This document shows, in pieces, positions 1 through 64,000 of a DNA stretch of 64,000 nt. Position 1 is the first letter of the stretch, and the number at the start of each line of letters is the position of its first letter. This DNA comes from Rahnella victoriana (lineage in GTDB: Bacteria > Pseudomonadota > Gammaproteobacteria > Enterobacterales > Enterobacteriaceae): assembly GCF_004330295.1 (NCBI RefSeq), contig NZ_SJOJ01000012.1:62001-126000 (forward strand), in the 5' to 3' direction. Below the pieces are notes generated by a model, which did no database searches, had not been told where the DNA came from, and was given only the letters and a program-made list of their open reading frames with translations. The translations under genes were made by a program, and so were the position numbers.

Positions 1-877
1 AGAGCGCACCATTCCTTATATTCTCGATAACAACGAAATATGGAAAGAAAACGAATGGCTGATCGATTTACATCATGATGCCAAACGCATGCCTTACGAT
101 CGTTTTGAATCGACCGCCTCCACCTTATTGCATGTTTCGTCTTATCTGGTGGAACAGGCGCATACCAATAATATTCAGCGGGAACTGCACAGAAAAGATC
201 TCGAACTCACCGATGAATTGCGCAAAAGAGTGGAAATAGAACGTTCATTACATGAGGCGGAATTTAAAGCCCTGTCTTATCAGATTAACCCGCACTTTTT
301 ATTTAACGTGTTAAATACCATCGGCCGTCTGGCCTATCTGGAAGATGCCCAGCGCACGGAAACCATGGTGCATGATTTCTCCGATATGATGCGTTATTTA
401 CTGCGTAAAAATAATCATGGGCTGATTACGCTGAGCCATGAAATTAATTATGTCACCAGTTATATGTCCATCCAGAAAGTCAGAATGAATGACCGGTTCG
501 ATTATCAGTGCGACATTCCCGAAAAGTATTTTGATGTCGTCTGCCCGTTTCTGATTTTGCAGCCGCTGGTGGAGAACTTTTTCAACTACGTCGTAGAGCC
601 GCGCGACACGCCCAGCCTGCTGCGCATCTGCGCCACGGACGACGGGCACGATGTCATTCTGGAGGTAACCGACAACGGCGACGGCATTTCTCAGGCCGAC
701 ATTGCCAGTATTTTATCCGGTGACGAAAACCGTCAGAAAGGCGGTATCGGCATTAATAATATAAAAAACCGGCTTCAGCTGTTATTTGGGGAAAGCTATG
801 GCCTGAATATATCCAGCGCCCATCAGCCACGAATGGGCACCACCATCACCCTGAAATTCCCGATGCTGCAAGCCTGA
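1..877 (+). CDS. Sensor histidine kinase, LytS/YesM family, 5' end missing
   Basis: The reading frame is open from base 2 and ends at 877, so the N-terminal sensory part lies outside the window. What remains is a short helical linker followed by a His_kinase domain. The phospho-acceptor motif [13 protein letters not shown] holds the acceptor His at about base 293. A HATPase domain follows with DNGDGI and [16 protein letters not shown]. In this family the kinase phosphorylates a partner regulator, here almost certainly the AraC-type regulator that starts 17 bases downstream. The location at the head of the microcompartment locus suggests it senses the diol or a related signal. Its sensor domain, possibly PocR-like, cannot be seen. 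An internal ATG at 89 is not the true start because homology-like sequence continues upstream. Confidence 0.85.
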
Positions 878-894
878 AAAACGGAGATCTGAGC

Positions 895-1932
895 ATGTAC
901 AATATTGTGATTGTTGAAGACGAACTCATTGAATCTGAATCTTTACGGCGGATTGTCTCTCAGTATGTCGATAATTCTGTGGTACATGAAGCCAATACCG
1001 GGAAAAAAGCCATCCAGCTGATCGACAATCTCGATCAAATCGACATGATGTTTGTCGATATTAATATTCCGCTGCCTAACGGCAATCAGGTGATTGAATA
1101 TCTGCGCCGTAATAGCGCCAGCACCAAAGTGATTGTCACCACCGCCAATGACGATTTTGATATCGTGCGCAGCATGCTCAATCTGAAAGTGGATGATTAT
1201 CTGCTCAAACCGGTGAAGAAAAGCACCCTGACCGACGCCATCAGGAAAACCCTCGATGTCAGCGACGTGGATATCGCCGCGTCACGCGCGCTGAAACAGA
1301 ACGTCGATACGATGATCGGGCAGTGCGACTATCCTCAGTGGCACAGGTTTCTGTTTGACGCCCTGGATGACGCCTGCGCCAGCGGCCGGTGCGAATTACT
1401 GACCGATGTGCTCGGCATCGTGCATCAGCATCTTCTGGCAACGGGGGAGAAAGGTCAGCCCGCCGCGCAAAAATTGACGGCGCTGATGCAGGAGATCAGC
1501 CAGTCCGGCGTTTCTGCCCGCTCCTATTACCGCATTATGTCTGCCCTGCTGAGCATCAGCGAAACCCTGTTCGACCATGCGCTGAAGCACTTCAGCGGCA
1601 CGATGAGTTTTATCGACCGCGCCCGCTTCCACATTGAGAAAAACATCCTCAATAATCTGACCCTCGACGAGATTGCCGCGCGATCTTTCGTCAGTTCCTG
1701 TTATCTCAGCCGGGCGTTTAAGAAAATGACCGGTGCCGGTTTCTCAAACTACATTGCCAGCCGCAAGTTAAGCGTTGCCAAATCGCTGTTGCAGTTCAGT
1801 GACCTGAAAATCAACACCATCGCGCTGGAATTGTCCTGGCAGGACGCCAACTATTTCTGCCGGATCTTTAAAAAAGAGACCGGTATGGCGCCGTCGGATT
1901 ACCGCAAAATCGTCGCGCCGGAAACCTGTTAA
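895..1932 (+). CDS. Response regulator, receiver plus AraC-type DNA-binding domain (YesN-like)
   Basis: 345 residues. The receiver domain occupies about residues 1-120, with the acidic pair E8/D9, the phosphorylation site D55 in FVDINIPLPNG and the conserved K105 in LLKPVK. A middle linker is followed by a C-terminal AraC pair of helix-turn-helices at about 245-340 (LDEIAARSFVSSCYLSRAFKK and the second FCRIFKKETGMAPSDYR segment). It lies 17 bases after the kinase gene with a good GGAG-type ribosome site, so the two form one operon. It is the obvious candidate activator of the BMC genes. The repeated 15-bp motif upstream of both BMC arms (1971-1985 and 15931-15945) is the likely target. Confidence 0.88.
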   Translation: MYNIVIVEDELIESESLRRIVSQYVDNSVVHEANTGKKAIQLIDNLDQIDMMFVDINIPLPNGNQVIEYLRRNSASTKVIVTTANDDFDIVRSMLNLKVDDYLLKPVKKSTLTDAIRKTLDVSDVDIAASRALKQNVDTMIGQCDYPQWHRFLFDALDDACASGRCELLTDVLGIVHQHLLATGEKGQPAAQKLTALMQEISQSGVSARSYYRIMSALLSISETLFDHALKHFSGTMSFIDRARFHIEKNILNNLTLDEIAARSFVSSCYLSRAFKKMTGAGFSNYIASRKLSVAKSLLQFSDLKINTIALELSWQDANYFCRIFKKETGMAPSDYRKIVAPETC

Positions 1933-1970
1933 GCCGCTGGCAGGTTAATTTTGTGCGCCGCCGTCGCGCG

Positions 1971-2004
1971 AGGGCAAAAAAGTCCACCCTGCCCGCAAGA
2001 TAAT
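1971..2004 (+). promoter_or_regulatory. Candidate response-regulator box and -10 element upstream of the AdoMet synthetase gene
   Basis: AGGGCAAAAAAGTCC sits at 1971-1985. A GATAAT hexamer (1999-2004, five of six matches to TATAAT) begins 13 bases after it. No recognisable -35 exists; where it should be there is only A-rich motif sequence. This is the layout expected of an activator that overlaps -35. The identical 15-mer occurs in reverse orientation at 15931-15945 ahead of the divergent BMC operon. Sequence identity is seen directly. Binding by the AraC-type response regulator is inference. Confidence 0.6.
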
Positions 2005-2066
2005 GTACGCCGCTTTCACCGGTCGCCCCCTACCATGGGGGAACCTTTGAACAATGTGGCACAGCT

Positions 2067-3212
2067 TTGGACGATATCCTTTTTACCTCTGAATCGGTTG
2101 CCGCCGGGCATCCGGACAAAATGGCCGACCAGATAGCGGATGCCATTCTGGATGCCTGTCTTTTGCAGGATCCGCAGGCCAGAGTGGCCTGTGAATGTCT
2201 GGTCAAAACCGGCATTGTCATTGTGGCGGGCGAAATCAGCACCACCGCCAGCGTCGATATCGAATCTGTTGTCCGCCAGACCGTGCGGGAAATCGGCTAT
2301 GACCATTCACGGCTGGGGTTTGATGGCGCGACCTGTGGCGTACTCAATATGCTGGGCAAACAGTCTGCCGATATTGCACAAGGCATTGGCGGCGCGGATC
2401 CTGAATCGTTGGGCGCGGGCGATCAGGGCATCACGTTCGGATATGCCTGCAACGAAACGCCGGAATACCTGCCCGCCACGCTGGTGTATGCGCACCGGCT
2501 GATGATGCGTCAGGCCGCGTTACGCCAGTCAGGACAGCTTCCCTTCCTGCGTCCTGACGCCAAAAGTCAGGTCACATTACGCTATCGCCAGCATCAGGTG
2601 ATCGCCGCTGATACGTTGGTCATTTCCACGCAGCATTGCCCGGAGATTTCCCTTACCGACCTGCGCGAAGCGGTGCTGGAAGAGATCATCAAACCGGTTA
2701 TGCCTGCCCGCTGGATCACGCCGCAAACCCGCTTTCTGATTAACCCCGCCGGACGCTTTGTCACCGGCGGTCCGGCAGCCGATTGCGGCCTGACCGGCAG
2801 AAAAATCATCGTGGATACCTACGGCGGCGCGGCACGTCAAGGCGGCGGTGCCTTTTCAGGTAAAGACCCGTCGAAAGTGGATCGCTGTGCGGCTTATGCG
2901 GCGCGTTATGTGGCGAAAAACATCGTCGCGGCCGGGCTGGCGGAACGCTGTGAAGTCCAGTTCGCCTGGGCCATCGGCCTGCCCCGTCCGGTTGCCATCC
3001 GTATCGATACCTTCGGCAGCAGTCCGCTGACAGAGCAACAACTTGTCCAGCGGGTTAACCGTCATTTTGATCTCAGCGTCGGCGGGATTATCGCCATGCT
3101 GGATTTACTTGTTCCCCGTTATCGTCAGACCGCCTGTTACGGCCACTTTGGTCGTGACATGTTCCCGTGGGAAAAAACCGACAAAGCCCCGGCACTGCGC
3201 GATAACGCCTAA
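2067..3212 (+). CDS. S-adenosylmethionine synthetase (MetK paralogue of the BMC locus)
   Basis: 381 residues, collinear with E. coli MetK (384). It makes S-adenosylmethionine from methionine and ATP. Conserved blocks seen: [79 protein letters not shown] and the C-terminal [13 protein letters not shown]. The only start that reproduces the family N-terminus is TTG at 2067, which leaves four residues before LFTSES exactly as in MetK. No in-frame ATG lies upstream and no clear ribosome site precedes it, so expression may be weak. Its place inside a glycyl-radical BMC locus suggests a dedicated AdoMet supply for the activase. It diverges from housekeeping MetK at many positions, so it is most likely a paralogue, though other copies are not visible here. 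Confidence 0.85.
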
Positions 3213-3259
3213 ACAGTGCACGACGCACTTCACCATGAATCTGATAACAGGAGCGACTT

Positions 3260-3733
3260 ATGCCCGGACAAAGTTTGGGATTAATAGAAACCGTCGGTCT
3301 GGCCGCGGCGGTGGAAGCCGCAGATGCTGCGATGAAATCCGCACATGTCACGCTGGTCGGCTATGAACTGACGCTGGGCGGCGGCATGGTCACCGTCAAA
3401 CTGGAAGGCGAAGTCGGTGCCATCAATGCCGCCGTCGCGGCAGGTGTGCTGGCCGCCAGCAAGGTCAGTACCGTGGTGGCACACAAGGTGATTGCCCGCA
3501 CCGCGCAATACATCGAAAGCATGATTTATTCCGCAGACACGACAGGCCTCACCCCTGCGGAACCTGAGATTACGCCGCAGGAAAATCCGCACACCATCCC
3601 GGTGGTGAATGTGGAAGAAACACCGGATGTCTCCACATGTATGGATTTTCCTGAAGCCGCGAAACAGGAAGATGTACCGCCGGCTAGGGAGAACAAAAAA
3701 CCAAAGCCCCGTGGCGCTAACCATCGAAAATAA
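3260..3733 (+). CDS. BMC-H shell protein with a ~70-residue C-terminal tail
   Basis: 157 residues. Residues 5-88 form a single BMC domain (LGLIETVGLAAAVEAADAA, then VTLVGYELTLGGGMVTV, then GEVGAINAAVAAG). Such proteins form the hexagonal facets of the microcompartment shell. The rest is a proline- and acid-rich low-complexity tail with one Cys, ending in a basic KKPKPRGANHRK cluster. The tail is not part of a standard PduA/PduJ protein (about 90 residues) and is PduK-like only in having an extension. A GGAG ribosome site precedes the ATG. The gene follows the AdoMet synthetase by 47 bases and is probably cotranscribed with it. The tail might bind an enzyme or another shell face; this is unproven. 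Confidence 0.85.
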   Translation: MPGQSLGLIETVGLAAAVEAADAAMKSAHVTLVGYELTLGGGMVTVKLEGEVGAINAAVAAGVLAASKVSTVVAHKVIARTAQYIESMIYSADTTGLTPAEPEITPQENPHTIPVVNVEETPDVSTCMDFPEAAKQEDVPPARENKKPKPRGANHRK

Positions 3734-3749
3734 GCGTAACCCGCACCAT

Positions 3750-3784
3750 AAAAAACGGCGATGCACAGGCACCGCCGTTTTTTA
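3750..3784. terminator. Bidirectional intrinsic terminator between convergent BMC arms
   Basis: A stem AAAAACGGCG (3751-3760) pairs with CGCCGTTTTT across a 12-base loop. An A-run on one side and a T-run on the other make it a terminator in both directions. It separates the plus-strand shell gene (ends 3733) from the minus-strand aquaglyceroporin gene (ends 3800). Confidence 0.85.
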
Positions 3785-3799
3785 TTGGTTGAAAGAAAG

Positions 3800-4609
3800 C
3801 TACGGTTTGGCGACCTCCGCCACCGGCGCACTGCCCGGCAGGTTTTTACCGATACACAGGCGATACACCGCCGCCCCCAGACAGGCACCGATCACCGGCG
3901 CAATAACCGGGATCAGGAAGTAAGGAATGTCGCGGCCACCGGTCATGGCGATGTCGCCCCAGCCGGCAAAGAAGGTGAATAATTTCGGGCCAAAATCACG
4001 CGCCGGATTCATGGCAAACCCGGTCAGCGGGCCGGTCGAGGCACCGAGAACCGCCACCAGAATGCCTATCAGCAAGGGGCCGAGCGGGCCACGCGGCACG
4101 CCGTTACCGTCGTCTGTCAGCGCCATGATCAGCCCCATCAGAATCGACGTGATAACAATTTCAATAAATGCCGCCTGCCACACGCTGATCGCGGCTGACG
4201 GGTAGGTACTGAAAATGCTGGCCAGTTGCAGGCTTTCCGCACTGCCGCGCACCATGTGGTTGGCGGTTTCAAAATTGATAAACAGGTTGTGGTAGAACAT
4301 GTACGCCAGCAGCGCGCCGCCGAATGCACCGGCCACCTGCGCAATAATGTAAGGCACCACCTTGCGCGCGGGGAAACGGGCGAACAGCCACAAGGCGATG
4401 GTGATCGCCGGGTTCAGATGTGCGCCGGAAATCCCGGCGGTGAGATAAACAGCCAGCGAGATCCCCAGCCCCCAGACAATGCAGATTTCCCACAGGCCGA
4501 AACTGGCTCCGGCCACTTTCACTGCACAGAGACAACTGATGCCGAAAAACAAAAATAAGCCGGTACCGAGAAATTCTGCAATGCACTGCGTCTTTACTGA
4601 ATCATGCAT
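3800..4609 (-). CDS. pduF: Aquaglyceroporin (GlpF/PduF-like MIP channel)
   Basis: 269 residues and about six membrane segments. It has the two half-helix NPA motifs of the MIP family: SGAHLNPAIT (N66) and GFAMNPARDFGPK. The Asp after NPAR marks glycerol/diol-conducting channels rather than strict water channels. It should let 1,2-propanediol or glycerol cross the inner membrane. It is the last gene of the minus-strand BMC operon, 55 bases after the activase gene, as expected for a Pdu-type diffusion facilitator. The gene name is by function and context; glpF would be the alternative if it sat with glycerol genes. Confidence 0.88.
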   Translation of the reverse strand: MHDSVKTQCIAEFLGTGLFLFFGISCLCAVKVAGASFGLWEICIVWGLGISLAVYLTAGISGAHLNPAITIALWLFARFPARKVVPYIIAQVAGAFGGALLAYMFYHNLFINFETANHMVRGSAESLQLASIFSTYPSAAISVWQAAFIEIVITSILMGLIMALTDDGNGVPRGPLGPLLIGILVAVLGASTGPLTGFAMNPARDFGPKLFTFFAGWGDIAMTGGRDIPYFLIPVIAPVIGACLGAAVYRLCIGKNLPGSAPVAEVAKP

Positions 4610-4664
4610 ACAACGACCCTTTTGTGATTATTGTTATACGAGGCTGGATGTCCTGACCGGAAAC

Positions 4665-5582
4665 TCAGCCGCCGATATGGCAATGAAAACCTGATGACTC
4701 GACTTCTTTTTTTAATATTTCAATTTTTGATTCCGCAATACTTTCTGCCTCACCCATCGGATAAATACGCCCGAGCAGGCCATATTTATTTTCACCAAAA
4801 GCGTGATAAGGCAATAAATGCAGGGTATCGACATTGGACATCAGCCGCGCAAATTCCGCGATATGGTGAATTTCTTCCGTATTATCGTTAACGCCGGGGA
4901 TCACCGGAATACGCACAATCACTTTGGTCAGAAACGAAATACGCAATAAATTTTCCAGGATCAGGCTGTTATCCACCCCGGTATTGGCGAAATGCACCGC
5001 CGGATTGACCGCCTTGATATCCGTCAGCGCCAGATCGACATAAGGGAACACATCCGCAATCACCTCAGGCGTGGTGAAGCCGGTGGTTTCCATTGCGGTA
5101 TGCCAGCCCTTCTCCTTGCAGGCTTTCAGCAGTTCACGGGCGAACACCGGCTGCGCCAGCGGTTCCCCGCCGGAAAGCGTGATGCCGCCACCGGAACGCC
5201 GGTACAGGTTTTCTTCTTTTTGTAATTCGCGCATGACTTCCGCCACCGTCATGCGTTTGCCTTTCATTTCCAGCGCCTGCGTCGGGCACACCTGCGTACA
5301 TTCGCCGCACTGAATACACCGCTCGCGATCTATAAAGAACGCGTTGCTGACCGATAATGCCTGGTGTTTACACACCTCAAGACATTTACCGCAACGAATA
5401 CACTCACTTTTCTTAAACAATAATTCCGGCTGCGGACGTTGCGATTCCGGATTACTGCACCATTTGCATGATAGCGGGCAGCCTTTAAAAAAAGGAATGG
5501 TGCGGATCCCCGGTCCGTCGTGCAAAGAATAGCGCTGGATATTAAACAGCACGCCTTCAGTTTGGTAATCGACTTTATTCAT
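4665..5582 (-). CDS. Glycyl radical enzyme activase (radical SAM)
   Basis: 305 residues. The radical-SAM cluster motif C35-x3-C39-x2-C42 lies in FFKGCPLSCKWCSNPE. Next come two ferredoxin-like 4Fe-4S motifs, C61/64/67/71 and C89/92/95/99, typical of non-PFL activases. GGGITLSGGEP is the AdoMet-binding GGE motif. It cleaves S-adenosylmethionine and abstracts hydrogen from the active-site glycine of the dehydratase encoded just upstream. The 77-base gap to the dehydratase gene contains a strong hairpin with a T-run, which should keep activase levels well below dehydratase levels. Confidence 0.92.
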   Translation of the reverse strand: MNKVDYQTEGVLFNIQRYSLHDGPGIRTIPFFKGCPLSCKWCSNPESQRPQPELLFKKSECIRCGKCLEVCKHQALSVSNAFFIDRERCIQCGECTQVCPTQALEMKGKRMTVAEVMRELQKEENLYRRSGGGITLSGGEPLAQPVFARELLKACKEKGWHTAMETTGFTTPEVIADVFPYVDLALTDIKAVNPAVHFANTGVDNSLILENLLRISFLTKVIVRIPVIPGVNDNTEEIHHIAEFARLMSNVDTLHLLPYHAFGENKYGLLGRIYPMGEAESIAESKIEILKKEVESSGFHCHIGG

Positions 5583-5619
5583 ACTTGACCCGCCATCCGC
5601 GCCACAGGTTATTTAAAAA

Positions 5620-5647
5620 ACGGGCTATGTATTGCTACATAGCCCGT
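5620..5647 (-). terminator. Intercistronic hairpin with T-run between dehydratase and activase genes
   Basis: A perfect 12-bp stem (ACGGGCTATGTA, 5620-5631, with its complement at 5636-5647) and a 4-base loop. On the minus strand it is followed by TTTTTT. It has full terminator form but lies inside the operon, 13 bases after the dehydratase stop. It probably works as a leaky terminator or 3' stabiliser that sets the enzyme-to-activase ratio. Confidence 0.75.
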
Positions 5648-5659
5648 GAAGGTTGCTGA

Positions 5660-8206
5660 TCAGAATTGTTGTTCTGTCCGGCTGATAATGTCGTCCTGCA
5701 CTTCTTTCGCCAGCACCACAAACTGCGCACTGTAACCGGCGACGCGCACGACCAGATCCTGATGTTGCTGAGGATTGTTCTGCGCTTCGATCAGCGTTTT
5801 GCGGTCGATGACATTGAACTGGACATGCATCCCTTTCTTATCAAAGTAGTTACGCACCAGACCGCTGAAATGACGCAGCCCCTGTTCTCCGGCCAGTGAA
5901 GACGGCAGGAATTTCTGGTTGTAGAGTGTGCCGTTGGAGGCAATAAAGTGATCGAGTTTGGCCACCGAGTTAGCTGCCGCCGTTGGCCCCTGCGTATCCT
6001 TGCCCTGACGCGGCGATACCCCGTCGGCCAGCGGTTCTTTCGCCATGCGACCGTCCGGCAGTGCAGCCACGTCTTTACCAAACAGCACGTTGGCCGATAC
6101 CGGATAGATCCCGGCCTGGAACTGACCGCCGCGCGGGTTGGTGTATTTTTCGACTTCCTGGCAGTAAATCAGCGCGCACTGACGCGCCACCAGATCCACT
6201 TCGTCGATGTCATTACCAAAGCACGGTGAGTTTTCCAGAATGTGGCGAATCTCTTCGAAACGGGAGTTATTCCCTGCCGGAGCCGCAGAGTTACCGCTGG
6301 CCAGCTGACGGTACACTTCATTTTTGATGGCGGCCGGATCCAGAGAACCATGCTGTTCGATGATGCGTTTCACCATCTCATGAATTTCCTGTTCTCCCAG
6401 CGATGACTTGCCGCCTGCCGCGTGAGGTGCGCTGCCAATGGCATGACCGAAGTTGGCGTCCAGCGCGCTTTTCAGTTCAGTGAGAGACAGTTTGCGATCT
6501 TCAAACACTTGTTTCTGGATGGCGTAAACGGAATCCCCGGTGTCAGCAATACCAAAGGCCTGCGGGCCAGTGAAGTTGTAGATCGCGCCGCCTTCCTGTA
6601 ACGATTTACCGCGACCGATACAGTCATCCACCAGCGCGGAAAGGAACGGTAATGGGCAACGTTCGCCGTGGGCGATATCGACACTGTTACAGGCTTCCAC
6701 CAGCTGATGAACAAAATGCGCCATCTGTTTTTTGAAGGCCGCAAAGAAATCATCAATGCTGGCGTATCCGGTCATTTCGCCGGTCACCGGCCCTAACTGT
6801 TTGTTGCCCGCGCGGCCATTGTTAAGGGTGATTTCCAGCACTTTCGCCACGTTGAAGAAAGCAGCATCGTGCCAGCCTTCCGTACGGTGCGGGGCCTGAG
6901 GTTCCACGCAGCCGATGATGCAGTAATCACGGGCGTCGTGCAGCGAGACGCCACGGTTTTGCAACGCCGGAATAATCACTTCGTCGTTGTACATCGCCGG
7001 AACGCCCAGCCCCATACGCACCAGTTCACAGGCGCGGAACAGGAATTCATCCGGTGTGCCCTGCCAGACGCGGATGGAGAATGACGGCTGCGGCAGGCGC
7101 ACATGCGCGGTGGCTTCCATGCACATATAGGTCAGCGGGTTGGTGGCATCGCGGCCATCTTCGGTCTGACCGCCGACGCACAGGTTCTGGAACACCGCGT
7201 AACCGGCAAACGCCTGCGCGGAGATTTCATCGCGGGTTTTGTTGATGTCGTTAAGCTTGATCCAGCAGCAGTCCACCAGTTCCTGAGCAAACTCCTGAGA
7301 AATGCCGGTATCGGCGGCCAGATACGGATACATGTACTGGTCGAAACGTCCCGGTGAAATAGAGTGACCGCTGGATTCAATCTGCAACATGCTTTGCAGG
7401 AACCAGAAGGTCTGACAGGCTTCCCAGAAGGTGCTGGCACCGTTTTCCGGCACACGGTGACAGTTTTGGGCAATCTGTTCCAGCTCGCGTTTACGCACCG
7501 GATTGCTTTCCAGCTGCGCCAGCCGCGTGGCTTCCTGCGCGTAGCGGTGGGCAAAGTTGATGGCCGCCTGGTAGCTGATAATCACGGCGTTATAGAATTG
7601 CTCTTTTTTAATATATCCCGGCTCTGAACGATCCAGATTGTCCAGTTCGTGCGTCACCAGATTAATAATGCCGCGAAAACCGATTTTCAGGATTTTGCCG
7701 TAATCCACACTGACATGCCCGACACCGCCATAGAAATAGTTGCCGACGGTAAACACGCCGCTGGCCATACTTTCTTTGGTGCCTTCTGACATATAAGACG
7801 CCGCCAGCGAACTGGTGGTTTTACCCGGCCAGTATTTAAACGCTTCGTGCAGATCGTCAGCGGTTTTTTTTGCGATAATAAACGGGTCCGCCACCCGGTG
7901 CTCCATGGTATTAAATTCTTTTTCGACCCAGTCGTAAGAGAATTCAGGGCATATTTCGGTGGAGCGCGGATTAATGGTCACGGCACCGACAATCAGTTCG
8001 TCAGGACGAATGGTGACCGGCAGCTCATTAAATATTTTTTCGACCACGCGCGCCCGGCGCATAATAGCGGGCAGTTGTTCGTTTTCTTTATAAGCCTGCG
8101 TCGCTAATACTGCGCGCTCAGATTCCACATAAGGTTTCGCATGCAGGATCATATTTTTGAGTCTTACAACACGTTCGGTCGGATTAGAAAAGCCTTTCTC
8201 TAACAT
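5660..8206 (-). CDS. Glycyl radical diol dehydratase (probable B12-independent 1,2-propanediol dehydratase)
   Basis: 848 residues, the signature enzyme of the compartment. It dehydrates 1,2-propanediol to propionaldehyde (or glycerol to 3-hydroxypropionaldehyde) by a radical mechanism. The glycyl radical is G824 in VVRVAGYSAQF, 24 residues from the end. The thiyl Cys is C433 in IIGCVEPQAPH, with E435 and D447 (GWHD). H164, H281 and S282 are also present. These positions equal, as I recall them, the active-site numbering of Clostridium butyricum glycerol dehydratase. The protein is about 61 residues longer, all inserted between D447 and the glycyl loop. The GWHD motif argues against choline TMA-lyase. 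PduP, PduL and alcohol dehydrogenase neighbours favour propanediol over glycerol, but the sequence alone does not settle it. Confidence 0.9.
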   Translation of the reverse strand: MLEKGFSNPTERVVRLKNMILHAKPYVESERAVLATQAYKENEQLPAIMRRARVVEKIFNELPVTIRPDELIVGAVTINPRSTEICPEFSYDWVEKEFNTMEHRVADPFIIAKKTADDLHEAFKYWPGKTTSSLAASYMSEGTKESMASGVFTVGNYFYGGVGHVSVDYGKILKIGFRGIINLVTHELDNLDRSEPGYIKKEQFYNAVIISYQAAINFAHRYAQEATRLAQLESNPVRKRELEQIAQNCHRVPENGASTFWEACQTFWFLQSMLQIESSGHSISPGRFDQYMYPYLAADTGISQEFAQELVDCCWIKLNDINKTRDEISAQAFAGYAVFQNLCVGGQTEDGRDATNPLTYMCMEATAHVRLPQPSFSIRVWQGTPDEFLFRACELVRMGLGVPAMYNDEVIIPALQNRGVSLHDARDYCIIGCVEPQAPHRTEGWHDAAFFNVAKVLEITLNNGRAGNKQLGPVTGEMTGYASIDDFFAAFKKQMAHFVHQLVEACNSVDIAHGERCPLPFLSALVDDCIGRGKSLQEGGAIYNFTGPQAFGIADTGDSVYAIQKQVFEDRKLSLTELKSALDANFGHAIGSAPHAAGGKSSLGEQEIHEMVKRIIEQHGSLDPAAIKNEVYRQLASGNSAAPAGNNSRFEEIRHILENSPCFGNDIDEVDLVARQCALIYCQEVEKYTNPRGGQFQAGIYPVSANVLFGKDVAALPDGRMAKEPLADGVSPRQGKDTQGPTAAANSVAKLDHFIASNGTLYNQKFLPSSLAGEQGLRHFSGLVRNYFDKKGMHVQFNVIDRKTLIEAQNNPQQHQDLVVRVAGYSAQFVVLAKEVQDDIISRTEQQF

Positions 8207-8267
8207 AGAATAACTCCCGAAATTTATGATTTCACCTTGCGGCAGTAATCGTTTTATCTGCGGATAA

Positions 8268-8573
8268 TCAGAAAGCGCTATTATTATTGTCGTCTTCTAT
8301 TATTCGCATGGCTTCATTCACGGCGGCAACTTCGCCAAATATGGCCAGCGTCGTGATATGTTGCGGACAACTGCCGAATATTTCCGAGACCACCACATTG
8401 GCACTTTTACTGGCGGCATCGGCATAGAAATAGAGATCCGGCACCGGCAACATAATCATGCCAATGGCATCGATACGGATAAGATCAAGCCGTGAACGGA
8501 ATTCCCCGGGCATCCTGCGTTTTATCATTGCCACGATGTCCGGCGTTGGTGCGTTAATGATGCGTTTTTTCAT
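8268..8573 (-). CDS. grpU: GrpU-type BMC-H shell protein, candidate Fe-S binder
   Basis: 101 residues with a single divergent BMC domain. It carries a GSCPQH segment (C69, P70, H72) where ordinary BMC-H proteins have no Cys. GrpU from a Pectobacterium glycyl-radical BMC is known to bind an iron-sulfur cluster at the hexamer pore through one Cys per subunit. This protein looks like that family. It may carry electrons or clusters across the shell, for example to the activase. It sits between the aldehyde dehydrogenase gene (9 bases upstream) and the dehydratase gene (61 bases downstream). The assignment is from memory of the family; the exact ligand motif should be checked. Confidence 0.75.
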   Translation of the reverse strand: MKKRIINAPTPDIVAMIKRRMPGEFRSRLDLIRIDAIGMIMLPVPDLYFYADAASKSANVVVSEIFGSCPQHITTLAIFGEVAAVNEAMRIIEDDNNNSAF

Positions 8574-8582
8574 CGCCGCCCC

Positions 8583-10118
8583 TTATCTGACGTTAAGGGC
8601 CTCGACCATCACGCAGCGACGGATTCTGGCGAATGAACGCGCCGACGTCAGCCCTTCTCCGGTCGGTCCGGCGATGGTGAACGTGGCATGCCCTTCGCCG
8701 CCGACACCCAGTCCGGCATAGGAAGGCCCGTTTTTCACGAAAATCGTGGTCTGGATCTGGCGCGCCATCTTGGTGAGTTTTTCGACATTGGTGGAATGCA
8801 TGATGGCGGTATGCCGGTTGCCATGCTCGACCTGCACCGCCAGCTCAATGGCTTCATCCACGTTATCGACCCGGACGATCGGCAGCACCGGCATCATCAG
8901 TTCATGCACCACAAACGGATGATTTTTCTCGGTTTCCACCAGGATCACTTTGGTGTCTTCCGGCGCACTGATACCCAGTTGTTGCAGGATGTAGCGCGCG
9001 TCTTTGCCGACAAACGCCGTGTCCGGCCCGCTGCCTTTTTCGTTCAGTATCAGCGATTCCAGCTGGCGAAGAAGGGCTTTGTCACACAGCAGATAACCGC
9101 CGCTTTTCTTCATGCAATGGATCAGATAATCCGCCACCTGATTGACGACGATCACTTCTTTTTCCGCCACACACGGCAGGTTGTTATCGAAACTGCATCC
9201 GCGAATGATGTCGCGGGCGGCCTTTTCGATATCAGCGGTTTCGTCCACCACCGCAGGCGGATTGCCCGCCCCCGCGCCAATGGCTTTTTTGCCGGAGGAC
9301 ATCACCGTTTTCACAATCGCCGGACCGCCGGTCGCCACCAGCATATTGATGCGCGGGTCATTAATCAGGGCACTGGTGTTGTCGATGGAAGGCTGAGTCA
9401 CCGTGACGACCAGATTGGCCGGTGCGCCCAGGCTGGCAAGCTTTTGGTTGATCAGTTCCACGCAATATAAAGAGACCTTGCGTGAGCGCGGATGCGGGCT
9501 GAACACCACGGAATTTCCCGCCGCCAGCATACCGATGCTGTTGTTAATGATGGTTTCCGTCGGATTGGTGGTCGGCGTAATCGAGCCAATCACGCCGTAA
9601 GCTGAAAACTCGGTCAGCGTCAGGCCACTGTCGCCGCTCAGCGCACCGGTGATCAGATCTTCCAGCCCCGGTGTTTTCTGCGCCGCCACGCGGTTTTTAG
9701 TCAGCTTGTCGGCATAATTGCCCATGCCGGTTTCTTCCACCGCCATGCGGGAAATATCCTCTAATACACTGTTCTGTAAGAAAACTTCTCGGATGCCCTG
9801 AACAAAGGCCGCCCGATCCTGCATGGAACAGTGGCGATACTGCACCTGCGCCAGCACCGCGGCAGCGATCGCCTCGTCCATCGAGGCAAATGCACCGTTA
9901 CCCGCGTCACAGGCCGGAGACTGCACCGCGATGGCCGGGGTCTGACGGGGCGTCTGTGCCAGCGCCCTGGCGACAATGGCGTCGAGAGAAACGCTGAGCG
10001 GCCCCTGAGGTTCCACCGGTACAGGCTGCGGCGCGTTTCCGGCAACCGGCTGCGGTGTGGTTTTGCTAAACCGGCTCAGCACGTTGGAGACCGCCTGAGC
10101 AATTTCAATATCATTCAT
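8583..10118 (-). CDS. pduP: CoA-acylating propionaldehyde dehydrogenase (PduP-like)
   Basis: 511 residues. It converts propionaldehyde, CoA and NAD+ to propionyl-CoA inside the compartment. The catalytic Cys is C316 in CSFDNNLPCVAEKE, the PduP/EutE signature. The NAD-binding half shows TPTTNPTETIINN and GAGNPPAVVDETADI. Residues 3-17 (DIEIAQAVSNVLSRF) form a short amphipathic helix followed by a Pro/Ala/Gln-rich linker, the usual encapsulation peptide. A second short helix-like stretch at about 43-56 (SLDAIVARALAQ) could be another targeting segment. It follows the PduB-like shell gene by 42 bases. Confidence 0.92.
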   Translation of the reverse strand: MNDIEIAQAVSNVLSRFSKTTPQPVAGNAPQPVPVEPQGPLSVSLDAIVARALAQTPRQTPAIAVQSPACDAGNGAFASMDEAIAAAVLAQVQYRHCSMQDRAAFVQGIREVFLQNSVLEDISRMAVEETGMGNYADKLTKNRVAAQKTPGLEDLITGALSGDSGLTLTEFSAYGVIGSITPTTNPTETIINNSIGMLAAGNSVVFSPHPRSRKVSLYCVELINQKLASLGAPANLVVTVTQPSIDNTSALINDPRINMLVATGGPAIVKTVMSSGKKAIGAGAGNPPAVVDETADIEKAARDIIRGCSFDNNLPCVAEKEVIVVNQVADYLIHCMKKSGGYLLCDKALLRQLESLILNEKGSGPDTAFVGKDARYILQQLGISAPEDTKVILVETEKNHPFVVHELMMPVLPIVRVDNVDEAIELAVQVEHGNRHTAIMHSTNVEKLTKMARQIQTTIFVKNGPSYAGLGVGGEGHATFTIAGPTGEGLTSARSFARIRRCVMVEALNVR

Positions 10119-10160
10119 GCTGTTAATTCCTTACTTCACATCGCTTCGCAAGGTTAACCA

Positions 10161-10946
10161 TCAAATATAAGGTTTGGTGGTGGAGCTGATGGGTGCCGGA
10201 TCCAGCGTGGCAAGCAGTTGCAGCCCCACTTCACGCGCCGCGATCACCGCCTGACGCACCGCACCGGAATCACCGGCAAAGGTGAAAATAACTTCGTTAC
10301 TGAAGCTGGTGCCTTTCGACGGACTGGCGTACCCCACCGGCTCGATCACTGCCGATTTCGCCGCCACATCGGCAATCACCACGCCGATAGCTGCGGGGGA
10401 GGCGCAGGTCATGCCGAAGGCTTTACCGACCGGCGCACCGAAGGCTTTATTCAGCGCAAAGCTGGCGCGGGCGGTGTACTGGAATTCAAGATGCCCGGCC
10501 GGGGAGCCGTAAACATCGCCCATGGTGCGTTCAATTTCAGACAGCGCCACTTCAATTGCACGGCGGACGTCGGACACATCAGAAGCACCGAAAATAATTA
10601 AACATCCGTGTCCGCCGCCGCCTTCCGTATCACGCGCCAGTTCCACCGATAATATTTCGCTGTTGGTGGCTTTCACCGCTTCATCGGCCGCAAATATATG
10701 CGGACCCGCACCGGTGCGCGCCCCAAGAATACCGATAGAGCGATATTTCTTGTCGATATTCATGACGTCATGTAATTGATGATCGACATTGGCAATAACC
10801 AGACCAATAGTATGTCCGAGGGCGGTGCCGACAAATTCGGTTAAACCACAACCGGTAATACTGGCGGCTTTTTTATCCCTGGCATGTTCACCGGTCTGCT
10901 TATTCACTACTTCAGATATAATCTGCTCAACAAGATTATCTCTCAT
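10161..10946 (-). CDS. pduB: PduB-like trimeric shell protein (BMC-T)
   Basis: 261 residues with two fused BMC domains, aligning over its whole length with Salmonella PduB (for example LTEFVGTALGHTIGLVIANVD, GARTGAGPHIFAADEAVKATN and SFSNEVIFTFAGDSGAVRQA). PduB trimers form part of the shell facets and have gated pores. The N-terminal LVEQIISEVVNKQ helix matches the PduB segment used to link shell and enzymes. It lies 35 bases downstream of the short BMC-H gene, as pduB follows pduA in classical pdu operons. Confidence 0.93.
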   Translation of the reverse strand: MRDNLVEQIISEVVNKQTGEHARDKKAASITGCGLTEFVGTALGHTIGLVIANVDHQLHDVMNIDKKYRSIGILGARTGAGPHIFAADEAVKATNSEILSVELARDTEGGGGHGCLIIFGASDVSDVRRAIEVALSEIERTMGDVYGSPAGHLEFQYTARASFALNKAFGAPVGKAFGMTCASPAAIGVVIADVAAKSAVIEPVGYASPSKGTSFSNEVIFTFAGDSGAVRQAVIAAREVGLQLLATLDPAPISSTTKPYI

Positions 10947-10981
10947 GGTCAGTATCCTCCGGGTTTATTGACCGACCGTTA

Positions 10982-11263
10982 TTAGCCGACGGCTTTTGGC
11001 AGAATTTTTTCCACTTCGATATGCGGACGTGGAATAACATGCACAGACACCAGTTCACCGACTTTCAGCGCCGCCGCAGACCCGGCATCCGTGGCGGCTT
11101 TTACCGCGCCCACGTCGCCGCGCACCATAACGGTGACCAGCCCGGACCCAATTTTTTCATAACCCACCAGCGTGACATTGGCGGATTTCACCATGGTATC
11201 CGCAGCTTCAATTGCAGAAACCAGACCTTTTGTTTCAACCATACCTAACGCTTCTTGTTGCAT
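10982..11263 (-). CDS. PduA/PduJ-type BMC-H shell protein
   Basis: 93 residues, one canonical BMC domain ([57 protein letters not shown]). It is the standard major hexamer of the shell facets. The loop before the pore reads KIGSGLV. A GGTCGTT-type leader precedes the ATG and a 142-base gap separates it from the kinase gene upstream, the longest gap in the operon. That gap might hold an internal promoter or a processing site that boosts shell protein supply. Confidence 0.93.
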
Positions 11264-11405
11264 AACGACCTCTGATAGTGAGTAGGGGAAGACAATTAAC
11301 GCACGATGATAATAAGAGCCTCAGGACAAAATGTTTTGCCCGTCAGCCGGACTTTCTTGTTATTCCGCACGGCTTACGGACAATAAAATCTCTCTGTTTT
11401 CTGGT

Positions 11406-12620
11406 TCATTCTTCATGCACCATCTGCGCGGTACCTGTCGCCAGCGCATCCAGCGCAATCATTTTTTCTTCATTGGTCGGGATCACCACCACACGCGGTG
11501 AACCGGGAAGTGAAATCACTCCCGCGCGACCGCCGCAGGTGCGCTGATTTTTCTGTGCATCCAGCGTCAGCCCCAGCACGCCAAGGCGTGCCAGCGTCAG
11601 TTCGCGCACCAGCGCAGAATTCTCGCCGATGCCGCCGGTGAAAATCAGGGCGTCCAGACGTTTCAGCGAGGTCAGATGCCCTCCCAGATGGCGCGCCAGC
11701 CGGTGTACCATCACATCAATCGCCAGCGTCGCCCGCACATCGCCCTGACTGCGTGCCTCCTGAAGCGTGCGGCAGTCGCTGGACGTGCCTGATATGCCGA
11801 GCAGCCCGGCCTGACTATTCATCATTTTGTACATCGCATCGAGACTCTGGCCGGTGCAGGTCGCGATGTGTGCCGCCGCACCGAAATCCAGATCGCCACA
11901 GCGCGTGCCCATCACCAGCCCTTCCAGCGGCGTCATGCCCATCGAGGTATCCACGCTGCGTCCGTTTTGTACCGCACACACCGAAGAACCGTTGCCAAGA
12001 TGGGCGATCAGGATGCCGTGATCGTCCGGGTCGAGACCGAGCAAGGTCACCGCTTCGCCCGCTATATAGCGGTGCGAGGTGCCGTGGAAGCCGTAACGCC
12101 GCACCTGATAACGCTGCTGGTATTCCAGCGGGATCGCGTAGGTGTACGCCGCCGCAGGCAGCGTCTGATGGAAAGCGGTATCGAACACGGCGACCTGCGG
12201 CACCTGCGGTAACAGGGCAATGGCCGCATCGATGCCGGTCAGATTGGCCGGGTTATGCAGCGGTGCCAGCGCCGACAGTGCGCGGATTTTCTCAGTCACT
12301 TCAGGCGTCAGCCGCACCGATTGCGTAAACTCGCTGCCGCCGTGAGCGACACGGTGACCGATGGCCTGCACCGCAGGCAGCCACTGCCGCTCCGCCAGTT
12401 CCCTGAACAGCACTTTCAGCGCACAGACATGGCTGGCCTCACTCAGCGCAACCGTGGTTTTCTGCCCGTGGTTGTCTTTCAACGTCATGCTGGCGTTATC
12501 CAGCCCTAACCTTTCGGCCAGACCCGACAGCACCGGCGCGCCGGTATCAGAAGGAACCAGCGAGAATTTCAGCGAGGAGGATCCGCAGTTAATCACCAAA
12601 ACCAAAGAACCGAAGGACAT
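11406..12620 (-). CDS. Acetate/propionate kinase
   Basis: 404 residues, the size of AckA/TdcD/PduW. Family motifs: NCGSSSLKFSL at the N-terminus, FDTAFHQTLP, YGFHGTSHRYI, HLGNGSSVCAV and SVDTSMGMTPLEGLVMGTRCGD. It converts propionyl phosphate and ADP to propionate and ATP, capturing energy from the PduP/PduL branch. By context it is the PduW counterpart, but sequence does not separate acetate from propionate kinases. It follows the GlcG-like gene by 11 bases. Confidence 0.9.
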   Translation of the reverse strand: MSFGSLVLVINCGSSSLKFSLVPSDTGAPVLSGLAERLGLDNASMTLKDNHGQKTTVALSEASHVCALKVLFRELAERQWLPAVQAIGHRVAHGGSEFTQSVRLTPEVTEKIRALSALAPLHNPANLTGIDAAIALLPQVPQVAVFDTAFHQTLPAAAYTYAIPLEYQQRYQVRRYGFHGTSHRYIAGEAVTLLGLDPDDHGILIAHLGNGSSVCAVQNGRSVDTSMGMTPLEGLVMGTRCGDLDFGAAAHIATCTGQSLDAMYKMMNSQAGLLGISGTSSDCRTLQEARSQGDVRATLAIDVMVHRLARHLGGHLTSLKRLDALIFTGGIGENSALVRELTLARLGVLGLTLDAQKNQRTCGGRAGVISLPGSPRVVVIPTNEEKMIALDALATGTAQMVHEE

Positions 12621-12631
12621 GTTGACCCCTG

Positions 12632-13123
12632 TTAATTATTGCCTGTTGAGAGTACGAAACGGGCGGCGCTGAAACGGCTCAGTGTGTTGCGCGCCACGGT
12701 CAGATCCTGTTCCACGCTGCCGCCGCTGAGGCCAATCCCGCCGAGTAACACGCCCTGCGACCAGCAAGGCAAACCACCGCCGATGCAACAAATGCCGTCC
12801 TGATGTTGCAGGCCGTAAAGCGCGGCGCCGGGCTGGATCAGCGCCGCGAGCCGGTGAGTCGGCATTTTCAGCGCCACGGCGGTGCGCGCCTTTTGCGGTG
12901 CCAGCTGATGGCTGATCAGCAACGCATTTTCCATACTGAAGTAGTAACGCTGATGCCCGCTGGCGTCGGCCAGGCTGAACACCATGGGTACACCGATAGC
13001 CTGCGCTTCTGCGGCGGCAAACCCTGCCAGCAGGGCGCAGTCGTCGAGACTCAGCGCAGGGTGTTGCCCGCTTTGCTGACGGGAAATCGCCGCGCAAATC
13101 CAGCCGTCGAGAGGGTCATTCAT
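12632..13123 (-). CDS. GlcG/HbpS-family protein (PduO C-terminal domain type)
   Basis: 163 residues, DUF336/GlcG fold. Visible hallmarks are the GVPMVFSLADASGHQRYYFSM strand, a KARTAVALKMPTH segment and the glycine-rich tail GGGLPCWSQGVLLGGIGLSGG. In Pdu systems this domain forms the C-terminal half of the adenosyltransferase PduO, where it can bind haem. Here it stands alone and the cobalamin part is absent, consistent with a B12-free pathway. Its exact role in glycyl-radical BMCs is unknown. It lies 9 bases after the PduN gene. Confidence 0.8.
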   Translation of the reverse strand: MNDPLDGWICAAISRQQSGQHPALSLDDCALLAGFAAAEAQAIGVPMVFSLADASGHQRYYFSMENALLISHQLAPQKARTAVALKMPTHRLAALIQPGAALYGLQHQDGICCIGGGLPCWSQGVLLGGIGLSGGSVEQDLTVARNTLSRFSAARFVLSTGNN

Positions 13124-13132
13124 AGCGGCTCC

Positions 13133-13399
13133 TTATGAGAGATCCTGCGGATCGACAATGCCGACCACGGCCGCATCAATCACCGAATGTTCTTTGCTGT
13201 TGCTCATACGCGCTGAACTGCCGGTGGAAATAATGACGATGTCGCCATTTCCTGCGCCGACAAAGTCCACCGCCACCTGCGCGCTGCCGGTGGGCTGATA
13301 ATTTTCATCGAGACGTGCCACCATCAGTAACTTGGCCCCGTTTAATGAGACGTGTTTGGTGGTGGAGACCAGCGCACCCGTCACTTTTGCCAGATACAT
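13133..13399 (-). CDS. pduN: PduN-like BMC vertex protein (BMC-P, EutN/CcmL family)
   Basis: 88 residues. MYLAKVTGALVSTTKH, GAKLLMVARLDE, VAVDFVGAGNGDIVIISTGSSAR and AVVGIVD are the EutN/CcmL pentamer signature. Pentamers cap the twelve vertices of the icosahedral shell. It is the only BMC-P gene in the locus, and it starts 13 bases after the flavoprotein-like gene ends. Confidence 0.92.
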   Translation of the reverse strand: MYLAKVTGALVSTTKHVSLNGAKLLMVARLDENYQPTGSAQVAVDFVGAGNGDIVIISTGSSARMSNSKEHSVIDAAVVGIVDPQDLS

Positions 13400-13412
13400 A
13401 ACTCCTCCCGTT

Positions 13413-14108
13413 TCAGCGGATCACGGTGATGTGCTGCCGCCGGATTTCATCCTGCGCAGCTGGCGTGATCAGCGTGTTGCTGCCGATGCGTAATGTGTCG
13501 TTTGCCTGATACAGGCGGATATCCTTCAGGGTGATCAGCCGTTTCTGTCCGCGAGTGTCTTCGCGGCCATCAACCCTGATGCCGTATTGCCCGAGGGCAT
13601 CGATGTACGCCTTCAGCCGCGCCTGTAATGGGGGCGCAAAACCGCATTCACTGAGATGCAGCAGTTCAGGGTTGAGGGTGACAATCACCGGCGTCTGGTT
13701 GCGTAAGGCGTGGAACACCTGCGTTGTCGCGAGGTTGTCGCGCAAACCCAGCGCGATTTTGCTCAGGCTGTTGGTGGACAGCGCCGGTAAATACAGGCTG
13801 TCATCGGCACCGGCGGGCAGCTCTGACGGCTCGGCCGCCGTGCACAATCCTGCAAGTTCTGGCAGTAACGCGGCTTTCAGACCGCTCTCACCGGCGCTGT
13901 GCGAAAAGGCGACCTGCAACGGATAACCGGCGCTGCTCAGCGCGCGCAGGCTTTTCAGCGTCATCGGCAACGTTGTCAGGTCACTGCCGGTGATCACCAC
14001 GCGCACGGTTTTGCCTGCGTCATGGCGCGCCGTGCGTTGTCGTACCAGCAGATCGGCGATCGACTTATCAATCAGCCGCGACAGACGCTGATGTTCCGTG
14101 GTGTTCAT
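13413..14108 (-). CDS. Flavoprotein-like BMC-associated protein with a EutQ/EutT-like terminal motif
   Basis: 231 residues. The central part resembles the flavoprotein/DpaB fold (LRALSSAGYPLQVAFSHSAG, then DSLYLPALSTNSLSKIALGL, then RNQTPVIVTLNPELL). This fold binds FMN in PPC-decarboxylase-like proteins. The C-terminal RLITLKDIRLYQANDTL plus NTLITPAAQDEIRRQHITVI stretch resembles the ITxxDI...LTPxAxE segment near the N-termini of EutQ and EutT. That suggests a common docking element of BMC proteins. Its start overlaps the stop of the fused dehydrogenase gene by four bases (ATGA), so translation is coupled. The reaction is unknown; a redox or flavin role in the lumen is a guess. Confidence 0.65.
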   Translation of the reverse strand: MNTTEHQRLSRLIDKSIADLLVRQRTARHDAGKTVRVVITGSDLTTLPMTLKSLRALSSAGYPLQVAFSHSAGESGLKAALLPELAGLCTAAEPSELPAGADDSLYLPALSTNSLSKIALGLRDNLATTQVFHALRNQTPVIVTLNPELLHLSECGFAPPLQARLKAYIDALGQYGIRVDGREDTRGQKRLITLKDIRLYQANDTLRIGSNTLITPAAQDEIRRQHITVIR

Positions 14109-15826
14109 GGGCGCGATCCGCTGCCGGTGCGGAACAGCAAATCGCCGTTGCGCAGGCCAAGGCCGTTGGCTTCTTCCACATCGATATGCAGTTCCGCCAC
14201 CGCACCGGCGCTGACCCGCACCAGCACATGACTGAGAATGCCCGCGCGCTGCCCCTGCGCCTGCAAATCGATTTCCATGCCGTTGCGCAAACCGTGGCGT
14301 TCCGCGTCCTGCGGCGAAATATGGATATGCCGCCAGGCCACAATGGTTCCGTGCGGTTTACTGACCCGCCCTTGCGGCCCGACCAGCTCAATCCCCGGCG
14401 AGTTTTCCAGATCCCCCGACATCCTGACCGGCGCTTTTACGCCCAGCACAAAACTGTCGGCCACCGAAATTTCAATCTGCGTCGTGCTGCGCAGCGGGCC
14501 GAGCACCCGCACATTGGGGATATCGCCTTTCGGCGTGCGCAAGGTGACGGTCTCTTCGGCGGCAAACTGGCCGGGCTGTTTTACCGCTTTCAGGTGAGTC
14601 AGTGTCGAGCCGTAACCGAACAGGGCGTCCATATCTTCGCGGCACAAATGCACATGGCGGTTGGAGATGCCGACCGGCACGGCGAACGCAGGTGCGCGGT
14701 ATTCGTCGCCTCCGGCGAGGCAGGAAAGCAGCCGCTCCACATCCGCCGCAGAAGGCTGGCAGGGATTAGTGACCGTGCAACCATCCGCCAGCGCGGCATC
14801 GGCCAGTGCCGGACGCAGGGCGTCAAATGCCGCCAGATCCGTACCGAGTTCTTTTAAGCTGCGGGGAATACCAAACTGCAGATTGAGCTGGCGGATTTTC
14901 TCTGCCAGCCGGGCGATCATCGGTTGCGGTTCCGCCGGTCCGATCCCCAGAATGGCGGCACACTGGCTGTAACGGCCGAGGGTGTCGGAAGCGGCGTGCG
15001 CGGCGTTGAATTCGATGATTAACGGCAGCAGCATGGCGTTAATTTTGCCGTGGGGAATGTGCAACATCCCGCCGAGGGCGTGCGCCATACCATGCACCAG
15101 CCCCAGACCTGCGGAGTTGAACGCCATGCCCGCCATGCAGGAGGCGTTGTGCATATGGGTGCGCGCCGCGATGTTTTTCTCATCGGCGTAAACCTGGGGT
15201 AAATACTGCCAGGTCAGGGCAATGGCTTTTTCAGCCAGCGCATCGCTGAAATCATTCGCGCCCGTTGATACCCGTGCTTCGATGGCGTGGGTCAGGACGT
15301 CCATACCGGTATCGACCGCGATATGGCGCGGCACGCTCAGCACCAGTTGCGGGTCAAGAATGGCGGTATCCGGCACCAGCGCCTGCGACACCAGCGGGTA
15401 TTTACGGCCGTTTTGCGGGTCGGAAATGATCGCGTAAGAGGTCACTTCCGAGCCGGAACCGCTGGTGGTGGGAATGGCGATCAGCTCGATGGCCTGTTGC
15501 TGATAATGGTCTTCCAGCGTGACCTTGATGCCTTTGGCCGCATCCAGCGACGAACCGCCGCCCAGCGCAATAATCACATCCGGCCTGAAGGTTTTAAACT
15601 GCGCCGCGCCCTCCTGCAAAATGTCGGTACCCGGATCCGACCTGACCTTGCTGTACACCGATACCGTCGCCTGCGGCATGTGTTCCGTCAGGTACGCGGT
15701 CTTGCCGGACGTCACCATAAACTCATCCGTGACGATCGCGACTTTCTTATTATTCAGGCTGTTTAATGCAGTGATGGCCCCGTCGCCAAAATACACGCGC
15801 GGGCTGGAGAAAAAATAACTCGCCAT
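14105..15826 (-). CDS. Fusion of iron-type alcohol dehydrogenase (PduQ-like) and phosphotransacylase PduL
   Basis: 573 residues in one uninterrupted frame. Residues 1-370 are a group III Fe-dependent alcohol dehydrogenase. NAD binding is at GGGSSLDAAKG, and the metal ligands are D176, H180, H245 and H259, with FucO-like spacing. It would reduce propionaldehyde to 1-propanol and recycle NAD+. A short linker leads to a complete PduL domain from about 381 (VPVGISNRHVHL, QPGQFAAEETVTL, RHIHISPQDAERHGL, LHIDVEEANGL). That domain turns propionyl-CoA into propionyl phosphate and frees CoA. The fusion joins the two enzymes that recycle NAD+ and CoA for PduP. This is the first gene of the operon, and no separate pduQ or pduL exists here. 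Confidence 0.9.
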   Translation of the reverse strand: MASYFFSSPRVYFGDGAITALNSLNNKKVAIVTDEFMVTSGKTAYLTEHMPQATVSVYSKVRSDPGTDILQEGAAQFKTFRPDVIIALGGGSSLDAAKGIKVTLEDHYQQQAIELIAIPTTSGSGSEVTSYAIISDPQNGRKYPLVSQALVPDTAILDPQLVLSVPRHIAVDTGMDVLTHAIEARVSTGANDFSDALAEKAIALTWQYLPQVYADEKNIAARTHMHNASCMAGMAFNSAGLGLVHGMAHALGGMLHIPHGKINAMLLPLIIEFNAAHAASDTLGRYSQCAAILGIGPAEPQPMIARLAEKIRQLNLQFGIPRSLKELGTDLAAFDALRPALADAALADGCTVTNPCQPSAADVERLLSCLAGGDEYRAPAFAVPVGISNRHVHLCREDMDALFGYGSTLTHLKAVKQPGQFAAEETVTLRTPKGDIPNVRVLGPLRSTTQIEISVADSFVLGVKAPVRMSGDLENSPGIELVGPQGRVSKPHGTIVAWRHIHISPQDAERHGLRNGMEIDLQAQGQRAGILSHVLVRVSAGAVAELHIDVEEANGLGLRNGDLLFRTGSGSRP

Positions 15827-15930
15827 GAGTACAACACCCTTACTCGTTTACCGACATGCGGCCGTAAAAAGATGCATTTAACCTATCATTCAGTGGCGTA
15901 AAGGCCGTTGCTCAGGGTTGTGCAGGTGGA

Positions 15931-15969
15931 GGACTTTTTTGCCCTGTTCTTTTCATCCCGGGCAAAAAA
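15931..15969. promoter_or_regulatory. Inverted repeat carrying the BMC control motif, upstream of the minus-strand BMC operon
   Basis: TTTTTTGCCC (15935-15944) and GGGCAAAAAA (15960-15969) form a perfect 10-bp inverted repeat with a 15-base spacer. The left arm, read on the minus strand, extends to AGGGCAAAAAAGTCC (15945 down to 15931), identical to 1971-1985 ahead of the AdoMet synthetase gene. It lies about 105 bases upstream of the first BMC gene (start 15826). This is the best candidate site for the response regulator of the locus. The arm at 15960-15969 points the other way and may be a second subsite. The remaining sequence to 15827 shows only a weak -10-like ATGATA near 15884-15889. 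Confidence 0.6.
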
Positions 15970-16035
15970 ATGCAGGACGGTGAAAGCGATCAACGACGGG
16001 GAAGGAGAGAAAAAGCAGAAATGTTTTGCATCAAA

Positions 16036-16069
16036 TTGACTCGTTTTGTTATGTTATCACATATCAAGT
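16036..16069 (+). promoter_or_regulatory. Promoter with Zur-like box ahead of the ABC/MFS/DMT operon
   Basis: TTGACT at 16036-16041 is a good -35, and a poor -10 (CATATC, 16060-16065) follows at 18 bases. Overlapping it is ATGTTAT-CAC-ATATCAA (16051-16067). Against the enterobacterial Zur pattern ATGTTAT-N3-ATAACAT the left half is perfect and the right half matches five of seven. The same bases also contain one perfect FNR half-site (ATCAA) with a poor partner. A repressor site over the core promoter would fit zinc control. The ATG is at 16098 with a TTAGGGA ribosome site. Confidence 0.45.
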
Positions 16070-16097
16070 GAATCACAGCGACGGACAGGGTTAGGGA

Positions 16098-16916
16098 ATG
16101 ACAGAAGACAGGACGCAACATAACGGCCCCGTTCTTGCGGTGGAAAACCTCACTCTCCGTCTCGCCGGTACAGCACGCATCCGTGATCTGAGCTTCAGCC
16201 TCCATGCGGGCGAGCGCGTTTGTCTGCTCGGCGCTTCCGGCTCCGGTAAATCCCTGACCGCCAGAGCCATCACCGGTACGCCGCCGGCGGGGGCAGAACT
16301 CAGCGGCCATATCCGCGTCAATGGCGTGGAAGTGTGCGGCAAACATCCGGTTTCACGCGGTGCAGCCAGCCGCGTCGCGACGGTGTTTCAGGATACCTCC
16401 ACGGCCCTCAATCCGCTGATGACACTGGGCAAACAGTTGCGTCTCGCCCTGCCCGCCGCCAGCGCACAAGATATTCACGCCATGCTGGATGCCGTCGGAC
16501 TGGGGGATATTCCGCAGTTTGCTGCCCGTTATCCGGCGGAGCTTTCCGGCGGCCAGCGCCAGCGTCTGTGCGTGGCGCTGGCGATGCGCTCTTCTTCCCC
16601 GCTGTTGCTCGCTGACGAACCGACCACCGCGCTCGACGTGATTACGCAGCAACAGGTTTTACAGGTGATGCGCGATGCCTGCGCCGGTCCGCAACCGCCG
16701 CGTGCGCTGCTGTTTATCACCCATGATATTGCCGTCGCCGCGCAGTTATGCGAACGCGCGCTGGTGATGGAAAACGGCGTGCTGGTGGAATCTGCCCGCA
16801 TGACGCAACTGCTCAGCCATCCGCAGCATCCCTATACCAAACGTCTGGTGCATGCCGCCCGGCAGTCTGCCTTAGTGCATCAGGATACTGCGTCATGGTG
16901 CGGGGTGGCGGTCTGA
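16098..16916 (+). CDS. ABC transporter ATPase (peptide/nickel/opine type, first subunit)
   Basis: 272 residues. Walker A is GASGSGKS, the signature is LSGGQRQRLCVALAM, Walker B is LLLADEPTTALD and the switch His is in FITHD. It is the NikD/DppD/CntD type of ATPase that works with a second ATPase and a heteromeric permease. It starts the operon and its stop overlaps the next start (TGATG). Specificity cannot be told from this subunit. Operon content (MFS exporter, DMT exporter) and the Zur-like promoter box suggest import of a metal-metallophore complex. Confidence 0.88.
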   Translation: MTEDRTQHNGPVLAVENLTLRLAGTARIRDLSFSLHAGERVCLLGASGSGKSLTARAITGTPPAGAELSGHIRVNGVEVCGKHPVSRGAASRVATVFQDTSTALNPLMTLGKQLRLALPAASAQDIHAMLDAVGLGDIPQFAARYPAELSGGQRQRLCVALAMRSSSPLLLADEPTTALDVITQQQVLQVMRDACAGPQPPRALLFITHDIAVAAQLCERALVMENGVLVESARMTQLLSHPQHPYTKRLVHAARQSALVHQDTASWCGVAV

Positions 16917-17731
16917 TGGACGCGGCATTACATCTGGTCACGGAACCTTTTTTGCATCTGCACAATATCAGCCGCCGTATTGCCCTGCCGGGCGGGTTCT
17001 GGCACAGGCAACATAACGCGCTGTTTTCCGGGCTTTCGCTGCACATCGGCCGCCATGAACGCATCGGTCTGGTGGGGGCGTCCGGCTGCGGAAAATCCTC
17101 GTTGCTGAAAATATTACTGGCGCTGGATGCGCCGGACAGCGGTGAGGTGTATTGCGAAGGCCGTCTGATCCGCCCCGGTTCCGTGCGCGCCTTGCGCAAC
17201 TACCGGCGGCGCGTGCAGTACATCGCGCAGGATCCGGCCGGTTCGCTGCCGCCCGGTCAGCGCGTGGGACACATCATTGCCGAACCGCTGAAACGGCTCG
17301 GATATACCGGCGATATCCGTCTGCGCGTGGCCGATGTGATGGCGCAGGTCAGCCTGAGCGACACGCTGACAGCACGCGCGGCAGGCGAACTTTCCGGCGG
17401 ACAGGCGCAGCGGGTGGCTATCGCCCGCGCACTGGCGATCCGGCCGGATTTTCTGGTGGCGGACGAACCGGTCAGCGGGCTGGATTTGCCGCTGCGTGAA
17501 CAGGTGAAACAGCTGCTGCAACAGGTGACGCACCAAAATGGCATGGGGCTGCTGATGGTCACGCACGATATTTCGATGGTCGCCGGATTGTGCGACCGCT
17601 TGCTGGTGATGCACGACGGTGAGATTGTGGAAGACCGCGCCACGCAGGCCGTGTTGCGTGCGCCGGACCATACTCATACGCGGCAATTGCTGCAGGCCAT
17701 TCCTCATTTACCTTTGACCGTTAACGGATAA
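16916..17731 (+). CDS. ABC transporter ATPase (second subunit, NikE/DppF/CntF type)
   Basis: 271 residues from the ATG that overlaps the previous stop. The frame is open farther upstream (to 16748), but that would overlap the first ATPase by 168 bases and adds no family sequence. Walker A is GASGCGKSS, signature LSGGQAQRVAIARAL, Walker B FLVADEPVSGLD and the His switch MVTHD. A longer N-terminal stretch before Walker A (residues 1-55) is typical of the DppF/NikE subfamily. It pairs with the preceding ATPase to drive the fused permease encoded three genes downstream. Confidence 0.87.
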   Translation: MDAALHLVTEPFLHLHNISRRIALPGGFWHRQHNALFSGLSLHIGRHERIGLVGASGCGKSSLLKILLALDAPDSGEVYCEGRLIRPGSVRALRNYRRRVQYIAQDPAGSLPPGQRVGHIIAEPLKRLGYTGDIRLRVADVMAQVSLSDTLTARAAGELSGGQAQRVAIARALAIRPDFLVADEPVSGLDLPLREQVKQLLQQVTHQNGMGLLMVTHDISMVAGLCDRLLVMHDGEIVEDRATQAVLRAPDHTHTRQLLQAIPHLPLTVNG

Positions 17732-17735
17732 CCGG

Positions 17736-18974
17736 ATGCTGACCCGTTTTATTGCGCGCCCTTCTGCGCCCAAACCGCCGCTGCTGCTCGCCAGCAGTCT
17801 GGTGTTTAACATTGGCTTTTATGCTGTTGTACCGTTTCTGGCGATTTTCCTGCGCGACCATTTATTGCTTTCCGGCTGGGCGATCGGTCTGGTGCTCGGG
17901 CTGCGGACGTTTTCGCAACAGGGTATGTTTTTGCTCGGCGGTGCGCTGTCAGATCGTTACGGCGCGCGGGTCATCATTCTGCTGGGTTGTGTGGTGCGCA
18001 TCGCCGGTTTTCTGCTGCTCGGACTTTCCGACACGCTGGCACCGGTGATCCTCGGTGCCTGTCTGACCGGTGTCGGTGGCGCATTGTTTTCTCCGTCGAT
18101 TGAAGCCCTGCTGGCACAGGCCGGAACGCACAGTGAAAAAGCCGGCAAGCGCAGCCGTGCGGAATGGTTTGCGCTGTCAGCGGTCTGCGCCGAACTGGGT
18201 GCGGTACTCGGGCCGCTGCTCGGTTCTTTGCTCTCCGGTTACGGCTTTCAGCCGGTGGCGCTGGCCGGTTCCGGCCTGTTTCTGATTGCGCTGCTGGTGC
18301 TGTTTTTCACCCTGCCCGCCTCGCCAAAACGCGCCGCTGAACTGAAAATTGTGCCCTGGTGGCAGACCTTCCGTCAGCCGCGCTTTGTGGCCTTTATCAT
18401 CGCTTACAGCGCCTATCTGTTCAGTTATAACCAGCTGTATCTGGCGTTGCCGGTGGAACTGCGCCGGGCGGGCGGCAGCGAAAAAGATCTCGGGCCGCTG
18501 TTTGTGCTGGCCTCGGTTCTGGTGATCGTTCTGCAAATGCCACTGGCGCGATTTGCCCGCCGCATCGGAGCCGCGCGGATTTTACCTGCGGGCTTCGGCT
18601 TGCTGTCTTCGGCGTTTGTCGCCGTGGCGCTGTTCGCCTGGACGATTCCGCCGGAAGGCTGGCTGCGGCTGATGCCGTCAGTATTGCTGATCACCCTGCT
18701 GACGATAGGTCAGATGCTGATTGTGCCGGTCGGGATGGATCTGATCCCGCGTTTTGCCGGGGAGCATAATCTCGGCGCGCATTACGGGGCGCTCTCGTCA
18801 ATGGGTGGCGTCGCGGTGCTGGCGGGCAACTTCCTGCTCGGCGGCCTGCTCGATAACGCCCTGACGCCCTCTCCCGATGCGGTCATTCCCTGGCTGGCGC
18901 TGGCCGCCGTTCCTTTTTTAAGTGCGCTGGCAATGTGGCGGATCTGCCGCCAGTTGCCTCCTCCTGTTATCTGA
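17736..18974 (+). CDS. MFS efflux transporter (MdtH/CntE-like)
   Basis: 412 residues, about twelve membrane segments. The loop 2-3 motif GGALSDRYGARVIILLG is the classical MFS motif A, and GACLTGVGGALFSPSIEALLA is motif-C-like, marking the drug/H+ antiporter (DHA1) exporters such as MdtH. An exporter sitting between importer ATPases and the binding protein is unusual for a peptide importer. It recalls CntE, the staphylopine exporter. It starts 4 bases after the second ATPase gene. Substrate unknown; a sugar or drug efflux role is the alternative. Confidence 0.8.
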   Translation: MLTRFIARPSAPKPPLLLASSLVFNIGFYAVVPFLAIFLRDHLLLSGWAIGLVLGLRTFSQQGMFLLGGALSDRYGARVIILLGCVVRIAGFLLLGLSDTLAPVILGACLTGVGGALFSPSIEALLAQAGTHSEKAGKRSRAEWFALSAVCAELGAVLGPLLGSLLSGYGFQPVALAGSGLFLIALLVLFFTLPASPKRAAELKIVPWWQTFRQPRFVAFIIAYSAYLFSYNQLYLALPVELRRAGGSEKDLGPLFVLASVLVIVLQMPLARFARRIGAARILPAGFGLLSSAFVAVALFAWTIPPEGWLRLMPSVLLITLLTIGQMLIVPVGMDLIPRFAGEHNLGAHYGALSSMGGVAVLAGNFLLGGLLDNALTPSPDAVIPWLALAAVPFLSALAMWRICRQLPPPVI

Positions 18975-18987
18975 CAAGGAATTTCTG

Positions 18988-20496
18988 ATGCCCCTGAAAC
19001 TGTTAAGCCCGCTGGCCGGGCTGCTTTCTGCTGCCCTTTTGCTGACCGGTTGCTTCAATGAAGCCGATAACGCCACCCCGAAAAGCGCCGACCCGCGTCT
19101 GCGGCTGGCGATGTTGCAGCCGCCACGTTCCGGCCTGACACCGCTCAGCGATGATGCCTTTAAGCTTTCGCGCTGGAGTACCGCCGAAACGCTGGTGGTG
19201 CTGGATAAACTCGGAGAAGCGCAACCGGCGCTGGCGACAGACTGGCAGCAAACCGGCGACAGAAGCTGGCGCTTTGCGTTGCGCCCGGACGTGACATTCC
19301 ACGACGGCAGCGTGCTGGATGCCGCCACCGTGGTCAATGCCCTGACGGTGACCGCGCACGCCACACCGAAACCGCGCATTCTCGATGGCGTCCAGCTGAC
19401 CGCTGTCGCCGACGGTGAACGGGCGGTGATCGTGACCACCGCGCAGCCGGATCCGTTGCTGCCGCAGCGTCTTTCCAGCCCGCAACTGGCGATTCTTTCG
19501 CAAAAAGCCTACCGCGACAACGGCGTGGTGGATCCGCGTCATGCCGGTTCCGGCCCGTTCGAACTGGTGCAGGTGAACGGCACCAGCAGCGCAAGGCTGG
19601 AGCGTTTCGACGGTTACTGGGGTGAAAAGGCCAGGGCCAGCGGTATCGATGTCAGTTTCGTGCCGGACGGCACCGCGCGTGGCGCGGCATTGCGCACCGG
19701 TTCGGCGGATATTGTCGAGGCAATCCCCGTCTCTCAGGCACCATTGCTGGATCAGACTTTAATTCATGAAGTGCCGATGCCACGCACCAACACGTTGTAC
19801 CTCAATACGCGTCTCGGCGTGATGCAGGATCCGGCGCTGCGTGCCGCCGTTCGCGATGCCATCAACCGTCAGCAACTGGTGGATAACGTCTACGAAAAAC
19901 GGGCGGATGTGGCACAGGGGCTGCTCGGCCCTGCGCTGCCGTGGGCGGCAGAACTGCGCCAGCCGGTGAGTCATCCGCTTGCCGCCGCTAAACCCGCCGG
20001 TCAAACCATTACGCTTGCCACTTTCAGCGATCGCGCTGAATTGCCGGAAGTGGCGGTGTATCTGGCGCAGCAACTGACAACCGCCGGATTTAGCGTGAAA
20101 CAGGTGGTGCGTGAGTACTCGCAAATCGAAACGGACGCGCTGGCGGGCAAGTTTGATGCCTTTATTTTATCGCGCGCCACGGTGCTGGATTCCGGTGATC
20201 CGGTGGCCTACATGTACAGCGATTTTGCCTGCAAGGGCTCGTTTAACATCGCGCAACTTTGCCGCCCGGATATCGATCAGGCGCTGCAACAGGCGTCCGC
20301 GATCCCGGCGGGTGCGGAACGTCGTCAGGCCATTATGCACGCGGAAAACCTGATCCTCGCCACCGACGCCGCGATCCCGATGCTGCATGAGCGTGTTATT
20401 CAGGGCGAAGCGGCAGACCTGCGTGACGCCGTGCGCGACCCGCGTGAACGCACCTTAATCAACTCCGCAACACAACGTGTGGTTCAGGTTGACTGA
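18988..20496 (+). CDS. ABC transporter substrate-binding lipoprotein (family 5)
   Basis: 502 residues from the ATG with an AAGGA ribosome site. The signal peptide ends in a lipobox LLTGC, so it should be a lipoprotein, unlike the soluble periplasmic NikA/DppA of E. coli. SBP family-5 features are FALRPDVTFHDGSVLDAATV and SGPFELVQVNGTSSARLERF. An upstream in-frame start at 18922 lies inside the MFS gene and lacks a signal sequence. Its stop shares a base with the start of the permease gene (TGATG). Family members bind peptides, nickel, haem or opine metallophores; the ligand here is undetermined. Confidence 0.85.
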   Translation: MPLKLLSPLAGLLSAALLLTGCFNEADNATPKSADPRLRLAMLQPPRSGLTPLSDDAFKLSRWSTAETLVVLDKLGEAQPALATDWQQTGDRSWRFALRPDVTFHDGSVLDAATVVNALTVTAHATPKPRILDGVQLTAVADGERAVIVTTAQPDPLLPQRLSSPQLAILSQKAYRDNGVVDPRHAGSGPFELVQVNGTSSARLERFDGYWGEKARASGIDVSFVPDGTARGAALRTGSADIVEAIPVSQAPLLDQTLIHEVPMPRTNTLYLNTRLGVMQDPALRAAVRDAINRQQLVDNVYEKRADVAQGLLGPALPWAAELRQPVSHPLAAAKPAGQTITLATFSDRAELPEVAVYLAQQLTTAGFSVKQVVREYSQIETDALAGKFDAFILSRATVLDSGDPVAYMYSDFACKGSFNIAQLCRPDIDQALQQASAIPAGAERRQAIMHAENLILATDAAIPMLHERVIQGEAADLRDAVRDPRERTLINSATQRVVQVD

Positions 20497-22310
20497 TGAG
20501 TGAGTCTCTTTACTGCCGCACCTGCGCGGGCGTCAGCCGTCTGCGTACCGGCCAGCACCGGGGCGCATGGCTGCCGCTGATTTCGCGGCTGCTGACACTG
20601 GCCGCCATTGTCATGCTGATCGGCCTGCTGCCGTGGCTGTCCGGCAGTGATCCGGCGCTGACCTTGTTGCGCGCCCGCTCCGCAGATCAGGAAGCCACGG
20701 CAGAAACCCTGAATGCCATCCGCCTGTCGCTCGGACTGGATCAGGGACCGTGGCACGCGCTGGTTCACTGGCTGGGCGGATTACTGCAGGGCGATGCCGG
20801 TGTGTCCTGGGTATCCGGTCTGCCGGTGTTGCCGGGCATGTTGCGGGCGGCCGGGGTTTCCCTGACGCTGATGGCCTCGTCGCTGCTGGTCGCTTTCATC
20901 CTCGCGATGCTGCTGTGCGCGGGTACGATGATCCGGGGTTTGCAGGGCGGCACGCCGCGTCCGGCTGGGTTTCTGGCAGCGCTGCTGACTGCGCTGCCGG
21001 AGTTTTTGCTGGCCTCCGTGTTGCTGATTACGGGCGCGGTCTGGCTGCAATACTTTCCGCCGTATGGCTGGCTGGGCTGGCATTACGCCGTGCTGCCTTC
21101 GCTGGCGCTGGGGATCCCGGCGGGAGGATATCTGGGACGGCTGTATTCCGATGCCCTCAGCGGCGCATTTAATGAGAGCTGGCTGACCACCTGGAGCGTG
21201 CTGGGGATTTCGCGTCGCCATACCGCCCTGGCGGTTATCCGCCGCGCCTTGCCGGGCGTGATGCCGTTAACCGGCCTGGTGCTGGTGTCCCTGACCGGCG
21301 GCGCTGTTGCGGTGGAAAAGGTATTCGCCATTCCCGGCCTCGGGCGTGCCACACTCGGCGCGGCGGCGGCGGGAGATTTACCGGCCTTACAGACCGGCGT
21401 GCTGATCCTGCTGTTGCTGGCTTCCGTTATGGGCATGATGACCGGTGCCGTCCGGCGTGTATTACTCGGTCGCGCCCTGACACTGGGCGCATTGCCGGTG
21501 CCGCAACCGGTCAGCGCCGCAAACACGTCGCGGCCGTGGATCCCGCTGTTATGCCTGGCCCTGCTGATCATCATGGTACTCGCCGGAATATGGCGTGACC
21601 CGCTGACCTCTGGCGCATTACGTTTGCAGCCGCCCTCCTTCGCCCTGCCTTTTGGTGCTGATGCCATGGGGCGTGACCTGCTGGCTCGGGTGGCGCAGGG
21701 CACGCTTAATACCTGTTTACAGGCGCTGGCCGTTTCGCTGATGTGTCTGATGGCGGGCGTATCCGCCGGTGCGTTTCCCCGCATCATGGCCGGTCCCATT
21801 GAGACCACCAATGCCCTGCCACCGGTGATTGCCGGGCTGGTGGTTGCCGCCGTCAATGGCCCGACGGCGACCGGTGCCCTCATCGCCGTGACTGCCGTCA
21901 GCTGGGCACCCCTTGCCGCGCATACCGCCGCGCTGGTGGCCGAAATACGTGCCAGACCCTACATGAAAATGCTGCCGGTGGTGGGCGTTGGCGCGTTGCG
22001 CCGTAATTTGTTTTATGTGCTTCCGGCACTGGCCGGGCCGTTAATCCGCCATACTTTGTTGCGGCTGCCGGGTATCGCGCTGGCGCTGGCGTCGTTGGGT
22101 TTTCTCGGGCTTGGCGCACCGCCGCCCGAACCGGAATGGGGCCGAGTACTGGCGGAAGGAATGCCGTATATCGAACGCGCGCCGTGGAGCGTGCTTGCCC
22201 CGGCCGGTGCGCTGGCGTTGCTGTCCGTGATGGCGGTGACCGCAGGCAGTTTTCGCGTTAAGCTGTCGCCTCGCTTTTTTAACAGGACGACAGCAAATGG
22301 ATCCGCGTAA
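20496..22310 (+). CDS. ABC transporter permease, NikB-type and NikC-type halves fused
   Basis: 604 residues where most homologues are two genes of about 310 and 280 residues. The first permease unit runs to about residue 320, with the conserved EAA-type region around SWLTTWSVLGISRRHTALAV and KVFAIPGLGRATLGAAAAGD. The second starts at about 340 (GADAMGRDLLARVAQGTLNT, then the EAA region YMKMLPVVGVGALRRNLFYV, then LGFLGLGAPPPEPEWGRVL). Both carry the BPD_transp_1 fold. The fusion fixes a 1:1 pairing of the permease halves. Translation is coupled at both ends: the stop/start overlaps at 20496, and the next gene starts 14 bases before this stop. Confidence 0.88.
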   Translation: MSESLYCRTCAGVSRLRTGQHRGAWLPLISRLLTLAAIVMLIGLLPWLSGSDPALTLLRARSADQEATAETLNAIRLSLGLDQGPWHALVHWLGGLLQGDAGVSWVSGLPVLPGMLRAAGVSLTLMASSLLVAFILAMLLCAGTMIRGLQGGTPRPAGFLAALLTALPEFLLASVLLITGAVWLQYFPPYGWLGWHYAVLPSLALGIPAGGYLGRLYSDALSGAFNESWLTTWSVLGISRRHTALAVIRRALPGVMPLTGLVLVSLTGGAVAVEKVFAIPGLGRATLGAAAAGDLPALQTGVLILLLLASVMGMMTGAVRRVLLGRALTLGALPVPQPVSAANTSRPWIPLLCLALLIIMVLAGIWRDPLTSGALRLQPPSFALPFGADAMGRDLLARVAQGTLNTCLQALAVSLMCLMAGVSAGAFPRIMAGPIETTNALPPVIAGLVVAAVNGPTATGALIAVTAVSWAPLAAHTAALVAEIRARPYMKMLPVVGVGALRRNLFYVLPALAGPLIRHTLLRLPGIALALASLGFLGLGAPPPEPEWGRVLAEGMPYIERAPWSVLAPAGALALLSVMAVTAGSFRVKLSPRFFNRTTANGSA

Positions 22311-23232
22311 ACCGCTGGACGGATTCGCCAGCAGCGTGATGATTGGATTATGTATTATCTGGGGTGTGCAGCAGGTGGCGATCAAAAGTGCCGCTGCGGA
22401 TATCGCGCCGCTGTTGCAGGTGGCATTGCGCTCCGGGATGGCTGGTTTTGCCGTGATGGTGCTGATGCTGATACGTCAGCGGAAAATCCCCTTCAGCGCA
22501 GCCACCCTGCTGCCCGGATTGCTGGTTGGCTTGCTGTTTTCCGTCGAGTTTATGTTTGTCGCCGAAGGATTGCGGTTCACCACCGCCGCGCACATGGCGG
22601 TGTTTCTGTATACCGCCCCCCTCTTTGCGGCGCTCGGGTTGCATTTTCTGGTGCCGGAAGAACGTCTCAGCGCCCTGCAATGGGCCGGCGTGGGCGTGAC
22701 TTTTATCGGCGTCATCGTCGCCTTTATGTTTGGCGGTCACAACGGCGCGGTTCCGCAGGCCAGCAATATGCTGCTCGGCGACTTCTTCGGTCTGCTGGCG
22801 GGCGCTTTCTGGGGCATGACCACGATTGTGGTTCGCCGCAGCGCATTGTCGTCGGGCAGCGCCACCATGACATTGTTCTATCAGCTGGCAGGCGCGTTTG
22901 TCCTGCTCGGCGCAATGGCCCTGCTGACCGGCCAGACGCAATTGCGCTTCACCCCGGTTTCAGTCAGCAGCATGCTGTTCCAGACGGTGATTGTGACGTT
23001 CGCCAGCTATCTCGCCTGGTTCAGCCTGTTACGTCGTTATCAGGCATCGCGTCTGGGCATTCTCTCGTTTATGACGCCGGTATTCGGCATCATCGCCGGT
23101 GTGGTGTTGCTGCATGAACCGCTGAAAGGGAATTTTATCCTCGGCGCCTTACTGATCCTGCTGGGGATTATGACGGTCAGCGCGGAAGGTCTGTTGCGCC
23201 AGTGGGTGGCAAAGCGGCGGCGGGCGGTGTAG
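22297..23232 (+). CDS. DMT/EamA-family exporter
   Basis: 311 residues with ten predicted membrane segments in two EamA repeats (about 12-145 and 158-298). It shows LCIIWGVQQVAIK at the start of repeat 1 and GAFWGMTTIVVRRSAL at repeat 2. The family exports metabolites and amino acids. In opine-metallophore loci of Pseudomonas and Yersinia a similar DMT protein (CntI) exports the metallophore. The start at 22297 lies inside the permease gene, so it belongs to the same operon. The specific substrate is inferred only from context. Confidence 0.85.
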   Translation: MDPRKPLDGFASSVMIGLCIIWGVQQVAIKSAAADIAPLLQVALRSGMAGFAVMVLMLIRQRKIPFSAATLLPGLLVGLLFSVEFMFVAEGLRFTTAAHMAVFLYTAPLFAALGLHFLVPEERLSALQWAGVGVTFIGVIVAFMFGGHNGAVPQASNMLLGDFFGLLAGAFWGMTTIVVRRSALSSGSATMTLFYQLAGAFVLLGAMALLTGQTQLRFTPVSVSSMLFQTVIVTFASYLAWFSLLRRYQASRLGILSFMTPVFGIIAGVVLLHEPLKGNFILGALLILLGIMTVSAEGLLRQWVAKRRRAV

Positions 23233-23238
23233 GTTCAG

Positions 23239-23263
23239 GTCCTCCCGTAGCGGGAGGACGCTT
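23239..23263 (+). terminator. Intrinsic terminator of the ABC/MFS/DMT operon
   Basis: Perfect 9-bp stem GTCCTCCCG (23239-23247) and CGGGAGGAC (23251-23259), 3-base loop, followed by GCTTTT. It sits between the convergent DMT gene and the GNAT toxin gene. Confidence 0.8.
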
Positions 23264-23264
23264 T

Positions 23265-23801
23265 TCATGCGGCAAGAATATGCTGGATCCCCAGAAACAT
23301 GGGCACGGCGCCAAAGGCATTGGCGGGCGCATCCAGTTGTACAAATCCGAGTCGTACATAGAAATTAACTGCCGCGGGCGCGGCATCCAGATAAACGCCT
23401 TTGACCGGTAACGCGGCATGAATAATTTTGATCTGCTCAAAAAACGCCAGCAGCAAATCCTGCCCGTAACCGCGGTTCTGAACTTTGGTCGCGACCCCCA
23501 GCATAATGAGCCGCACAACGCCGACTTCGAGAGGAAGAGAGCCACTTACCGCCCCGGCTAACTTCCCCCGCTCCAGCCAGTACGCTGAAAAAGTGCATAC
23601 CCCGAAAAGCTCGCCGGTCTGTGCATCGATCAGGGCTTTGGCGGCACAGTTACCGTCCCGTACGCTTTTCTTTAGCGAATTGCGCACAAAGGCATTCAGC
23701 ACCGGATTCCCGCAGTCAAAATGTTTGTTGCCGGGATAAGTGATGTCCGCCTGATAGCGACACACCATCACGCCGGTGGCTTTACTCTGCAGATTGACCA
23801 T
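23265..23801 (-). CDS. GNAT-family acetyltransferase, probable toxin of a type II toxin-antitoxin pair
   Basis: 178 residues. The acetyl-CoA loop is VATKVQNRGYGQDLL and the C-terminal AVNFYVRLGFVQL is the usual GNAT end. The N-terminal FDCGNPVLNAFVRNSL segment is typical of toxins that acetylate aminoacyl-tRNA (TacT/AtaT/KacT group). Its start overlaps the preceding antitoxin gene by 20 bases, the normal arrangement for these pairs. Another possible start is an internal Met 11 residues later. It is somewhat long and divergent from TacT, so acetylation of another target is possible. Confidence 0.8.
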   Translation of the reverse strand: MVNLQSKATGVMVCRYQADITYPGNKHFDCGNPVLNAFVRNSLKKSVRDGNCAAKALIDAQTGELFGVCTFSAYWLERGKLAGAVSGSLPLEVGVVRLIMLGVATKVQNRGYGQDLLLAFFEQIKIIHAALPVKGVYLDAAPAAVNFYVRLGFVQLDAPANAFGAVPMFLGIQHILAA

Positions 23802-24093
23802 CTTTCTTTCTCCGCATTAATCCCTGTAATGCCAGCGTCGGCGCAGCCGGTTCCGAGATAAGCTGATTGATTTGCTGCCAGCCTTGCGCCGTCAGTTCAC
23901 GACGACGCTGATTATCCAGCACGCTTTCCGCACGTTCGATGGCGGCATTGAGGATAAACGCACTCAGATCCAGCCCGGCGGCCGCCGCCGCTTCACGCAG
24001 CATTTCCTTCAAATCCGGGCTGGTTTTTAATTCAACTCTCGCGCTTTTGATATTGCGGGCGTCAGAGGGAAAAACTTCAACTTTGGGCATCAT
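23782..24093 (-). CDS. DUF1778 ribbon-helix-helix antitoxin
   Basis: 103 residues. Residues 17-50 (SARVELKTSPDLKEMLREAAAAAGLDLSAFIL, split by the hinge) match the RHH DNA-binding fold of TacA/AtaR antitoxins. The C-terminal half should wrap the toxin. Such proteins neutralise the acetyltransferase and repress their own promoter. Two inverted repeats rich in GTACGG/CCGTAC lie just upstream at 24110-24194 and are likely operators. It is the first gene of the two-gene operon. Confidence 0.82.
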   Translation of the reverse strand: MMPKVEVFPSDARNIKSARVELKTSPDLKEMLREAAAAAGLDLSAFILNAAIERAESVLDNQRRRELTAQGWQQINQLISEPAAPTLALQGLMRRKKDGQSAE

Positions 24094-24109
24094 GACCTCT
24101 CGATTAAGA

Positions 24110-24194
24110 TACGGCTGTCAGCCGTACGCAATAATCTACGCCTGCTGCCCGCAGGGGTCAACACTGTACGGGTGATAACCGTACGGTGTTGACC
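24110..24194. promoter_or_regulatory. Paired palindromes upstream of the toxin-antitoxin genes
   Basis: Palindrome 1: TACGGCTG-T-CAGCCGTA (24110-24126), perfect 8-bp arms. Palindrome 2: GGTCAACACTGTACGG (24156-24171) and CCGTACGGTGTTGACC (24179-24194), 16-bp arms with one mismatch and a 7-base spacer. Both contain a CCGTAC/GTACGG core, so a dimeric RHH repressor could bind both. Palindrome 2 begins 13 bases past the stop of the upstream ABC ATPase gene and could also act as its terminator stem, but it has no T-run. Confidence 0.6.
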
Positions 24195-24206
24195 GTTCCC
24201 TTACCC

Positions 24207-24992
24207 TCACAACATCACTTTTGCCGCCATTTCCCGGCTGTAATCGCGGCTGGCATCCACCAGCACGCGGGTGTAATCGTCGGTGATATCGCCGCGCAGC
24301 AGGGCATCGGTGTCCAGCGTTTCGAGGATTTTGCCGTATTTCATCACCGCCACGCGCTGGCAGAGATGGGCGATAACCCCCAGATCGTGGGTGACCATCA
24401 GATAGGTCAGTCCTTCCTCTTTTTGCAGATCGAACAGCAAATTGAGGATTTCCGCCTGCACGGAGACATCCAGCGCGGAGGTCGGTTCGTCGAGCAGTAA
24501 CACGCGCGGTTTCAGGATCAGCGCCCGCGCAATGGCCACGCGCTGGCGCTGTCCGCCGGAAAGCTGATGCGGATACCGGCTGCGGAATGCCCGGTTCAGG
24601 CCGACTTTTTCCAGAATGGTGTTGATCCGCTGTTCGCGCTGGTCGATATGGTGAATTTGCAGCGGCTCTTCCAGAATATCGCCGATGGTATGGCGCGGAT
24701 GCAGCGAGCCATACGGGTCCTGAAACACCATCTGCACCAGCCGGCAACGCTCGCGGCCAATGCGGTGTTCGAGCTGCTGACCCTCGATTTCCAGTTCGCC
24801 CTGCCAGTGGGTAAACAATCCCGCCAGACATTTCAGCACCGTAGTTTTGCCTGAGCCGGATTCGCCGACCAGCCCGAAAATCTCGCCTTCGCGCACGGCG
24901 ATATTCACATCGGTCAGCACCTGGGTGGTTTTCGCCCCTTCACCAAACGTCAGGTTCAGGTTGCGCACGTCAATCATGGTTTTCTGTGGCAT
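24207..24992 (-). CDS. Peptide-type ABC transporter ATPase (DppF/OppF-like)
   Basis: 261 residues. Walker A GESGSGKTT, signature LSGGQRQRVAIARAL, Walker B VLLLDEPTSALD and switch MVTHD. It has the family-typical FQDPYGSLHPRHTIGDILEEPL segment before the signature. It is the last gene of a six-gene minus-strand operon and pairs with the DppD-like ATPase that ends 9 bases upstream. The imported substrate is unknown; the operon also encodes an enolase-superfamily enzyme. Confidence 0.9.
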   Translation of the reverse strand: MPQKTMIDVRNLNLTFGEGAKTTQVLTDVNIAVREGEIFGLVGESGSGKTTVLKCLAGLFTHWQGELEIEGQQLEHRIGRERCRLVQMVFQDPYGSLHPRHTIGDILEEPLQIHHIDQREQRINTILEKVGLNRAFRSRYPHQLSGGQRQRVAIARALILKPRVLLLDEPTSALDVSVQAEILNLLFDLQKEEGLTYLMVTHDLGVIAHLCQRVAVMKYGKILETLDTDALLRGDITDDYTRVLVDASRDYSREMAAKVML

Positions 24993-25001
24993 AGGTGCTC
25001 C

Positions 25002-25847
25002 TTAATCGGTCAGCCAGCTGGCCTGACGCTGCATCACCGGCAGCGGATAACGGCGGTTATCCATGTCCGGCAGCGCATTGAGCAGGCCGCGCGTGTACGG
25101 ATGCTGCGCGTTATCCAGATCGGTGGCAGCGATAGATTCGACGATGCGTCCGGCGTACATCACCAGCACGCGGTCGCAGAAACTGCGCACCAGATTGATG
25201 TCGTGACTGATAAAAATCAGCCCCAGACCGCGGGTTTTCACCAGATCGTCGAGCAGCGCCAGCACCTGTAAACGTACCGACACATCGAGCGCCGAGGTCG
25301 GCTCATCGGCGATCACCATTTCCGGGTCGGTGATCAGCATCATCGCAATCATGATGCGCTGCCCCTGTCCGCCGGAAATCTCGTGCGGATACAGGCCGTA
25401 CACCCGTTCCGGGTCGCGGATACGCACCACATCGAGCATGTTCAGCACTTTGCTTTTGGCCTCGTGATAGGAGCATTTGTGGTGCGACCGCCACGCCTCG
25501 GCGATCTGATCCCCGACGCACAGCACCGGATTCAGCGAATATTTCGGGTCCTGCATAATCATGGAAATCCGCTTGCCACGCACCTGACGCATCTGTTTCG
25601 GGCTGGCGTGCAACAAATCGACGTCGGCGAACTGCATTTTGCTGGCGGTGATGCGCGCTTTCGACGGATGCAGATGCAGCAACGCGCGGCCCACGGTGGA
25701 TTTCCCCGAGCCTGATTCACCGACAATCGCCAGTTTTTCACGCCCGAGCTGGAAGGACACGCCGCGTACGGCCTGCGTGACCTGACGGCCATTCACAAAG
25801 CTGACGTGCAAATCCTGCACATCGAGTAACGCCGGAGCGTCAGTCAT
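25002..25847 (-). CDS. Peptide-type ABC transporter ATPase (DppD/OppD-like)
   Basis: 281 residues from the ATG at 25847, which overlaps the permease stop in an ATGACTGA arrangement. A more upstream start (25877) would add ten residues inside the permease gene and is less likely. Walker A GESGSGKST, signature ISGGQGQRIMIAMML, Walker B MVIADEPTSALD and switch FISHD. The C-terminal HPYTRGLLNALPDMDNRRYPL segment resembles the oligo_HPY extension of OppD/DppD proteins. Confidence 0.9.
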   Translation of the reverse strand: MTDAPALLDVQDLHVSFVNGRQVTQAVRGVSFQLGREKLAIVGESGSGKSTVGRALLHLHPSKARITASKMQFADVDLLHASPKQMRQVRGKRISMIMQDPKYSLNPVLCVGDQIAEAWRSHHKCSYHEAKSKVLNMLDVVRIRDPERVYGLYPHEISGGQGQRIMIAMMLITDPEMVIADEPTSALDVSVRLQVLALLDDLVKTRGLGLIFISHDINLVRSFCDRVLVMYAGRIVESIAATDLDNAQHPYTRGLLNALPDMDNRRYPLPVMQRQASWLTD

Positions 25848-26745
25848 TACGGGGATCGAGGATGTCACGCAGGCCATCTCCTAAAAAGTTGAACGCCAGG
25901 CTGTTAATCAGGATCGCCAGACCGGGAATGGTTGCCACCCACCAGCACTCCATCATGTAAGTACGACCACTGGAAATCATCGCGCCCCACTCCGGATCCG
26001 GCGGCTGTGCGCCGAGGCCGAGGAAGCCCAGACCGGCAGCGGTCAGAATGATACCGGCCATGTTCATGGTGATTCGGATGATCACCGACGGCAGGCACAG
26101 CGGCACAATGTGACGCCACAAAACCCGCAGCGGACTCGCGCCCTGTAACCGCACCGCCGAGATAAAATCAGCCTGTCGCAGCGAGAGCGTTTCGGCACGC
26201 GCCAGACGCGCAATCGGCGGCCAGGCAGTGAGCGTAATGGCGATCACCACATGTTCCAGACCCGGCCCGAGCGCGGCGACAAACGCCAGCGCCAGTACCA
26301 GACTCGGGAAGGAGATGAAGATGTCGGTAACGCGCATCAGCACCATGTCCGTTTTGCCGCCGAAATACCCGGCTGTCACGCCGAGCAACAAGCCGAGCGG
26401 CCCGACGGTCACCGACACCAGCAGCACTATATACAAGGTGATGCGCGAGCCGTACACCAGACGGCTGAAGATATCGCGGCCAAACTCGTCCGTGCCGAAC
26501 CAGTGCGTGGCCGACGGCGGACTGAGCGCGTTGTTTAAATCCTGCACCAGCGGGTGGAACGGCGCGATCCACGGCGCAAATATCGCCACAATCATCAGCA
26601 CCAGAACAATCGCGCCACCAATGGCCGTCAGCGGATTACACACCATCTGCCACAGAAAATGACCGACACGGCCAACCGCCCTTTTCACGCGCTGACGTTT
26701 TTCGTCGCCCGCGCTGAGCGTGAGGGAATCGAGGGAAATCGTCAT
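25840..26745 (-). CDS. Peptide-type ABC transporter permease (DppC-like)
   Basis: 301 residues with an N-terminal OppC_N segment and five or six membrane helices. DppC hallmarks: FGTDEFGRDIFSRLVYGSRI after the first helix, the EAA loop FISAVRLQGASPLRVLWRHI, and GLGFLGLGAQPPDPEWGAM near the C-terminus. It overlaps the DppB-like permease gene by four bases (ATGA) and the DppD-like ATPase gene by eight. It forms half of the inner-membrane channel. Confidence 0.92.
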   Translation of the reverse strand: MTISLDSLTLSAGDEKRQRVKRAVGRVGHFLWQMVCNPLTAIGGAIVLVLMIVAIFAPWIAPFHPLVQDLNNALSPPSATHWFGTDEFGRDIFSRLVYGSRITLYIVLLVSVTVGPLGLLLGVTAGYFGGKTDMVLMRVTDIFISFPSLVLALAFVAALGPGLEHVVIAITLTAWPPIARLARAETLSLRQADFISAVRLQGASPLRVLWRHIVPLCLPSVIIRITMNMAGIILTAAGLGFLGLGAQPPDPEWGAMISSGRTYMMECWWVATIPGLAILINSLAFNFLGDGLRDILDPRND

Positions 26746-27803
26746 ACTTTTGTCCTCGGATCAAAGACCTGATACAGCAGGTCAGAGAGCAAATTCAGCA
26801 CCACGAAAATCATGCCGACCACCAGCACACAGCCCATCACCGCATTCATGTCGCCCAGCATCAGGCTGCTGGTGAGATACGAACCGAAGCCCGGCCAGGA
26901 AAACACGGTTTCGATCAGCACCGCGCCTTCCAGCAACGAGCCATACGCCAGCGCCACCACAGTCAGCAACTGGACCAGAATGTTGCGGAACGCGTGATTC
27001 CACAGCACATGCCATTCGCTCAGCCCTTTGACGCGGGCAGTGATGATAAATTCCTGCGAAAGCTGCGCCAGCATAAAGCTGCGGGTCATACGGCTGATGT
27101 AGGCCAGCGAGTGAAAACCGAGCAGTGACGCAGGCAGGATCAGGTGATTGAGCGCGTTGCGGAACACTTCCCCGTTTCCGGCGATCAGCGCGTCAATCAG
27201 CATAAATCCGCTGTGGCGCGTGACCTGCCCGTCGAGACTGAAATCCACCCGACCGGCACCGCCGACCCAGCCGAGCCAGGCGTAAAACACCAGTAAACCC
27301 ATCATGCCGACCCAGAATATCGGGGTGGAATACCCGGCCAGACTGATGATGCGCACCACGTAATCGGCGATGCTGTTGCGCTTTGCCGCCGCCAGCACGC
27401 CGAGCGGAATACCGACGCCCGCGCCGAGAATGATCGCCAGCGTCGCCAGTTCCATGGTGGCCGGGAAGACGCGCAAAATGTCCTGCGTCACCGGTTTACC
27501 GGTCAGCAGCGCATTGCCCAAATCGCCGTGCGCCAGCCCGTAAAGGTAGATGCCGAACTGCGTCCACAGCGGTTTATCAAAGCCAAGCTGGTGGTAAACC
27601 TGCTCATAGGTGCTGTGGTCGGCGTCCGGCCCGACAATCGCCAGCACCGGATCGACCGGCATCACACGCCCGATGAAAAACGTCAGCAGCAACAGGCCAA
27701 ACAGGGTGATCGCCACCTGTACCAGCCTTTTGCCGATGCGCCCGGCCGGGAAGGACATCCGCGCCGTTTGCTTTGTTGCAGGAGCCGGGATTTGCATGGT
27801 CAT
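26742..27803 (-). CDS. Peptide-type ABC transporter permease (DppB-like)
   Basis: 353 residues. The first helix with FFIGRVMPVDPVLAIVGPDA, then LGFDKPLWTQFGIYLYGLAHGDLG, the EAA loop FIITARVKGLSEWHVLWNHA and the ETVFSWPGFGSYL motif are classic DppB features. A longer than usual loop at about 180-225 (LGWVGGAGRVDFSLDGQVTR) is also seen in some homologues. It overlaps both neighbours by four bases. Confidence 0.92.
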   Translation of the reverse strand: MTMQIPAPATKQTARMSFPAGRIGKRLVQVAITLFGLLLLTFFIGRVMPVDPVLAIVGPDADHSTYEQVYHQLGFDKPLWTQFGIYLYGLAHGDLGNALLTGKPVTQDILRVFPATMELATLAIILGAGVGIPLGVLAAAKRNSIADYVVRIISLAGYSTPIFWVGMMGLLVFYAWLGWVGGAGRVDFSLDGQVTRHSGFMLIDALIAGNGEVFRNALNHLILPASLLGFHSLAYISRMTRSFMLAQLSQEFIITARVKGLSEWHVLWNHAFRNILVQLLTVVALAYGSLLEGAVLIETVFSWPGFGSYLTSSLMLGDMNAVMGCVLVVGMIFVVLNLLSDLLYQVFDPRTKV

Positions 27804-29443
27804 AACCCTTTACCTCCGGTTGGCTGCACGTCGACAGGTTCGTCTTTCCAGACATCGCGCAGGAAGGTGGTCGCGGAAGGATGCGGCAGGTAATTTTTGA
27901 CATCCCTGCGCACCACGATGGAATCCACCATTTGAGATACCGGCACCAGCGCCGGGATCAGCGCGTCGTAGCGTTGCTGAATGGCGAAGTAATCCTGTTT
28001 CTGTTTTTCCGGATCGCGTTCAAGCAGCGCCTGATCAATCTGCGCATTCAGCTGCTTGTCGTAAAAACCGGTGCGCCAGCCCTGAAAATTGGTCAGCCGC
28101 GCCGCATCGTTGTTGTCCGGGTTATAAACCAGCGCGCGCAGGCTGGAATGCGGATGCGGTTCCACGCCGCTGCCGCCACGCCCGACCAGCATCGCAAACT
28201 TACGTTCACGCATCGCACCGTAAATCTGGTTGCCGGTACCGGTGACGATTTTGGCGCGAATGCCTGCCTGCATCAGCGTCGACTGCACGGCAATGGCGAT
28301 ATTGAGGAACGGCTGATCGGCCAGCACCCGCAGCGTGGTATCAAAACCGTCGGGATAACCGGCTTCCGCCAGCAGGGTTTTAGCACGCGGAATATCCAGC
28401 GTATAACCCGGATCCGGCAGCGTGGCAGGCATACCGACCTGAATCGGCCGCTGATGCACAATGCCATAGCCGTTCATCAGCGCCTTGCCGATACCCTGAT
28501 AATCAATCAGATAGCGCACCGCTTCGCGCACTTTCGGGTTGGCGAAATGCGGCTCTTTCATGCTCATCGCCACGTAATAAATGGTGCCTTTTTTCACCTG
28601 ATCGACCTGCATGGCCGGGTCGTGACTCAGCGCCTTAACGTCGGACACCGCCATGTTGTTGGCAATATCCAGATCGCCTTTTTCAATCATCAGGCGCAAT
28701 GTCTGGGATTCCTGAAAATGACGGAATACCACGCGGGAAAGTTTCGGCTCGCCGCGCCAGTACTGCGGATTACGGCTCATGTTCAGCACGTCTTTTGCCT
28801 GCCAGTTATCGAGGCGGAACGGGCCGGAACCGGCTTCGTTAGTGGTCAGCCAGCGGTTGCCCCAGTCGCCGTTCACTTCATGCGCCTGCACGGTTTTGCT
28901 GTCCAGCGCCACCACGCTGCCGAGCGCGGCCAGCGAGTAGATCACCAGTTTCGGGTCATTCGGTTTTGGCAGCTGTATTTCGACGATACCGGGAGACGGC
29001 GAACGCACCATCTCGTCGACATTCTTTTTGCTGAAACCGTAGGATTTCCACACCGACGCCTGCGCCAGATTGAGGTGCAGGATCCGGCGCATCGACCACA
29101 CCACATCGTCGGCGGTGACCGGATTACCGGAGTGGAATTTCACGCCGTCGCGCAGATGAAAGGTGATGAGGTTGCGGTCGGCATTGACCTCCCACGAGGT
29201 CGCCAGCGCCGGGCGCACGTTGGTCAGTTGTTGCGGATCCAGTTCAATCAGCGGGTCGTAAAGATTGACCACGATGCCGACAATGTCATTGCCGGTCATC
29301 GCTGCCGGATCGAGCGTTAACAGGTTATTCATGTTCATGCCGATGATCAGCTGGTCGGGCGGCGTTTTCGCCTGCGCCGTCCAGCCACCGGTCATCAGCA
29401 GGAGCGCGAAAAGCCACGCGCCCCATGTTTTGCCAGAGTTCAT
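27800..29443 (-). CDS. Periplasmic peptide-type substrate-binding protein (SBP family 5)
   Basis: 547 residues with a Sec signal peptide ending near TAQAKTPP. SBP_bac_5 signature features are FHLRDGVKFHSGNPVTADDVVWSM and GSGPFRLDNWQAKDVLNMSRNPQYW. It delivers ligand to the DppBC-like permease encoded immediately downstream. Homologues bind peptides, opines, oligosaccharides or acid-sugar conjugates. The accompanying enolase-superfamily enzyme hints at an acidic or peptidic substrate that is processed after uptake. Confidence 0.9.
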   Translation of the reverse strand: MNSGKTWGAWLFALLLMTGGWTAQAKTPPDQLIIGMNMNNLLTLDPAAMTGNDIVGIVVNLYDPLIELDPQQLTNVRPALATSWEVNADRNLITFHLRDGVKFHSGNPVTADDVVWSMRRILHLNLAQASVWKSYGFSKKNVDEMVRSPSPGIVEIQLPKPNDPKLVIYSLAALGSVVALDSKTVQAHEVNGDWGNRWLTTNEAGSGPFRLDNWQAKDVLNMSRNPQYWRGEPKLSRVVFRHFQESQTLRLMIEKGDLDIANNMAVSDVKALSHDPAMQVDQVKKGTIYYVAMSMKEPHFANPKVREAVRYLIDYQGIGKALMNGYGIVHQRPIQVGMPATLPDPGYTLDIPRAKTLLAEAGYPDGFDTTLRVLADQPFLNIAIAVQSTLMQAGIRAKIVTGTGNQIYGAMRERKFAMLVGRGGSGVEPHPHSSLRALVYNPDNNDAARLTNFQGWRTGFYDKQLNAQIDQALLERDPEKQKQDYFAIQQRYDALIPALVPVSQMVDSIVVRRDVKNYLPHPSATTFLRDVWKDEPVDVQPTGGKGL

Positions 29444-29494
29444 GATGTACCTTCCGGGTAGAGTCAGAGGTTTATTATTTTTTCTGCCCGCAGG

Positions 29495-30664
29495 TCAGTC
29501 GCGGCTGACGGTATGGGTTTCTATGTAATCAAAATTGATGTCCTCGCCCAGGCCAGGGCGGTCAGAGAGATGCACAAAGCCCTGTTCATCCATCGGATCA
29601 ACAATGCTGTTCAGATACGCTGCCGGTTCGTCGTACTCGAGGAACGGATGCAGCAGACCGCGTTCGTACCAGCGGCAGTTGCGGATGGCACCGACCACCG
29701 CCAGACTGGCCGCGCCGTTGCCGTGCACTTCGCAGTCCATGCCGAAGGCTTCCGCCAGACTGGCGACTTTCATGCACGGCGAGATGCCGCCGACGCCATT
29801 GGCTCCGGCACGTAAAATGTCGCAGGCACCGGCTTTCACCCAGTCCGCACGGCTGTGATGTTTACCGCCGAGACTTTCCGGCCCGATCACGTCGATAGAC
29901 AGGTTTTCCGCCAGCCATGCGTACGACGCCATGCTCTCTTCTTCCATCGGTTCTTCGAACCACGCGAAGTTGAGTTTTTCCAGCGCCTTACCAATCGTCA
30001 GCGCCTGACTGCGGCTGTACCAGTGATAGCCGTCGAGCATCAGGTCGATATCCGGGCCGACCGCTTCACGTACGGCGGCGCAGGCTTTGATATCCATTTT
30101 CGGATCCGGCGCGAACGCCACCGGCGGCATCCAGGTGTGCAGCTTGATGGCCTGATAACCGCGTGCCACCAGCTTCTCGGCGAACTGGCCGAACTCGTCC
30201 GGCGTCGACAGTCCGCCTTTCAGCTCATCGCCGCACATGGTGCTGCCGTACGCCGGGACTTTTTCACGGAATCCGCCCAGCAGTTTGTGCACCGGCATGT
30301 TCAGTTTGCGGCCAATCAGATCCCACAGCGCCTGCTCGACAAACGACAGCGCCCGTTCGGTCAGCTGATGCGCGCTGCCACGCTGCCAGTGCACCAAATC
30401 CTGCCACAGACGCTCGCGGTCGAACGGATTCTGGCCGATCAGCACTTTTCTGAAAAAGGCGTTCACAACATGCGGACGCACCACTTCCGGCGGCGCAAAG
30501 GAATAGCCGCAATCGCCTTCATCGGTAGTGATGGTTAACATCGCCATTTTCGCCTGACTTTCTTCACCCGGATGAGAATGACCCGCGCTGTCAGAAACAC
30601 GACGGGTCGGATAAGTAAAAACAGAAACTTCAACAGAACTTATTTTCACAGCGATACCTGCCAT
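29495..30664 (-). CDS. Enolase-superfamily (mandelate racemase/muconate lactonizing) enzyme
   Basis: 389 residues. N-terminal capping domain 1-130, then a barrel. Likely metal ligands lie in LMLDGYHWYSR (Asp), WFEEPMEEE (Glu) and IGPESLGG (Glu). The second-strand motif is IKLHTWMP (Lys-x-His instead of the common Lys-x-Lys). A late His occurs in CEVHGNGAASLAV. The family abstracts a proton alpha to a carboxylate; substrates range from sugar acids to dipeptides. Lys-x-His is not what I expect of dipeptide epimerases, so an acid-sugar dehydratase is possible. It is the first gene of the operon, 51 bases before the binding-protein gene, so its substrate is probably what the transporter imports. 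Confidence 0.82.
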   Translation of the reverse strand: MAGIAVKISSVEVSVFTYPTRRVSDSAGHSHPGEESQAKMAMLTITTDEGDCGYSFAPPEVVRPHVVNAFFRKVLIGQNPFDRERLWQDLVHWQRGSAHQLTERALSFVEQALWDLIGRKLNMPVHKLLGGFREKVPAYGSTMCGDELKGGLSTPDEFGQFAEKLVARGYQAIKLHTWMPPVAFAPDPKMDIKACAAVREAVGPDIDLMLDGYHWYSRSQALTIGKALEKLNFAWFEEPMEEESMASYAWLAENLSIDVIGPESLGGKHHSRADWVKAGACDILRAGANGVGGISPCMKVASLAEAFGMDCEVHGNGAASLAVVGAIRNCRWYERGLLHPFLEYDEPAAYLNSIVDPMDEQGFVHLSDRPGLGEDINFDYIETHTVSRD

Positions 30665-30719
30665 TACTGAGAGAGTTGACGCTCTTCAGAGCGCACCGCA
30701 ATTGCGTGTTCATTCAGCC

Positions 30720-30737
30720 ATGTGAGCGCGCTCACAT
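30720..30737. promoter_or_regulatory. CRP-type palindrome upstream of the enolase/ABC operon
   Basis: ATGTGAGCGCGCTCACAT is a perfect 18-bp palindrome containing TGTGA-N6-TCACA, the CRP core. It is centred 65 bases upstream of the enolase-superfamily start codon on the minus strand. This fits catabolite control of an uptake operon. A GntR-family site of similar shape cannot be excluded. Confidence 0.55.
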
Positions 30738-30864
30738 TTCTTTAAAACCGCAATCCAACAATAATAAAATACCGTTTCATTATTGAACTTAGCCAGTTTA
30801 CGGACGCATTTCCACGGCTAAAAGCCGAAAATTTTGGGGTTTGTTTGGGCATCTGCACGGGTGA

Positions 30865-30880
30865 ATGTGAGCATTTTCAC
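30865..30880. promoter_or_regulatory. Second CRP-like site in the 30665-31037 intergenic gap
   Basis: TGTGAGCATTTTCACG matches TGTGA-N6-TCACA at nine of ten core positions. It lies 136 bases from the palindrome at 30720-30737. The 373-base gap holds no credible gene; apart from these two sites and the start region of exoX nothing else was recognised. Confidence 0.4.
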
Positions 30881-31037
30881 GAAAGCGGGAAGAAATGTGA
30901 TCTGTACAGGAAATAGACGGAACGACTGTGAGGACATATTTGTGCGTGCACTTTGTGATGAGAAAAGTGGGCATGAGGAAATCAATCCGTTAGGCTAGCG
31001 TTTTTAGAAAGAGTCCGGTGAGCCTCTGGAGTGGAAT

Positions 31038-31700
31038 ATGTTGCGTGTAATTGATACGGAAACCTGCGGACTGCAAGGCGGCGTGGTGGAAGTGGCCTCT
31101 GTCGATATTGAAAACGGTAAAATCGTCAATCCGATGAGCGATCTGGTGCGCCCTGACCGCCCGATCAGCCATCAGGCGATGGCAATCCACAAAATCACCG
31201 AGGCGATGGTGGCCGACAAACCGTGGATTGAAGAGATCATCCCCCGCTACCACGGCAGTCAATATTATGTGGCGCATAACGCCAGTTTTGACCAGCGTAT
31301 GCTGCCTGAGATGCCGGGCGACTGGATTTGCACCGTGAAACTTTCCCGCCGTTTATGGCCGGGGATCAAATACAGCAACATGGCGCTCTATAAATCCCTC
31401 AAATTGCAGGTTGCCACGCCAGCCGATCTGCATCATCACCGCGCACTGTTTGACTGCTACATCACTGCCGCGCTGCTGATCCGCATCATGGAGGAATCCG
31501 GCTGGACGCCGGAAGAAATGGTGACGATCACCGGGCGACCTGCGTTAGTCAGCACCATGATGTTCGGCAAATATCGCGGCAGGAAAATTGCCGAAATAGC
31601 CGAAGACGACCCGATGTATCTGCGCTGGATGCTCAACAACATCAAGGAATTAACGCCTGATTTGCGCATGACGCTGAAGCATTATCTGGAAGCCGAGTAA
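31038..31700 (+). CDS. exoX: Exodeoxyribonuclease X (ExoX), DnaQ-like 3'-5' exonuclease
   Basis: 220 residues, the E. coli ExoX length. DEDDh catalytic residues are visible: VIDTETCG (Exo I), VAHNASFDQRML (Exo II) and HHHRALFDCYITA (Exo III). The C-terminal FGKYRGRKIAEIAEDDPMYLRWML is the DUF3820-like tail found in ExoX. It degrades single-stranded DNA in mismatch repair and UV recovery. A TGGAG-type ribosome site precedes the ATG. It is monocistronic and convergent with the LysR gene four bases away. Confidence 0.92.
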   Translation: MLRVIDTETCGLQGGVVEVASVDIENGKIVNPMSDLVRPDRPISHQAMAIHKITEAMVADKPWIEEIIPRYHGSQYYVAHNASFDQRMLPEMPGDWICTVKLSRRLWPGIKYSNMALYKSLKLQVATPADLHHHRALFDCYITAALLIRIMEESGWTPEEMVTITGRPALVSTMMFGKYRGRKIAEIAEDDPMYLRWMLNNIKELTPDLRMTLKHYLEAE

Positions 31701-31704
31701 ACCG

Positions 31705-32610
31705 TTAACCCGGCCCTTTTTCCCGGCACACACTCAGCACCAGTTGCCGCAGCCAGCGGTGCGCGGGGTCAACTTCTGAACGCGGATGCCACATCTGGGA
31801 AATGGTGATTTCGCGGGTTTTTACCGGCAGTTCAAAGGCATAAAGCCGGTCTGGCTCAGCAATCAGGAATGAGGCGGGGATCAGCGCCACCAGATCGGAG
31901 TTTTGCGCAATCGCCAGGGCGGCGGAAAAACCCGGCACGACGGCGGCAATTTTCCTTTTCAGCCCGACTTCGGCCAGCGCGTCATCCACCGGCCCGTAGG
32001 TTTTGTTGCGGCGCGACACCACCACATGCCCGAAAGACACATAATCGTTCGCGGTAAGCTCTTTCTCCGCCGCCAGCGGATGGCCTTTTCTGACCACGCC
32101 CATAAACCTGTCGCGGAACAACGTCTGTAAGCGGATTTCCGGCCCCATATCGCCTAAAACACCGATCTCAAGATCGACCCGCCCTTCCCGCAGCGCATTT
32201 GAGGTTTTTTCCGGTTTTGGCATAAACCGCAGACACACAGAAGGGGCTACCTGCGCGGCGGCGGCAATCATCGCTGCGCCGAAAGCCACCACAAAACCGT
32301 CGTTGGATCGGATCAGAAAAGTACGTTCAAGTGTGGCCAGATTAAAATCTGCCGATGAAGGCCGTAACAGGGCGCGCGCCTCAAAGGCGGCGTTCTGCGC
32401 ACGCTGGCGGATCTCTTCGGCGTAAGGCGTCAGCACCATATTTCGCCCGGCGCGCACCAGCAGCGGGTCGCCGGTGGTGGCACGCAGGCGGCTCAATGTG
32501 CGGCTCATGGCCGACGCGCTTAAACCCAGACGACGGGCAGCACCAGCGACACTGCCTTCCGCCAGCAGCACATCAAGCGCAATAAGTAAGTTCAGATCAG
32601 GTTCAGTCAT
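31705..32610 (-). CDS. LysR-type regulator divergent from an MFS exporter
   Basis: 301 residues. N-terminal winged HTH (LNLLIALDVLLAEGSVAGAARRLGLSASAMSRTLSRLR), then a LysR substrate-binding domain with the RSNDGFVVAFG and VRKGHPLA elements. It is transcribed away from the MFS gene starting at 32745, which makes that exporter the likely target. The 134-base space between them contains an inverted repeat at 32673-32693. Confidence 0.88.
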   Translation of the reverse strand: MTEPDLNLLIALDVLLAEGSVAGAARRLGLSASAMSRTLSRLRATTGDPLLVRAGRNMVLTPYAEEIRQRAQNAAFEARALLRPSSADFNLATLERTFLIRSNDGFVVAFGAAMIAAAAQVAPSVCLRFMPKPEKTSNALREGRVDLEIGVLGDMGPEIRLQTLFRDRFMGVVRKGHPLAAEKELTANDYVSFGHVVVSRRNKTYGPVDDALAEVGLKRKIAAVVPGFSAALAIAQNSDLVALIPASFLIAEPDRLYAFELPVKTREITISQMWHPRSEVDPAHRWLRQLVLSVCREKGPG

Positions 32611-32672
32611 CCCGCCATAGTAGCGCAGCCGTAAAAATGAGAGAAGGCGTTTGGCGCAGGTATTAAGTGCAG

Positions 32673-32693
32673 ATAGTGCGTCTTCCGCACTAT
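32673..32693. promoter_or_regulatory. Inverted repeat in the LysR/MFS divergent promoter region
   Basis: ATAGTGCG-TCTTC-CGCACTAT: perfect 8-bp arms and 5-base spacer. Its position between the divergent genes suggests the LysR-regulator operator for the exporter. Confidence 0.5.
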
Positions 32694-32744
32694 ATTTCCT
32701 GCCGGTATAGTTACCTGACTCAATATCAATAAGGCGAATGCGTT

Positions 32745-34163
32745 ATGGAACTTTTTTCCGACCAACCAGGCGATGAAGGATTACCCGGCCACGAACGGGG
32801 ACTGGCCATGGCAGCCGTGATGATCATGGCGACGATGGCGGTGTTCGACGGCTCGATGGTCAACATCGCCCTGCCGCAAATCGCGCAGGCGATGGCGATT
32901 CCGGCGGGCGCGGCGGTGTGGGTGTCGAACGGTTATCTGCTTTCCGCATCCATGACGCTGGCGATATTTGCCGCGCTGGCCAGCCACATCGGCTTTCGCC
33001 GGCTGTTTGCTGCCGGGCTGACGGTCTTTACCCTGTCCTCGCTGGGCTGCGTGCTGTCAACATCCCTCGATATGCTGATTATCATGCGGGTGCTTCAGGG
33101 TATCGGGGCGGCCGCCACGCTGAGTATCGGTCCGGCGATTCTGCGTTCCGTGTTCCCCAACCGGCTGCTCGGACGAGTGCTGGGGCTGAATGCCCTGATG
33201 ATCGCCACCAGCACCGCCGTCGCGCCGGTTCTGGGCGGGACCATACTTTCCGCGATGAGCTGGCAATGGCTGTTCGCCATTAATATTCCGCTCGGTATGA
33301 TTGCCGTCGTTATTACCCTGCGCGTGGTGCCCTCCAATCCGGCCAGCACGCCGCAACCATTTGATACCGCGGGGGCGATTTTATCGGCGGTGGCGCTGGG
33401 CGCACTGATTATGGCCGCGGAATCCTTCGCACGTCCGGGAACGGGTGAACTGGCGATAGCCTTAACGTATGGCGTGACCGCAATCATTGCAGGCGTGGCC
33501 TTTGTCTGGCGTCAGCGCCGTGCGCCAAAACCGCTGCTGCCGCTTGGCATGTTTGCGTCCACCCGCTTCACGCTGGCGGCGTTTACCTCGCTGGCCACTT
33601 TCGTCAGTCAGGGCATTACATTCGTCGCGCTGCCGTTTCTGTTTCAGAGCGTTTACGGCTACAGCGCCTTTGTTTCCGCATTGCTTTTCACGCCGTGGCC
33701 GCTGGGGATTATTCTCGCCGCGCCACACGCAGGACGCCTCGCTGACCGCTATCCGGCAGCGATCATTTCGACCGTGGGATTGTGCGTGTTCGCGCTGGGT
33801 TTATTGCTGCTGGCACAACTGCCACAACACCCGCAGATGTGGGATATTTGTCTGCGAAGCTTTGTCTGCGGCCTCGGTTTCGGCTGTTTCCAGAGTCCGA
33901 ACAACCGCGAAATGCTCTCCAACGCTTCACGGGAAAACAGCGGCTATGCCTCCGGCGTGCTGGCGATCATGCGCACCTTCGGACAGTGTCTGGGAACGGC
34001 GTGCGTCGGCATTATCCTGACACTTTATTCTGCCAGCACGGTGTTACACGAAGCGCAGGCGGTGAAGGTCAGTTTGTGGGTCGCGGTGATTGCCACGGTG
34101 CTGGCGATGCTGATCAGCCTGAGCCGCTTGCGAAACCCTGCCACTCACCTGCAGAATGGCTGA
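32745..34163 (+). CDS. MFS drug exporter, 14-helix DHA2 (EmrB/Smr) type
   Basis: 472 residues with about fourteen membrane helices. MVNIALPQIAQAMAIP in helix 1 is the DHA2 signature, MRVLQGIGAAATLSIGPAILRSVFP covers motifs B and C, and GRVLGLNALMIATSTAVAPVLGG is the antiporter motif C. It probably exports a drug or metabolite in exchange for protons. Control by the divergent LysR gene is likely. Confidence 0.87.
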   Translation: MELFSDQPGDEGLPGHERGLAMAAVMIMATMAVFDGSMVNIALPQIAQAMAIPAGAAVWVSNGYLLSASMTLAIFAALASHIGFRRLFAAGLTVFTLSSLGCVLSTSLDMLIIMRVLQGIGAAATLSIGPAILRSVFPNRLLGRVLGLNALMIATSTAVAPVLGGTILSAMSWQWLFAINIPLGMIAVVITLRVVPSNPASTPQPFDTAGAILSAVALGALIMAAESFARPGTGELAIALTYGVTAIIAGVAFVWRQRRAPKPLLPLGMFASTRFTLAAFTSLATFVSQGITFVALPFLFQSVYGYSAFVSALLFTPWPLGIILAAPHAGRLADRYPAAIISTVGLCVFALGLLLLAQLPQHPQMWDICLRSFVCGLGFGCFQSPNNREMLSNASRENSGYASGVLAIMRTFGQCLGTACVGIILTLYSASTVLHEAQAVKVSLWVAVIATVLAMLISLSRLRNPATHLQNG

Positions 34164-34194
34164 AACATAAACGTGCTGAGGAAGGATAAATTCT

Positions 34195-34434
34195 ATGCTG
34201 GAACTGAGACCCAACTGTGAGTGCTGCAATACCGATCTGCCGCCTGCCGCCGATGCGAGGATTTGTTCGTTTGAATGCACCTTCTGCGTTCCTTGTGCCG
34301 AAAACACGCTGAAGGGAATATGCCCCAACTGCGGCGGAGAACTTGTCGCCCGTCCGCGCAGACCGGCGAATAAGCTGGCAAATAATCCGGCCTCAACTGC
34401 GCGGGTCTTTAAGCCAGAGGGTTGTGCTTCTTAG
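34195..34434 (+). CDS. DUF1272 zinc-ribbon-like small protein
   Basis: 79 residues. MLELRPNCECCNTDLPP followed by ICSFECTFCVPCAENTL and CPNCGGELVARPRRP gives about nine Cys in CxxC-type pairs, the pattern of DUF1272 proteins. It should bind zinc; no function is established to my knowledge. It starts 31 bases after the MFS gene with an AGGA ribosome site and may share its transcript. Confidence 0.8.
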   Translation: MLELRPNCECCNTDLPPAADARICSFECTFCVPCAENTLKGICPNCGGELVARPRRPANKLANNPASTARVFKPEGCAS

Positions 34435-34448
34435 TTCCGCGCAAGGTG

Positions 34449-34823
34449 TCACGCCAGCGTTTCAGCCGCTGGCGTGCCCTGATGAAAAATCATCTGCCAG
34501 CCGGTTCCTACGACTTTCATCCAGCAAGAGGAGCGCAGCGTATAACGCCGCTTTTCATCTCCCGCGCGCGTAAAGGTTTTATACGTCAGGATCGCGCAAC
34601 CTTCATTAAGCCTCTGCAGCTGAAAATCTTCCGCTTTGAGGCTTAATTCTTGTGTTTCAGCAGTCAGCGCCGTCACCGTCTGTTGCCAGTCAACCATTCG
34701 CCCCGAACGCGTGATTTCACGGAAGGCCGGATGCAGAACCCTTTCCAGCCACTTTTCATCTGTGCGTCTGCCACCATGAAGGCTACATTCCAGCGCCTTT
34801 ATCTCTTCCAGAACCTCATTCAT
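34449..34823 (-). CDS. DUF4440/NTF2-like protein
   Basis: 124 residues with the cone-shaped NTF2 fold pattern: an N-terminal helix, the LHPAFREITRSGRMVDWQ turn, then strands YTLRSSCWMKVVGTGWQMIFHQGTP. The family includes small ketosteroid-isomerase-like enzymes and ligand-binding proteins; no catalytic residues stand out. It is convergent with the DUF1272 gene. An inverted repeat at 34451-34475 overlaps its last codons and could help terminate both genes. Confidence 0.7.
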   Translation of the reverse strand: MNEVLEEIKALECSLHGGRRTDEKWLERVLHPAFREITRSGRMVDWQQTVTALTAETQELSLKAEDFQLQRLNEGCAILTYKTFTRAGDEKRRYTLRSSCWMKVVGTGWQMIFHQGTPAAETLA

Positions 34824-34961
34824 CGTGTTACTCCTCCTCTCAGGGGATGTAAAAACCCGTCTATTTCCAGATACTGGACTAAAGTTATGCTTTCCCTTTC
34901 GCTCCCTGAGCCTGCCGGGAATTTAGGAAGTCGCTATCATCATTATAAATAAGGGATTTTA

Positions 34962-35606
34962 ATGCCTCGCTATTTTTCTCTGGTTTCTTCATCTGCGCTC
35001 ATTGGTTCGGTTTTTCTGCTCACCGGATGCCCGCCGCCGCCTGATCTCACCCAGTGGCAACGCCCCAAAACCAACATCGATGAAACGCGTGTTGCGATGG
35101 GACAATGCGGCGTCCCGCTTCCGGGGCCTGAACCTTCTTTTACTGAGAATGAAACGGTGCTGTATTTCCAGTGCATGGAGGGGAAAGGATTTACCTATAA
35201 GGGTGATTTCCATATTTGTGATTACCACAAAAACACCCCTGCCTGCATCGGGAAACAGCAGGGACATCCGCTGAGCCAGCGGCAGCTCGAAGCGCTACCT
35301 TTTGTAGCCGATGAGGGTTTTCACCCGATCAAACCGGATTCAGGCCGGGTTGAATCGCAGCTCATCAGCTGGCGTAAAGCAGGCGCCTCACTGCATTTTT
35401 CGCACGCTGTTGAGAACGATAAGCTCGCGTTACAGGTGATGTATGAGTGCGGATATCCGAAACCCTTAGGCTCGGTTCCTTTTATTCCGACTGTCCTGAA
35501 AGCGGCGAAAGTTCAGCAATGTATGCTGGATAAAGGCTTCGAACCGAAACATAAACTCATGCTGGTTTGCCGAAACTATCCGCAAGTGACTGGTTGCAAG
35601 AAATAG
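34962..35606 (+). CDS. Lipoprotein of unknown function with an internal duplication
   Basis: 214 residues. Signal peptide with lipobox LLTGC at residues 19-23, followed by a proline stretch (PPPP). Two similar units follow: QCGVPLPGPEP ... FQCMEGKGF ... HICDYHKNTPACIGK, and ECGYPKPLGSVPF ... QQCMLDKGF ... LVCRNYPQVTGCKK. Each has a CG-P-P start, a C-M-x-x-KGF centre and two later Cys residues, suggesting disulfide-linked repeats in the periplasm. I do not recognise a function. It is monocistronic and ends before a bidirectional terminator. Confidence 0.8.
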   Translation: MPRYFSLVSSSALIGSVFLLTGCPPPPDLTQWQRPKTNIDETRVAMGQCGVPLPGPEPSFTENETVLYFQCMEGKGFTYKGDFHICDYHKNTPACIGKQQGHPLSQRQLEALPFVADEGFHPIKPDSGRVESQLISWRKAGASLHFSHAVENDKLALQVMYECGYPKPLGSVPFIPTVLKAAKVQQCMLDKGFEPKHKLMLVCRNYPQVTGCKK

Positions 35607-35633
35607 CAGCCACTGCTGAAAAAATTCCACAAA

Positions 35634-35655
35634 AAAGGCCGCTTTCGCGGCCTTT
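35634..35655. terminator. Bidirectional terminator between lipoprotein and gcd genes
   Basis: AAAGGCCGC-TTTC-GCGGCCTTT with an A-run on the left flank gives a hairpin plus T-run on the minus strand (TTTTTT), serving gcd. It also forms a shorter-tailed terminator on the plus strand for the lipoprotein gene. Confidence 0.85.
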
Positions 35656-35681
35656 CACATTTCAGAGCTTATGACGGCTGA

Positions 35682-38081
35682 TTATTTCGCGTCAGCGTCT
35701 GGCAGTGCGTAAGCGATGATGTAATCGCCCAGTTTGGTGCCGAACGAACCGTGACCGCCTGCTGCGATAACAACGTACTGTTTACCGTTCACAGAGTACG
35801 TCATCGGAGTCGCCTGGCCGCCTGCTGGCAGACGTGCTTCCCACAGTTTGTCACCGTTGCTCATATCGAACGCGCGCAGGTAGTTATCTGCGGTCGCGGC
35901 GATGAAGAACACGTTACCGGCGGTAGAAATCGGTGCGCCCAGCATTGGCATACCCATTTTGAACGGCAGCGGCAATGGTGAGCTGTCGCGCACGGTACCG
36001 ATACGTTTTTTCCACACGATATCGTTGGTTTTCAGGTCAACGCCGGAGATGTAACCCCATGAAGGCTGTTTACAAGGGAAGCCCAGCGGAGACAGGAACG
36101 GGTTCAGCGTCACGCCAAATGGCACGCCGTACTGTGGCTGAATGCCAGTCTCAGTACCGGAACCACCTTTATCGTTCTCATCTGGCTCCATAGGGTTGCC
36201 AGGACCACGTGGGATCAGTTTAGACACGAACGGCAGTGCGATCGGGTTCGCGATAGCCACCTGACGGTCGGTATCCACAGAAATACCGCCCCACTCGAAC
36301 ATACCGAGGTTACCCGGGAACACCAGCGTGCCCTGCTCGGATGGCGGTGTGAAGGTGCCTTCATAACGCAGTTTGTGGAAGATCACACGACACATCAGCT
36401 GGTCATAGATCGTTGCGCCCCACATGTCTTTACCGGTCAGTTTGGCTTCCGGACGGAAAGTCAGTTCGGAGAACGGCTGAGTCGGAGAAACGTGGTCGCC
36501 TTTCGCTGCGCCTTGCGGAACAGGTTTTTCAGGTGCGTCAACAATCAGCTTACCGTCACGGCGATCCAGCACGAAGATGTTACCGGTTTTGGTCGGTACA
36601 TAAATCGCAGGAACTTTGTTGCCGCTCTTGTCAGTGATATCAGCCAGCGTTGGCTGCGCCGGAACGTCCATATCCCACAGGTCGTGATGAACGGTCTGAT
36701 AGAACCAGGCCAGTTTACCGGTGGTCGCATTCAGCGCCAGCAGGCCGCTCGCATAACGTTCCATTTCCGGAGTACGGTTGCCGCCCCAGATATCTGGTGT
36801 CGCTACGCCGATTGGCAGGTAGACCAGATCCAGCTTGTCATCATAAGCCGCAGGCGCCCATGAGTTCGGGGAGTTTGGCGTGAAGTGCTGACCATCTTCA
36901 GGGATTTTGTTCGGTTCAGCCGCACCCGGATCGAAGGCCCACAGCAGTTTACCGGTTTCCACATCAAAGCCACGGATCACGCCGGAAGGCTCGCGGTTTG
37001 AGTAGTTATCGGTCACCGCACCGGCCACGATAATCACAGATTTGGTGATGATTGGCGGTGAGGTTGGCTCGTAGTGGCCTGGCGTTGCGTAAGGCATGTT
37101 GCCCTGCAGGTTCAGCTCACCGTTGTTACCGAATGCCGGGCAACGTGCGCCGGTTTCAGCGTCGAGTGCGAACAGACGGCCATCGTTGACAGGCAGGATG
37201 ATACGACGTGCACAGACAGCAGGGGCCGCGCCGTTAGCCGCATCACCTTGTGCCACAGGCGTTGTCTCATGATAAGACACACCGCGACAGGTCACGTGCT
37301 GGAAGGTCGGGTTAGAATTGAGCTGCGGATCGAATTTCCACTTCTCTTTACCGGTCGCGGCATCCAGAGCAAACAGTTTCTGGTGCGGCGTACACAGGTA
37401 CAGCATATCGCCGATTTTGATTGGCGTGACTTCGTCGGTGATTTCGCCCGGATCGTTCGGGGTCTTCAGGTCACCGGTACGGAAAGTCCATGCCACGTCG
37501 AGTTTGCTGACGTTTTTATCGTTGATCTGGTTCAGTGGCGAGTAACGGGTTCCGCCCTGAGTACGGCCATAGGCAGGCCAGTCACTGGCGGGAACGCCGG
37601 AATCTGTCGCAGCCGGTGCCGCATCAGCAGCTTTGATAGTGCCGTTAATTTCCTGCGGATCGTTGAAAACGGAGTACGCCAGCACAATCACGGTGAACAG
37701 CAGGGAAACGGCCAGTGCGCCACGCGCGAACGCGTTTTTCGCCAGCATCTGGTTGTAAACAACCGGCAGCAGGATCCACAGGCCCAGGAAGAAGGTGACG
37801 TCAAGACGCGGCGTCAGTGCCCAGAAATCAGTGCCCACTTCCCATACGGACCAGATAGTGGTGCCGAGCAGGAAGACTGCGTACAACAGCAGTGCAGACG
37901 AGCGACGGCGGTACAACAGCCACGCGGTAACCAGCGAGATAACACCGGCAATAATGTAATAAAGAGAACCACCTAATTTTGCCAGCCAGATACCGCCGAC
38001 AAGAAGATAAATCCCGCTTAACGCGGCGAACAAAGCGGTAATTATGACGACGATGCGTGATAACGAGGCTTTCGTTTCCAT
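35682..38081 (-). CDS. gcd: Membrane-bound PQQ-dependent glucose dehydrogenase
   Basis: 799 residues, the E. coli Gcd length. Five membrane helices in residues 10-140 anchor it, followed by an eight-bladed PQQ beta-propeller facing the periplasm. Propeller markers: SDWPAYGRTQGGTRYSPLNQ, TPHQKLFALDAATGKEKWKF, YLPIGVATPDIWGGNRTPE and the C-terminal MTYSVNGKQYVVIAAGGHGSFGT. It oxidises glucose to gluconolactone and passes electrons to ubiquinone. It needs PQQ, and the PQQ receptor gene lies just upstream on the same strand. No PQQ synthesis gene is in the window, so the cofactor may be made elsewhere in the genome or scavenged. Confidence 0.95.
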   Translation of the reverse strand: METKASLSRIVVIITALFAALSGIYLLVGGIWLAKLGGSLYYIIAGVISLVTAWLLYRRRSSALLLYAVFLLGTTIWSVWEVGTDFWALTPRLDVTFFLGLWILLPVVYNQMLAKNAFARGALAVSLLFTVIVLAYSVFNDPQEINGTIKAADAAPAATDSGVPASDWPAYGRTQGGTRYSPLNQINDKNVSKLDVAWTFRTGDLKTPNDPGEITDEVTPIKIGDMLYLCTPHQKLFALDAATGKEKWKFDPQLNSNPTFQHVTCRGVSYHETTPVAQGDAANGAAPAVCARRIILPVNDGRLFALDAETGARCPAFGNNGELNLQGNMPYATPGHYEPTSPPIITKSVIIVAGAVTDNYSNREPSGVIRGFDVETGKLLWAFDPGAAEPNKIPEDGQHFTPNSPNSWAPAAYDDKLDLVYLPIGVATPDIWGGNRTPEMERYASGLLALNATTGKLAWFYQTVHHDLWDMDVPAQPTLADITDKSGNKVPAIYVPTKTGNIFVLDRRDGKLIVDAPEKPVPQGAAKGDHVSPTQPFSELTFRPEAKLTGKDMWGATIYDQLMCRVIFHKLRYEGTFTPPSEQGTLVFPGNLGMFEWGGISVDTDRQVAIANPIALPFVSKLIPRGPGNPMEPDENDKGGSGTETGIQPQYGVPFGVTLNPFLSPLGFPCKQPSWGYISGVDLKTNDIVWKKRIGTVRDSSPLPLPFKMGMPMLGAPISTAGNVFFIAATADNYLRAFDMSNGDKLWEARLPAGGQATPMTYSVNGKQYVVIAAGGHGSFGTKLGDYIIAYALPDADAK

Positions 38082-38263
38082 AGTTGATGACCTTACTGAT
38101 TTTTTATAATCGTCGATTCAGGGTGACCCGAATCTTCAAGAACATCCGGTTCTCACCGGGTGTCATTCCTTGCATGTGCCGCCCTGCTTTACTCAGTGCA
38201 GGCACCGGGCAACACCGCGTGGTTCATTGTTCTTACTGACTAAAAACGCTTACTTTATGGGAT

Positions 38264-40417
38264 CTATTCGAAACTATAAGAAAGCGTAGCGCCGCCACCG
38301 TAGTTTCTGCCAGGTGCCGGTTCGAAATAGCGACCGTTACCTTCATTGACGATGACAGAACCTACGTAATTTCTGTCGAACAGATTGTCGACGCGGGTAA
38401 ACAGGTCGAGCGTCACTTTGTTCCAGTTGAAGCGATAACCCGCATTCACGCTGGCGACGGTATAAGCCGGTGCCTGTTCACTGTTTTCGTCATTCACTTC
38501 GATGTCACTCATGTAGCGCACATCAGCGCCAGCATGCCAGCCATCAACCGGTGCCCACTCAAGGGAAGCGTAGCCCATATTGCGGGCGATACCCGGCAGA
38601 CGGTTGCCCGCTGGCGTGCAATCCCCCGCGCCACAGGTCTCATTACGGAAGGTGGCATCGAGCAACGTCCAGGCCATTTTCACGCGCCAGTTCTCTTCAA
38701 TCTGCTGATCTAACGACAGTTCCAGACCGCGACGGCGGGTCTTGCCGGCGTTGGTATAACTCGAACGTCCGCCGACACTTTCTGCAACAATCAATTCGTC
38801 GTCGGTATCGGTCTGGAAGACCGCCGCAGTGACCAGACCATTGCCGACGCGCCATTTGCTGCCCAGTTCCACGGTATTGCTGGTGGACGGTTCCAGACCG
38901 AGATTCAGGCCGGACTGGCCATCAGTACGGTAAGAAAGTTCATTGATGGTCGGCGTTTCAAATCCACGACCGGCAGAAATGTAGGTATTGAGCGCTGGCG
39001 TCACCGCGTAGTTCAGGGAGGCCATCGGCAGCAGTTTGTGATAACGGCGCGAACCGCTGTCATCCGGGTTGCTGCCGGTGATGTAGTAATCCTGCGAATC
39101 GAAACTGACCGTGCTGTAACGCGCACCGACATCCAGCGTCCAGCGCGGTGTCAGGTTCCACGTCGTTTGCAGATAGGGATCGAGGTTCCACATCACGTTC
39201 TTTTCGTTACGGCGTTCGTCGCCTTTTACGCCCAGATCGCCTTCGCTGTTAAAGTTTTCGTAACCGAAGCGGCGCTCGGTCATGGTTTCGTAGTCCAGCC
39301 CGCCGGTCAGCGTGACCGGGACAGAACCGAGATCGCCCTGATGCGTCCAGCGGGTATCCACGCCGGAATATTTACGTTCAAGAACGATAACGCCGCCTGC
39401 GTTCAGCGGATTTTTCTGCGACGCGGCCGGAATGGTCTGGTACTGCGTCGTGTGGCGTTCGCCGTGATAAGTCATCAGGCTGAACTCGTCGTTCTCGCCC
39501 ATCTGACGCTGATAGCGCAGGCCGACTTGTGTCTGATCGAGACTCTTACGGGCGTTGTACTGATCGGCGCGTTTCGCCTGCGTCGGGTTATCGTGCCATT
39601 CAGATTCTGTCAGGCCGCTCGGATCGTTGGCATCAACGGAGACGCTGTTAAACATCAGCGTCAGGGTGCTGTCGTCGTCAATGCGCACACCGAGCTTGCC
39701 GTTACCGAGGTTTTTCTGGGTGCCGCTGTGATCGCGGTAGCCGTCAGTGGTGAAACGGGAACCGGAAATCAGGTAATTCACATCACCGGCATGGGTGCCG
39801 TCACCGGTCGCGCCGCTGGCTTTCACGCTGTTACGGAATGAACCGTAACTGCCAAAATAGGTGCCCGCTTCCAGTTTTGCAGGCTGAGAACCGGTCTGGG
39901 TATCCACGTTCACCACGCCGCCGGACGCATTGCCGTACAGCGCCGAGAACGGCCCGCGCAGCACTTCGACGCGCTCCACCGAGTTGAGATCGATATTGGA
40001 GGTCTGCCCCTGCCCGTCCGGCATGGTGGCCGGAATACCATCAACGTAAATACGCACGCCGCGCACGCCATACATAGAACGGCTGCCGAATCCGCGCACG
40101 GAAAGCTGCAAGTCCTGCGCATAGTTCTGGCGGTTCTGAACCTGCAAACCGGGGACGCTGCCCAGGCTTTCGGAAAGATTGACCTGCGCTTTGCTGTTTC
40201 TGAAATCTTCACCATCAATCACGCTGACGGCCGCCGGGGTATCGAGTTCAGACAACTCACCGGTGCTGGCCCGTTTGATGACCATCATCGTCGACGCATC
40301 GGATGCGTCATCCGTCTCACCTTTCGGCGTCGCGGTGGCTGACTGTGCGTAACTGACTGAAACAGGGTTCAGAAATGACAAAAACGTGATGATAAAAGCA
40401 GAGGTTTTGGCGTTCAC
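38264..40417 (-). CDS. pqqU: TonB-dependent outer-membrane PQQ receptor (PqqU/YncD)
   Basis: 717 residues. Signal peptide (1-24), then a plug domain (SELDTPAAVSVIDGE, SLGSVPGLQVQNRQNYAQDL, RGVRIYVDGIPATMPDGQGQ) and a 22-strand barrel ending with an aromatic-terminated SYSFE. These plug blocks are nearly the same as E. coli YncD, which was identified as the high-affinity PQQ importer PqqU. It brings PQQ into the periplasm, where Gcd acts. It lies 182 bases before gcd on the same strand, which supports a functional pair. The N-terminus is longer than in YncD. Confidence 0.9.
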   Translation of the reverse strand: MNAKTSAFIITFLSFLNPVSVSYAQSATATPKGETDDASDASTMMVIKRASTGELSELDTPAAVSVIDGEDFRNSKAQVNLSESLGSVPGLQVQNRQNYAQDLQLSVRGFGSRSMYGVRGVRIYVDGIPATMPDGQGQTSNIDLNSVERVEVLRGPFSALYGNASGGVVNVDTQTGSQPAKLEAGTYFGSYGSFRNSVKASGATGDGTHAGDVNYLISGSRFTTDGYRDHSGTQKNLGNGKLGVRIDDDSTLTLMFNSVSVDANDPSGLTESEWHDNPTQAKRADQYNARKSLDQTQVGLRYQRQMGENDEFSLMTYHGERHTTQYQTIPAASQKNPLNAGGVIVLERKYSGVDTRWTHQGDLGSVPVTLTGGLDYETMTERRFGYENFNSEGDLGVKGDERRNEKNVMWNLDPYLQTTWNLTPRWTLDVGARYSTVSFDSQDYYITGSNPDDSGSRRYHKLLPMASLNYAVTPALNTYISAGRGFETPTINELSYRTDGQSGLNLGLEPSTSNTVELGSKWRVGNGLVTAAVFQTDTDDELIVAESVGGRSSYTNAGKTRRRGLELSLDQQIEENWRVKMAWTLLDATFRNETCGAGDCTPAGNRLPGIARNMGYASLEWAPVDGWHAGADVRYMSDIEVNDENSEQAPAYTVASVNAGYRFNWNKVTLDLFTRVDNLFDRNYVGSVIVNEGNGRYFEPAPGRNYGGGATLSYSFE

Positions 40418-41262
40418 TTTATGAGTTCTTTTGTTTTTACGTTAAAAGGTTGAGTCAAAAAAGACGACGCATCTCTCAATTTTAGACATTAGAAGTAGAC
40501 ATAAATCGACCAATCTGATTGAGAGCCGTGAGGTGGCTCACTATAGTTTTTTTCTTCCTGTTAGTACATACGCAACTTTACAAATATAACTTTTTAACAA
40601 AATATCGCACTTCGTGTGCATCGGAAGCCGCGTTCAATTTTAATTTCCGCGCAAAACCCGTGGATTTATTCCTCATGCGACGTTTTTATTCACCAATAAA
40701 ATAAAAACAGCCTTTCATTCGAAATTTGACCCGCCTGCGGGCAAGGCTTTATCATCAGCACAATGGAAACGATTACATAATATTTAACGTACTGATAAAA
40801 AAAGCATTAACAAAAACCACATCAGGCAAGAATTGCGTATTTACCAGGGCGGACTTTCGGATTTTCCATTCCCCTTTCAACTTTCGAAACTCCGACGAAA
40901 GCCCCGGTTGCAGAATAAATATAGACCACAATTTTAAGACAGTGGAATATTCGACGCTGTTTTTTCATCCGATCAGTTCCGTGTATTGCCCCTGCCCGGT
41001 CTTTACAAAAGATATAAAACCGAAAATAACCTGACTGTACAAAATATCCACAATAGCGGGCGGGAAAGCGTTTTCACAGCGCCGGCAGACAAGAGGCATC
41101 ATGACGTTTTGTCATCGTCATGTGATTCCCCTGTCAGATCGCCGCGCCCAAGTGACACACAAACAGGGGGGAATTCGAAGCACAGGGGCGGGATGTGGCA
41201 ATGCGGATCGAGCAGGCGGCTGCGGTAGCCGTGAAGTAAAGGCAGGGAATGACAGCCGCCCG
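40418..41262. other. 845-base AT-rich intergenic region upstream of pqqU
   Basis: No convincing gene was found. The longest open frame (40726-41034, plus strand) has no ribosome site or family features. One structure stands out: GAGCC (40523-40527) and GGCTC (40535-40539) form a short hairpin followed by ACTATAG and seven Ts (40547-40553). This would end a plus-strand transcript coming from the pqqU promoter side, for example a small RNA. The pqqU promoter itself must lie at 40418-40520 on the minus strand, but no strong -35/-10 pair was seen. Confidence 0.4.
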
Positions 41263-42354
41263 CTACGCCTTGCGGCTCCAGGCGATGGTGTGGGATAGCG
41301 CGTAAACGACGGTGCCCAGCAATGCGGCAGGTGTAAGGCTGTCAAACCAATGTCCCGTTTGGGCATCGGTATACATCACCAGCGCAACGACGGCGAGGCC
41401 CATCATGGCGCTGGGAATGTGGATCCAGCGGGAGAAGCGTTCTTTTTGCGCCTTGTAGGCGGCGAATTCCTTGCTGGTACGCTCGAGTGCGTTGCTCAGG
41501 CGTTCACAGTCGTCCTCGTTATCACGGGAGCGTTCCGCCAGACGGCTGTTTTCCTCTTCCAGTGCGGCGATCTGTTTTTTCAGTTTCGCCGTTTCACTCT
41601 TCACCGACTGCCCTTCGTACTCTTCCAGTTTCAGGCTCGCCCGCAACTGAGTGACTTTACGGTTTGCCTCTGCAGTCAGTTCTTTCTGCTGACCGAGCAG
41701 AGCGTAATTCCCGTCGGCACGTCGGTTGGCGGCGTGGCGTTTGTCTTCTTCCTCACTTAACCGGCGGTCATATTCGGTTTCCAGCTCACTGACGCGCTGT
41801 TGCAGAGTATCGCGTGCTGCAGCCATGGCGGCCATCTGGCTGCCGGTATAGGCGATCAGGCGGTTCGCGGCGTCCAGTTCGGCTGAGCTGGAATTTCCGG
41901 TAGCCCGCTGGCGGGAGCGCAGCAGCGCCAGTTCGTCGGCATGCTGCTTTTTCTGTATTTCTGACTGACGTTGCAGGTCGCTGATCCGCGTGTTCAGGCG
42001 GAACAGTTCGTCTTTCATCCGCTCCGTGTCTTCATTGGGACCCGTACCGGTTTTACTGCGCGCAACGGCCAGTTCATGCGTCAGGCTGCGCACCTGTTTT
42101 TGCAGGGAAGCGAGTTTTTCGAGGGTGACGGCGGTGTCTTTATACACCGTTTTGACTTTGGCCTTTTCTGTATCAGGACGGCTGAAACTGACGCCGTTCA
42201 GCGCGCTTTCCACTTCGCGGGCGATAGCCGTTTTATCCATTGCCTTCATGCGGTTACATGCGCTGGCCAGAAAGCTCGCCGCTTCGTGGCCGTTACCGGT
42301 GCCAAAAGCTTGTTTGATAAGGCTCTGTATCACGCTCATGGGTGTCGCGCTCAC
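41263..42354 (-). CDS. Coiled-coil protein with C-terminal membrane anchor, unknown function
   Basis: 363 residues. Residues 1-70 are a globular N-terminal part (LIKQAFGTGNGHEAASFL). Residues about 75-300 are almost entirely heptad-rich coiled coil (for example LEKLASLQKQVRSLTHELAV and EYDRRLSEEEDKRHAANRRA). Two hydrophobic stretches at about 312-330 and 340-356 form a terminal hairpin anchor. The layout resembles membrane-tethered scaffolds or inclusion/localisation proteins, but no family was recognised. It stands alone between pqqU and the LUD gene. Confidence 0.75.
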   Translation of the reverse strand: MSATPMSVIQSLIKQAFGTGNGHEAASFLASACNRMKAMDKTAIAREVESALNGVSFSRPDTEKAKVKTVYKDTAVTLEKLASLQKQVRSLTHELAVARSKTGTGPNEDTERMKDELFRLNTRISDLQRQSEIQKKQHADELALLRSRQRATGNSSSAELDAANRLIAYTGSQMAAMAAARDTLQQRVSELETEYDRRLSEEEDKRHAANRRADGNYALLGQQKELTAEANRKVTQLRASLKLEEYEGQSVKSETAKLKKQIAALEEENSRLAERSRDNEDDCERLSNALERTSKEFAAYKAQKERFSRWIHIPSAMMGLAVVALVMYTDAQTGHWFDSLTPAALLGTVVYALSHTIAWSRKA

Positions 42355-42480
42355 TCACAGAAAATAGTCAGGATATGCCTGATATGCATCGATTTACTGA
42401 TTGTATCAGATAGGATTTATTTTATTTACAGGAGTTATTTTAGACGAAGTGAGTACAGCAGGATCCATGGGTTTTCGGAC

Positions 42481-43062
42481 TTAAATCGCGATCACCCGCA
42501 GGCTTTTCACGCCTTTGGCGCCCAGCATCAGCGCACTTTCGCTGTCGGCCATCGCCGCCGGGCCGGTGATCATAATGGTGTAGCGGGCATTGAAAGGTTG
42601 CGGCTGCCGGTGGGCCAGATGCAGATGTTCGATAATATGTTTAACGTCGAGAAGTACCACCAGATTTTTTGCCATCGCGCTGAGCGTGTTGACGCATAAA
42701 TGATGATCGCTGAGAAACACCGCGCCGGTTTCTGCCACGCCAAAGCAGGCGCGTACCACCCCCACATCCACCTCTTTCAGCGATGCCGCATCGCTACGCG
42801 CATTGAAATCCACATCAGCAATGATTTCCGGCGTGGCGGAACAGAACCGGGCATCGGCCGGATACAACCCGCGCAGATAGGCGTTCAGGGTGGTGTAACC
42901 GTTTCGGGGTGTCCGCAAAAACGTCTCATCCCAGAGGCCGCCCATCAGGGTCAGCGCACGGCCAAAATCCGCCACAGGATGGGGTTCTTCACTCTGTGGC
43001 GGGAACAGCGTTTGCATGAATTTATGCTGACGAATACCGGTCAGGAAATCGTGACGGCTCAT
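42481..43062 (-). CDS. LUD-domain protein (LutC/YkgG family)
   Basis: 193 residues. The C-terminal half carries the LUD pattern: KEVDVGVVRACFGVAETGAVFLS, LVVLLDVKHIIEHLHLAH and a GPAAMADSESALMLGAKGV loop. LutC is part of the Fe-S L-lactate dehydrogenase LutABC. Here it stands without LutA and LutB. It follows aldA on the same strand by 55 bases. AldA makes L-lactate from lactaldehyde, so a link to lactate handling is reasonable but unproven. Confidence 0.78.
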   Translation of the reverse strand: MSRHDFLTGIRQHKFMQTLFPPQSEEPHPVADFGRALTLMGGLWDETFLRTPRNGYTTLNAYLRGLYPADARFCSATPEIIADVDFNARSDAASLKEVDVGVVRACFGVAETGAVFLSDHHLCVNTLSAMAKNLVVLLDVKHIIEHLHLAHRQPQPFNARYTIMITGPAAMADSESALMLGAKGVKSLRVIAI

Positions 43063-43117
43063 GATATGTCCTTTCTGGCCGGAGTCAGGTTGCCCTGCTC
43101 CGGCCAGTCACTGCGGA

Positions 43118-44557
43118 TTAATGGAATTGCAGGTAGGCAACATGCGTTTGCAGGTATTCCTGCAAGCCGTGTTTGCCGTCTGCGCCGCCGACGCCTGATT
43201 TACGCCAGCCTGCATGGAAGCCCTGCATCGCCTCGAAGTTTTCGCGGTTGATGTAGGTTTCGCCGAATTTCAGCTGTTTCAGGGCTTTCATCGCCGTGTT
43301 GATGTTGCTGGTGTAAATCGACGACGTCAGGCCATATTCGCTGTCGTTCGCCATCGCGATGGCTTCATCCAGCGTTTTGAAGGTGGCGACCGGCAACACC
43401 GGGCCAAACACTTCTTCGTGCATGATCGGCATATCCTGTTTCACATCCACCAGCACGGTCGGCTGATAGAAGAAACCTTTGTCGCCGTGACGTTTCCCGC
43501 CCAGCAGCACTTTCGCACCCTGTGACACGGCTTTCGCCACTTTCTCTTCCACGCGCTGTAACGCTGCGCCGCTGATCAGCGGGCCCATATCCAGTTCTTT
43601 TTGCTCGGCAGTATTGCCGAAGGTGACTTTTTTCATCGCCTCGCTGATGCGGGAAATGAATTCGTCGTAGACGCCTTCCTGCACGTACACACGTTCGGCA
43701 CAGTTACACACCTGTCCGGTGTTGATCACACGGGAGCTGACGATGGCTTTCACCGCCAGATCCAGATCCGCGTCATTCATCACGATGGCCGGGGCTTTGC
43801 CGCCCAGTTCCAGCGAGACTTTGGTGACGTTCTGCGCCGCGGCGGTCATGGTGGCGATACCGGCGGCCACGCTGCCGGTCAGGCTGACCATACCGACTTT
43901 CGGGTTGGCTGCCAGTTCCTGGCCGACGGTCGGGCCGTAGCCGGTGACAATGTTGAGCACGCCTTTTGGCAGACCGATTTTGTGAATGATTTCTGCGAAG
44001 ATCACCGCATTGTTCGGTGTGATTTCACTCGGTTTGATGACGATGGTGTTACCGGTGATCAGCGCCGGTGCGGCTTTGCGGGCAATCAGGAAGAACGGGA
44101 AGTTCCACGGCAAAATACCGGTAGTCACGCCGATGGCTTTGCGGAACACAAAGATATTTTCGTTCGGACGGTCGCTCTGAATGATTTCGCCTTCGTAACG
44201 GCGCGCCCATTCCGCCATGTAATCGAGATAATCGGCGGTGAACAGCACTTCGGTTTGCGCCAGACCGTAGGTTTTACCGCCTTCCGCAATAATGGTTTCG
44301 GTCAGTTCGGCTTCGCGCTCACGGATGCCTGCGGCGATTTTGTGCAGCCATACGCCGCGTTCAACCGCTGGCAACGCTTCCCAGCCGGGTTGCGCCGCTT
44401 CGGCGGCATCAATGGCTTTTTTAGCGTCTTCTGCTGAGCCTTCAGGGATTTGTGAAATCACCTGTTCTGTGGCCGGATTCACAACGTCAATCCACTTTCC
44501 GCCGGTGTTTTCAACGAATTCGCCGTTGATGTACATACGTTTCTGAACTGTGCTCAT
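43118..44557 (-). CDS. aldA: Lactaldehyde dehydrogenase AldA
   Basis: 479 residues and collinear with E. coli AldA. Shared blocks: KRMYINGEFV, WIDVVNPATEQVISQIP, LPWNFPFFLIARK, VSLELGGKAPAIV, NTGQVCNCAERVYVQ (catalytic Cys) and INRENFEAMQGFHAGWRKSG. It oxidises L-lactaldehyde to L-lactate with NAD+, finishing aerobic rhamnose and fucose breakdown; it also accepts glycolaldehyde. It lies 195 bases downstream of rhaS on the same strand, which fits control by rhamnose. Confidence 0.93.
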   Translation of the reverse strand: MSTVQKRMYINGEFVENTGGKWIDVVNPATEQVISQIPEGSAEDAKKAIDAAEAAQPGWEALPAVERGVWLHKIAAGIREREAELTETIIAEGGKTYGLAQTEVLFTADYLDYMAEWARRYEGEIIQSDRPNENIFVFRKAIGVTTGILPWNFPFFLIARKAAPALITGNTIVIKPSEITPNNAVIFAEIIHKIGLPKGVLNIVTGYGPTVGQELAANPKVGMVSLTGSVAAGIATMTAAAQNVTKVSLELGGKAPAIVMNDADLDLAVKAIVSSRVINTGQVCNCAERVYVQEGVYDEFISRISEAMKKVTFGNTAEQKELDMGPLISGAALQRVEEKVAKAVSQGAKVLLGGKRHGDKGFFYQPTVLVDVKQDMPIMHEEVFGPVLPVATFKTLDEAIAMANDSEYGLTSSIYTSNINTAMKALKQLKFGETYINRENFEAMQGFHAGWRKSGVGGADGKHGLQEYLQTHVAYLQFH

Positions 44558-44752
44558 GTCTAGGATCTCCCAGGTACGGATAGAGGTGATGAACGAGTTG
44601 TTAATAAAAAAGTTCTTTTTTGTGAAGTTTTAACAGCCTGTTCTATCCGTCTGGTTTTTACCTTTCCGTGATTGCCATTTAATTTTGAGAAATGGCAAAA
44701 ATGTCATGTTCGGACTGTCCGACATAACAATTTTGCAAAATACGGGGAGGGG

Positions 44753-45571
44753 CTACTGGCGAACGCTTCTTGGCGCATAGCCAAATTCACGTTTGAACAA
44801 GGTGGAGAAGTAATTGCTGTCGCAGAAGCCGCAATTGTGGGCGATTTCTGTGATCGGGCTGTCGCTGAAACGCAGCATATTACGGGCATTCAGGAGACGC
44901 AGACGGTTAAGGTAATTCAGTGGCGTACAGCCGGTTTGCTGTTTCATCTGCCGGTGCAAGGTACGCAGCGACATGGAAAACTGCGCCGCCAGTTGCGGCC
45001 AGTCGATTTCCTCATCGTAATGTTCGTTCATCCAGTCCAGCACATTATTCAGATCGCCGCCCTGCCCACGATAACCGACATCACGGCTGCCTTTACGCAG
45101 CAACAATAACAGCTGCATGAAATACAACTCCTGCTGCGCCTGTGATTCCGGCAACCGGGTGGCAGGTTTTCGCGCCAGCAGGTCAATCAGCGTTTTGGCC
45201 TGCACAATCTGGTTCGGGCTGATGCGCCAGTGCGCCGGATAAATGCCATCGGTTTCCTGCGGCAGCAGATCACTGACGCCGTTCAGAAAGCGAAAGGCAT
45301 TCGGGCTGCGGTACAGCACATTGGTCAGATGCAGGTTTTCCGTGTCTTCATAAAGATGATGGTCGCAGTGGCGGACAAAACACACGCTGCCCGCACTGAG
45401 GATCAGCGGCTGGTCGTTAAACACATGGGTGCCCGTTCCCCGTTCGACCAGCACGATTTCATTGAAATCCTGATGATGGTGTTCAGGAAAGGTTTCCTGC
45501 GGATAACGGGGTTCAATGGTGACCGGGAAATCTCCTGAGGGAAAATACTCACTACTGCGTAACACGGTCAT
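44753..45571 (-). CDS. rhaS: L-rhamnose regulator RhaS (AraC family)
   Basis: 272 residues from the ATG at 45571, which has an AAGGAG ribosome site and reproduces the RhaS N-terminus (MTVLRSSEYFPSG). The frame is open to 45841, but that 90-residue extension has no family sequence. The AraC cupin (PEHHHQDFNEIVLVERGTG) binds rhamnose. The double HTH lies at about 190-268 (FSMSLRTLHRQMKQQTG, then SPITEIAHNCGFCDSNYFSTLFKREF). RhaS activates rhamnose uptake and catabolic genes. RhaR and rhaBAD are not in the window. Confidence 0.9.
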   Translation of the reverse strand: MTVLRSSEYFPSGDFPVTIEPRYPQETFPEHHHQDFNEIVLVERGTGTHVFNDQPLILSAGSVCFVRHCDHHLYEDTENLHLTNVLYRSPNAFRFLNGVSDLLPQETDGIYPAHWRISPNQIVQAKTLIDLLARKPATRLPESQAQQELYFMQLLLLLRKGSRDVGYRGQGGDLNNVLDWMNEHYDEEIDWPQLAAQFSMSLRTLHRQMKQQTGCTPLNYLNRLRLLNARNMLRFSDSPITEIAHNCGFCDSNYFSTLFKREFGYAPRSVRQ

Positions 45572-45972
45572 TTCCGACTCCTTATTAACATTATCGTAAT
45601 ATCTTAGTCGGCACCGGGGCAGCCATCGGGCTGAAACTGTGATCAGCCATCCGCTTTTGAACAAAACATTTATATCCTTACGCAATCCGGCGCAATCCGG
45701 CGTACCGCTTAGCTTTACGCCTGTTTTCAGTACGGCTTTCAGAAACCGGTAATCTGTGTTTTTCGGAACGTTTGGCATGACCGAAACAAGATTGTTATCA
45801 ATTTGTGAGGTTGTTCGCTTAAACCTTTGCTTCTTTGCCATAGTTCGCCCTCAACTGGCACTCGCGGAAAGGTCAGTCTGTCAGCAACCTCCTAGAGTCG
45901 TGATCATGCGCCTGGCGCGTCGGCAACTTTTTGGTCGTTAAACTTTATGCGGACTTATGCGGAGTACACACA
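45572..45972. promoter_or_regulatory. 401-base divergent control region between rhaS and the rhamnose ABC operon
   Basis: No gene credible. It contains two tandem direct repeats: CGCAATCCGG twice at 45681-45700, and TTATGCGGA twice at 45945-45953 and 45955-45963, ending at the ribosome site of the binding-protein gene. One CRP half-site TGTGA lies at 45804-45808, with a weak partner (TCGCT) at the right spacing. RhaS-type regulators bind direct repeats, so the repeats are candidate sites. None was matched to the E. coli RhaS consensus with confidence. Confidence 0.4.
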
Positions 45973-46965
45973 ATGAAATTAAAACACGTACTGAGCCTTA
46001 CCCTGATCGCGAGCAGTATCCTTATGGCAGGCGCGGCATCGGCAGAAGTGAAAATTGCGCTGGTGGCAAAATCGCTGGGCAACGGTTTTTTTGAAGCGGC
46101 CAACGTCGGCGCACAACAGGCCGCCAAAGAACTGGGCGATGTGAAAGTGATTTATACCGGCCCGACCACCACCACCGCAGAAGCCCAAATCGAAGTGCTG
46201 AACGGCCTGATTGCGCAGGGCGTCGATGCCATTGCGGTCTCCGCCAATGACCCGGATGCGCTGGTACCGGTGCTGAAAAAAGCCATGCAGCGCGGCATCA
46301 AAGTGGTGTCGTGGGATTCCGGGGTCGCCAAAGACGGCCGCCAGATCCACCTTAATCCGTCTAACAACGCGCTGATTGGTGAAACCAACGTCAAACTGGC
46401 CGCCGACGCGCTGAAAGCCCTGAATGTGGAGAAAGGCGATGTGGCCATTCTCAGCGCCACGCCGACCTCCACCAACCAGAATCTGTGGATTGCCGAGATG
46501 AAGAAGGTGCTGCCGAAGTATCCTTCCGTCAATCTGGTGACCGTCGCCTATGGCGATGATCTGTCAGATAAAAGCTACCGTGAAACCATTGGCCTGCTGA
46601 AATCCTATCCTGATCTGAAAGTGATTATTTCCCCTTCTTCCGTCGGTATCGTGGCGGCCGCTCAGGCGGTGAAAGATCAGGGCAAAATCGGCAAAGTGTA
46701 CGTGACCGGTCTGGGTCTGCCGTCTGAAATGGCGGGTGCGGTGAAATCCGGCGCGACCAAAAGCTTCGCCATCTGGAACCCGATAGATCTGGGCTACGCC
46801 GCAACGTATCTGGCCGATGATCTGGTCAAAGGCACCGCCACCAAAACCGAAGCCAGCATGGGGCGTTTAGGCAAGGTGAAACTGGATGCTGACGGCAGCG
46901 GCGCCATGGCTGAACCCTTTGTTTATGACGCCAGCAACATCGACAAATTCTCCAAAATCTTCTGA
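45973..46965 (+). CDS. Rhamnose-type ABC transporter periplasmic binding protein
   Basis: 330 residues from the ATG at 45973 with a GGAG ribosome site. The frame is open 14 codons farther up, but that part breaks the signal peptide. Sec signal ends ASA|EVKIAL. It belongs to the periplasmic binding protein 4 group (VKIALVAKSLGNGFFEAANVGAQQAAKELGD, AIAVSANDPDALVPVLKKAMQRGI). The closest known relatives are the rhizobial rhamnose binding protein and LsrB. AI-2 is the alternative ligand, but RhaS next door favours rhamnose. First gene of a four-gene operon. Confidence 0.85.
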   Translation: MKLKHVLSLTLIASSILMAGAASAEVKIALVAKSLGNGFFEAANVGAQQAAKELGDVKVIYTGPTTTTAEAQIEVLNGLIAQGVDAIAVSANDPDALVPVLKKAMQRGIKVVSWDSGVAKDGRQIHLNPSNNALIGETNVKLAADALKALNVEKGDVAILSATPTSTNQNLWIAEMKKVLPKYPSVNLVTVAYGDDLSDKSYRETIGLLKSYPDLKVIISPSSVGIVAAAQAVKDQGKIGKVYVTGLGLPSEMAGAVKSGATKSFAIWNPIDLGYAATYLADDLVKGTATKTEASMGRLGKVKLDADGSGAMAEPFVYDASNIDKFSKIF

Positions 46966-47033
46966 TCCTGAATGCGGCTGACCGGTGCGCCGGTTGGCCG
47001 TTTTGTTGTGCTTAGCCAGACAGGGGAAACGAC

Positions 47034-48548
47034 ATGACTGATTCATCGACGCCGCTGCTGTCCTTACAGGGCATCAGCAAAGTCTTTCCGGGTGTCAGGG
47101 CGTTAAATAACGTTCACGTGGATTTGTATCCGGGAAAAGTAACCGCCCTGATTGGCGAAAACGGCGCGGGAAAATCGACGCTGGTGAAAGTCATGACCGG
47201 CATTTATCAGCCGGAAGAAGGCGAACTGCGTTATAAAGCGATTCCGATCAAACTGCCGAATCCGGAATCCGCGCATAAAGTCGGGATCACCGCGATCCAT
47301 CAGGAAACCGTGCTGTTTGACGAGCTTTCCGTCACCGAGAATATTTTCGTCGGCCATTATCTTTATCGCGGGCTGTTCAGACGTCTGAACTGGCCGGCGA
47401 TGCATCAGCAGGCGCGCGACATTCTGACCCGTCTGGAAGTGAATATTGATCCGCACGCCATTCTGAAAGAGTTAAGCATCGCGCAGCGCCATATGGTGGC
47501 GATTGCCCGTGCGCTGTCATTTGATGCGCAGGTGGTGATCCTCGATGAGCCGACGGCGGCACTTTCTCAGCATGAAATCGTTGAGTTTTATCAGATAGTT
47601 GAACGCCTGAAACGCGAAGGCAAAGCCATCCTGTTTATCTCGCACAAGTTCGACGAGATTTTCTCTATCTCCGATTACTACACGGTTTTGCGCGACGGCA
47701 GTTATGTCGGTTCCGGCAAAATCAGCGACATCAGCGAACAGCAGATGGTGACCATGATGGTGGGTCGTGAAGTCAGTCAGGCTTACCCGAAAGTGAACTG
47801 TGAACCGGGCGAGACGGTACTGGAAGTGCAAAACCTCAGCCATCCGACCGAGTTTGCGGGCATTAATTTTTCGCTGCGCAAGGGCGAAATCCTCGGCTTT
47901 TACGGGCTGGTCGGCGCGGGGCGTACCGAACTGATGCAGGCGCTGTTTGGCGTCACCCAGCCCGGCGGCGGAAAAATTCTGATCCACGGCAAAGAACACC
48001 ATTTTTCGCGTCCTTCTCAGGCCATCCGGGCGGGGATTGTGTACGTGCCGGAAGAGCGCCAGAAACAAGGCGCAATCATTGATTTGCCGATCAGTCAGAA
48101 CATCAGTCTGCCGCAGCTCAGCCAGCTCAATCCGCGTGGCGTGCTGAATGACAAAAAAGAGTGGGCGCTGGCCGATGATTACGCCAGACGGTTGCAGGTC
48201 AAAGCCTCCAGCTGGAAACAGGCCGTGGGCACGCTGTCGGGCGGCAATCAGCAAAAAGTGGTGATCGCCAAATGGCTGGCGACCAGACCGGACATCATCA
48301 TTCTCGATGAGCCGACCAAAGGCATTGATATCGGCTCAAAAGCGGCGGTACATCAGTTTATGTCTGAACTGGTCGGGCGCGGGCTGGCAGTGATTATGGT
48401 GTCGTCAGAATTACCGGAAGTGATGGGCATGGCCGATCGCATCATCGTGATGCACGAAGGGCTGATGGTGGCGGAATTCAATGCCGGTGAGGCAACCGCA
48501 GAAATGATTGTCAGCGCGGCCAGTGGCGCGGGCGAGGAGGCAGCATGA
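47034..48548 (+). CDS. Rhamnose-type ABC transporter ATPase (two nucleotide-binding domains)
   Basis: 504 residues with two ABC domains, as in sugar importers. Domain 1: Walker A GENGAGKSTL, signature LSIAQRHMVAIARAL, Walker B VILDEPTAALS. Domain 2: degenerate Walker A GLVGAGRTEL, signature LSGGNQQKVVIAKWL, Walker B IILDEPTKGID. It powers the two permeases that follow. It starts 68 bases after the binding-protein gene and overlaps the next gene by four bases. Confidence 0.92.
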   Translation: MTDSSTPLLSLQGISKVFPGVRALNNVHVDLYPGKVTALIGENGAGKSTLVKVMTGIYQPEEGELRYKAIPIKLPNPESAHKVGITAIHQETVLFDELSVTENIFVGHYLYRGLFRRLNWPAMHQQARDILTRLEVNIDPHAILKELSIAQRHMVAIARALSFDAQVVILDEPTAALSQHEIVEFYQIVERLKREGKAILFISHKFDEIFSISDYYTVLRDGSYVGSGKISDISEQQMVTMMVGREVSQAYPKVNCEPGETVLEVQNLSHPTEFAGINFSLRKGEILGFYGLVGAGRTELMQALFGVTQPGGGKILIHGKEHHFSRPSQAIRAGIVYVPEERQKQGAIIDLPISQNISLPQLSQLNPRGVLNDKKEWALADDYARRLQVKASSWKQAVGTLSGGNQQKVVIAKWLATRPDIIILDEPTKGIDIGSKAAVHQFMSELVGRGLAVIMVSSELPEVMGMADRIIVMHEGLMVAEFNAGEATAEMIVSAASGAGEEAA

Positions 48549-49558
48549 TCAAAAACCTGCTGAAATACCGCGAGCTGCTGCTGGCGGTGGTCATCGTGCT
48601 GATGGTGTTCGGCGTCGGCGCGCGTTCGCCGGAGTTTGTCGGCGCGGGCAACCTGCTTGAGATGTTTAACGACACCTCGATTCTGATCATTCTGGCGCTC
48701 GGCCAGATGATGGTGTTGCTGACCAAAGGGATCGATTTGTCGATGGCCGCCAATCTGGCGCTGACCGGGATGATCGTCGCGCTGCTTAACTTCCACTATC
48801 CGCATATTCCGGTGTGGTCGCTAATTTTACTGGCGACGGTACTCGGGCTGGTGATGGGCGCGATTAACGGGTTGCTGGTGTGGAAAGTCGGTATTCCGCC
48901 GATTGTGGTGACGCTCGGCACCATGAGCATTTATCGCGGCATTATCTTCCTGCTCTCAAACGGCGGCTGGATTAACGCCCATCAGATGAGCCCGGCGTTC
49001 CTCAGTCTGCCGCGCGCCACCTTTATCGGCCTGCCGCTGCTCGGCTGGTGCGCGATTGCCGCTCTGATTCTGGTGGCCTATTTCCTGCGATACAGCCGCA
49101 CCGGTCGCGCTTTATATACCGCAGGCGGTAACGCCACCGCGGCGTATTACACCGGCATTAACGCGGGCAAAATGCAGTTCGTCAGCTTCTGCCTTTCCGG
49201 CGCGCTGGCCGGGTTCTGCGGCTATCTGTGGATTTCACGTTTCGCCGTCGCCTACGTAGACGTCGCCAACGGTTTCGAGTTGCAGATCGTCGCAGCCTGC
49301 GTGATCGGCGGCATCAGCACCATGGGCGGCATCGGCTCGGTGGTCGGCTGCCTGCTCGGCGCGCTGTTCCTCGGCGTCATCAACAACGCCCTGCCGGTGA
49401 TTGAAGTCTCACCGTTCTGGCAGATGGCCATTTCCGGCGGCGTGATTGTCATCGCCGTGATCCTCAACGAACGCGCCAACAAACGTAAAGGACGGCTGAT
49501 CCTGCGCCACTCCCCTGCCGTCCAGCCTGTGCGAACTGATACCGGGGTAAGATCATGA
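48545..49558 (+). CDS. Rhamnose-type ABC transporter permease 1
   Basis: 337 residues, eight to ten helices. Sugar-permease (RbsC-like) marks: GIDLSMAANLALTGMIVALL, GLVMGAINGLLVWKVGIPPIVVTLGTMSIYRG, and GGISTMGGIGSVVGCLLGALFLGVINNAL. It forms the channel with the second permease. Start and stop both overlap neighbours by four bases (ATGA), which indicates coupled translation. Confidence 0.92.
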   Translation: MIKNLLKYRELLLAVVIVLMVFGVGARSPEFVGAGNLLEMFNDTSILIILALGQMMVLLTKGIDLSMAANLALTGMIVALLNFHYPHIPVWSLILLATVLGLVMGAINGLLVWKVGIPPIVVTLGTMSIYRGIIFLLSNGGWINAHQMSPAFLSLPRATFIGLPLLGWCAIAALILVAYFLRYSRTGRALYTAGGNATAAYYTGINAGKMQFVSFCLSGALAGFCGYLWISRFAVAYVDVANGFELQIVAACVIGGISTMGGIGSVVGCLLGALFLGVINNALPVIEVSPFWQMAISGGVIVIAVILNERANKRKGRLILRHSPAVQPVRTDTGVRS

Positions 49559-50577
49559 ACAAGACCTTAACGTCGCGCAACACGCCGCAGACCTCTCAGG
49601 CCGGGAACGCACCGATGGCGGTGACGCCGTTCTTCCGCCGTCTGATGTGCTGGGAAGGTTTCCTGCTGCTGGTGACGCTGCTGGTGTTTGTGATGAACGC
49701 CTTCGCCTCGCCGTATTTCCTCAATATCTGGAATCTGTCGGACGCGACCTTTAACTTCACCGAAAAAGCCATCATCGTCCTGCCGATGGCGATGCTGATT
49801 ATCGCCCGCGAAATCGATTTGTCGGTCGCGTCAACCATGGCGCTGAGTTCCACCATTATGGGATTCTGCGCGCAGGCCGGGTTACCGACGCCAGCACTGG
49901 TGGGCGTCGGGCTGAGCGTGGGGTTGCTGTGCGGATTAATTAACGGCCTGCTGGTCACACGACTGAATCTGTCTTCTATCGTCATTACCATCGGGACCAT
50001 GAGCCTGTTCCGCGGCATCACCTATGTGTTGCTTGGTGACCAGTCACTTAACCACTATCCCGCCAGTTTTGCCTGGTTTGGTCAGGGGTATGTCTGGGGG
50101 CCGTTGTCGTTTGAGTTCGCGCTGTTCCTGGTACTCGGCGCAGTGTTCTATTTCCTGCTGCATAAAACCAACTTCGGCCGTCGCACCTATGCCATCGGCA
50201 ACAATCCGGTCGCCGCATGGTATTCCGGTATTAATGTGAAACGCCACAACCTGACGCTGTTTGTGCTGGTCGGGGTGATGTCCGGACTGGCAGCGGTGCT
50301 GCTGACTTCACGGCTCGGCAGCACGCGTCCGACGCTGGCGCTCGGCTGGGAACTGAGCGTGATCACCATGGCGGTGCTCGGCGGGGTCAGCGTGCTCGGC
50401 GGTTCCGGCAGCATGACCGGGGTGATTATTGCAGCGTTCCTGATGGGGCTGCTGACCTTCGGTCTCAGCCTGCTGAATGTGCCGGGGATTGTGATGTCGG
50501 TGATTGTCGGTGCGATGCTGATTGTGGTGATTTCACTGCCGGTGCTGTACCGCAAGGTGCTGGCGCGGGGGAAATAG
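49555..50577 (+). CDS. Rhamnose-type ABC transporter permease 2
   Basis: 340 residues. It has a charged, cytoplasmic N-terminus of about 35 residues, then helices with EIDLSVASTMALSSTIMGF, LINGLLVTRLNLSSIVITIGTMSLFRGITYVLLG and GGVSVLGGSGSMTGVIIAAF. It is homologous to the first permease. It ends the operon, just before a strong hairpin at 50582-50613. The mutarotase (rhaM/rhaU) often found in rhizobial rha operons is absent. Confidence 0.92.
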   Translation: MNKTLTSRNTPQTSQAGNAPMAVTPFFRRLMCWEGFLLLVTLLVFVMNAFASPYFLNIWNLSDATFNFTEKAIIVLPMAMLIIAREIDLSVASTMALSSTIMGFCAQAGLPTPALVGVGLSVGLLCGLINGLLVTRLNLSSIVITIGTMSLFRGITYVLLGDQSLNHYPASFAWFGQGYVWGPLSFEFALFLVLGAVFYFLLHKTNFGRRTYAIGNNPVAAWYSGINVKRHNLTLFVLVGVMSGLAAVLLTSRLGSTRPTLALGWELSVITMAVLGGVSVLGGSGSMTGVIIAAFLMGLLTFGLSLLNVPGIVMSVIVGAMLIVVISLPVLYRKVLARGK

Positions 50578-50581
50578 CGGT

Positions 50582-50613
50582 GTAACTCCCCCGTCTTCGG
50601 GCGGGGGAGTTAC
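50582..50613 (+). terminator. Hairpin ending the rhamnose ABC operon
   Basis: Perfect 12-bp stem GTAACTCCCCCG (50582-50593) with CGGGGGAGTTAC (50602-50613) and an 8-base loop. No strong T-run follows (ATTCTCAT), so it may be a rho-independent terminator of modest strength or an RNA 3'-end protector. Confidence 0.7.
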
Positions 50614-50765
50614 ATTCTCATCCCACATTTGTACCGACTTTACACCCGCCATATTCATACTGACATTTCATTTCTTTTCAGCAATGCTTGCTTCCCGCAG
50701 CCCTCCTCCCGTAGTTTAAAACTTACTGGTTTATTTCTGAATGTCTTGAACAATGGGGAAAATAT

Positions 50766-51689
50766 ATGCGGATTCTGGTGGTGGGAGCTGGCGCGACCGG
50801 CGGATATTTTGGTGCGCGGCTGGCACAGGCCGGGCAGGATGTGACGTTTCTTTTACGTGAAAAACGGGCGCAGGCCGTTCAGCAGGACGGGCTGACCATT
50901 CACAGTCCGCACGGTGATTTCCATTTCCAGCCCAATGTCTTACAGGCATCGCAGCTGACCGGGCCTTATGACCTGATTTTGCTGACGGTAAAAAGTTTCG
51001 GGCTGGAAGCGGCAATGAAAGATATCGCACCGGTTGTCGGTGAAAACACCATGGTGATGCCGGTACTTAACGGGATGAAACACATGGAGACGCTGAGTCT
51101 GCGTTTCGGTGAACACGCCCTGATCGGCGGCTTATGTAAAATCAACGCCACGCTTGATGCCGACGGGCATATTCACCAGATGACGCCAATGCACCAGATT
51201 ATTTACGGCGAGCTGTCCGGCGAAAAAACCGAACGTATTCTGAAAGTCGACGAGGCATTTCAACGTGCCGATATCGACGCCGTGCTGTCTGAAACGATTA
51301 TCACGGATTTGTGGGAGAAGTGGCTGCTGCTCTCGAGCTTCGGCGCCATCACCTGCTCCATGCGCGGCAATATCGGTCAGGTGGCGTCTGCACCGGGCGG
51401 CACAGAGTTCGCCCAGGCTATCGTCACCGAGGCACTGACCACCATGAAAGCCTTTGGCTACGCGGAACGCGCGGCGGCGGTGGCAAAAGTCAGGGAATCG
51501 GTAACCGATAAAAACTCACCGCAGACCTCCTCCATGTACCGCGATATGACGCAGGGAAATCCGGTTGAAGCCGATCAGATTATTGGTGATCTGGTCGAGC
51601 GCGCCACGCGTGTCGGGATCAATATTCCGTTGTTGCAGGCGGCGTATACGCATTTGTGTGTATACCAGGAAAACCTGCCTCATCGCTGA
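50766..51689 (+). CDS. Ketopantoate reductase-family protein (PanE-like)
   Basis: 307 residues. Rossmann motif at the N-terminus (ILVVGAGATGGYFGARLAQAG), then LLTVKSFGLEAAMKDIAP and the C-terminal helical ApbA_C domain with the catalytic-type Lys region (DLWEKWLLLSSFGAITCSMRG) and QTSSMYRDMTQGNPVEADQI. Family members reduce 2-dehydropantoate or other 2-keto acids with NADPH. Since several PanE-like paralogues are common, pantothenate synthesis is not assured. Monocistronic. Confidence 0.83.
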   Translation: MRILVVGAGATGGYFGARLAQAGQDVTFLLREKRAQAVQQDGLTIHSPHGDFHFQPNVLQASQLTGPYDLILLTVKSFGLEAAMKDIAPVVGENTMVMPVLNGMKHMETLSLRFGEHALIGGLCKINATLDADGHIHQMTPMHQIIYGELSGEKTERILKVDEAFQRADIDAVLSETIITDLWEKWLLLSSFGAITCSMRGNIGQVASAPGGTEFAQAIVTEALTTMKAFGYAERAAAVAKVRESVTDKNSPQTSSMYRDMTQGNPVEADQIIGDLVERATRVGINIPLLQAAYTHLCVYQENLPHR

Positions 51690-52205
51690 ATATCTGTCTG
51701 CCGTCCCCTCTCTGGCCCGTGTTTGCGGGCCATTGATGAGCAATGCTTAACTGTTTCAATAATATCCGGTCGGGTTTAATACTTTCCTGCAGATGGATAT
51801 TAAACATCGTCCGCAGGTGGCCGTCGTAATATTGCGTTAAAAATTCTCCGGACGGTAATGCATCATTCTTAATCGTTCAGGTATGTACGCCCCTTTTACC
51901 AGGACGCAGGTTTAATCCAGCGGGTATCGCGCAGCGTCCTAAAACAAACACCCGCGAGTGATCGTAATTTACGCAGGGGAATATCAGGGTTGTACAGACG
52001 TTCCGGTAAACGAAGTGATGTTGATCTTACTTGCTGAGACTCAAATTCACATTAAGAGACATTATTGAATGGGCGGAAAGGACAAAGAGGAGAGAAGGCG
52101 ATCTTTAACGTCAATGAATAACAGGGAAAAGAATAGTGTTAACAAATAGCTTATCTGCCCTGTAATAAACAGAGCAGACAAGATCCAAACACATCAGCGG
52201 TTCGG
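51690..52205. other. 516-base intergenic region between panE-like and hns-like genes
   Basis: No gene was found. The region has a hairpin of 6 bp at 51714-51731 (GGCCCG/CGGGCC) near the panE-like stop, without T-run. A long-range repeat AGGACGC (51901-51907) / GCGTCCT (51934-51940) follows. The terminator-like stem of the hns gene is at 52150-52182. Nothing else was recognised. Confidence 0.5.
52150..52182 (-). terminator. Terminator-like hairpin after the hns-like gene
   Basis: On the minus strand a 13-bp stem with two G-U pairs (complementary arms 52170-52182 and 52150-52162) and a 7-base loop is followed by CTATTTGTT. It lies 24 bases beyond the stop codon. Confidence 0.5.
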
Positions 52206-52613
52206 TTAACGCGCGATCAGGAAGCTTTCCAGTGTCGCGCCGCCATCCAGAGCGGCTTTAATAGCAGAAGGAGTACGACCCTGGCCGGTCCAGGTTTTCT
52301 TCTCACCATCGGTGTCGGTGTAGGCATAAATCGCCGGACGCGGTTTACGTTTTGCTTTGGTGCTTTCTTTCACTGGCTGGTGGCCCAGCAGGTCATCAAT
52401 GGCGATGCCATCGTTAGCCAGCATTTCACGGTATTTCAGTAATTTTTCGTCACGTTCCTGCTGCTGTGCGCTGAGTGCTTTTGCATTATCGCGCGATTCT
52501 TCAACAACTGCGGTCAGCTTCTCAAGAATTTCTTCGAGAGTGCTCAGTGGCATTTCACGAGCCTGAGCCCGAAGTGTACGGATATTATTCAAAACGTTTA
52601 ACGCGTTGTCCAT
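52206..52613 (-). CDS. hns: H-NS-family nucleoid protein
   Basis: 135 residues. The N-terminal oligomerisation helices (LNVLNNIRTLRAQAREMPL, then LEEILEKLTAVVEE) and the C-terminal DNA-binding domain with TWTGQGRTPSAIKAAL, the AT-hook-like QGR core, are clearly H-NS. It silences AT-rich and horizontally acquired DNA. Compared with E. coli H-NS the middle linker differs and the genome context (no tdk or galU) is not the standard hns neighbourhood. It could therefore be a second copy or an StpA-type paralogue. Its own promoter at 52657-52684 gives a leader of about 37 bases. Confidence 0.9.
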   Translation of the reverse strand: MDNALNVLNNIRTLRAQAREMPLSTLEEILEKLTAVVEESRDNAKALSAQQQERDEKLLKYREMLANDGIAIDDLLGHQPVKESTKAKRKPRPAIYAYTDTDGEKKTWTGQGRTPSAIKAALDGGATLESFLIAR

Positions 52614-52656
52614 GATGTGCTCACTTTAGAGGGGTATCATTAAATTAGTGACCCTG

Positions 52657-52684
52657 ATTCTACACAAACAAATAATGATATCAA
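52657..52684 (-). promoter_or_regulatory. Sigma-70 promoter of the hns-like gene
   Basis: On the minus strand TTGATA (52684-52679), a 16-base spacer and TAGAAT (52662-52657). Start of transcription would be near 52650, about 37 bases upstream of the ATG. The flanks are strongly AT-rich, as expected for autoregulation. Confidence 0.6.
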
Positions 52685-52849
52685 TTGCGCAAGGATAATA
52701 TTACACGCTATTACACAATTCCTGTGGCAGCGTTTTACTTGTTGCCGGGCGGCATTCGTGTTTTTTTATAAGGACTTGTTGTGTCTGAATAAATTAAATT
52801 TTAACGAACAAACGACTTCGCAGACTTCAAAATAAGCAAAAAAATATTA

Positions 52850-52877
52850 TTAACGCAAATTTGCGCGCCTTTATAAT
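52850..52877 (+). promoter_or_regulatory. Plus-strand promoter with a palindrome in its spacer
   Basis: TTAACG (52850-52855), 16 bases, TATAAT (52872-52877, perfect -10). The spacer overlaps the perfect 12-bp palindrome CGCAAATTTGCG (52854-52865), a possible operator. It points into the gene-poor stretch before the CRP palindrome at 53056 and the candidate peptide at 53093. No other gene in this direction lies within a kilobase. Confidence 0.4.
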
Positions 52878-53055
52878 AGTCTCGCTGCGTGAATAAATCA
52901 TGTTGCTATTATGTACAAAACGTACACATTCTTTATCTTCCGGTGCGGTTTTTTGATGTTCAATTACACATCCCGATAAAAATAATCCTAAAATGCCGCG
53001 CAAAAGGCATTAACGGCACAAAATTTTAGAAGCGATTTAACCGTCATGGTTTTAA

Positions 53056-53075
53056 ACTGTGATTCGAATCACAGT
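53056..53075. promoter_or_regulatory. Perfect CRP palindrome between hns-like and LysR genes
   Basis: ACTGTGATTCGAATCACAGT is a perfect 20-bp palindrome with the exact TGTGA-N6-TCACA core (53058-53073). It is centred 27 bases before the ATG of a candidate 30-residue peptide. At that distance it would repress rather than activate a plus-strand promoter, or it may serve a minus-strand start near 53005-53025. Confidence 0.6.
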
Positions 53076-53092
53076 AAATATCAGGGTAAACC

Positions 53093-53185
53093 ATGTTCAA
53101 AACCATTTTCGTCGTCTGTGCCGCCTGTGTGATGTTAAAGCTTGCGCTGGACTGGCAGATTATTTTGCAGGTTGCGGAAGGCTGA
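53093..53185 (+). CDS. Candidate 30-residue single-pass membrane peptide
   Basis: A short frame starting [19 protein letters not shown], stop at 53183-53185, with an AGGG ribosome-like site 7 bases before the ATG. Residues 4-20 are hydrophobic with a lysine near each end. It overlaps the 3' end of the minus-strand LysR gene by 26 bases. Enterobacteria make many stress-induced membrane peptides of this size, but I do not recognise this one. The adjacent CRP palindrome and upstream TATAAT promoter make it worth testing; chance is still possible. Confidence 0.35.
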
Positions 53186-54044
53186 CCGTCACTTCTGAAG
53201 CCATCCTGGTAAACTCCGACAAGTTTCGTGTTAACACTCCCCGCCGCCACATCAGCCAGGTGGTGAGATAACGGTAGTTATCCGCAAGCGGCCAGAGACT
53301 TACCGTGCCGCTTCCCGGCATACTTTCCAGCATACTGCGCGGCATCAGCGCCAGCCCGCCTCCGGCAATCACGCACGCCAGCATGCCGTGGTAGGATTCC
53401 ATTTCGTAGATTTTTCCGGGCGCGGCCCCGTCATCCGCAAACCAGCTTTCGAAATGCCGCCGGTATGAACAATTTGAGCGGAACGCATACACAATTTCGC
53501 CATTGACGTCCTGCCCGCGTGTCACCGGCGCGTGATGCCGCGGTGCAACGATAACCATCTCTTCCTGAAATACCGGCATGCCATCCAGCACCGGATGCAG
53601 CACCGGCCCGTCAACAAAGGTCGCTTCCAGTTCGCCTTCCAGCAATTTATCCAGCAGTTCGCCGGACGGGCCGGTGCTCAGCGCCAGTTCAACTTTGCTG
53701 AACTGCTGATGATAACGCGCCAGCAGCGCCGGAATGCGCACCGCCGCCGCGCTTTCCAGCGCACCCAGAGCGAATACGCCCTGCGGTTCCGTTCCCGCCA
53801 CCGAGACTCTTGCCTCTTCGACCAGATCCAGAATGCGGTTGTTGTAGTTGAGAAAGTTACGTCCGGCCGGAGAAAGGCGCAGCCGCTGGTTTTCGCGGAT
53901 AAACAGTTCCACGCCCAGCTCTGCTTCCAGCTGCTTAATCCTTGTGGTCAGGTTTGACGGCACACGATGAACACGTTGCGCGGCGGCGCTGATACTGCCG
54001 GTTTCGGCAACGGCACGGAACATCTCCAGTTGTGACAGATTCAT
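53160..54044 (-). CDS. yneJ: LysR-type regulator divergent from sad (YneJ/PtrR-like)
   Basis: 294 residues from the ATG at 54044 (a second ATG 12 bases upstream is possible). N-terminal HTH ([38 protein letters not shown]) and a LysR effector domain. In E. coli yneJ (ptrR) lies divergent from sad/yneI and controls it; the same layout is seen here. The 100-base intergenic space has a tandem repeat of ATTTTTATTC (about 54074-54093), a possible regulator site. Its 3' end overlaps the candidate peptide at 53093-53185. Confidence 0.85.
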
Positions 54045-54144
54045 AGTCTTTCTCAAAAAGTGAACGGTTTACTTATTTTTATTCATTTTTATTCATCCCT
54101 GCAAGCCTCTATTCTTCACAGACCGGATTAATGAGGAATAAAAA

Positions 54145-55536
54145 ATGACCACTGCCAGCACACAAACACACGCCATTTCACTGAACCCGTTCAACGGCGA
54201 ACGCCTGGGTGAATACCCTTACGATACGCCGCTGGCACTTGAAGCGGCCGTTGCGCAGGGCAGCAACGCATTTAAACACTGGCGCAAAACCGATGTCGCG
54301 CAACGTGCCGCACTTCTGGTGCATCTCGCCGCTGAACTGCGTGAAGCCAGCGAAGATATTGCCCGCATGATCAGCCGTGAAATGGGTAAACCCGTGAAAC
54401 AGGCGCGTGCGGAAGTCGAAAAATCAGCCAACCTGTGCGAATGGTATGCCCAGAATGGCCCGGCCATGCTGGCACCGGAACCGACACAGGTCGATAACGG
54501 TGAAGCGCACATTCATTATCGCCCTTCCGGCATGATCCTGGCGGTGATGCCGTGGAACTTCCCGGTCTGGCAAATTTTGCGCGGTGCGGTGCCTGCGTTG
54601 CTGGCGGGAAATACATTCCTTCTCAAGCCCGCCCCGAACGTCATGGGCACCACTTATCTGGTGAAACAGGCGGCACTGAAAGCCGGTTTCCCGGCGGGTG
54701 CGTTTGGTGTGATTAACGTTGGGAATGCGGCCGTAGCAGATCTGATTGCTGATCCGCGCGTGGTCGCCGTGACGGTCACCGGCAGCGTGCGCGCCGGTGC
54801 TGCGATTGCTGAACTGGCCGGTAAAGCCGTGAAGAAATGCGTGCTGGAACTGGGCGGTTCTGATCCGTTTATCGTGCTCAATGATGCCGATATAGATGCC
54901 GCCGTGAAAGCCGCCGTTGCCGGTCGCTACCAGAACACCGGGCAGGTTTGCGCTGCGGCAAAGCGTCTGATCATTGAAGAAGGCGTGCTGGAAACCTTTA
55001 CTGAGAAATTTGTTGCCGCCACTCAGGCGCTGGTGACGGGCGATCCGCTGGATGACGCGACCTATATCGGCCCGATGGCACGTTTCGATCTGCGTGATGA
55101 GCTGGATAAGCAGATTCAGGACAGCCTGCGTGAAGGCGCAACCCTGTTACTGGGCGGCGAAAAAATGGCCGGTAATGGTAACTTCTACGCACCGACCATC
55201 CTGAGCAACGTCACGCCGGAAATGACCGCGTTCCGTCAGGAGCTGTTCGGGCCGGTGGCGGCGATCAGTGTCGCGCGTAACGCTGAACATGCCGTTGAAC
55301 TGGCGAATGACAGCGATTTTGGTCTGACTGCGACCATTTTCACTGCTGACCTTGATCTGGCAGAACAGATGACCGGCGAGCTGGAAACCGGCGGTGTCTT
55401 TATCAACGGTTACAGTGCGTCCGATCCGCGCGTGGCATTTGGGGGTGTGAAGAAAAGTGGCTATGGCCGCGAATTGTCGCACTTCGGTTTACGCGAATTC
55501 TGTAACGTGCAGACCGTGTGGAGCAACCGTCAGTAG
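54145..55536 (+). CDS. sad: NAD-dependent succinate semialdehyde dehydrogenase (Sad/YneI)
   Basis: 463 residues, matching E. coli Sad in length and context. Blocks: SLNPFNGERLGEYPYDT, VMPWNFPVWQILRGAVPALLAGN, CVLELGGSDPFIVLNDADID and NTGQVCAAAKRLIIEEG (catalytic Cys). GabD-type enzymes are longer and lack the GGSDPF block. It oxidises succinate semialdehyde to succinate in GABA and putrescine breakdown. The glutaminase gene (glsB) that follows in E. coli is absent; a strong terminator comes next. Confidence 0.9.
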   Translation: MTTASTQTHAISLNPFNGERLGEYPYDTPLALEAAVAQGSNAFKHWRKTDVAQRAALLVHLAAELREASEDIARMISREMGKPVKQARAEVEKSANLCEWYAQNGPAMLAPEPTQVDNGEAHIHYRPSGMILAVMPWNFPVWQILRGAVPALLAGNTFLLKPAPNVMGTTYLVKQAALKAGFPAGAFGVINVGNAAVADLIADPRVVAVTVTGSVRAGAAIAELAGKAVKKCVLELGGSDPFIVLNDADIDAAVKAAVAGRYQNTGQVCAAAKRLIIEEGVLETFTEKFVAATQALVTGDPLDDATYIGPMARFDLRDELDKQIQDSLREGATLLLGGEKMAGNGNFYAPTILSNVTPEMTAFRQELFGPVAAISVARNAEHAVELANDSDFGLTATIFTADLDLAEQMTGELETGGVFINGYSASDPRVAFGGVKKSGYGRELSHFGLREFCNVQTVWSNRQ

Positions 55537-55550
55537 TCAGGAACCACAAT

Positions 55551-55584
55551 GACAATCACAGGATTCCATAATCCTGTGATTGTC
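55551..55584 (+). terminator. Terminator after sad
   Basis: Perfect 15-bp stem GACAATCACAGGATT (55551-55565) with its complement (55570-55584), 4-base loop, followed by TTCTTATC. The remaining 290 bases before the sulfatase gene show no gene; TAAAAAC-type AT-rich stretches there may hold its promoter. Confidence 0.8.
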
Positions 55585-55876
55585 TTCTTATCCCGCTCAT
55601 TCCCTCATTTCCCCCTGCTGTAGCCTTGTCTTTTCATAAAAAAGATAAAAACTTTTCACTTGCCCTGTTCAGAATTGTGCTTTGCGCAAATCAAAAGGCA
55701 CAATTTAATGATTGATAATTCATCAGGTTATCATCTTTACAAAATCACACCGTGACAGACGCTTATTCCCTGCATTCCTTTTATTGCCTGTTCTTTCCGA
55801 AGGTAATGAGACATTTCAAAGCTTTACTATACTGAATTTGACTTAATCCCAGCCCTCAATGAACGGAGTGACCAAT

Positions 55877-57466
55877 ATGGTTAACAAAGTATCTTTCAGG
55901 CGGACGATGGTTGCCAGCATGCTCGCCCTGATGTCTGGCACCGCAGCAGCGGCAGATCCCACGCCCGCTGCGGGTTCACCTGAAAATGCCCCCAAGCAGG
56001 ACACGTCAAAACCTAACATCGTGGTTATTTTTGGCGATGATATCGGTTACTGGAATTTAAGTACTTATAACCAGGGAATGATGGGATATAAAACGCCCAA
56101 CATTGACAGTATTGCCAGTGAAGGTGCGAAATTTACTTCCTATTATGCTGAGCAGAGTTCCACCGCGGGGCGATCTTCCTTTATTACCGGACAAATGCCG
56201 TTCCGTACCGGGATGAGTAAAGTCGGTATGCCGGGTGCACCGCAAGGCCTGCAAAAAGAAGACCCGACCATCGCCAATATTCTCAAACAACTGGGTTACG
56301 CCACCGGTCAGTTTGGTAAAAACCATCTCGGTGACCGCGATGAGTTTCTGCCCACTGCGCACGGGTTTGATGAGTTCCTCGGTAACCTTTACCACCTGAA
56401 TGCCGAAGAAGAACCTGAAAATCCGGATTACCCGAAAGATCCGGAATTCCGTAAACAGTTCGGCCCGCGTGGCGTCATTAAAAGCTCGGCGGATGGCAAA
56501 ATCGAAGATACCGGCCCGCTTACCGTCAAACGTATGGGGACGGTGGATGAAGAAACCCTTGCCGCCAACAACGACTTTATGGAACGCCAGACCCATGCCG
56601 GTAAGCCGTTCTTCACCTGGTTTAACACCACCCGCATGCACAACAAAACACACCTGAAAGACGGCAGTATTGGTGTGACGGGGCTGGGCACTTACGCAGA
56701 CGGCATGGTCGAGCATGACAAGATGGTCGGCGAGGTGTTGCAGAAGATTAAAGATCTCGGCATCGAAGATAACACTATCGTGCTGTACACCACCGATAAC
56801 GGTCCGATGACGGCCACCTGGCCGGATGCGGGGATTACGCCGTTCCGTGGGGAGAAAAACACCGGCTGGGAAGGCGGTTTCCGCGTTCCGGCGATGATCC
56901 GATGGCCGGGCCACATCAAACCAGGCACGCTGATCAATGATATTTTCGGCAGTAACGACTGGTTCCCGACGCTGGTGGCAGCAGCCGGTGTGCCGGATAT
57001 CAAAGAGCAACTCCTTAAAGGCTATAAAACGCCTTCCATCACCTACAAAGTTCATCTCGACGGCTATAACCAGCTCGATTTCCTGCAGGGCAAAGGCGAA
57101 GATCCGCGTAAGGAATTCTTCTACTGGAGCGATGACGGCGATCTGCTGGCTATCCGTTATGGCCGCTGGAAAGCCCACTTTATGATCCAGGAACACACCG
57201 GGCTGGATGTGTGGCGCTATCCGTTCACCATACTGCGCGCACCGATGATTTTCGATCTGGAAGTCGATCCGCTGGAGAAAGGCTCTGACGGTATGGGCTA
57301 CAACACCTGGTACTACGACCGCCTGTTCCTGCTGGGTGGCGCGCAGAAATATGTGAAAGAGATGCTGGATACCTTCAAAGAGTTCCCGCCACGTCAGAAA
57401 CCCGGTTCGTTCACGGTTTCCGATGCGTCGGCGATGCTTGAAGAAGGTGCAAACGCGAACAACTAA
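55877..57466 (+). CDS. Serine-type arylsulfatase, exported
   Basis: 529 residues from the ATG at 55877, which has a CGGAG ribosome site 8 bases upstream. An ATG at 55859 lacks one and would only add six residues before the signal peptide. The Sec signal ends about TAAAADPTP. The sulfatase active-site motif is S95-T-A-G-R99 in EQSSTAGRSSFITGQ. The residue converted to formylglycine is Ser, not Cys, so it needs the radical-SAM maturase encoded next. Metal-binding marks include VVIFGDDIGYWN (Asp pair), a later LYTTDNGPM and FGKNHLGD. It hydrolyses sulfate esters, scavenging sulfur or carbon. Seven genes follow in the same transcript. Confidence 0.9.
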   Translation: MVNKVSFRRTMVASMLALMSGTAAAADPTPAAGSPENAPKQDTSKPNIVVIFGDDIGYWNLSTYNQGMMGYKTPNIDSIASEGAKFTSYYAEQSSTAGRSSFITGQMPFRTGMSKVGMPGAPQGLQKEDPTIANILKQLGYATGQFGKNHLGDRDEFLPTAHGFDEFLGNLYHLNAEEEPENPDYPKDPEFRKQFGPRGVIKSSADGKIEDTGPLTVKRMGTVDEETLAANNDFMERQTHAGKPFFTWFNTTRMHNKTHLKDGSIGVTGLGTYADGMVEHDKMVGEVLQKIKDLGIEDNTIVLYTTDNGPMTATWPDAGITPFRGEKNTGWEGGFRVPAMIRWPGHIKPGTLINDIFGSNDWFPTLVAAAGVPDIKEQLLKGYKTPSITYKVHLDGYNQLDFLQGKGEDPRKEFFYWSDDGDLLAIRYGRWKAHFMIQEHTGLDVWRYPFTILRAPMIFDLEVDPLEKGSDGMGYNTWYYDRLFLLGGAQKYVKEMLDTFKEFPPRQKPGSFTVSDASAMLEEGANANN

Positions 57467-57517
57467 CTTGTCACCCACCGGGCAGACCCCTGCCCGGTAC
57501 TTCCCTCAGGAGGCGCG

Positions 57518-58813
57518 ATGAAGTACAGCACCACATTGCCTGTTAAAGCATTACCGTCAGCAGAAAAGTATGACGGTACAGGCCCGGAATATACGCGACG
57601 CTTCCACGTAATGGCCAAGCCCAGCGGCTCAACCTGTAATCTCGATTGCTCCTACTGTTTTTACCTGAGTAAAGAAGATCTGCTGCATCAGGACCGGCAC
57701 ACCGGCATGAGTGATGAGGTGCTGGAGAATTTTATCCGCCAGTACATTGACGGTCAGGACGGCGAACAGGTGGTGTTCTCCTGGCAGGGCGGCGAGCCGA
57801 CGTTAATGGGACTGCCGTTTTTTGAGAAGGTAGTGAAATTCCAGAAACAGTATCAGAAGCCCGGTCAGCGCATCGAAAACGATTTACAGACCAACGGCGT
57901 GCTGATTAACGACAAGTGGGCCGAGTTTCTGAAAGAACACCATTTTCTGGTGGGCATCTCCATCGATGGCCCGCGGGAACTTCATGACCGCTACCGCGTC
58001 ACGCGCAGCGGCAAACCGACTTTCGACAAAGTCATGCAAGGCGTCGCGGCGCTGAAAAAATACAAGGTGCCTTTTAATGCACTGGTGACGGTCAACCGGA
58101 CCAATGCCCGCTTTCCGCTGGAAGTGTATCGCTTTATGACGCGGGAACTGGGGGCAACCTATGTGCAGTTTAACCCGTGCGTCGAACCCGTTGATTTCAA
58201 AGTTACCGCGCCCCAGTTCTGGCGTGATGACACCATCCCGGTGACCGGCTCCCGCCGCGCCAGGCCAGGCGATCTGGATTCTGTCGTCACCGACTGGTCG
58301 GTCGATCCCAACGACTGGGGCACGTTCCTGATCGCGGTGTTTGAAGAATGGGTGAACAACGATTTAGGCCGCGTTCAGGTCAATCTGTTCGAAACCGCCG
58401 TCGCCCAGACCATGGGGATGCCCGCGCAGATTTGTACCGCCTCTGAATTTTGCGGCAAAGGGCTGGCGGTAGAGAAAAACGGCGATATTTATTCCTGCGA
58501 CCACTACGTCTACCCGGAATACCAGCTGGGAAATATTGCCGATACGCAACTGGCGCACATGGCGTTTTCCGAACGTCAGAAAGCCTTCGGCATGGGGAAA
58601 AAAGACACCCTGCCCGCCTACTGCAAATCCTGCCCGTACCTGAAACTCTGCTGGGGAGAATGCCCGAAAAACCGCATCGTCCGCGCCCCGGACGGCGAAA
58701 CGGGCCTTAACTATCTCTGTCCCGGCATCAAAGCTTTCTTTAACTACGCCGAGCCGATACTGGTGGGGATCGCCACGCTGGTGAAACGTGACTTTTCAGG
58801 ATTAAAGCGATGA
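57518..58813 (+). CDS. Anaerobic sulfatase-maturating enzyme (AtsB-like radical SAM/SPASM)
   Basis: 431 residues. Radical-SAM cluster C40-x3-C44-x2-C47 (GSTCNLDCSYCFYL), AdoMet motif WQGGEPTLMG, and a C-terminal SPASM domain with two auxiliary clusters (CTASEFCGKG ... YSCDHYVYPE, YCKSCPYLKLCWGECPKNR, and YLCPGIKAFF). It oxidises the active-site Ser (or Cys) of sulfatases to formylglycine in the cytosol before export. Its partner is the sulfatase encoded 51 bases upstream. An AGGAGG ribosome site precedes the ATG. Its stop overlaps the MoxR gene start by four bases. Confidence 0.93.
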   Translation: MKYSTTLPVKALPSAEKYDGTGPEYTRRFHVMAKPSGSTCNLDCSYCFYLSKEDLLHQDRHTGMSDEVLENFIRQYIDGQDGEQVVFSWQGGEPTLMGLPFFEKVVKFQKQYQKPGQRIENDLQTNGVLINDKWAEFLKEHHFLVGISIDGPRELHDRYRVTRSGKPTFDKVMQGVAALKKYKVPFNALVTVNRTNARFPLEVYRFMTRELGATYVQFNPCVEPVDFKVTAPQFWRDDTIPVTGSRRARPGDLDSVVTDWSVDPNDWGTFLIAVFEEWVNNDLGRVQVNLFETAVAQTMGMPAQICTASEFCGKGLAVEKNGDIYSCDHYVYPEYQLGNIADTQLAHMAFSERQKAFGMGKKDTLPAYCKSCPYLKLCWGECPKNRIVRAPDGETGLNYLCPGIKAFFNYAEPILVGIATLVKRDFSGLKR

Positions 58814-59808
58814 CAAACAGAGAAAAGCTGTTGCAGCTTGAACAGCGGATGAATGAACAGGTGATCGGCCAGCAATCGCTGGTGCGCATGTTACTGATCG
58901 CCCTGCTGTGTGATGGTCATGTGTTGCTGGAAGGGCTGCCCGGACTGGCAAAAACCCGCGCCGTGCGCGAACTTGCCCGCCATGTGGAAGGCGAATTCAG
59001 CCGCATTCAGTTCACGCCGGATCTCCTGCCCTCTGACATTACCGGCAGCGAAATCTACCAGCAGCACGCCACCCGCGAAGAGGAACAGTTTCGCTTCCGC
59101 CCCGGTCCGGTGTTCGGCAACATTATTCTCGCCGATGAAATCAACCGTGCTTCGGCGCGAGTGCAGTCCGCCTTGCTGGAAGCCATGGAAGAACGCCATG
59201 TGACCGTGGCCGGAAAAACCTGGCCGTTGCCCGGTGTGTTTATGGTGCTGGCGACGCAAAACCCGGTGGATCAGGAAGGCACCTGGCCGCTGCCGGAAGC
59301 ACAGCTTGACCGTTTTCTGATGAAAGTGCTGGTGGATTATCCGTCGCGGGAAAACGAACAAAAAGTGATGCAACTGGTGCGCGCCGAACAGCAGCAAAAA
59401 TACCAGCAGACAGAGGTAGGATCCCCTGCGGAACAGGCGGAAACCCTAATGCTGACGCAACAGGATATCGCCACCTGCTGGCAGGAAATCTCTGCCATTT
59501 ATGTCGCGCCGGTGGTGGAAAACTACATTGTGAATCTGGTCGAAATGACCCGCCATCCGCAGGGCGCCAGCGATACGCTGGCCAGCTACATTACCTTTGG
59601 CGCCAGTCCGCGCGGCACGCTGGCGTTCGATCGCTGCGGGCGTGCGCTGGCATGGCTGGAAGGCCGCGACGCGGTGTTGCCGGAAGATATCCGCCAGATT
59701 GCCCCTGCCGTATTGCGTCACCGCCTGATGCTCAGCTATCAGGCCAATGCCGATAACTGTTCGCCGGATGAGGTCATCCGCATGTTGCTCGACGCGGTGG
59801 TGGCCTGA
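58810..59808 (+). CDS. MoxR-family AAA+ ATPase
   Basis: 332 residues. Walker A is GLPGLAKT (K48), Walker B is IILADEINRA (D109/E110), with sensor-like LATQNPVDQEGTWPLPEAQLDRF. The AAA_lid_2 domain covers about 245-325 (SYITFGASPRGTLAFDRCGRA). MoxR ATPases act with VWA proteins as chaperones that mature or insert metals into partner enzymes, e.g. methanol dehydrogenase (MoxR) or gas vesicle/CO dehydrogenase relatives. It starts inside the maturase stop codon, so its expression is tied to the sulfatase genes. Confidence 0.92.
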   Translation: MTNREKLLQLEQRMNEQVIGQQSLVRMLLIALLCDGHVLLEGLPGLAKTRAVRELARHVEGEFSRIQFTPDLLPSDITGSEIYQQHATREEEQFRFRPGPVFGNIILADEINRASARVQSALLEAMEERHVTVAGKTWPLPGVFMVLATQNPVDQEGTWPLPEAQLDRFLMKVLVDYPSRENEQKVMQLVRAEQQQKYQQTEVGSPAEQAETLMLTQQDIATCWQEISAIYVAPVVENYIVNLVEMTRHPQGASDTLASYITFGASPRGTLAFDRCGRALAWLEGRDAVLPEDIRQIAPAVLRHRLMLSYQANADNCSPDEVIRMLLDAVVA

Positions 59809-60713
59809 TGGAAAACCCGCTGGCGATTGACCGTGACACGCTGATGGCACTGGCCGGAGAGGCGAAACTGTTGTCGAATCCGCCGGGGCAAATCCCGCCC
59901 GGTGCGCTGGCCGGTGAACGGGTGTCGCGCCAGCAAGGGCGCGGATTAAATTTTGACAGTCTGCGGCGTTATCAGGCCGGTGATGATGTCCGGCTGATCG
60001 ACTGGCAGGCCACCGCACGCCTGCGGACGCCGTGGATACGCCTGTATAACGAAGAGCGCGAGCGCCCGGTTTTTCTGATTGTCGATCAGCGGCTCGACAT
60101 GTTCTTTGCCACGCGCGGGCAGACAAAATCGGTGGTGGCGGCAAAAATTGCCGGATTACTGGCCTGGCGCAGCTGGCACGACGGTGATCGGCTGGGGAGC
60201 GCCGTGTTCGGCGATGCCGGGTATGCCCTGCAAAAATGCCGGGCGCCCTCTGCAAATCTCAATCATGTGCTGGATGATTTACTCGACTATAACCAGGCGC
60301 TGCCGCCGCGTTATCCGGCAGAACCGGCCACGTCGTTGTCACTTTCCGCCGTCTTGCAACATGCCCGCCGGCTGATCCCGGCCGGTTCATGGGTGGCGCT
60401 GCTCAGTGATTTTCATGATCTGGATGCGGAATGCGAAGCCCTGCTGGCGGCCCTGCGCCGCCGCTGTGAAGTCAGCGCGTTTGTTATTCTCGACGATCTG
60501 CACCTTCGTCTGCCTGCCTCGGGCAATCTGGCGGCCAATTATCGCGGGCATGAAGCCGCGTTCTCCCTGTCAGGCGTGCTGCGCGATGAGATACAAAACA
60601 GCATCACCGCCCGCCTCAGCGCGCAGGAGAAAAAACTGACCCGGCTGGGGATCCGCGTCAATCAGATCGTGGTGACACAGGATTTACTCCGGCAACTGCA
60701 AAGGGGGCTCTGA
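59808..60713 (+). CDS. DUF58 protein (MoxR-system component)
   Basis: 301 residues with the DUF58 core LNFDSLRRYQAGDDVRLIDWQATARLRTPWIR and a following VWA-like Rossmann stretch (PVFLIVDQRLDMFFATRG). The MIDAS is degenerate (DQRLD in place of DxSxS). DUF58 proteins always travel with MoxR ATPases and probably link the ATPase to membrane VWA partners. Start and MoxR stop share one base (TGATG), and its stop abuts the next ATG. Confidence 0.9.
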   Translation: MENPLAIDRDTLMALAGEAKLLSNPPGQIPPGALAGERVSRQQGRGLNFDSLRRYQAGDDVRLIDWQATARLRTPWIRLYNEERERPVFLIVDQRLDMFFATRGQTKSVVAAKIAGLLAWRSWHDGDRLGSAVFGDAGYALQKCRAPSANLNHVLDDLLDYNQALPPRYPAEPATSLSLSAVLQHARRLIPAGSWVALLSDFHDLDAECEALLAALRRRCEVSAFVILDDLHLRLPASGNLAANYRGHEAAFSLSGVLRDEIQNSITARLSAQEKKLTRLGIRVNQIVVTQDLLRQLQRGL

Positions 60714-61154
60714 ATGCTGGAAAAAGGATTTAGCGTTCCGGATTTGTTTCAGCCCGCCCTGCCCGGCCGGTTCTCATGGTTTCCCCTTCCTCCCGGCTGG
60801 TTTGTTCTGGCGGGCGTGCTTATCGCGCTGCTGCTGATTTTTCTGCTGTATCGTCTGGCCCGCTGGCGGCGAAATCTCTGGCGACGTCAGGCGCTGGCCG
60901 CGTTGCGTGACGCGCACGATGCCGACGGCTGGCTCTCACTGATCAAACGTATTCTGTTAATGCATCAGCCCCGTGCGTCGGTCAGCCAGTGGCTGACACC
61001 GGAACACGTCCTGCAACAGGTCGATATTGATGCGGACCTGCGTCAGCAGCTCAGCGCGCGCTACTGCCAGCCGGAAAACACACTGGACAGTGAGCAAAAT
61101 GCCCGTCTGCAATCCCAACTGAAAACCTGGCTGGAGAAACTGCCGCATGTCTGA
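60714..61154 (+). CDS. DUF4381 single-span membrane protein
   Basis: 146 residues. One membrane helix at about 26-46 (GWFVLAGVLIALLLIFLLYR), preceded by a short periplasmic N-terminus with FSWFPLPPGWF. A cytoplasmic helical domain follows (WRRQALAALRDAHDADGW, ISV-type SQWLTPEHVLQQVDI). This is the DUF4381 pattern of MoxR/VWA operons. It is likely a membrane adaptor. It overlaps the next gene by eight bases. Confidence 0.85.
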   Translation: MLEKGFSVPDLFQPALPGRFSWFPLPPGWFVLAGVLIALLLIFLLYRLARWRRNLWRRQALAALRDAHDADGWLSLIKRILLMHQPRASVSQWLTPEHVLQQVDIDADLRQQLSARYCQPENTLDSEQNARLQSQLKTWLEKLPHV

Positions 61155-62124
61155 GTTTCTGAGCCGCCTCGATTTCGCCTGGCCGTGGGCCGGTTTACTG
61201 ATTTTCCTGCCGCTGATCAGCCGCTACTTCCTGCCTCGGGACAATGAGGTGAAAGAACGGGTGCGCGTGCCTTTCCTGCCCGAACTGATCGACGAAGTGA
61301 AACTCAACAGCCAGCCGGTGCGCAGCAGTAAACTGAGCAACATTCTGTTCTGGGTTATCTGGATGTTGCTGGTGGTGGCGCTTTCCCGACCGGAATACCT
61401 GACGCCGCCGCAGCATATTCAGAAGCCGATGCGCGACGTGGTGCTGATCCTCGATGTTTCCGGGTCGATGGCAAAAAACGATGTGGCGGGCGGCGAGACC
61501 CGTTTGCAGGCCGTGCAGGCGTCGGTGAGAAAGTTTGTCGAACAGCGTAAATCTGACCGCATCGGGCTGGTGATTTTTGCCAGCCACGCCTGGCCTTTCG
61601 CGCCCGTCAGTGAAGATAAACAGGCGTTGCAGACGCGGATCAATCAGCTGTCGCCCGGCATGATCGGACAACAGACGGCGATCGGCGACGCGCTGGGCGT
61701 CGGGGTGAAACTGCTGGATACCACCGCCAACAAAGACGCCAGCAAACTGGCGATTTTACTGACCGACGGCAATGACACCGCCTCGCAACTCGCCCCGCCG
61801 CTCGCGGCGCAACTGGCGGTGTCTCATCACGTTCAGGTGCATACCATTGCCTTTGGCGATGTCACCAGCACCGGCGATGACAAAGTCGATCTGCCGTTGT
61901 TGCAGGATATCGCCCGGATCACCGGCGGCAAATCCTGGACCGCCAGCAACTCCGGCGCGTCACTTGACAGCGTCTGGCAGGAAATCGATGCCATCACGCC
62001 GGTTCAGGTGAAATCCATCGGCTGGTCATGGCATATCCCGCTGTTCCAGTGGCCGTTACTGCTGGCGCTGGCGCTCCTGTTGCTGCTCAGTCTTGGGCGT
62101 TATTTCCGGGAGAAAACCGCATGA
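61147..62124 (+). CDS. VWA-domain membrane protein, BatA-like, intact MIDAS
   Basis: 325 residues. Two N-terminal helices (12-30 and 65-80), a periplasmic or cytosolic VWA domain (96-290) and a terminal helix (305-320). The metal-ion-dependent adhesion site is intact: D103-V-S105-G-S107 in LILDVSGSMAKN, with later GQQTAIGDAL and LLTDGND. VWA proteins of MoxR systems recognise partner proteins through this metal site. It overlaps the next gene by four bases (ATGA). Confidence 0.9.
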   Translation: MSEFLSRLDFAWPWAGLLIFLPLISRYFLPRDNEVKERVRVPFLPELIDEVKLNSQPVRSSKLSNILFWVIWMLLVVALSRPEYLTPPQHIQKPMRDVVLILDVSGSMAKNDVAGGETRLQAVQASVRKFVEQRKSDRIGLVIFASHAWPFAPVSEDKQALQTRINQLSPGMIGQQTAIGDALGVGVKLLDTTANKDASKLAILLTDGNDTASQLAPPLAAQLAVSHHVQVHTIAFGDVTSTGDDKVDLPLLQDIARITGGKSWTASNSGASLDSVWQEIDAITPVQVKSIGWSWHIPLFQWPLLLALALLLLLSLGRYFREKTA

Positions 62125-63647
62125 GCGATTTCCATTTCATCTACCCGTGGCGGTTATCCGGTCTGATACTGTGCATCCTGCTGGGGTTTATCACCACGCG
62201 CCAGCGCAGCGCCTGGCACCGGATTATGGATAAACCTTTCGCGAAGGCGCTGATTATCGGGCAGCAAAAACGCCTGACCCGCGCCCTGCCGTGGGTGATG
62301 GCGCTGGGCGTGATTGCCCTTTCCGGCCCCACCTGGCAGCGGGAATTACCGGCCGCGCTGACACCACAAAGTGACATGATGGTCATTCTGCAACAGGACC
62401 CGGCGATGATGGCGCAGGATCTGGCCCCGAGCCGTCATCAGCGTATGCAAAGCAAAATCATGGATCTGATGACCCGCACGCCGGGCACCCGTTTCGGGCT
62501 GGTGGTGTATCACGCGCAGGCGTGGCTGACCACGCCGCTGACGCAGGATCCGGCGTTTTATTCGTTGTTTCTTCATGCACAGACGCCGTCACTTTTGCCG
62601 GAAGGCGAAGGGTCCGGTCTGCGGCAGGCTGTCGCGCTGGCGCAAAAAAACATGCCCGCGGCACAGGATGCGCCGCGTAATTTGCTGCTGATCGCCGATT
62701 CCCTGACGGCTGAAGATGCCCGCTGGCTGACAGAGTCCGGGCTGCCGATCCAGATCTGGGTGCCGGGTACGGCGCGCGGCGGTGCGCTGCCGCAGGCGTA
62801 TGACGGGCGCGGTATCGATACCCGTCTCAATGTTCAGCGGTTCAGCGAGACCAGCGACGGCGGCGTGCCGGTGACGCTGGTCACCAGCGACGACAGCGAT
62901 ATTTCGGTGATCGCCAGCCATATCCGGCAATCCGTTGCCGCCCAAAACAACGCCCGCGCCGACCTGCACTGGAAAAACAGCGGCTATCTGCTGGTGATAC
63001 CGGTGCTGCTGTTGCTGCTGTTCTGCCGACGTCAGCTGATTTGCTGGCTGGTGGTGGCGCTGCCGTTGATGCTGTATCTGCCGCAGGGACAGGCGGCGTG
63101 GCGCGATGCGTGGATCAGCCCTGATATGCAGGGGCAACGGGCCTTTGATAAAGGGCAGTATTCACAGGCGGCAGAACGTTTTCAGGATCCGCTGTGGCAG
63201 GGGATTGCCTGGTATCGCGCCGGTAATTTTGTCGCCGCCACCTCTGCGTTTCGTCAGGCTCCGCAGACCGCCGATGTGCTGCTGTGGACCGGCAACAGCT
63301 ACGCGCAGCAAAAGCTGTGGCAACCGGCCATCAACAGTTACGATCAGGCGCTGAGCCTGCGCCCCGGCTGGAAAATGGCGCAGGATAACCGGGCAAAAAT
63401 TGCCAAAATCATCATGACGCTTCGCCAGCAGGAGCGCGACCGGCAGTCTGCACAGGGCAAGGAAAAGGACTACAAACCCGACGACATCAAATACGATCTG
63501 AAGAAAAATCAGGGCGTGAACCAGAAGGATATTCAGCCGGTCGCCAGCGCGAATCCGCAGGTCAGCCAGTGGTATGACAATCTGGACGTATCCCCTTCCG
63601 GCCTGCTGGAAAATCTCTACCGTTCAAATCAGGAGGTCGCCCCATGA
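62121..63647 (+). CDS. VWA/TPR membrane protein, BatB/BatC-like, degenerate MIDAS
   Basis: 508 residues from the ATG at 62121. A longer frame from 62028 overlaps the BatA gene and is unlikely. The VWA domain occupies about 85-285, but the MIDAS positions read Q91-Q-D-P-A95 instead of DxSxS, so metal binding is probably lost. Two helices lie at about 291-325. TPR repeats follow (GQRAFDKGQYSQAAERFQDP, AGNFVAATSAFRQAPQ, LWQPAINSYDQALSLRPGWK), then a basic low-complexity tail. It combines BatB and BatC roles in one protein. It overlaps the next gene by four bases. Confidence 0.88.
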   Translation: MSDFHFIYPWRLSGLILCILLGFITTRQRSAWHRIMDKPFAKALIIGQQKRLTRALPWVMALGVIALSGPTWQRELPAALTPQSDMMVILQQDPAMMAQDLAPSRHQRMQSKIMDLMTRTPGTRFGLVVYHAQAWLTTPLTQDPAFYSLFLHAQTPSLLPEGEGSGLRQAVALAQKNMPAAQDAPRNLLLIADSLTAEDARWLTESGLPIQIWVPGTARGGALPQAYDGRGIDTRLNVQRFSETSDGGVPVTLVTSDDSDISVIASHIRQSVAAQNNARADLHWKNSGYLLVIPVLLLLLFCRRQLICWLVVALPLMLYLPQGQAAWRDAWISPDMQGQRAFDKGQYSQAAERFQDPLWQGIAWYRAGNFVAATSAFRQAPQTADVLLWTGNSYAQQKLWQPAINSYDQALSLRPGWKMAQDNRAKIAKIIMTLRQQERDRQSAQGKEKDYKPDDIKYDLKKNQGVNQKDIQPVASANPQVSQWYDNLDVSPSGLLENLYRSNQEVAP

Positions 63648-64000
63648 GAGGCCTGTTGCTGATATTGCTGCTGGCCGTGTTACCGGCACGCGCCGCCATG
63701 GACATTACCCGCGAACTGGTCGCGCCCGATAACGTGGTGCCCGGACAACCGCTGCGCGTGGCCGTGACCTTCTGGACTGACACCTGGTTTAATCCGCCAC
63801 CGCAATGGCCGGCCTTTGTGATTGAAAACGGATCACTGCTAACCACGCCGTTACCGAATCAGTTACTGAGCCGCCATAAAGACGGCACCAGCTGGAGCGG
63901 GATCCGCCTCGAACGGCAGGTGATGGCCTGGGATCAGGGCGTGCTGCGGCTTCCTGAGACCGAAGTGACGCTGACCTCCCCCGGTCAGCCGCCGGTCACC
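63644..64000 (+). CDS. BatD-like protein, 3' end missing
   Basis: The first 119 codons are in the window. A signal peptide (RGLLLILLLAVLPARAA) is followed by MDITRELVAPDNVVPGQPLRVAVTFW, a typical BatD beta-sandwich beginning. BatD completes MoxR/VWA operons and acts at the periplasmic face. The ATG overlaps the upstream stop by four bases, so it belongs to the sulfatase/MoxR operon, which continues past the window. Confidence 0.85.
   Translation, partial: MRGLLLILLLAVLPARAAMDITRELVAPDNVVPGQPLRVAVTFWTDTWFNPPPQWPAFVIENGSLLTTPLPNQLLSRHKDGTSWSGIRLERQVMAWDQGVLRLPETEVTLTSPGQPPVT

Follow-up and report, generated by a model that had tools for sequence, protein, structure and literature searches.

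E. coli YdeN/YdeM and Klebsiella AtsA/AtsB are pairs of a Ser-type sulfatase and an anaerobic sulfatase maturase (anSME), and conversion of the serine to formylglycine by anSME is established for the family. The MoxR-type ATPases of NorQ/NorD, CbbQ/CbbO and RavA/ViaA have been described with one VWA partner, and the MoxR of Bat (Bacteroides aerotolerance) operons is presumably of the MRP type. In NorQ/NorD, CbbQ/CbbO and RavA/ViaA the ATPase and its VWA partner act on a specific enzyme (PMC13036017, PMC9976466, PMC3893208). What the Bat proteins do had not been worked out for any species as of 2012 (PMC3557215). The publications found to mention MoxR with sulfatase or arylsulfatase describe no link between the two; the terms stand apart or have another meaning.

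The window, the whole stretch of 64,000 nucleotides of Rahnella victoriana DNA that was analysed, harbours at its end an operon of genes for a Ser-type sulfatase, anSME, MoxR, DUF58, DUF4381, BatA, BatB and BatD, all on the + strand and all with family matches except BatD. From MoxR to BatD the Bat operon order (MoxR-DUF58-DUF4381-VWA-VWA/TPR-BatD) is present. A terminator-like stem (55551..55584, + strand; L032:552-585), recognized by consensus match only, lies between the sulfatase gene and the aldehyde dehydrogenase gene that precedes it. Sulfatase and anSME genes are separated by a 51-bp gap containing AGGAGG, while all six junctions downstream of anSME overlap or abut: anSME and MoxR overlap by 4 bases, MoxR and DUF58 by 1 base, DUF58 and DUF4381 abut, DUF4381 and BatA overlap by 8 bases, and BatA-BatB and BatB-BatD by 4 bases each. 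The first-pass annotation had reported overlapping or abutting junctions after the maturase, correctly, as measurement of all six confirmed; its "one overlapping operon" holds from the maturase onward but not at the sulfatase-maturase junction, and its "full" MoxR/VWA/Bat system becomes complete only beyond the window, BatD ending at about 64681. The operon region is 99.1% identical to a R. victoriana megaplasmid; a search of E. coli genomes for the operon gave no near match.

The sulfatase gene (55877..57466, + strand), with its start codon placed at 55877 behind GGAGTGACC, encodes a predicted S1 sulfatase of 529 amino acids, an assignment resting on the alkaline-phosphatase-like sulfatase domain (PF00884, 3.5e-49, 168 bits; also PF14707, 1.5e-8) and on S-T-A-G-R, which fits the C/S-x-P/A-x-R motif. 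Its hydrophobic N-terminus suggests that the enzyme is secreted. The GDDIG, TDNG and GKNH columns, which we take to hold the metal ligands, are invariant in the sulfatase alignment. The anSME (57518..58813, + strand) scores 512.9 bits with TIGR03942 (cut-off 349.45), and has the radical-SAM CxxxCxxC motif as CNLDCSYC and a SPASM domain (PF13186). With short flanks included, an anSME gene was found within 6 kb of 13/13 Ser-type sulfatase copies versus 4/108 Cys-type copies, the latter being the majority among the copies read; of 19 additional copies without a readable motif 3 have one. Three Ser-type sulfatase-anSME loci of the window's family (L041-L043), with sulfatases 31-36% identical to that of the window, showed no MoxR-Bat genes over the 17-18 kb that were read. 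Ser-type maturation as such thus seems not to need the module, and a general requirement of MoxR for it was rejected in view of these loci and of the mostly Cys-type nature of the sulfatase copies. Tat export was likewise rejected as an explanation for the ATPase being cytosolic, since twin-arginine-like signals occur in only 13/61 linked sulfatases.

MoxR (58810..59808, + strand), assigned to a sulfatase-associated clade by trees, has the AAA_3 (PF07726) and AAA_lid_2 (PF17863) domains, Walker A GLPGLAKT and Walker B IILADE, and is the single Bat-type MoxR of the window genome at E <= 1e-90. The DUF58 protein (59808..60713, + strand; PF01882, 7.3e-30) lacks a TM-like stretch in its hydropathy profile, and the DUF4381 protein (60714..61154, + strand; PF14316, 1.1e-11) has a single TM segment at residues 30-48 with a basic C-terminal side. 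The BatA-like VWA membrane protein (61147..62124, + strand; PF00092/PF13519) has TM-like stretches and an intact MIDAS DxSxS, which is kept in 59/60 linked and 47/48 unlinked loci and hence is no special mark of linkage. No MIDAS pattern was found in the BatB-like VWA and TPR protein (62121..63647, + strand; PF13519 and PF07719, matched on the longer frame 62028-63647). The N-terminal third of the BatD-like protein lies in the window (63644..64000, + strand); the whole gene is L032:8645-9682. Against Pfam, PF13584 included, the window BatD gave no match; relatives in L040 and L113 match PF13584, and the R. victoriana counterpart is annotated "oxygen tolerance domain protein". A BatD profile built from the window and L040 proteins matches a BatD-like gene in most cluster-bearing loci, the window BatD being itself among the sequences of the profile that it matches.

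Sulfatase and MoxR are linked far beyond this strain. Of 304 genomes drawn evenly from the family, 14 have the sulfatase subfamily, and the identical 14 carry a Bat-type MoxR, 1.35-1.45 kb from the sulfatase and on one strand in 14/14. This all-or-none co-occurrence is owed in part to transfer as one operon. MoxR lies within 10 kb of the sulfatase in 40/46 sulfatase-bearing genomes of the order sample (10/11 families) and in 17/28 of the phylum sample (9/14 families), nine sulfatase-bearing genomes being common to both; in the class-wide sample, counted by eye, just 1/11 genomes with a sulfatase (>= 700 bits) shows the linkage. For some genomes of the class, order, phylum and family samples part of the candidates was scored. 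The linked copies, 54/81 in the order and 22/45 in the phylum sample, far exceed the chance expectation of about 1.1 of 110 (4.7 Mb genomes assumed), which excludes chance adjacency, and the 14 linked family genomes exclude a one-strain artefact. Confinement to one strain, named in the first-pass annotation as a finding that would refute its reading, is therefore not what the samples show. Among weaker sulfatase copies (500-700 bits) 3/28 are linked in the order and 0/10 in the phylum sample, indicating that linkage declines with distance in the sulfatase family.

A set of 40 genomes comprised 20 with a linked seed locus, L048 (contig edge) and 19 with an unlinked seed, with at least 48 weaker sulfatases. 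Here 27/45 high-scoring MoxRs versus 1/72 low-scoring ones were located within 15 kb of such a sulfatase. The score tiers favour linked loci, since these supplied most of the rows of the two profiles (A1 for the sulfatase, seven rows; A2 for MoxR, five rows); the trees are independent of the scores. Eleven of the 40 have a sulfatase without any high-scoring MoxR. High-scoring MoxRs occur in 8 of the 19 unlinked-seed genomes, and in 6 of these 8 there is linkage at another place in the genome.

A locus search gave at least 79 loci, the best among the matches listed. Phylogenetic analysis showed 60/61 linked MoxRs in one clade, spanning four phyla and apart from the housekeeping Bat MoxRs. This clade has 78 rows of which 60 are sulfatase-linked, which is not a rate since the tree loci were partly chosen as linked or unlinked; the rates are those of the family, order and phylum samples. 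Outside it 1/43 rows is linked, a distant, long-branched MoxR. After removal of 10 long-branch rows and 12 near-copies the tree split 68/31 with support 99/98, the two sides being labelled with knowledge of the earlier 78/43 tree. The window MoxR is not among the housekeeping Bat MoxRs, which have no sulfatase nearby, but sits in the other clade (99/98), and the housekeeping Bat MoxRs of the genomes carrying associated MoxRs form a separate clade. MoxR distance and nearest-sulfatase distance correlate (r = 0.51; 0/2000 permutations as high), and both genes are on the same strand in 52/61 linked loci. A FastTree sulfatase tree, from which rows with too little flank had been removed, displayed 16 linkage changes, of which the starred branches require at least 14; the partners of this one MoxR clade thus come from several sulfatase lineages.

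On the strength of this recurrent linkage and the single separate MoxR clade, a dedicated MoxR-Bat module tied to the sulfatase subfamily is well supported. That the sulfatase itself is its client is likely but unproven. The first-pass annotation had regarded the MoxR system as dedicated to the sulfatase; the specific tie to the subfamily stands, exclusivity does not (18/78 clade members have no sulfatase within 10 kb). With slightly less than even confidence, we read the operon as encoding a periplasmic Ser-type sulfatase and two enabling systems, anSME and a dedicated membrane-spanning AAA+ remodelling machine. anSME would convert the active-site serine in the cytosol, prior to export. In the MoxR-DUF58-DUF4381-BatA-BatB-BatD machine a MoxR hexamer and DUF58 would be cytosolic; the BatA and BatB VWA domains and the main part of BatD are probably exposed to the periplasm. 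On that side these parts might hold the sulfatase after its export, together with partner periplasmic enzymes in other species, and ATP hydrolysis could be relayed via the membrane proteins to drive folding, assembly or release at a late stage. Counted against the sulfatase as client are the class-wide figure (1/11), the genomes without a high-scoring MoxR (11/40), the sulfatase-less clade members (18/78) and the share that transfer as one operon has in the co-occurrence within the family.

Other neighbours recur too, and the client could be one of them. Counted up to 10 kb from each of the 78 MoxRs in the clade, a cytochrome/TPR gene was found 27 times, a HAD gene 25 times and DUF1254/DUF1214 8 times. 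Nine of the 18 sulfatase-less members adjoin DUF1254/DUF1214 proteins (L184, L186, L245, L247, L250) or multihaem/TPR cytochromes (L241, L242, L219, with a sulfatase at 10.9 kb, and L181, cut off by a contig edge); the other nine are also without the partners sought. Somewhat less probably, the sulfatase is one member of a broader periplasmic pathway served by the module, with another member such as the HAD hydrolase, the cytochrome or a DUF1254/DUF1214 protein, or several of them, as direct client(s). HAD occurs in 14/15 genomes with the operon versus 1/13 without (chosen, not drawn, genomes), the match in the Rahnella-genus genomes G000 and G008 being only 49% identical. However, no other neighbour comes close to the sulfatase in frequency (60/78, loci partly picked for sulfatase), and it is the only such partner within the window operon; the one HAD match of the window genome is on a different contig. 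HAD furthermore accompanies a sulfatase-anSME pair without MoxR (G014). Clustering of further neighbours at 93 loci, with a gene caller that misses genes in GC-rich loci, gave small groups only: response regulators (11), LysR-type regulators (9), an unidentified group (7), DUF1254/DUF1214 (7) and unrecognised DUF4381 (6).

A Bat module of general use in envelope or oxidative stress, having regulation or a mobile region in common with the sulfatase by happenstance and no effect on it, would agree with the megaplasmid match and with the discussion of Bat operons for aerotolerance and stress in PMC3557215. This is unlikely in view of the separate clade of housekeeping Bat MoxRs, with one distant row of 43 near such a sulfatase, and of a link that recurs in many families, several phyla and different sulfatase lineages. 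Loading of the active-site calcium by the machine, akin to the iron insertion into nitric oxide reductase reported for NorQD in PMC13036017, is very improbable, and the metal loading put forward in the first-pass annotation found no support. The motifs, lysine and histidine included, are kept in 73/73 linked sulfatases and equally in unlinked ones (GDD 37/37, DNG 36/37, GKxH 37/37), 11/40 genomes lack a high-scoring MoxR, and L041-L043 have no module nearby. The invariance of the presumed ligands would fit such a role, but calcium is plentiful outside the cytosol.

Returning to the remodelling of secreted enzymes, a broader form of the proposal, about which we are more doubtful, is that this distinct, widely transferred Bat-type MoxR clade might be a dedicated ATP-driven finishing system for secreted enzymes, acting across the inner membrane on C/S-T-A-G-R sulfatases and the co-encoded HAD, cytochrome/TPR or DUF1254/DUF1214 partners. 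If so, no Bat system would, to our knowledge, have had a defined set of clients before. Because the clade goes with a single secreted enzyme that can be assayed, and genera include genomes with the whole unit and genomes without it, the Bat question becomes directly testable, aided by the single Bat-type MoxR of the window genome. Were the sulfatase indeed the client, MoxR-VWA maturation would be extended to secreted enzymes and a missing requirement for expressing such sulfatases would be supplied.

Compared with known systems, the locus resembles the YdeN/YdeM and AtsA/AtsB pairs in joining a Ser-type sulfatase to a radical-SAM maturase of its own, but such pairs at L041-L043 stand without MoxR-Bat genes nearby. 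The nearest solved relative by profile search, the arylsulfatase of PDB 7aj0 (E = 9.6e-76), scores 258.5 bits, far below the 600-1000 bits of the subfamily, so no solved chain found resembles a subfamily member. With NorQ/NorD, CbbQ/CbbO and RavA/ViaA, in which action is enzyme-specific, the window shares MoxR and VWA; it differs from NorQD-type pairs in having two VWA membrane proteins plus BatD, DUF58 and DUF4381, and in a client that is secreted and is proposed here from linkage. Gene kinds and order are those of Bat operons, yet the window MoxR falls outside the clade of the housekeeping Bat MoxRs, in a distinct one with ties to a sulfatase subfamily.

The operon lies on the + strand (55877-64000) and reads sulfatase-anSME-MoxR-DUF58-DUF4381-BatA-BatB-BatD, with the first third of BatD inside the window and its end at ~64681 in the surrounding contig. 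The genes for the sulfatase (529 aa) and the anaerobic sulfatase maturase (anSME, 431 aa) are separated by 51 bp. The first-pass annotation described a four-base overlap of maturase and MoxR, followed by overlapping or abutting junctions throughout, and measurement agreed: from the maturase onward there is an overlap of 4, an overlap of 1, an abutting junction and overlaps of 8, 4 and 4 bases. A terminator-like stem was found upstream of the sulfatase; promoter-like sites were no more frequent than in shuffles. An autotransporter of 1237 aa with Ig-like repeats (L032:9782-13495 in the surrounding contig, window 64781 onwards, + strand) begins 99 bases past BatD. It may be co-transcribed with the Bat operon, since the strand is the same, the distance is short and no + strand terminator-like site was found in the interval. 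A 723-kb plasmid of R. victoriana has these genes annotated in identical order (99.1 % identity). This megaplasmid matches 55500-64000 and has type VI secretion genes nearby, and the Pantoea matches (H3-H8) are located on plasmids of 549-927 kb. Such plasmid location may explain the patchy presence of the operon within genera.

The sulfatase matches PF00884 and carries the motif S-T-A-G-R, making it Ser-type. C-T-A-G-R was found in aligned relatives beyond the closest ones (52-61 % identity) and in nearly all copies of the best 79 named loci, with six Ser-type copies among them. An anSME gene lies within 6 kb of 13/13 distinct Ser-type copies versus 4/108 Cys-type copies, 19 further copies having no readable motif. 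The closest solved chain, 7aj0, scores 258.5 bits, far below the members of the subfamily.

At least four Bat-cluster genes were found at 21 of the 79 loci best matching the sulfatase profile (19/49 of those with both flanks), including loci of Vibrio, Photobacterium, Shewanella, Raoultella, Pantoea and Buttiauxella as well as Echinicola, Galbibacter, Gemmata, Paracoccus, Bauldia and Desulfoluna. In 40 genomes drawn from those of the named loci, about half of them picked for a linked seed locus, a MoxR scoring high on a profile built mostly from linked loci lies within 15 kb of 39/77 subfamily sulfatases (at least 700 bits), and a low-scoring MoxR near 1/77. The high-scoring type was near 1/18 sulfatases of 500-700 bits, and among the 48 weaker sulfatases listed four were near a high-scoring and one near a low-scoring MoxR. 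Eight of the 19 genomes whose seed locus was unlinked have a high-scoring MoxR, and 6/8 of these are linked elsewhere in the genome. Even draws were made from the order (n=295), phylum (n=299) and family (n=304), the last of which we take to be Enterobacteriaceae in the wide sense. The sulfatase occurred in 46/295 genomes of the order, with MoxR within 10 kb in 40/46, and in 28/299 of the phylum, with MoxR within 10 kb in 17/28 (9/19 outside the order); chance would give ~1.1 linked of 110 copies in these two samples pooled. In the family draw sulfatase and MoxR were each present in 14/304, the identical 14 genomes (11 genera), always 1.35-1.45 kb apart on one strand, a space that fits the maturase. 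The linkage, which the first-pass annotation proposed to survey, is thus not confined to one strain. Sulfatase and MoxR share a strand in 52/61 linked loci. The sulfatase is nevertheless often present without the module: a class-wide draw (274 genomes) gave sulfatase matches at E <= 1e-60 in 19 and at >= 700 bits in 11, of which one, the window's own genome, was linked, many of the others being drafts, and no Bat genes were found in 18-kb stretches from three of these genomes (L237, L238, L239).

In a tree of 121 MoxR sequences a single clade of 78 takes in 60/61 sulfatase-linked rows, the sole exception being L061, a distant long-branched MoxR. A second, careful tree of 99 rows without long branches gave the same split (68 vs 31, support 99/98), and housekeeping MoxRs from the same Vibrio genomes fell on the opposite side. 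The clade includes rows from Echinicola, Galbibacter and Algibacter (Bacteroidota), Gemmata (Planctomycetota), Desulfoluna (Desulfobacterota), Alphaproteobacteria and Gammaproteobacteria, and this mixture of phyla points to transfer of MoxR-Bat as a module. In the sulfatase tree linkage is scattered over several lineages, requiring 16 changes. MoxR distances correlate with those of the nearest sulfatase (r = 0.51; 0/2000 permutations as high) and, more strongly, with those of BatA (r = 0.93); judged by these values, the Bat genes are tightly kept together and the sulfatase is swapped more freely.

It is proposed, tentatively and at somewhat less than even probability, that the sulfatase is a client of the MoxR-Bat module. 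The window MoxR has intact Walker motifs. From hydropathy and basic flanks, DUF4381 is predicted to have one TM segment, BatA and BatB are probably membrane-bound with their VWA domains outside, and BatD would start with a signal peptide and be anchored at its C-terminus. The sulfatase, once exported, would then meet the Bat domains in the periplasm, with cytosolic MoxR supplying the energy. Remodelling of a VWA partner by its ATPase, as in the NorQD model, is a precedent (PMC13036017). The BatA MIDAS is intact in 59/60 linked loci and likewise in 47/48 others. The pattern is absent from BatB (VWA plus TPR) in 23/60 linked loci, the window among them, and in 12/44 others. Its retention in BatA and absence from BatB of the window (62121-63647) and enterobacterial relatives suggests that the two VWA proteins divide labour. 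That the module loads calcium into the sulfatase is very improbable.

A somewhat less probable reading is that the client is another member of the pathway. In searches reaching 10 kb from each of the 78 clade MoxRs, a multihaem/TPR cytochrome was found 27 times, a HAD hydrolase 25, anSME 19 and DUF1254/DUF1214 proteins eight times. Eighteen members have no sulfatase within 10 kb: five lie beside DUF1254/DUF1214, four beside the cytochrome, including one located at a contig edge and another whose sulfatase is 10.9 kb off, and nine beside none of these, including L206 with a sulfatase 12 kb away. The cytochrome c fused to TPR repeats (L037:5836-8154, L038:10033-12213) recurs by the sulfatase and the MoxR-Bat clade, and at L241 and L242 it adjoins the clade operon though the sulfatase is elsewhere. 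The DUF1254/DUF1214 proteins adjoin operons without a nearby sulfatase at L184, L186, L245, L247 and L250; a literature search found no paper that names both MoxR-Bat operons and these proteins. L243, L244, L246 and L248 are a close group of clade operons (family f2 genomes); none of the partners searched for lies within 10 kb of them. Sulfatase loci are accompanied by a HAD-type hydrolase that carries the motif D-x-D-G-T (L044:18801-19796; in Rahnella, G000:C57:50390-51334). It was found in 14/15 genomes with the operon versus 1/13 without, both sets chosen rather than drawn, and in the exception (G014) it adjoins a different sulfatase-anSME pair; the protein therefore seems to follow sulfatases whether MoxR is present or not. 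The window genome has a single HAD match at E <= 1e-30, 49 % identical and on another contig.

It is unlikely that the MoxR-Bat genes are an unrelated stress module. The function of the Bat (Bacteroides aerotolerance) proteins had not been elucidated as of 2012 (PMC3557215). In the open-access literature no description of a sulfatase link to MoxR-Bat was found, and in papers that use both MoxR and sulfatase or arylsulfatase the passages with these terms describe no link between them. Bat operons and MoxR-VWA chaperones are kinds already known; new here is a clade of Bat-type MoxR systems associated with a sulfatase.
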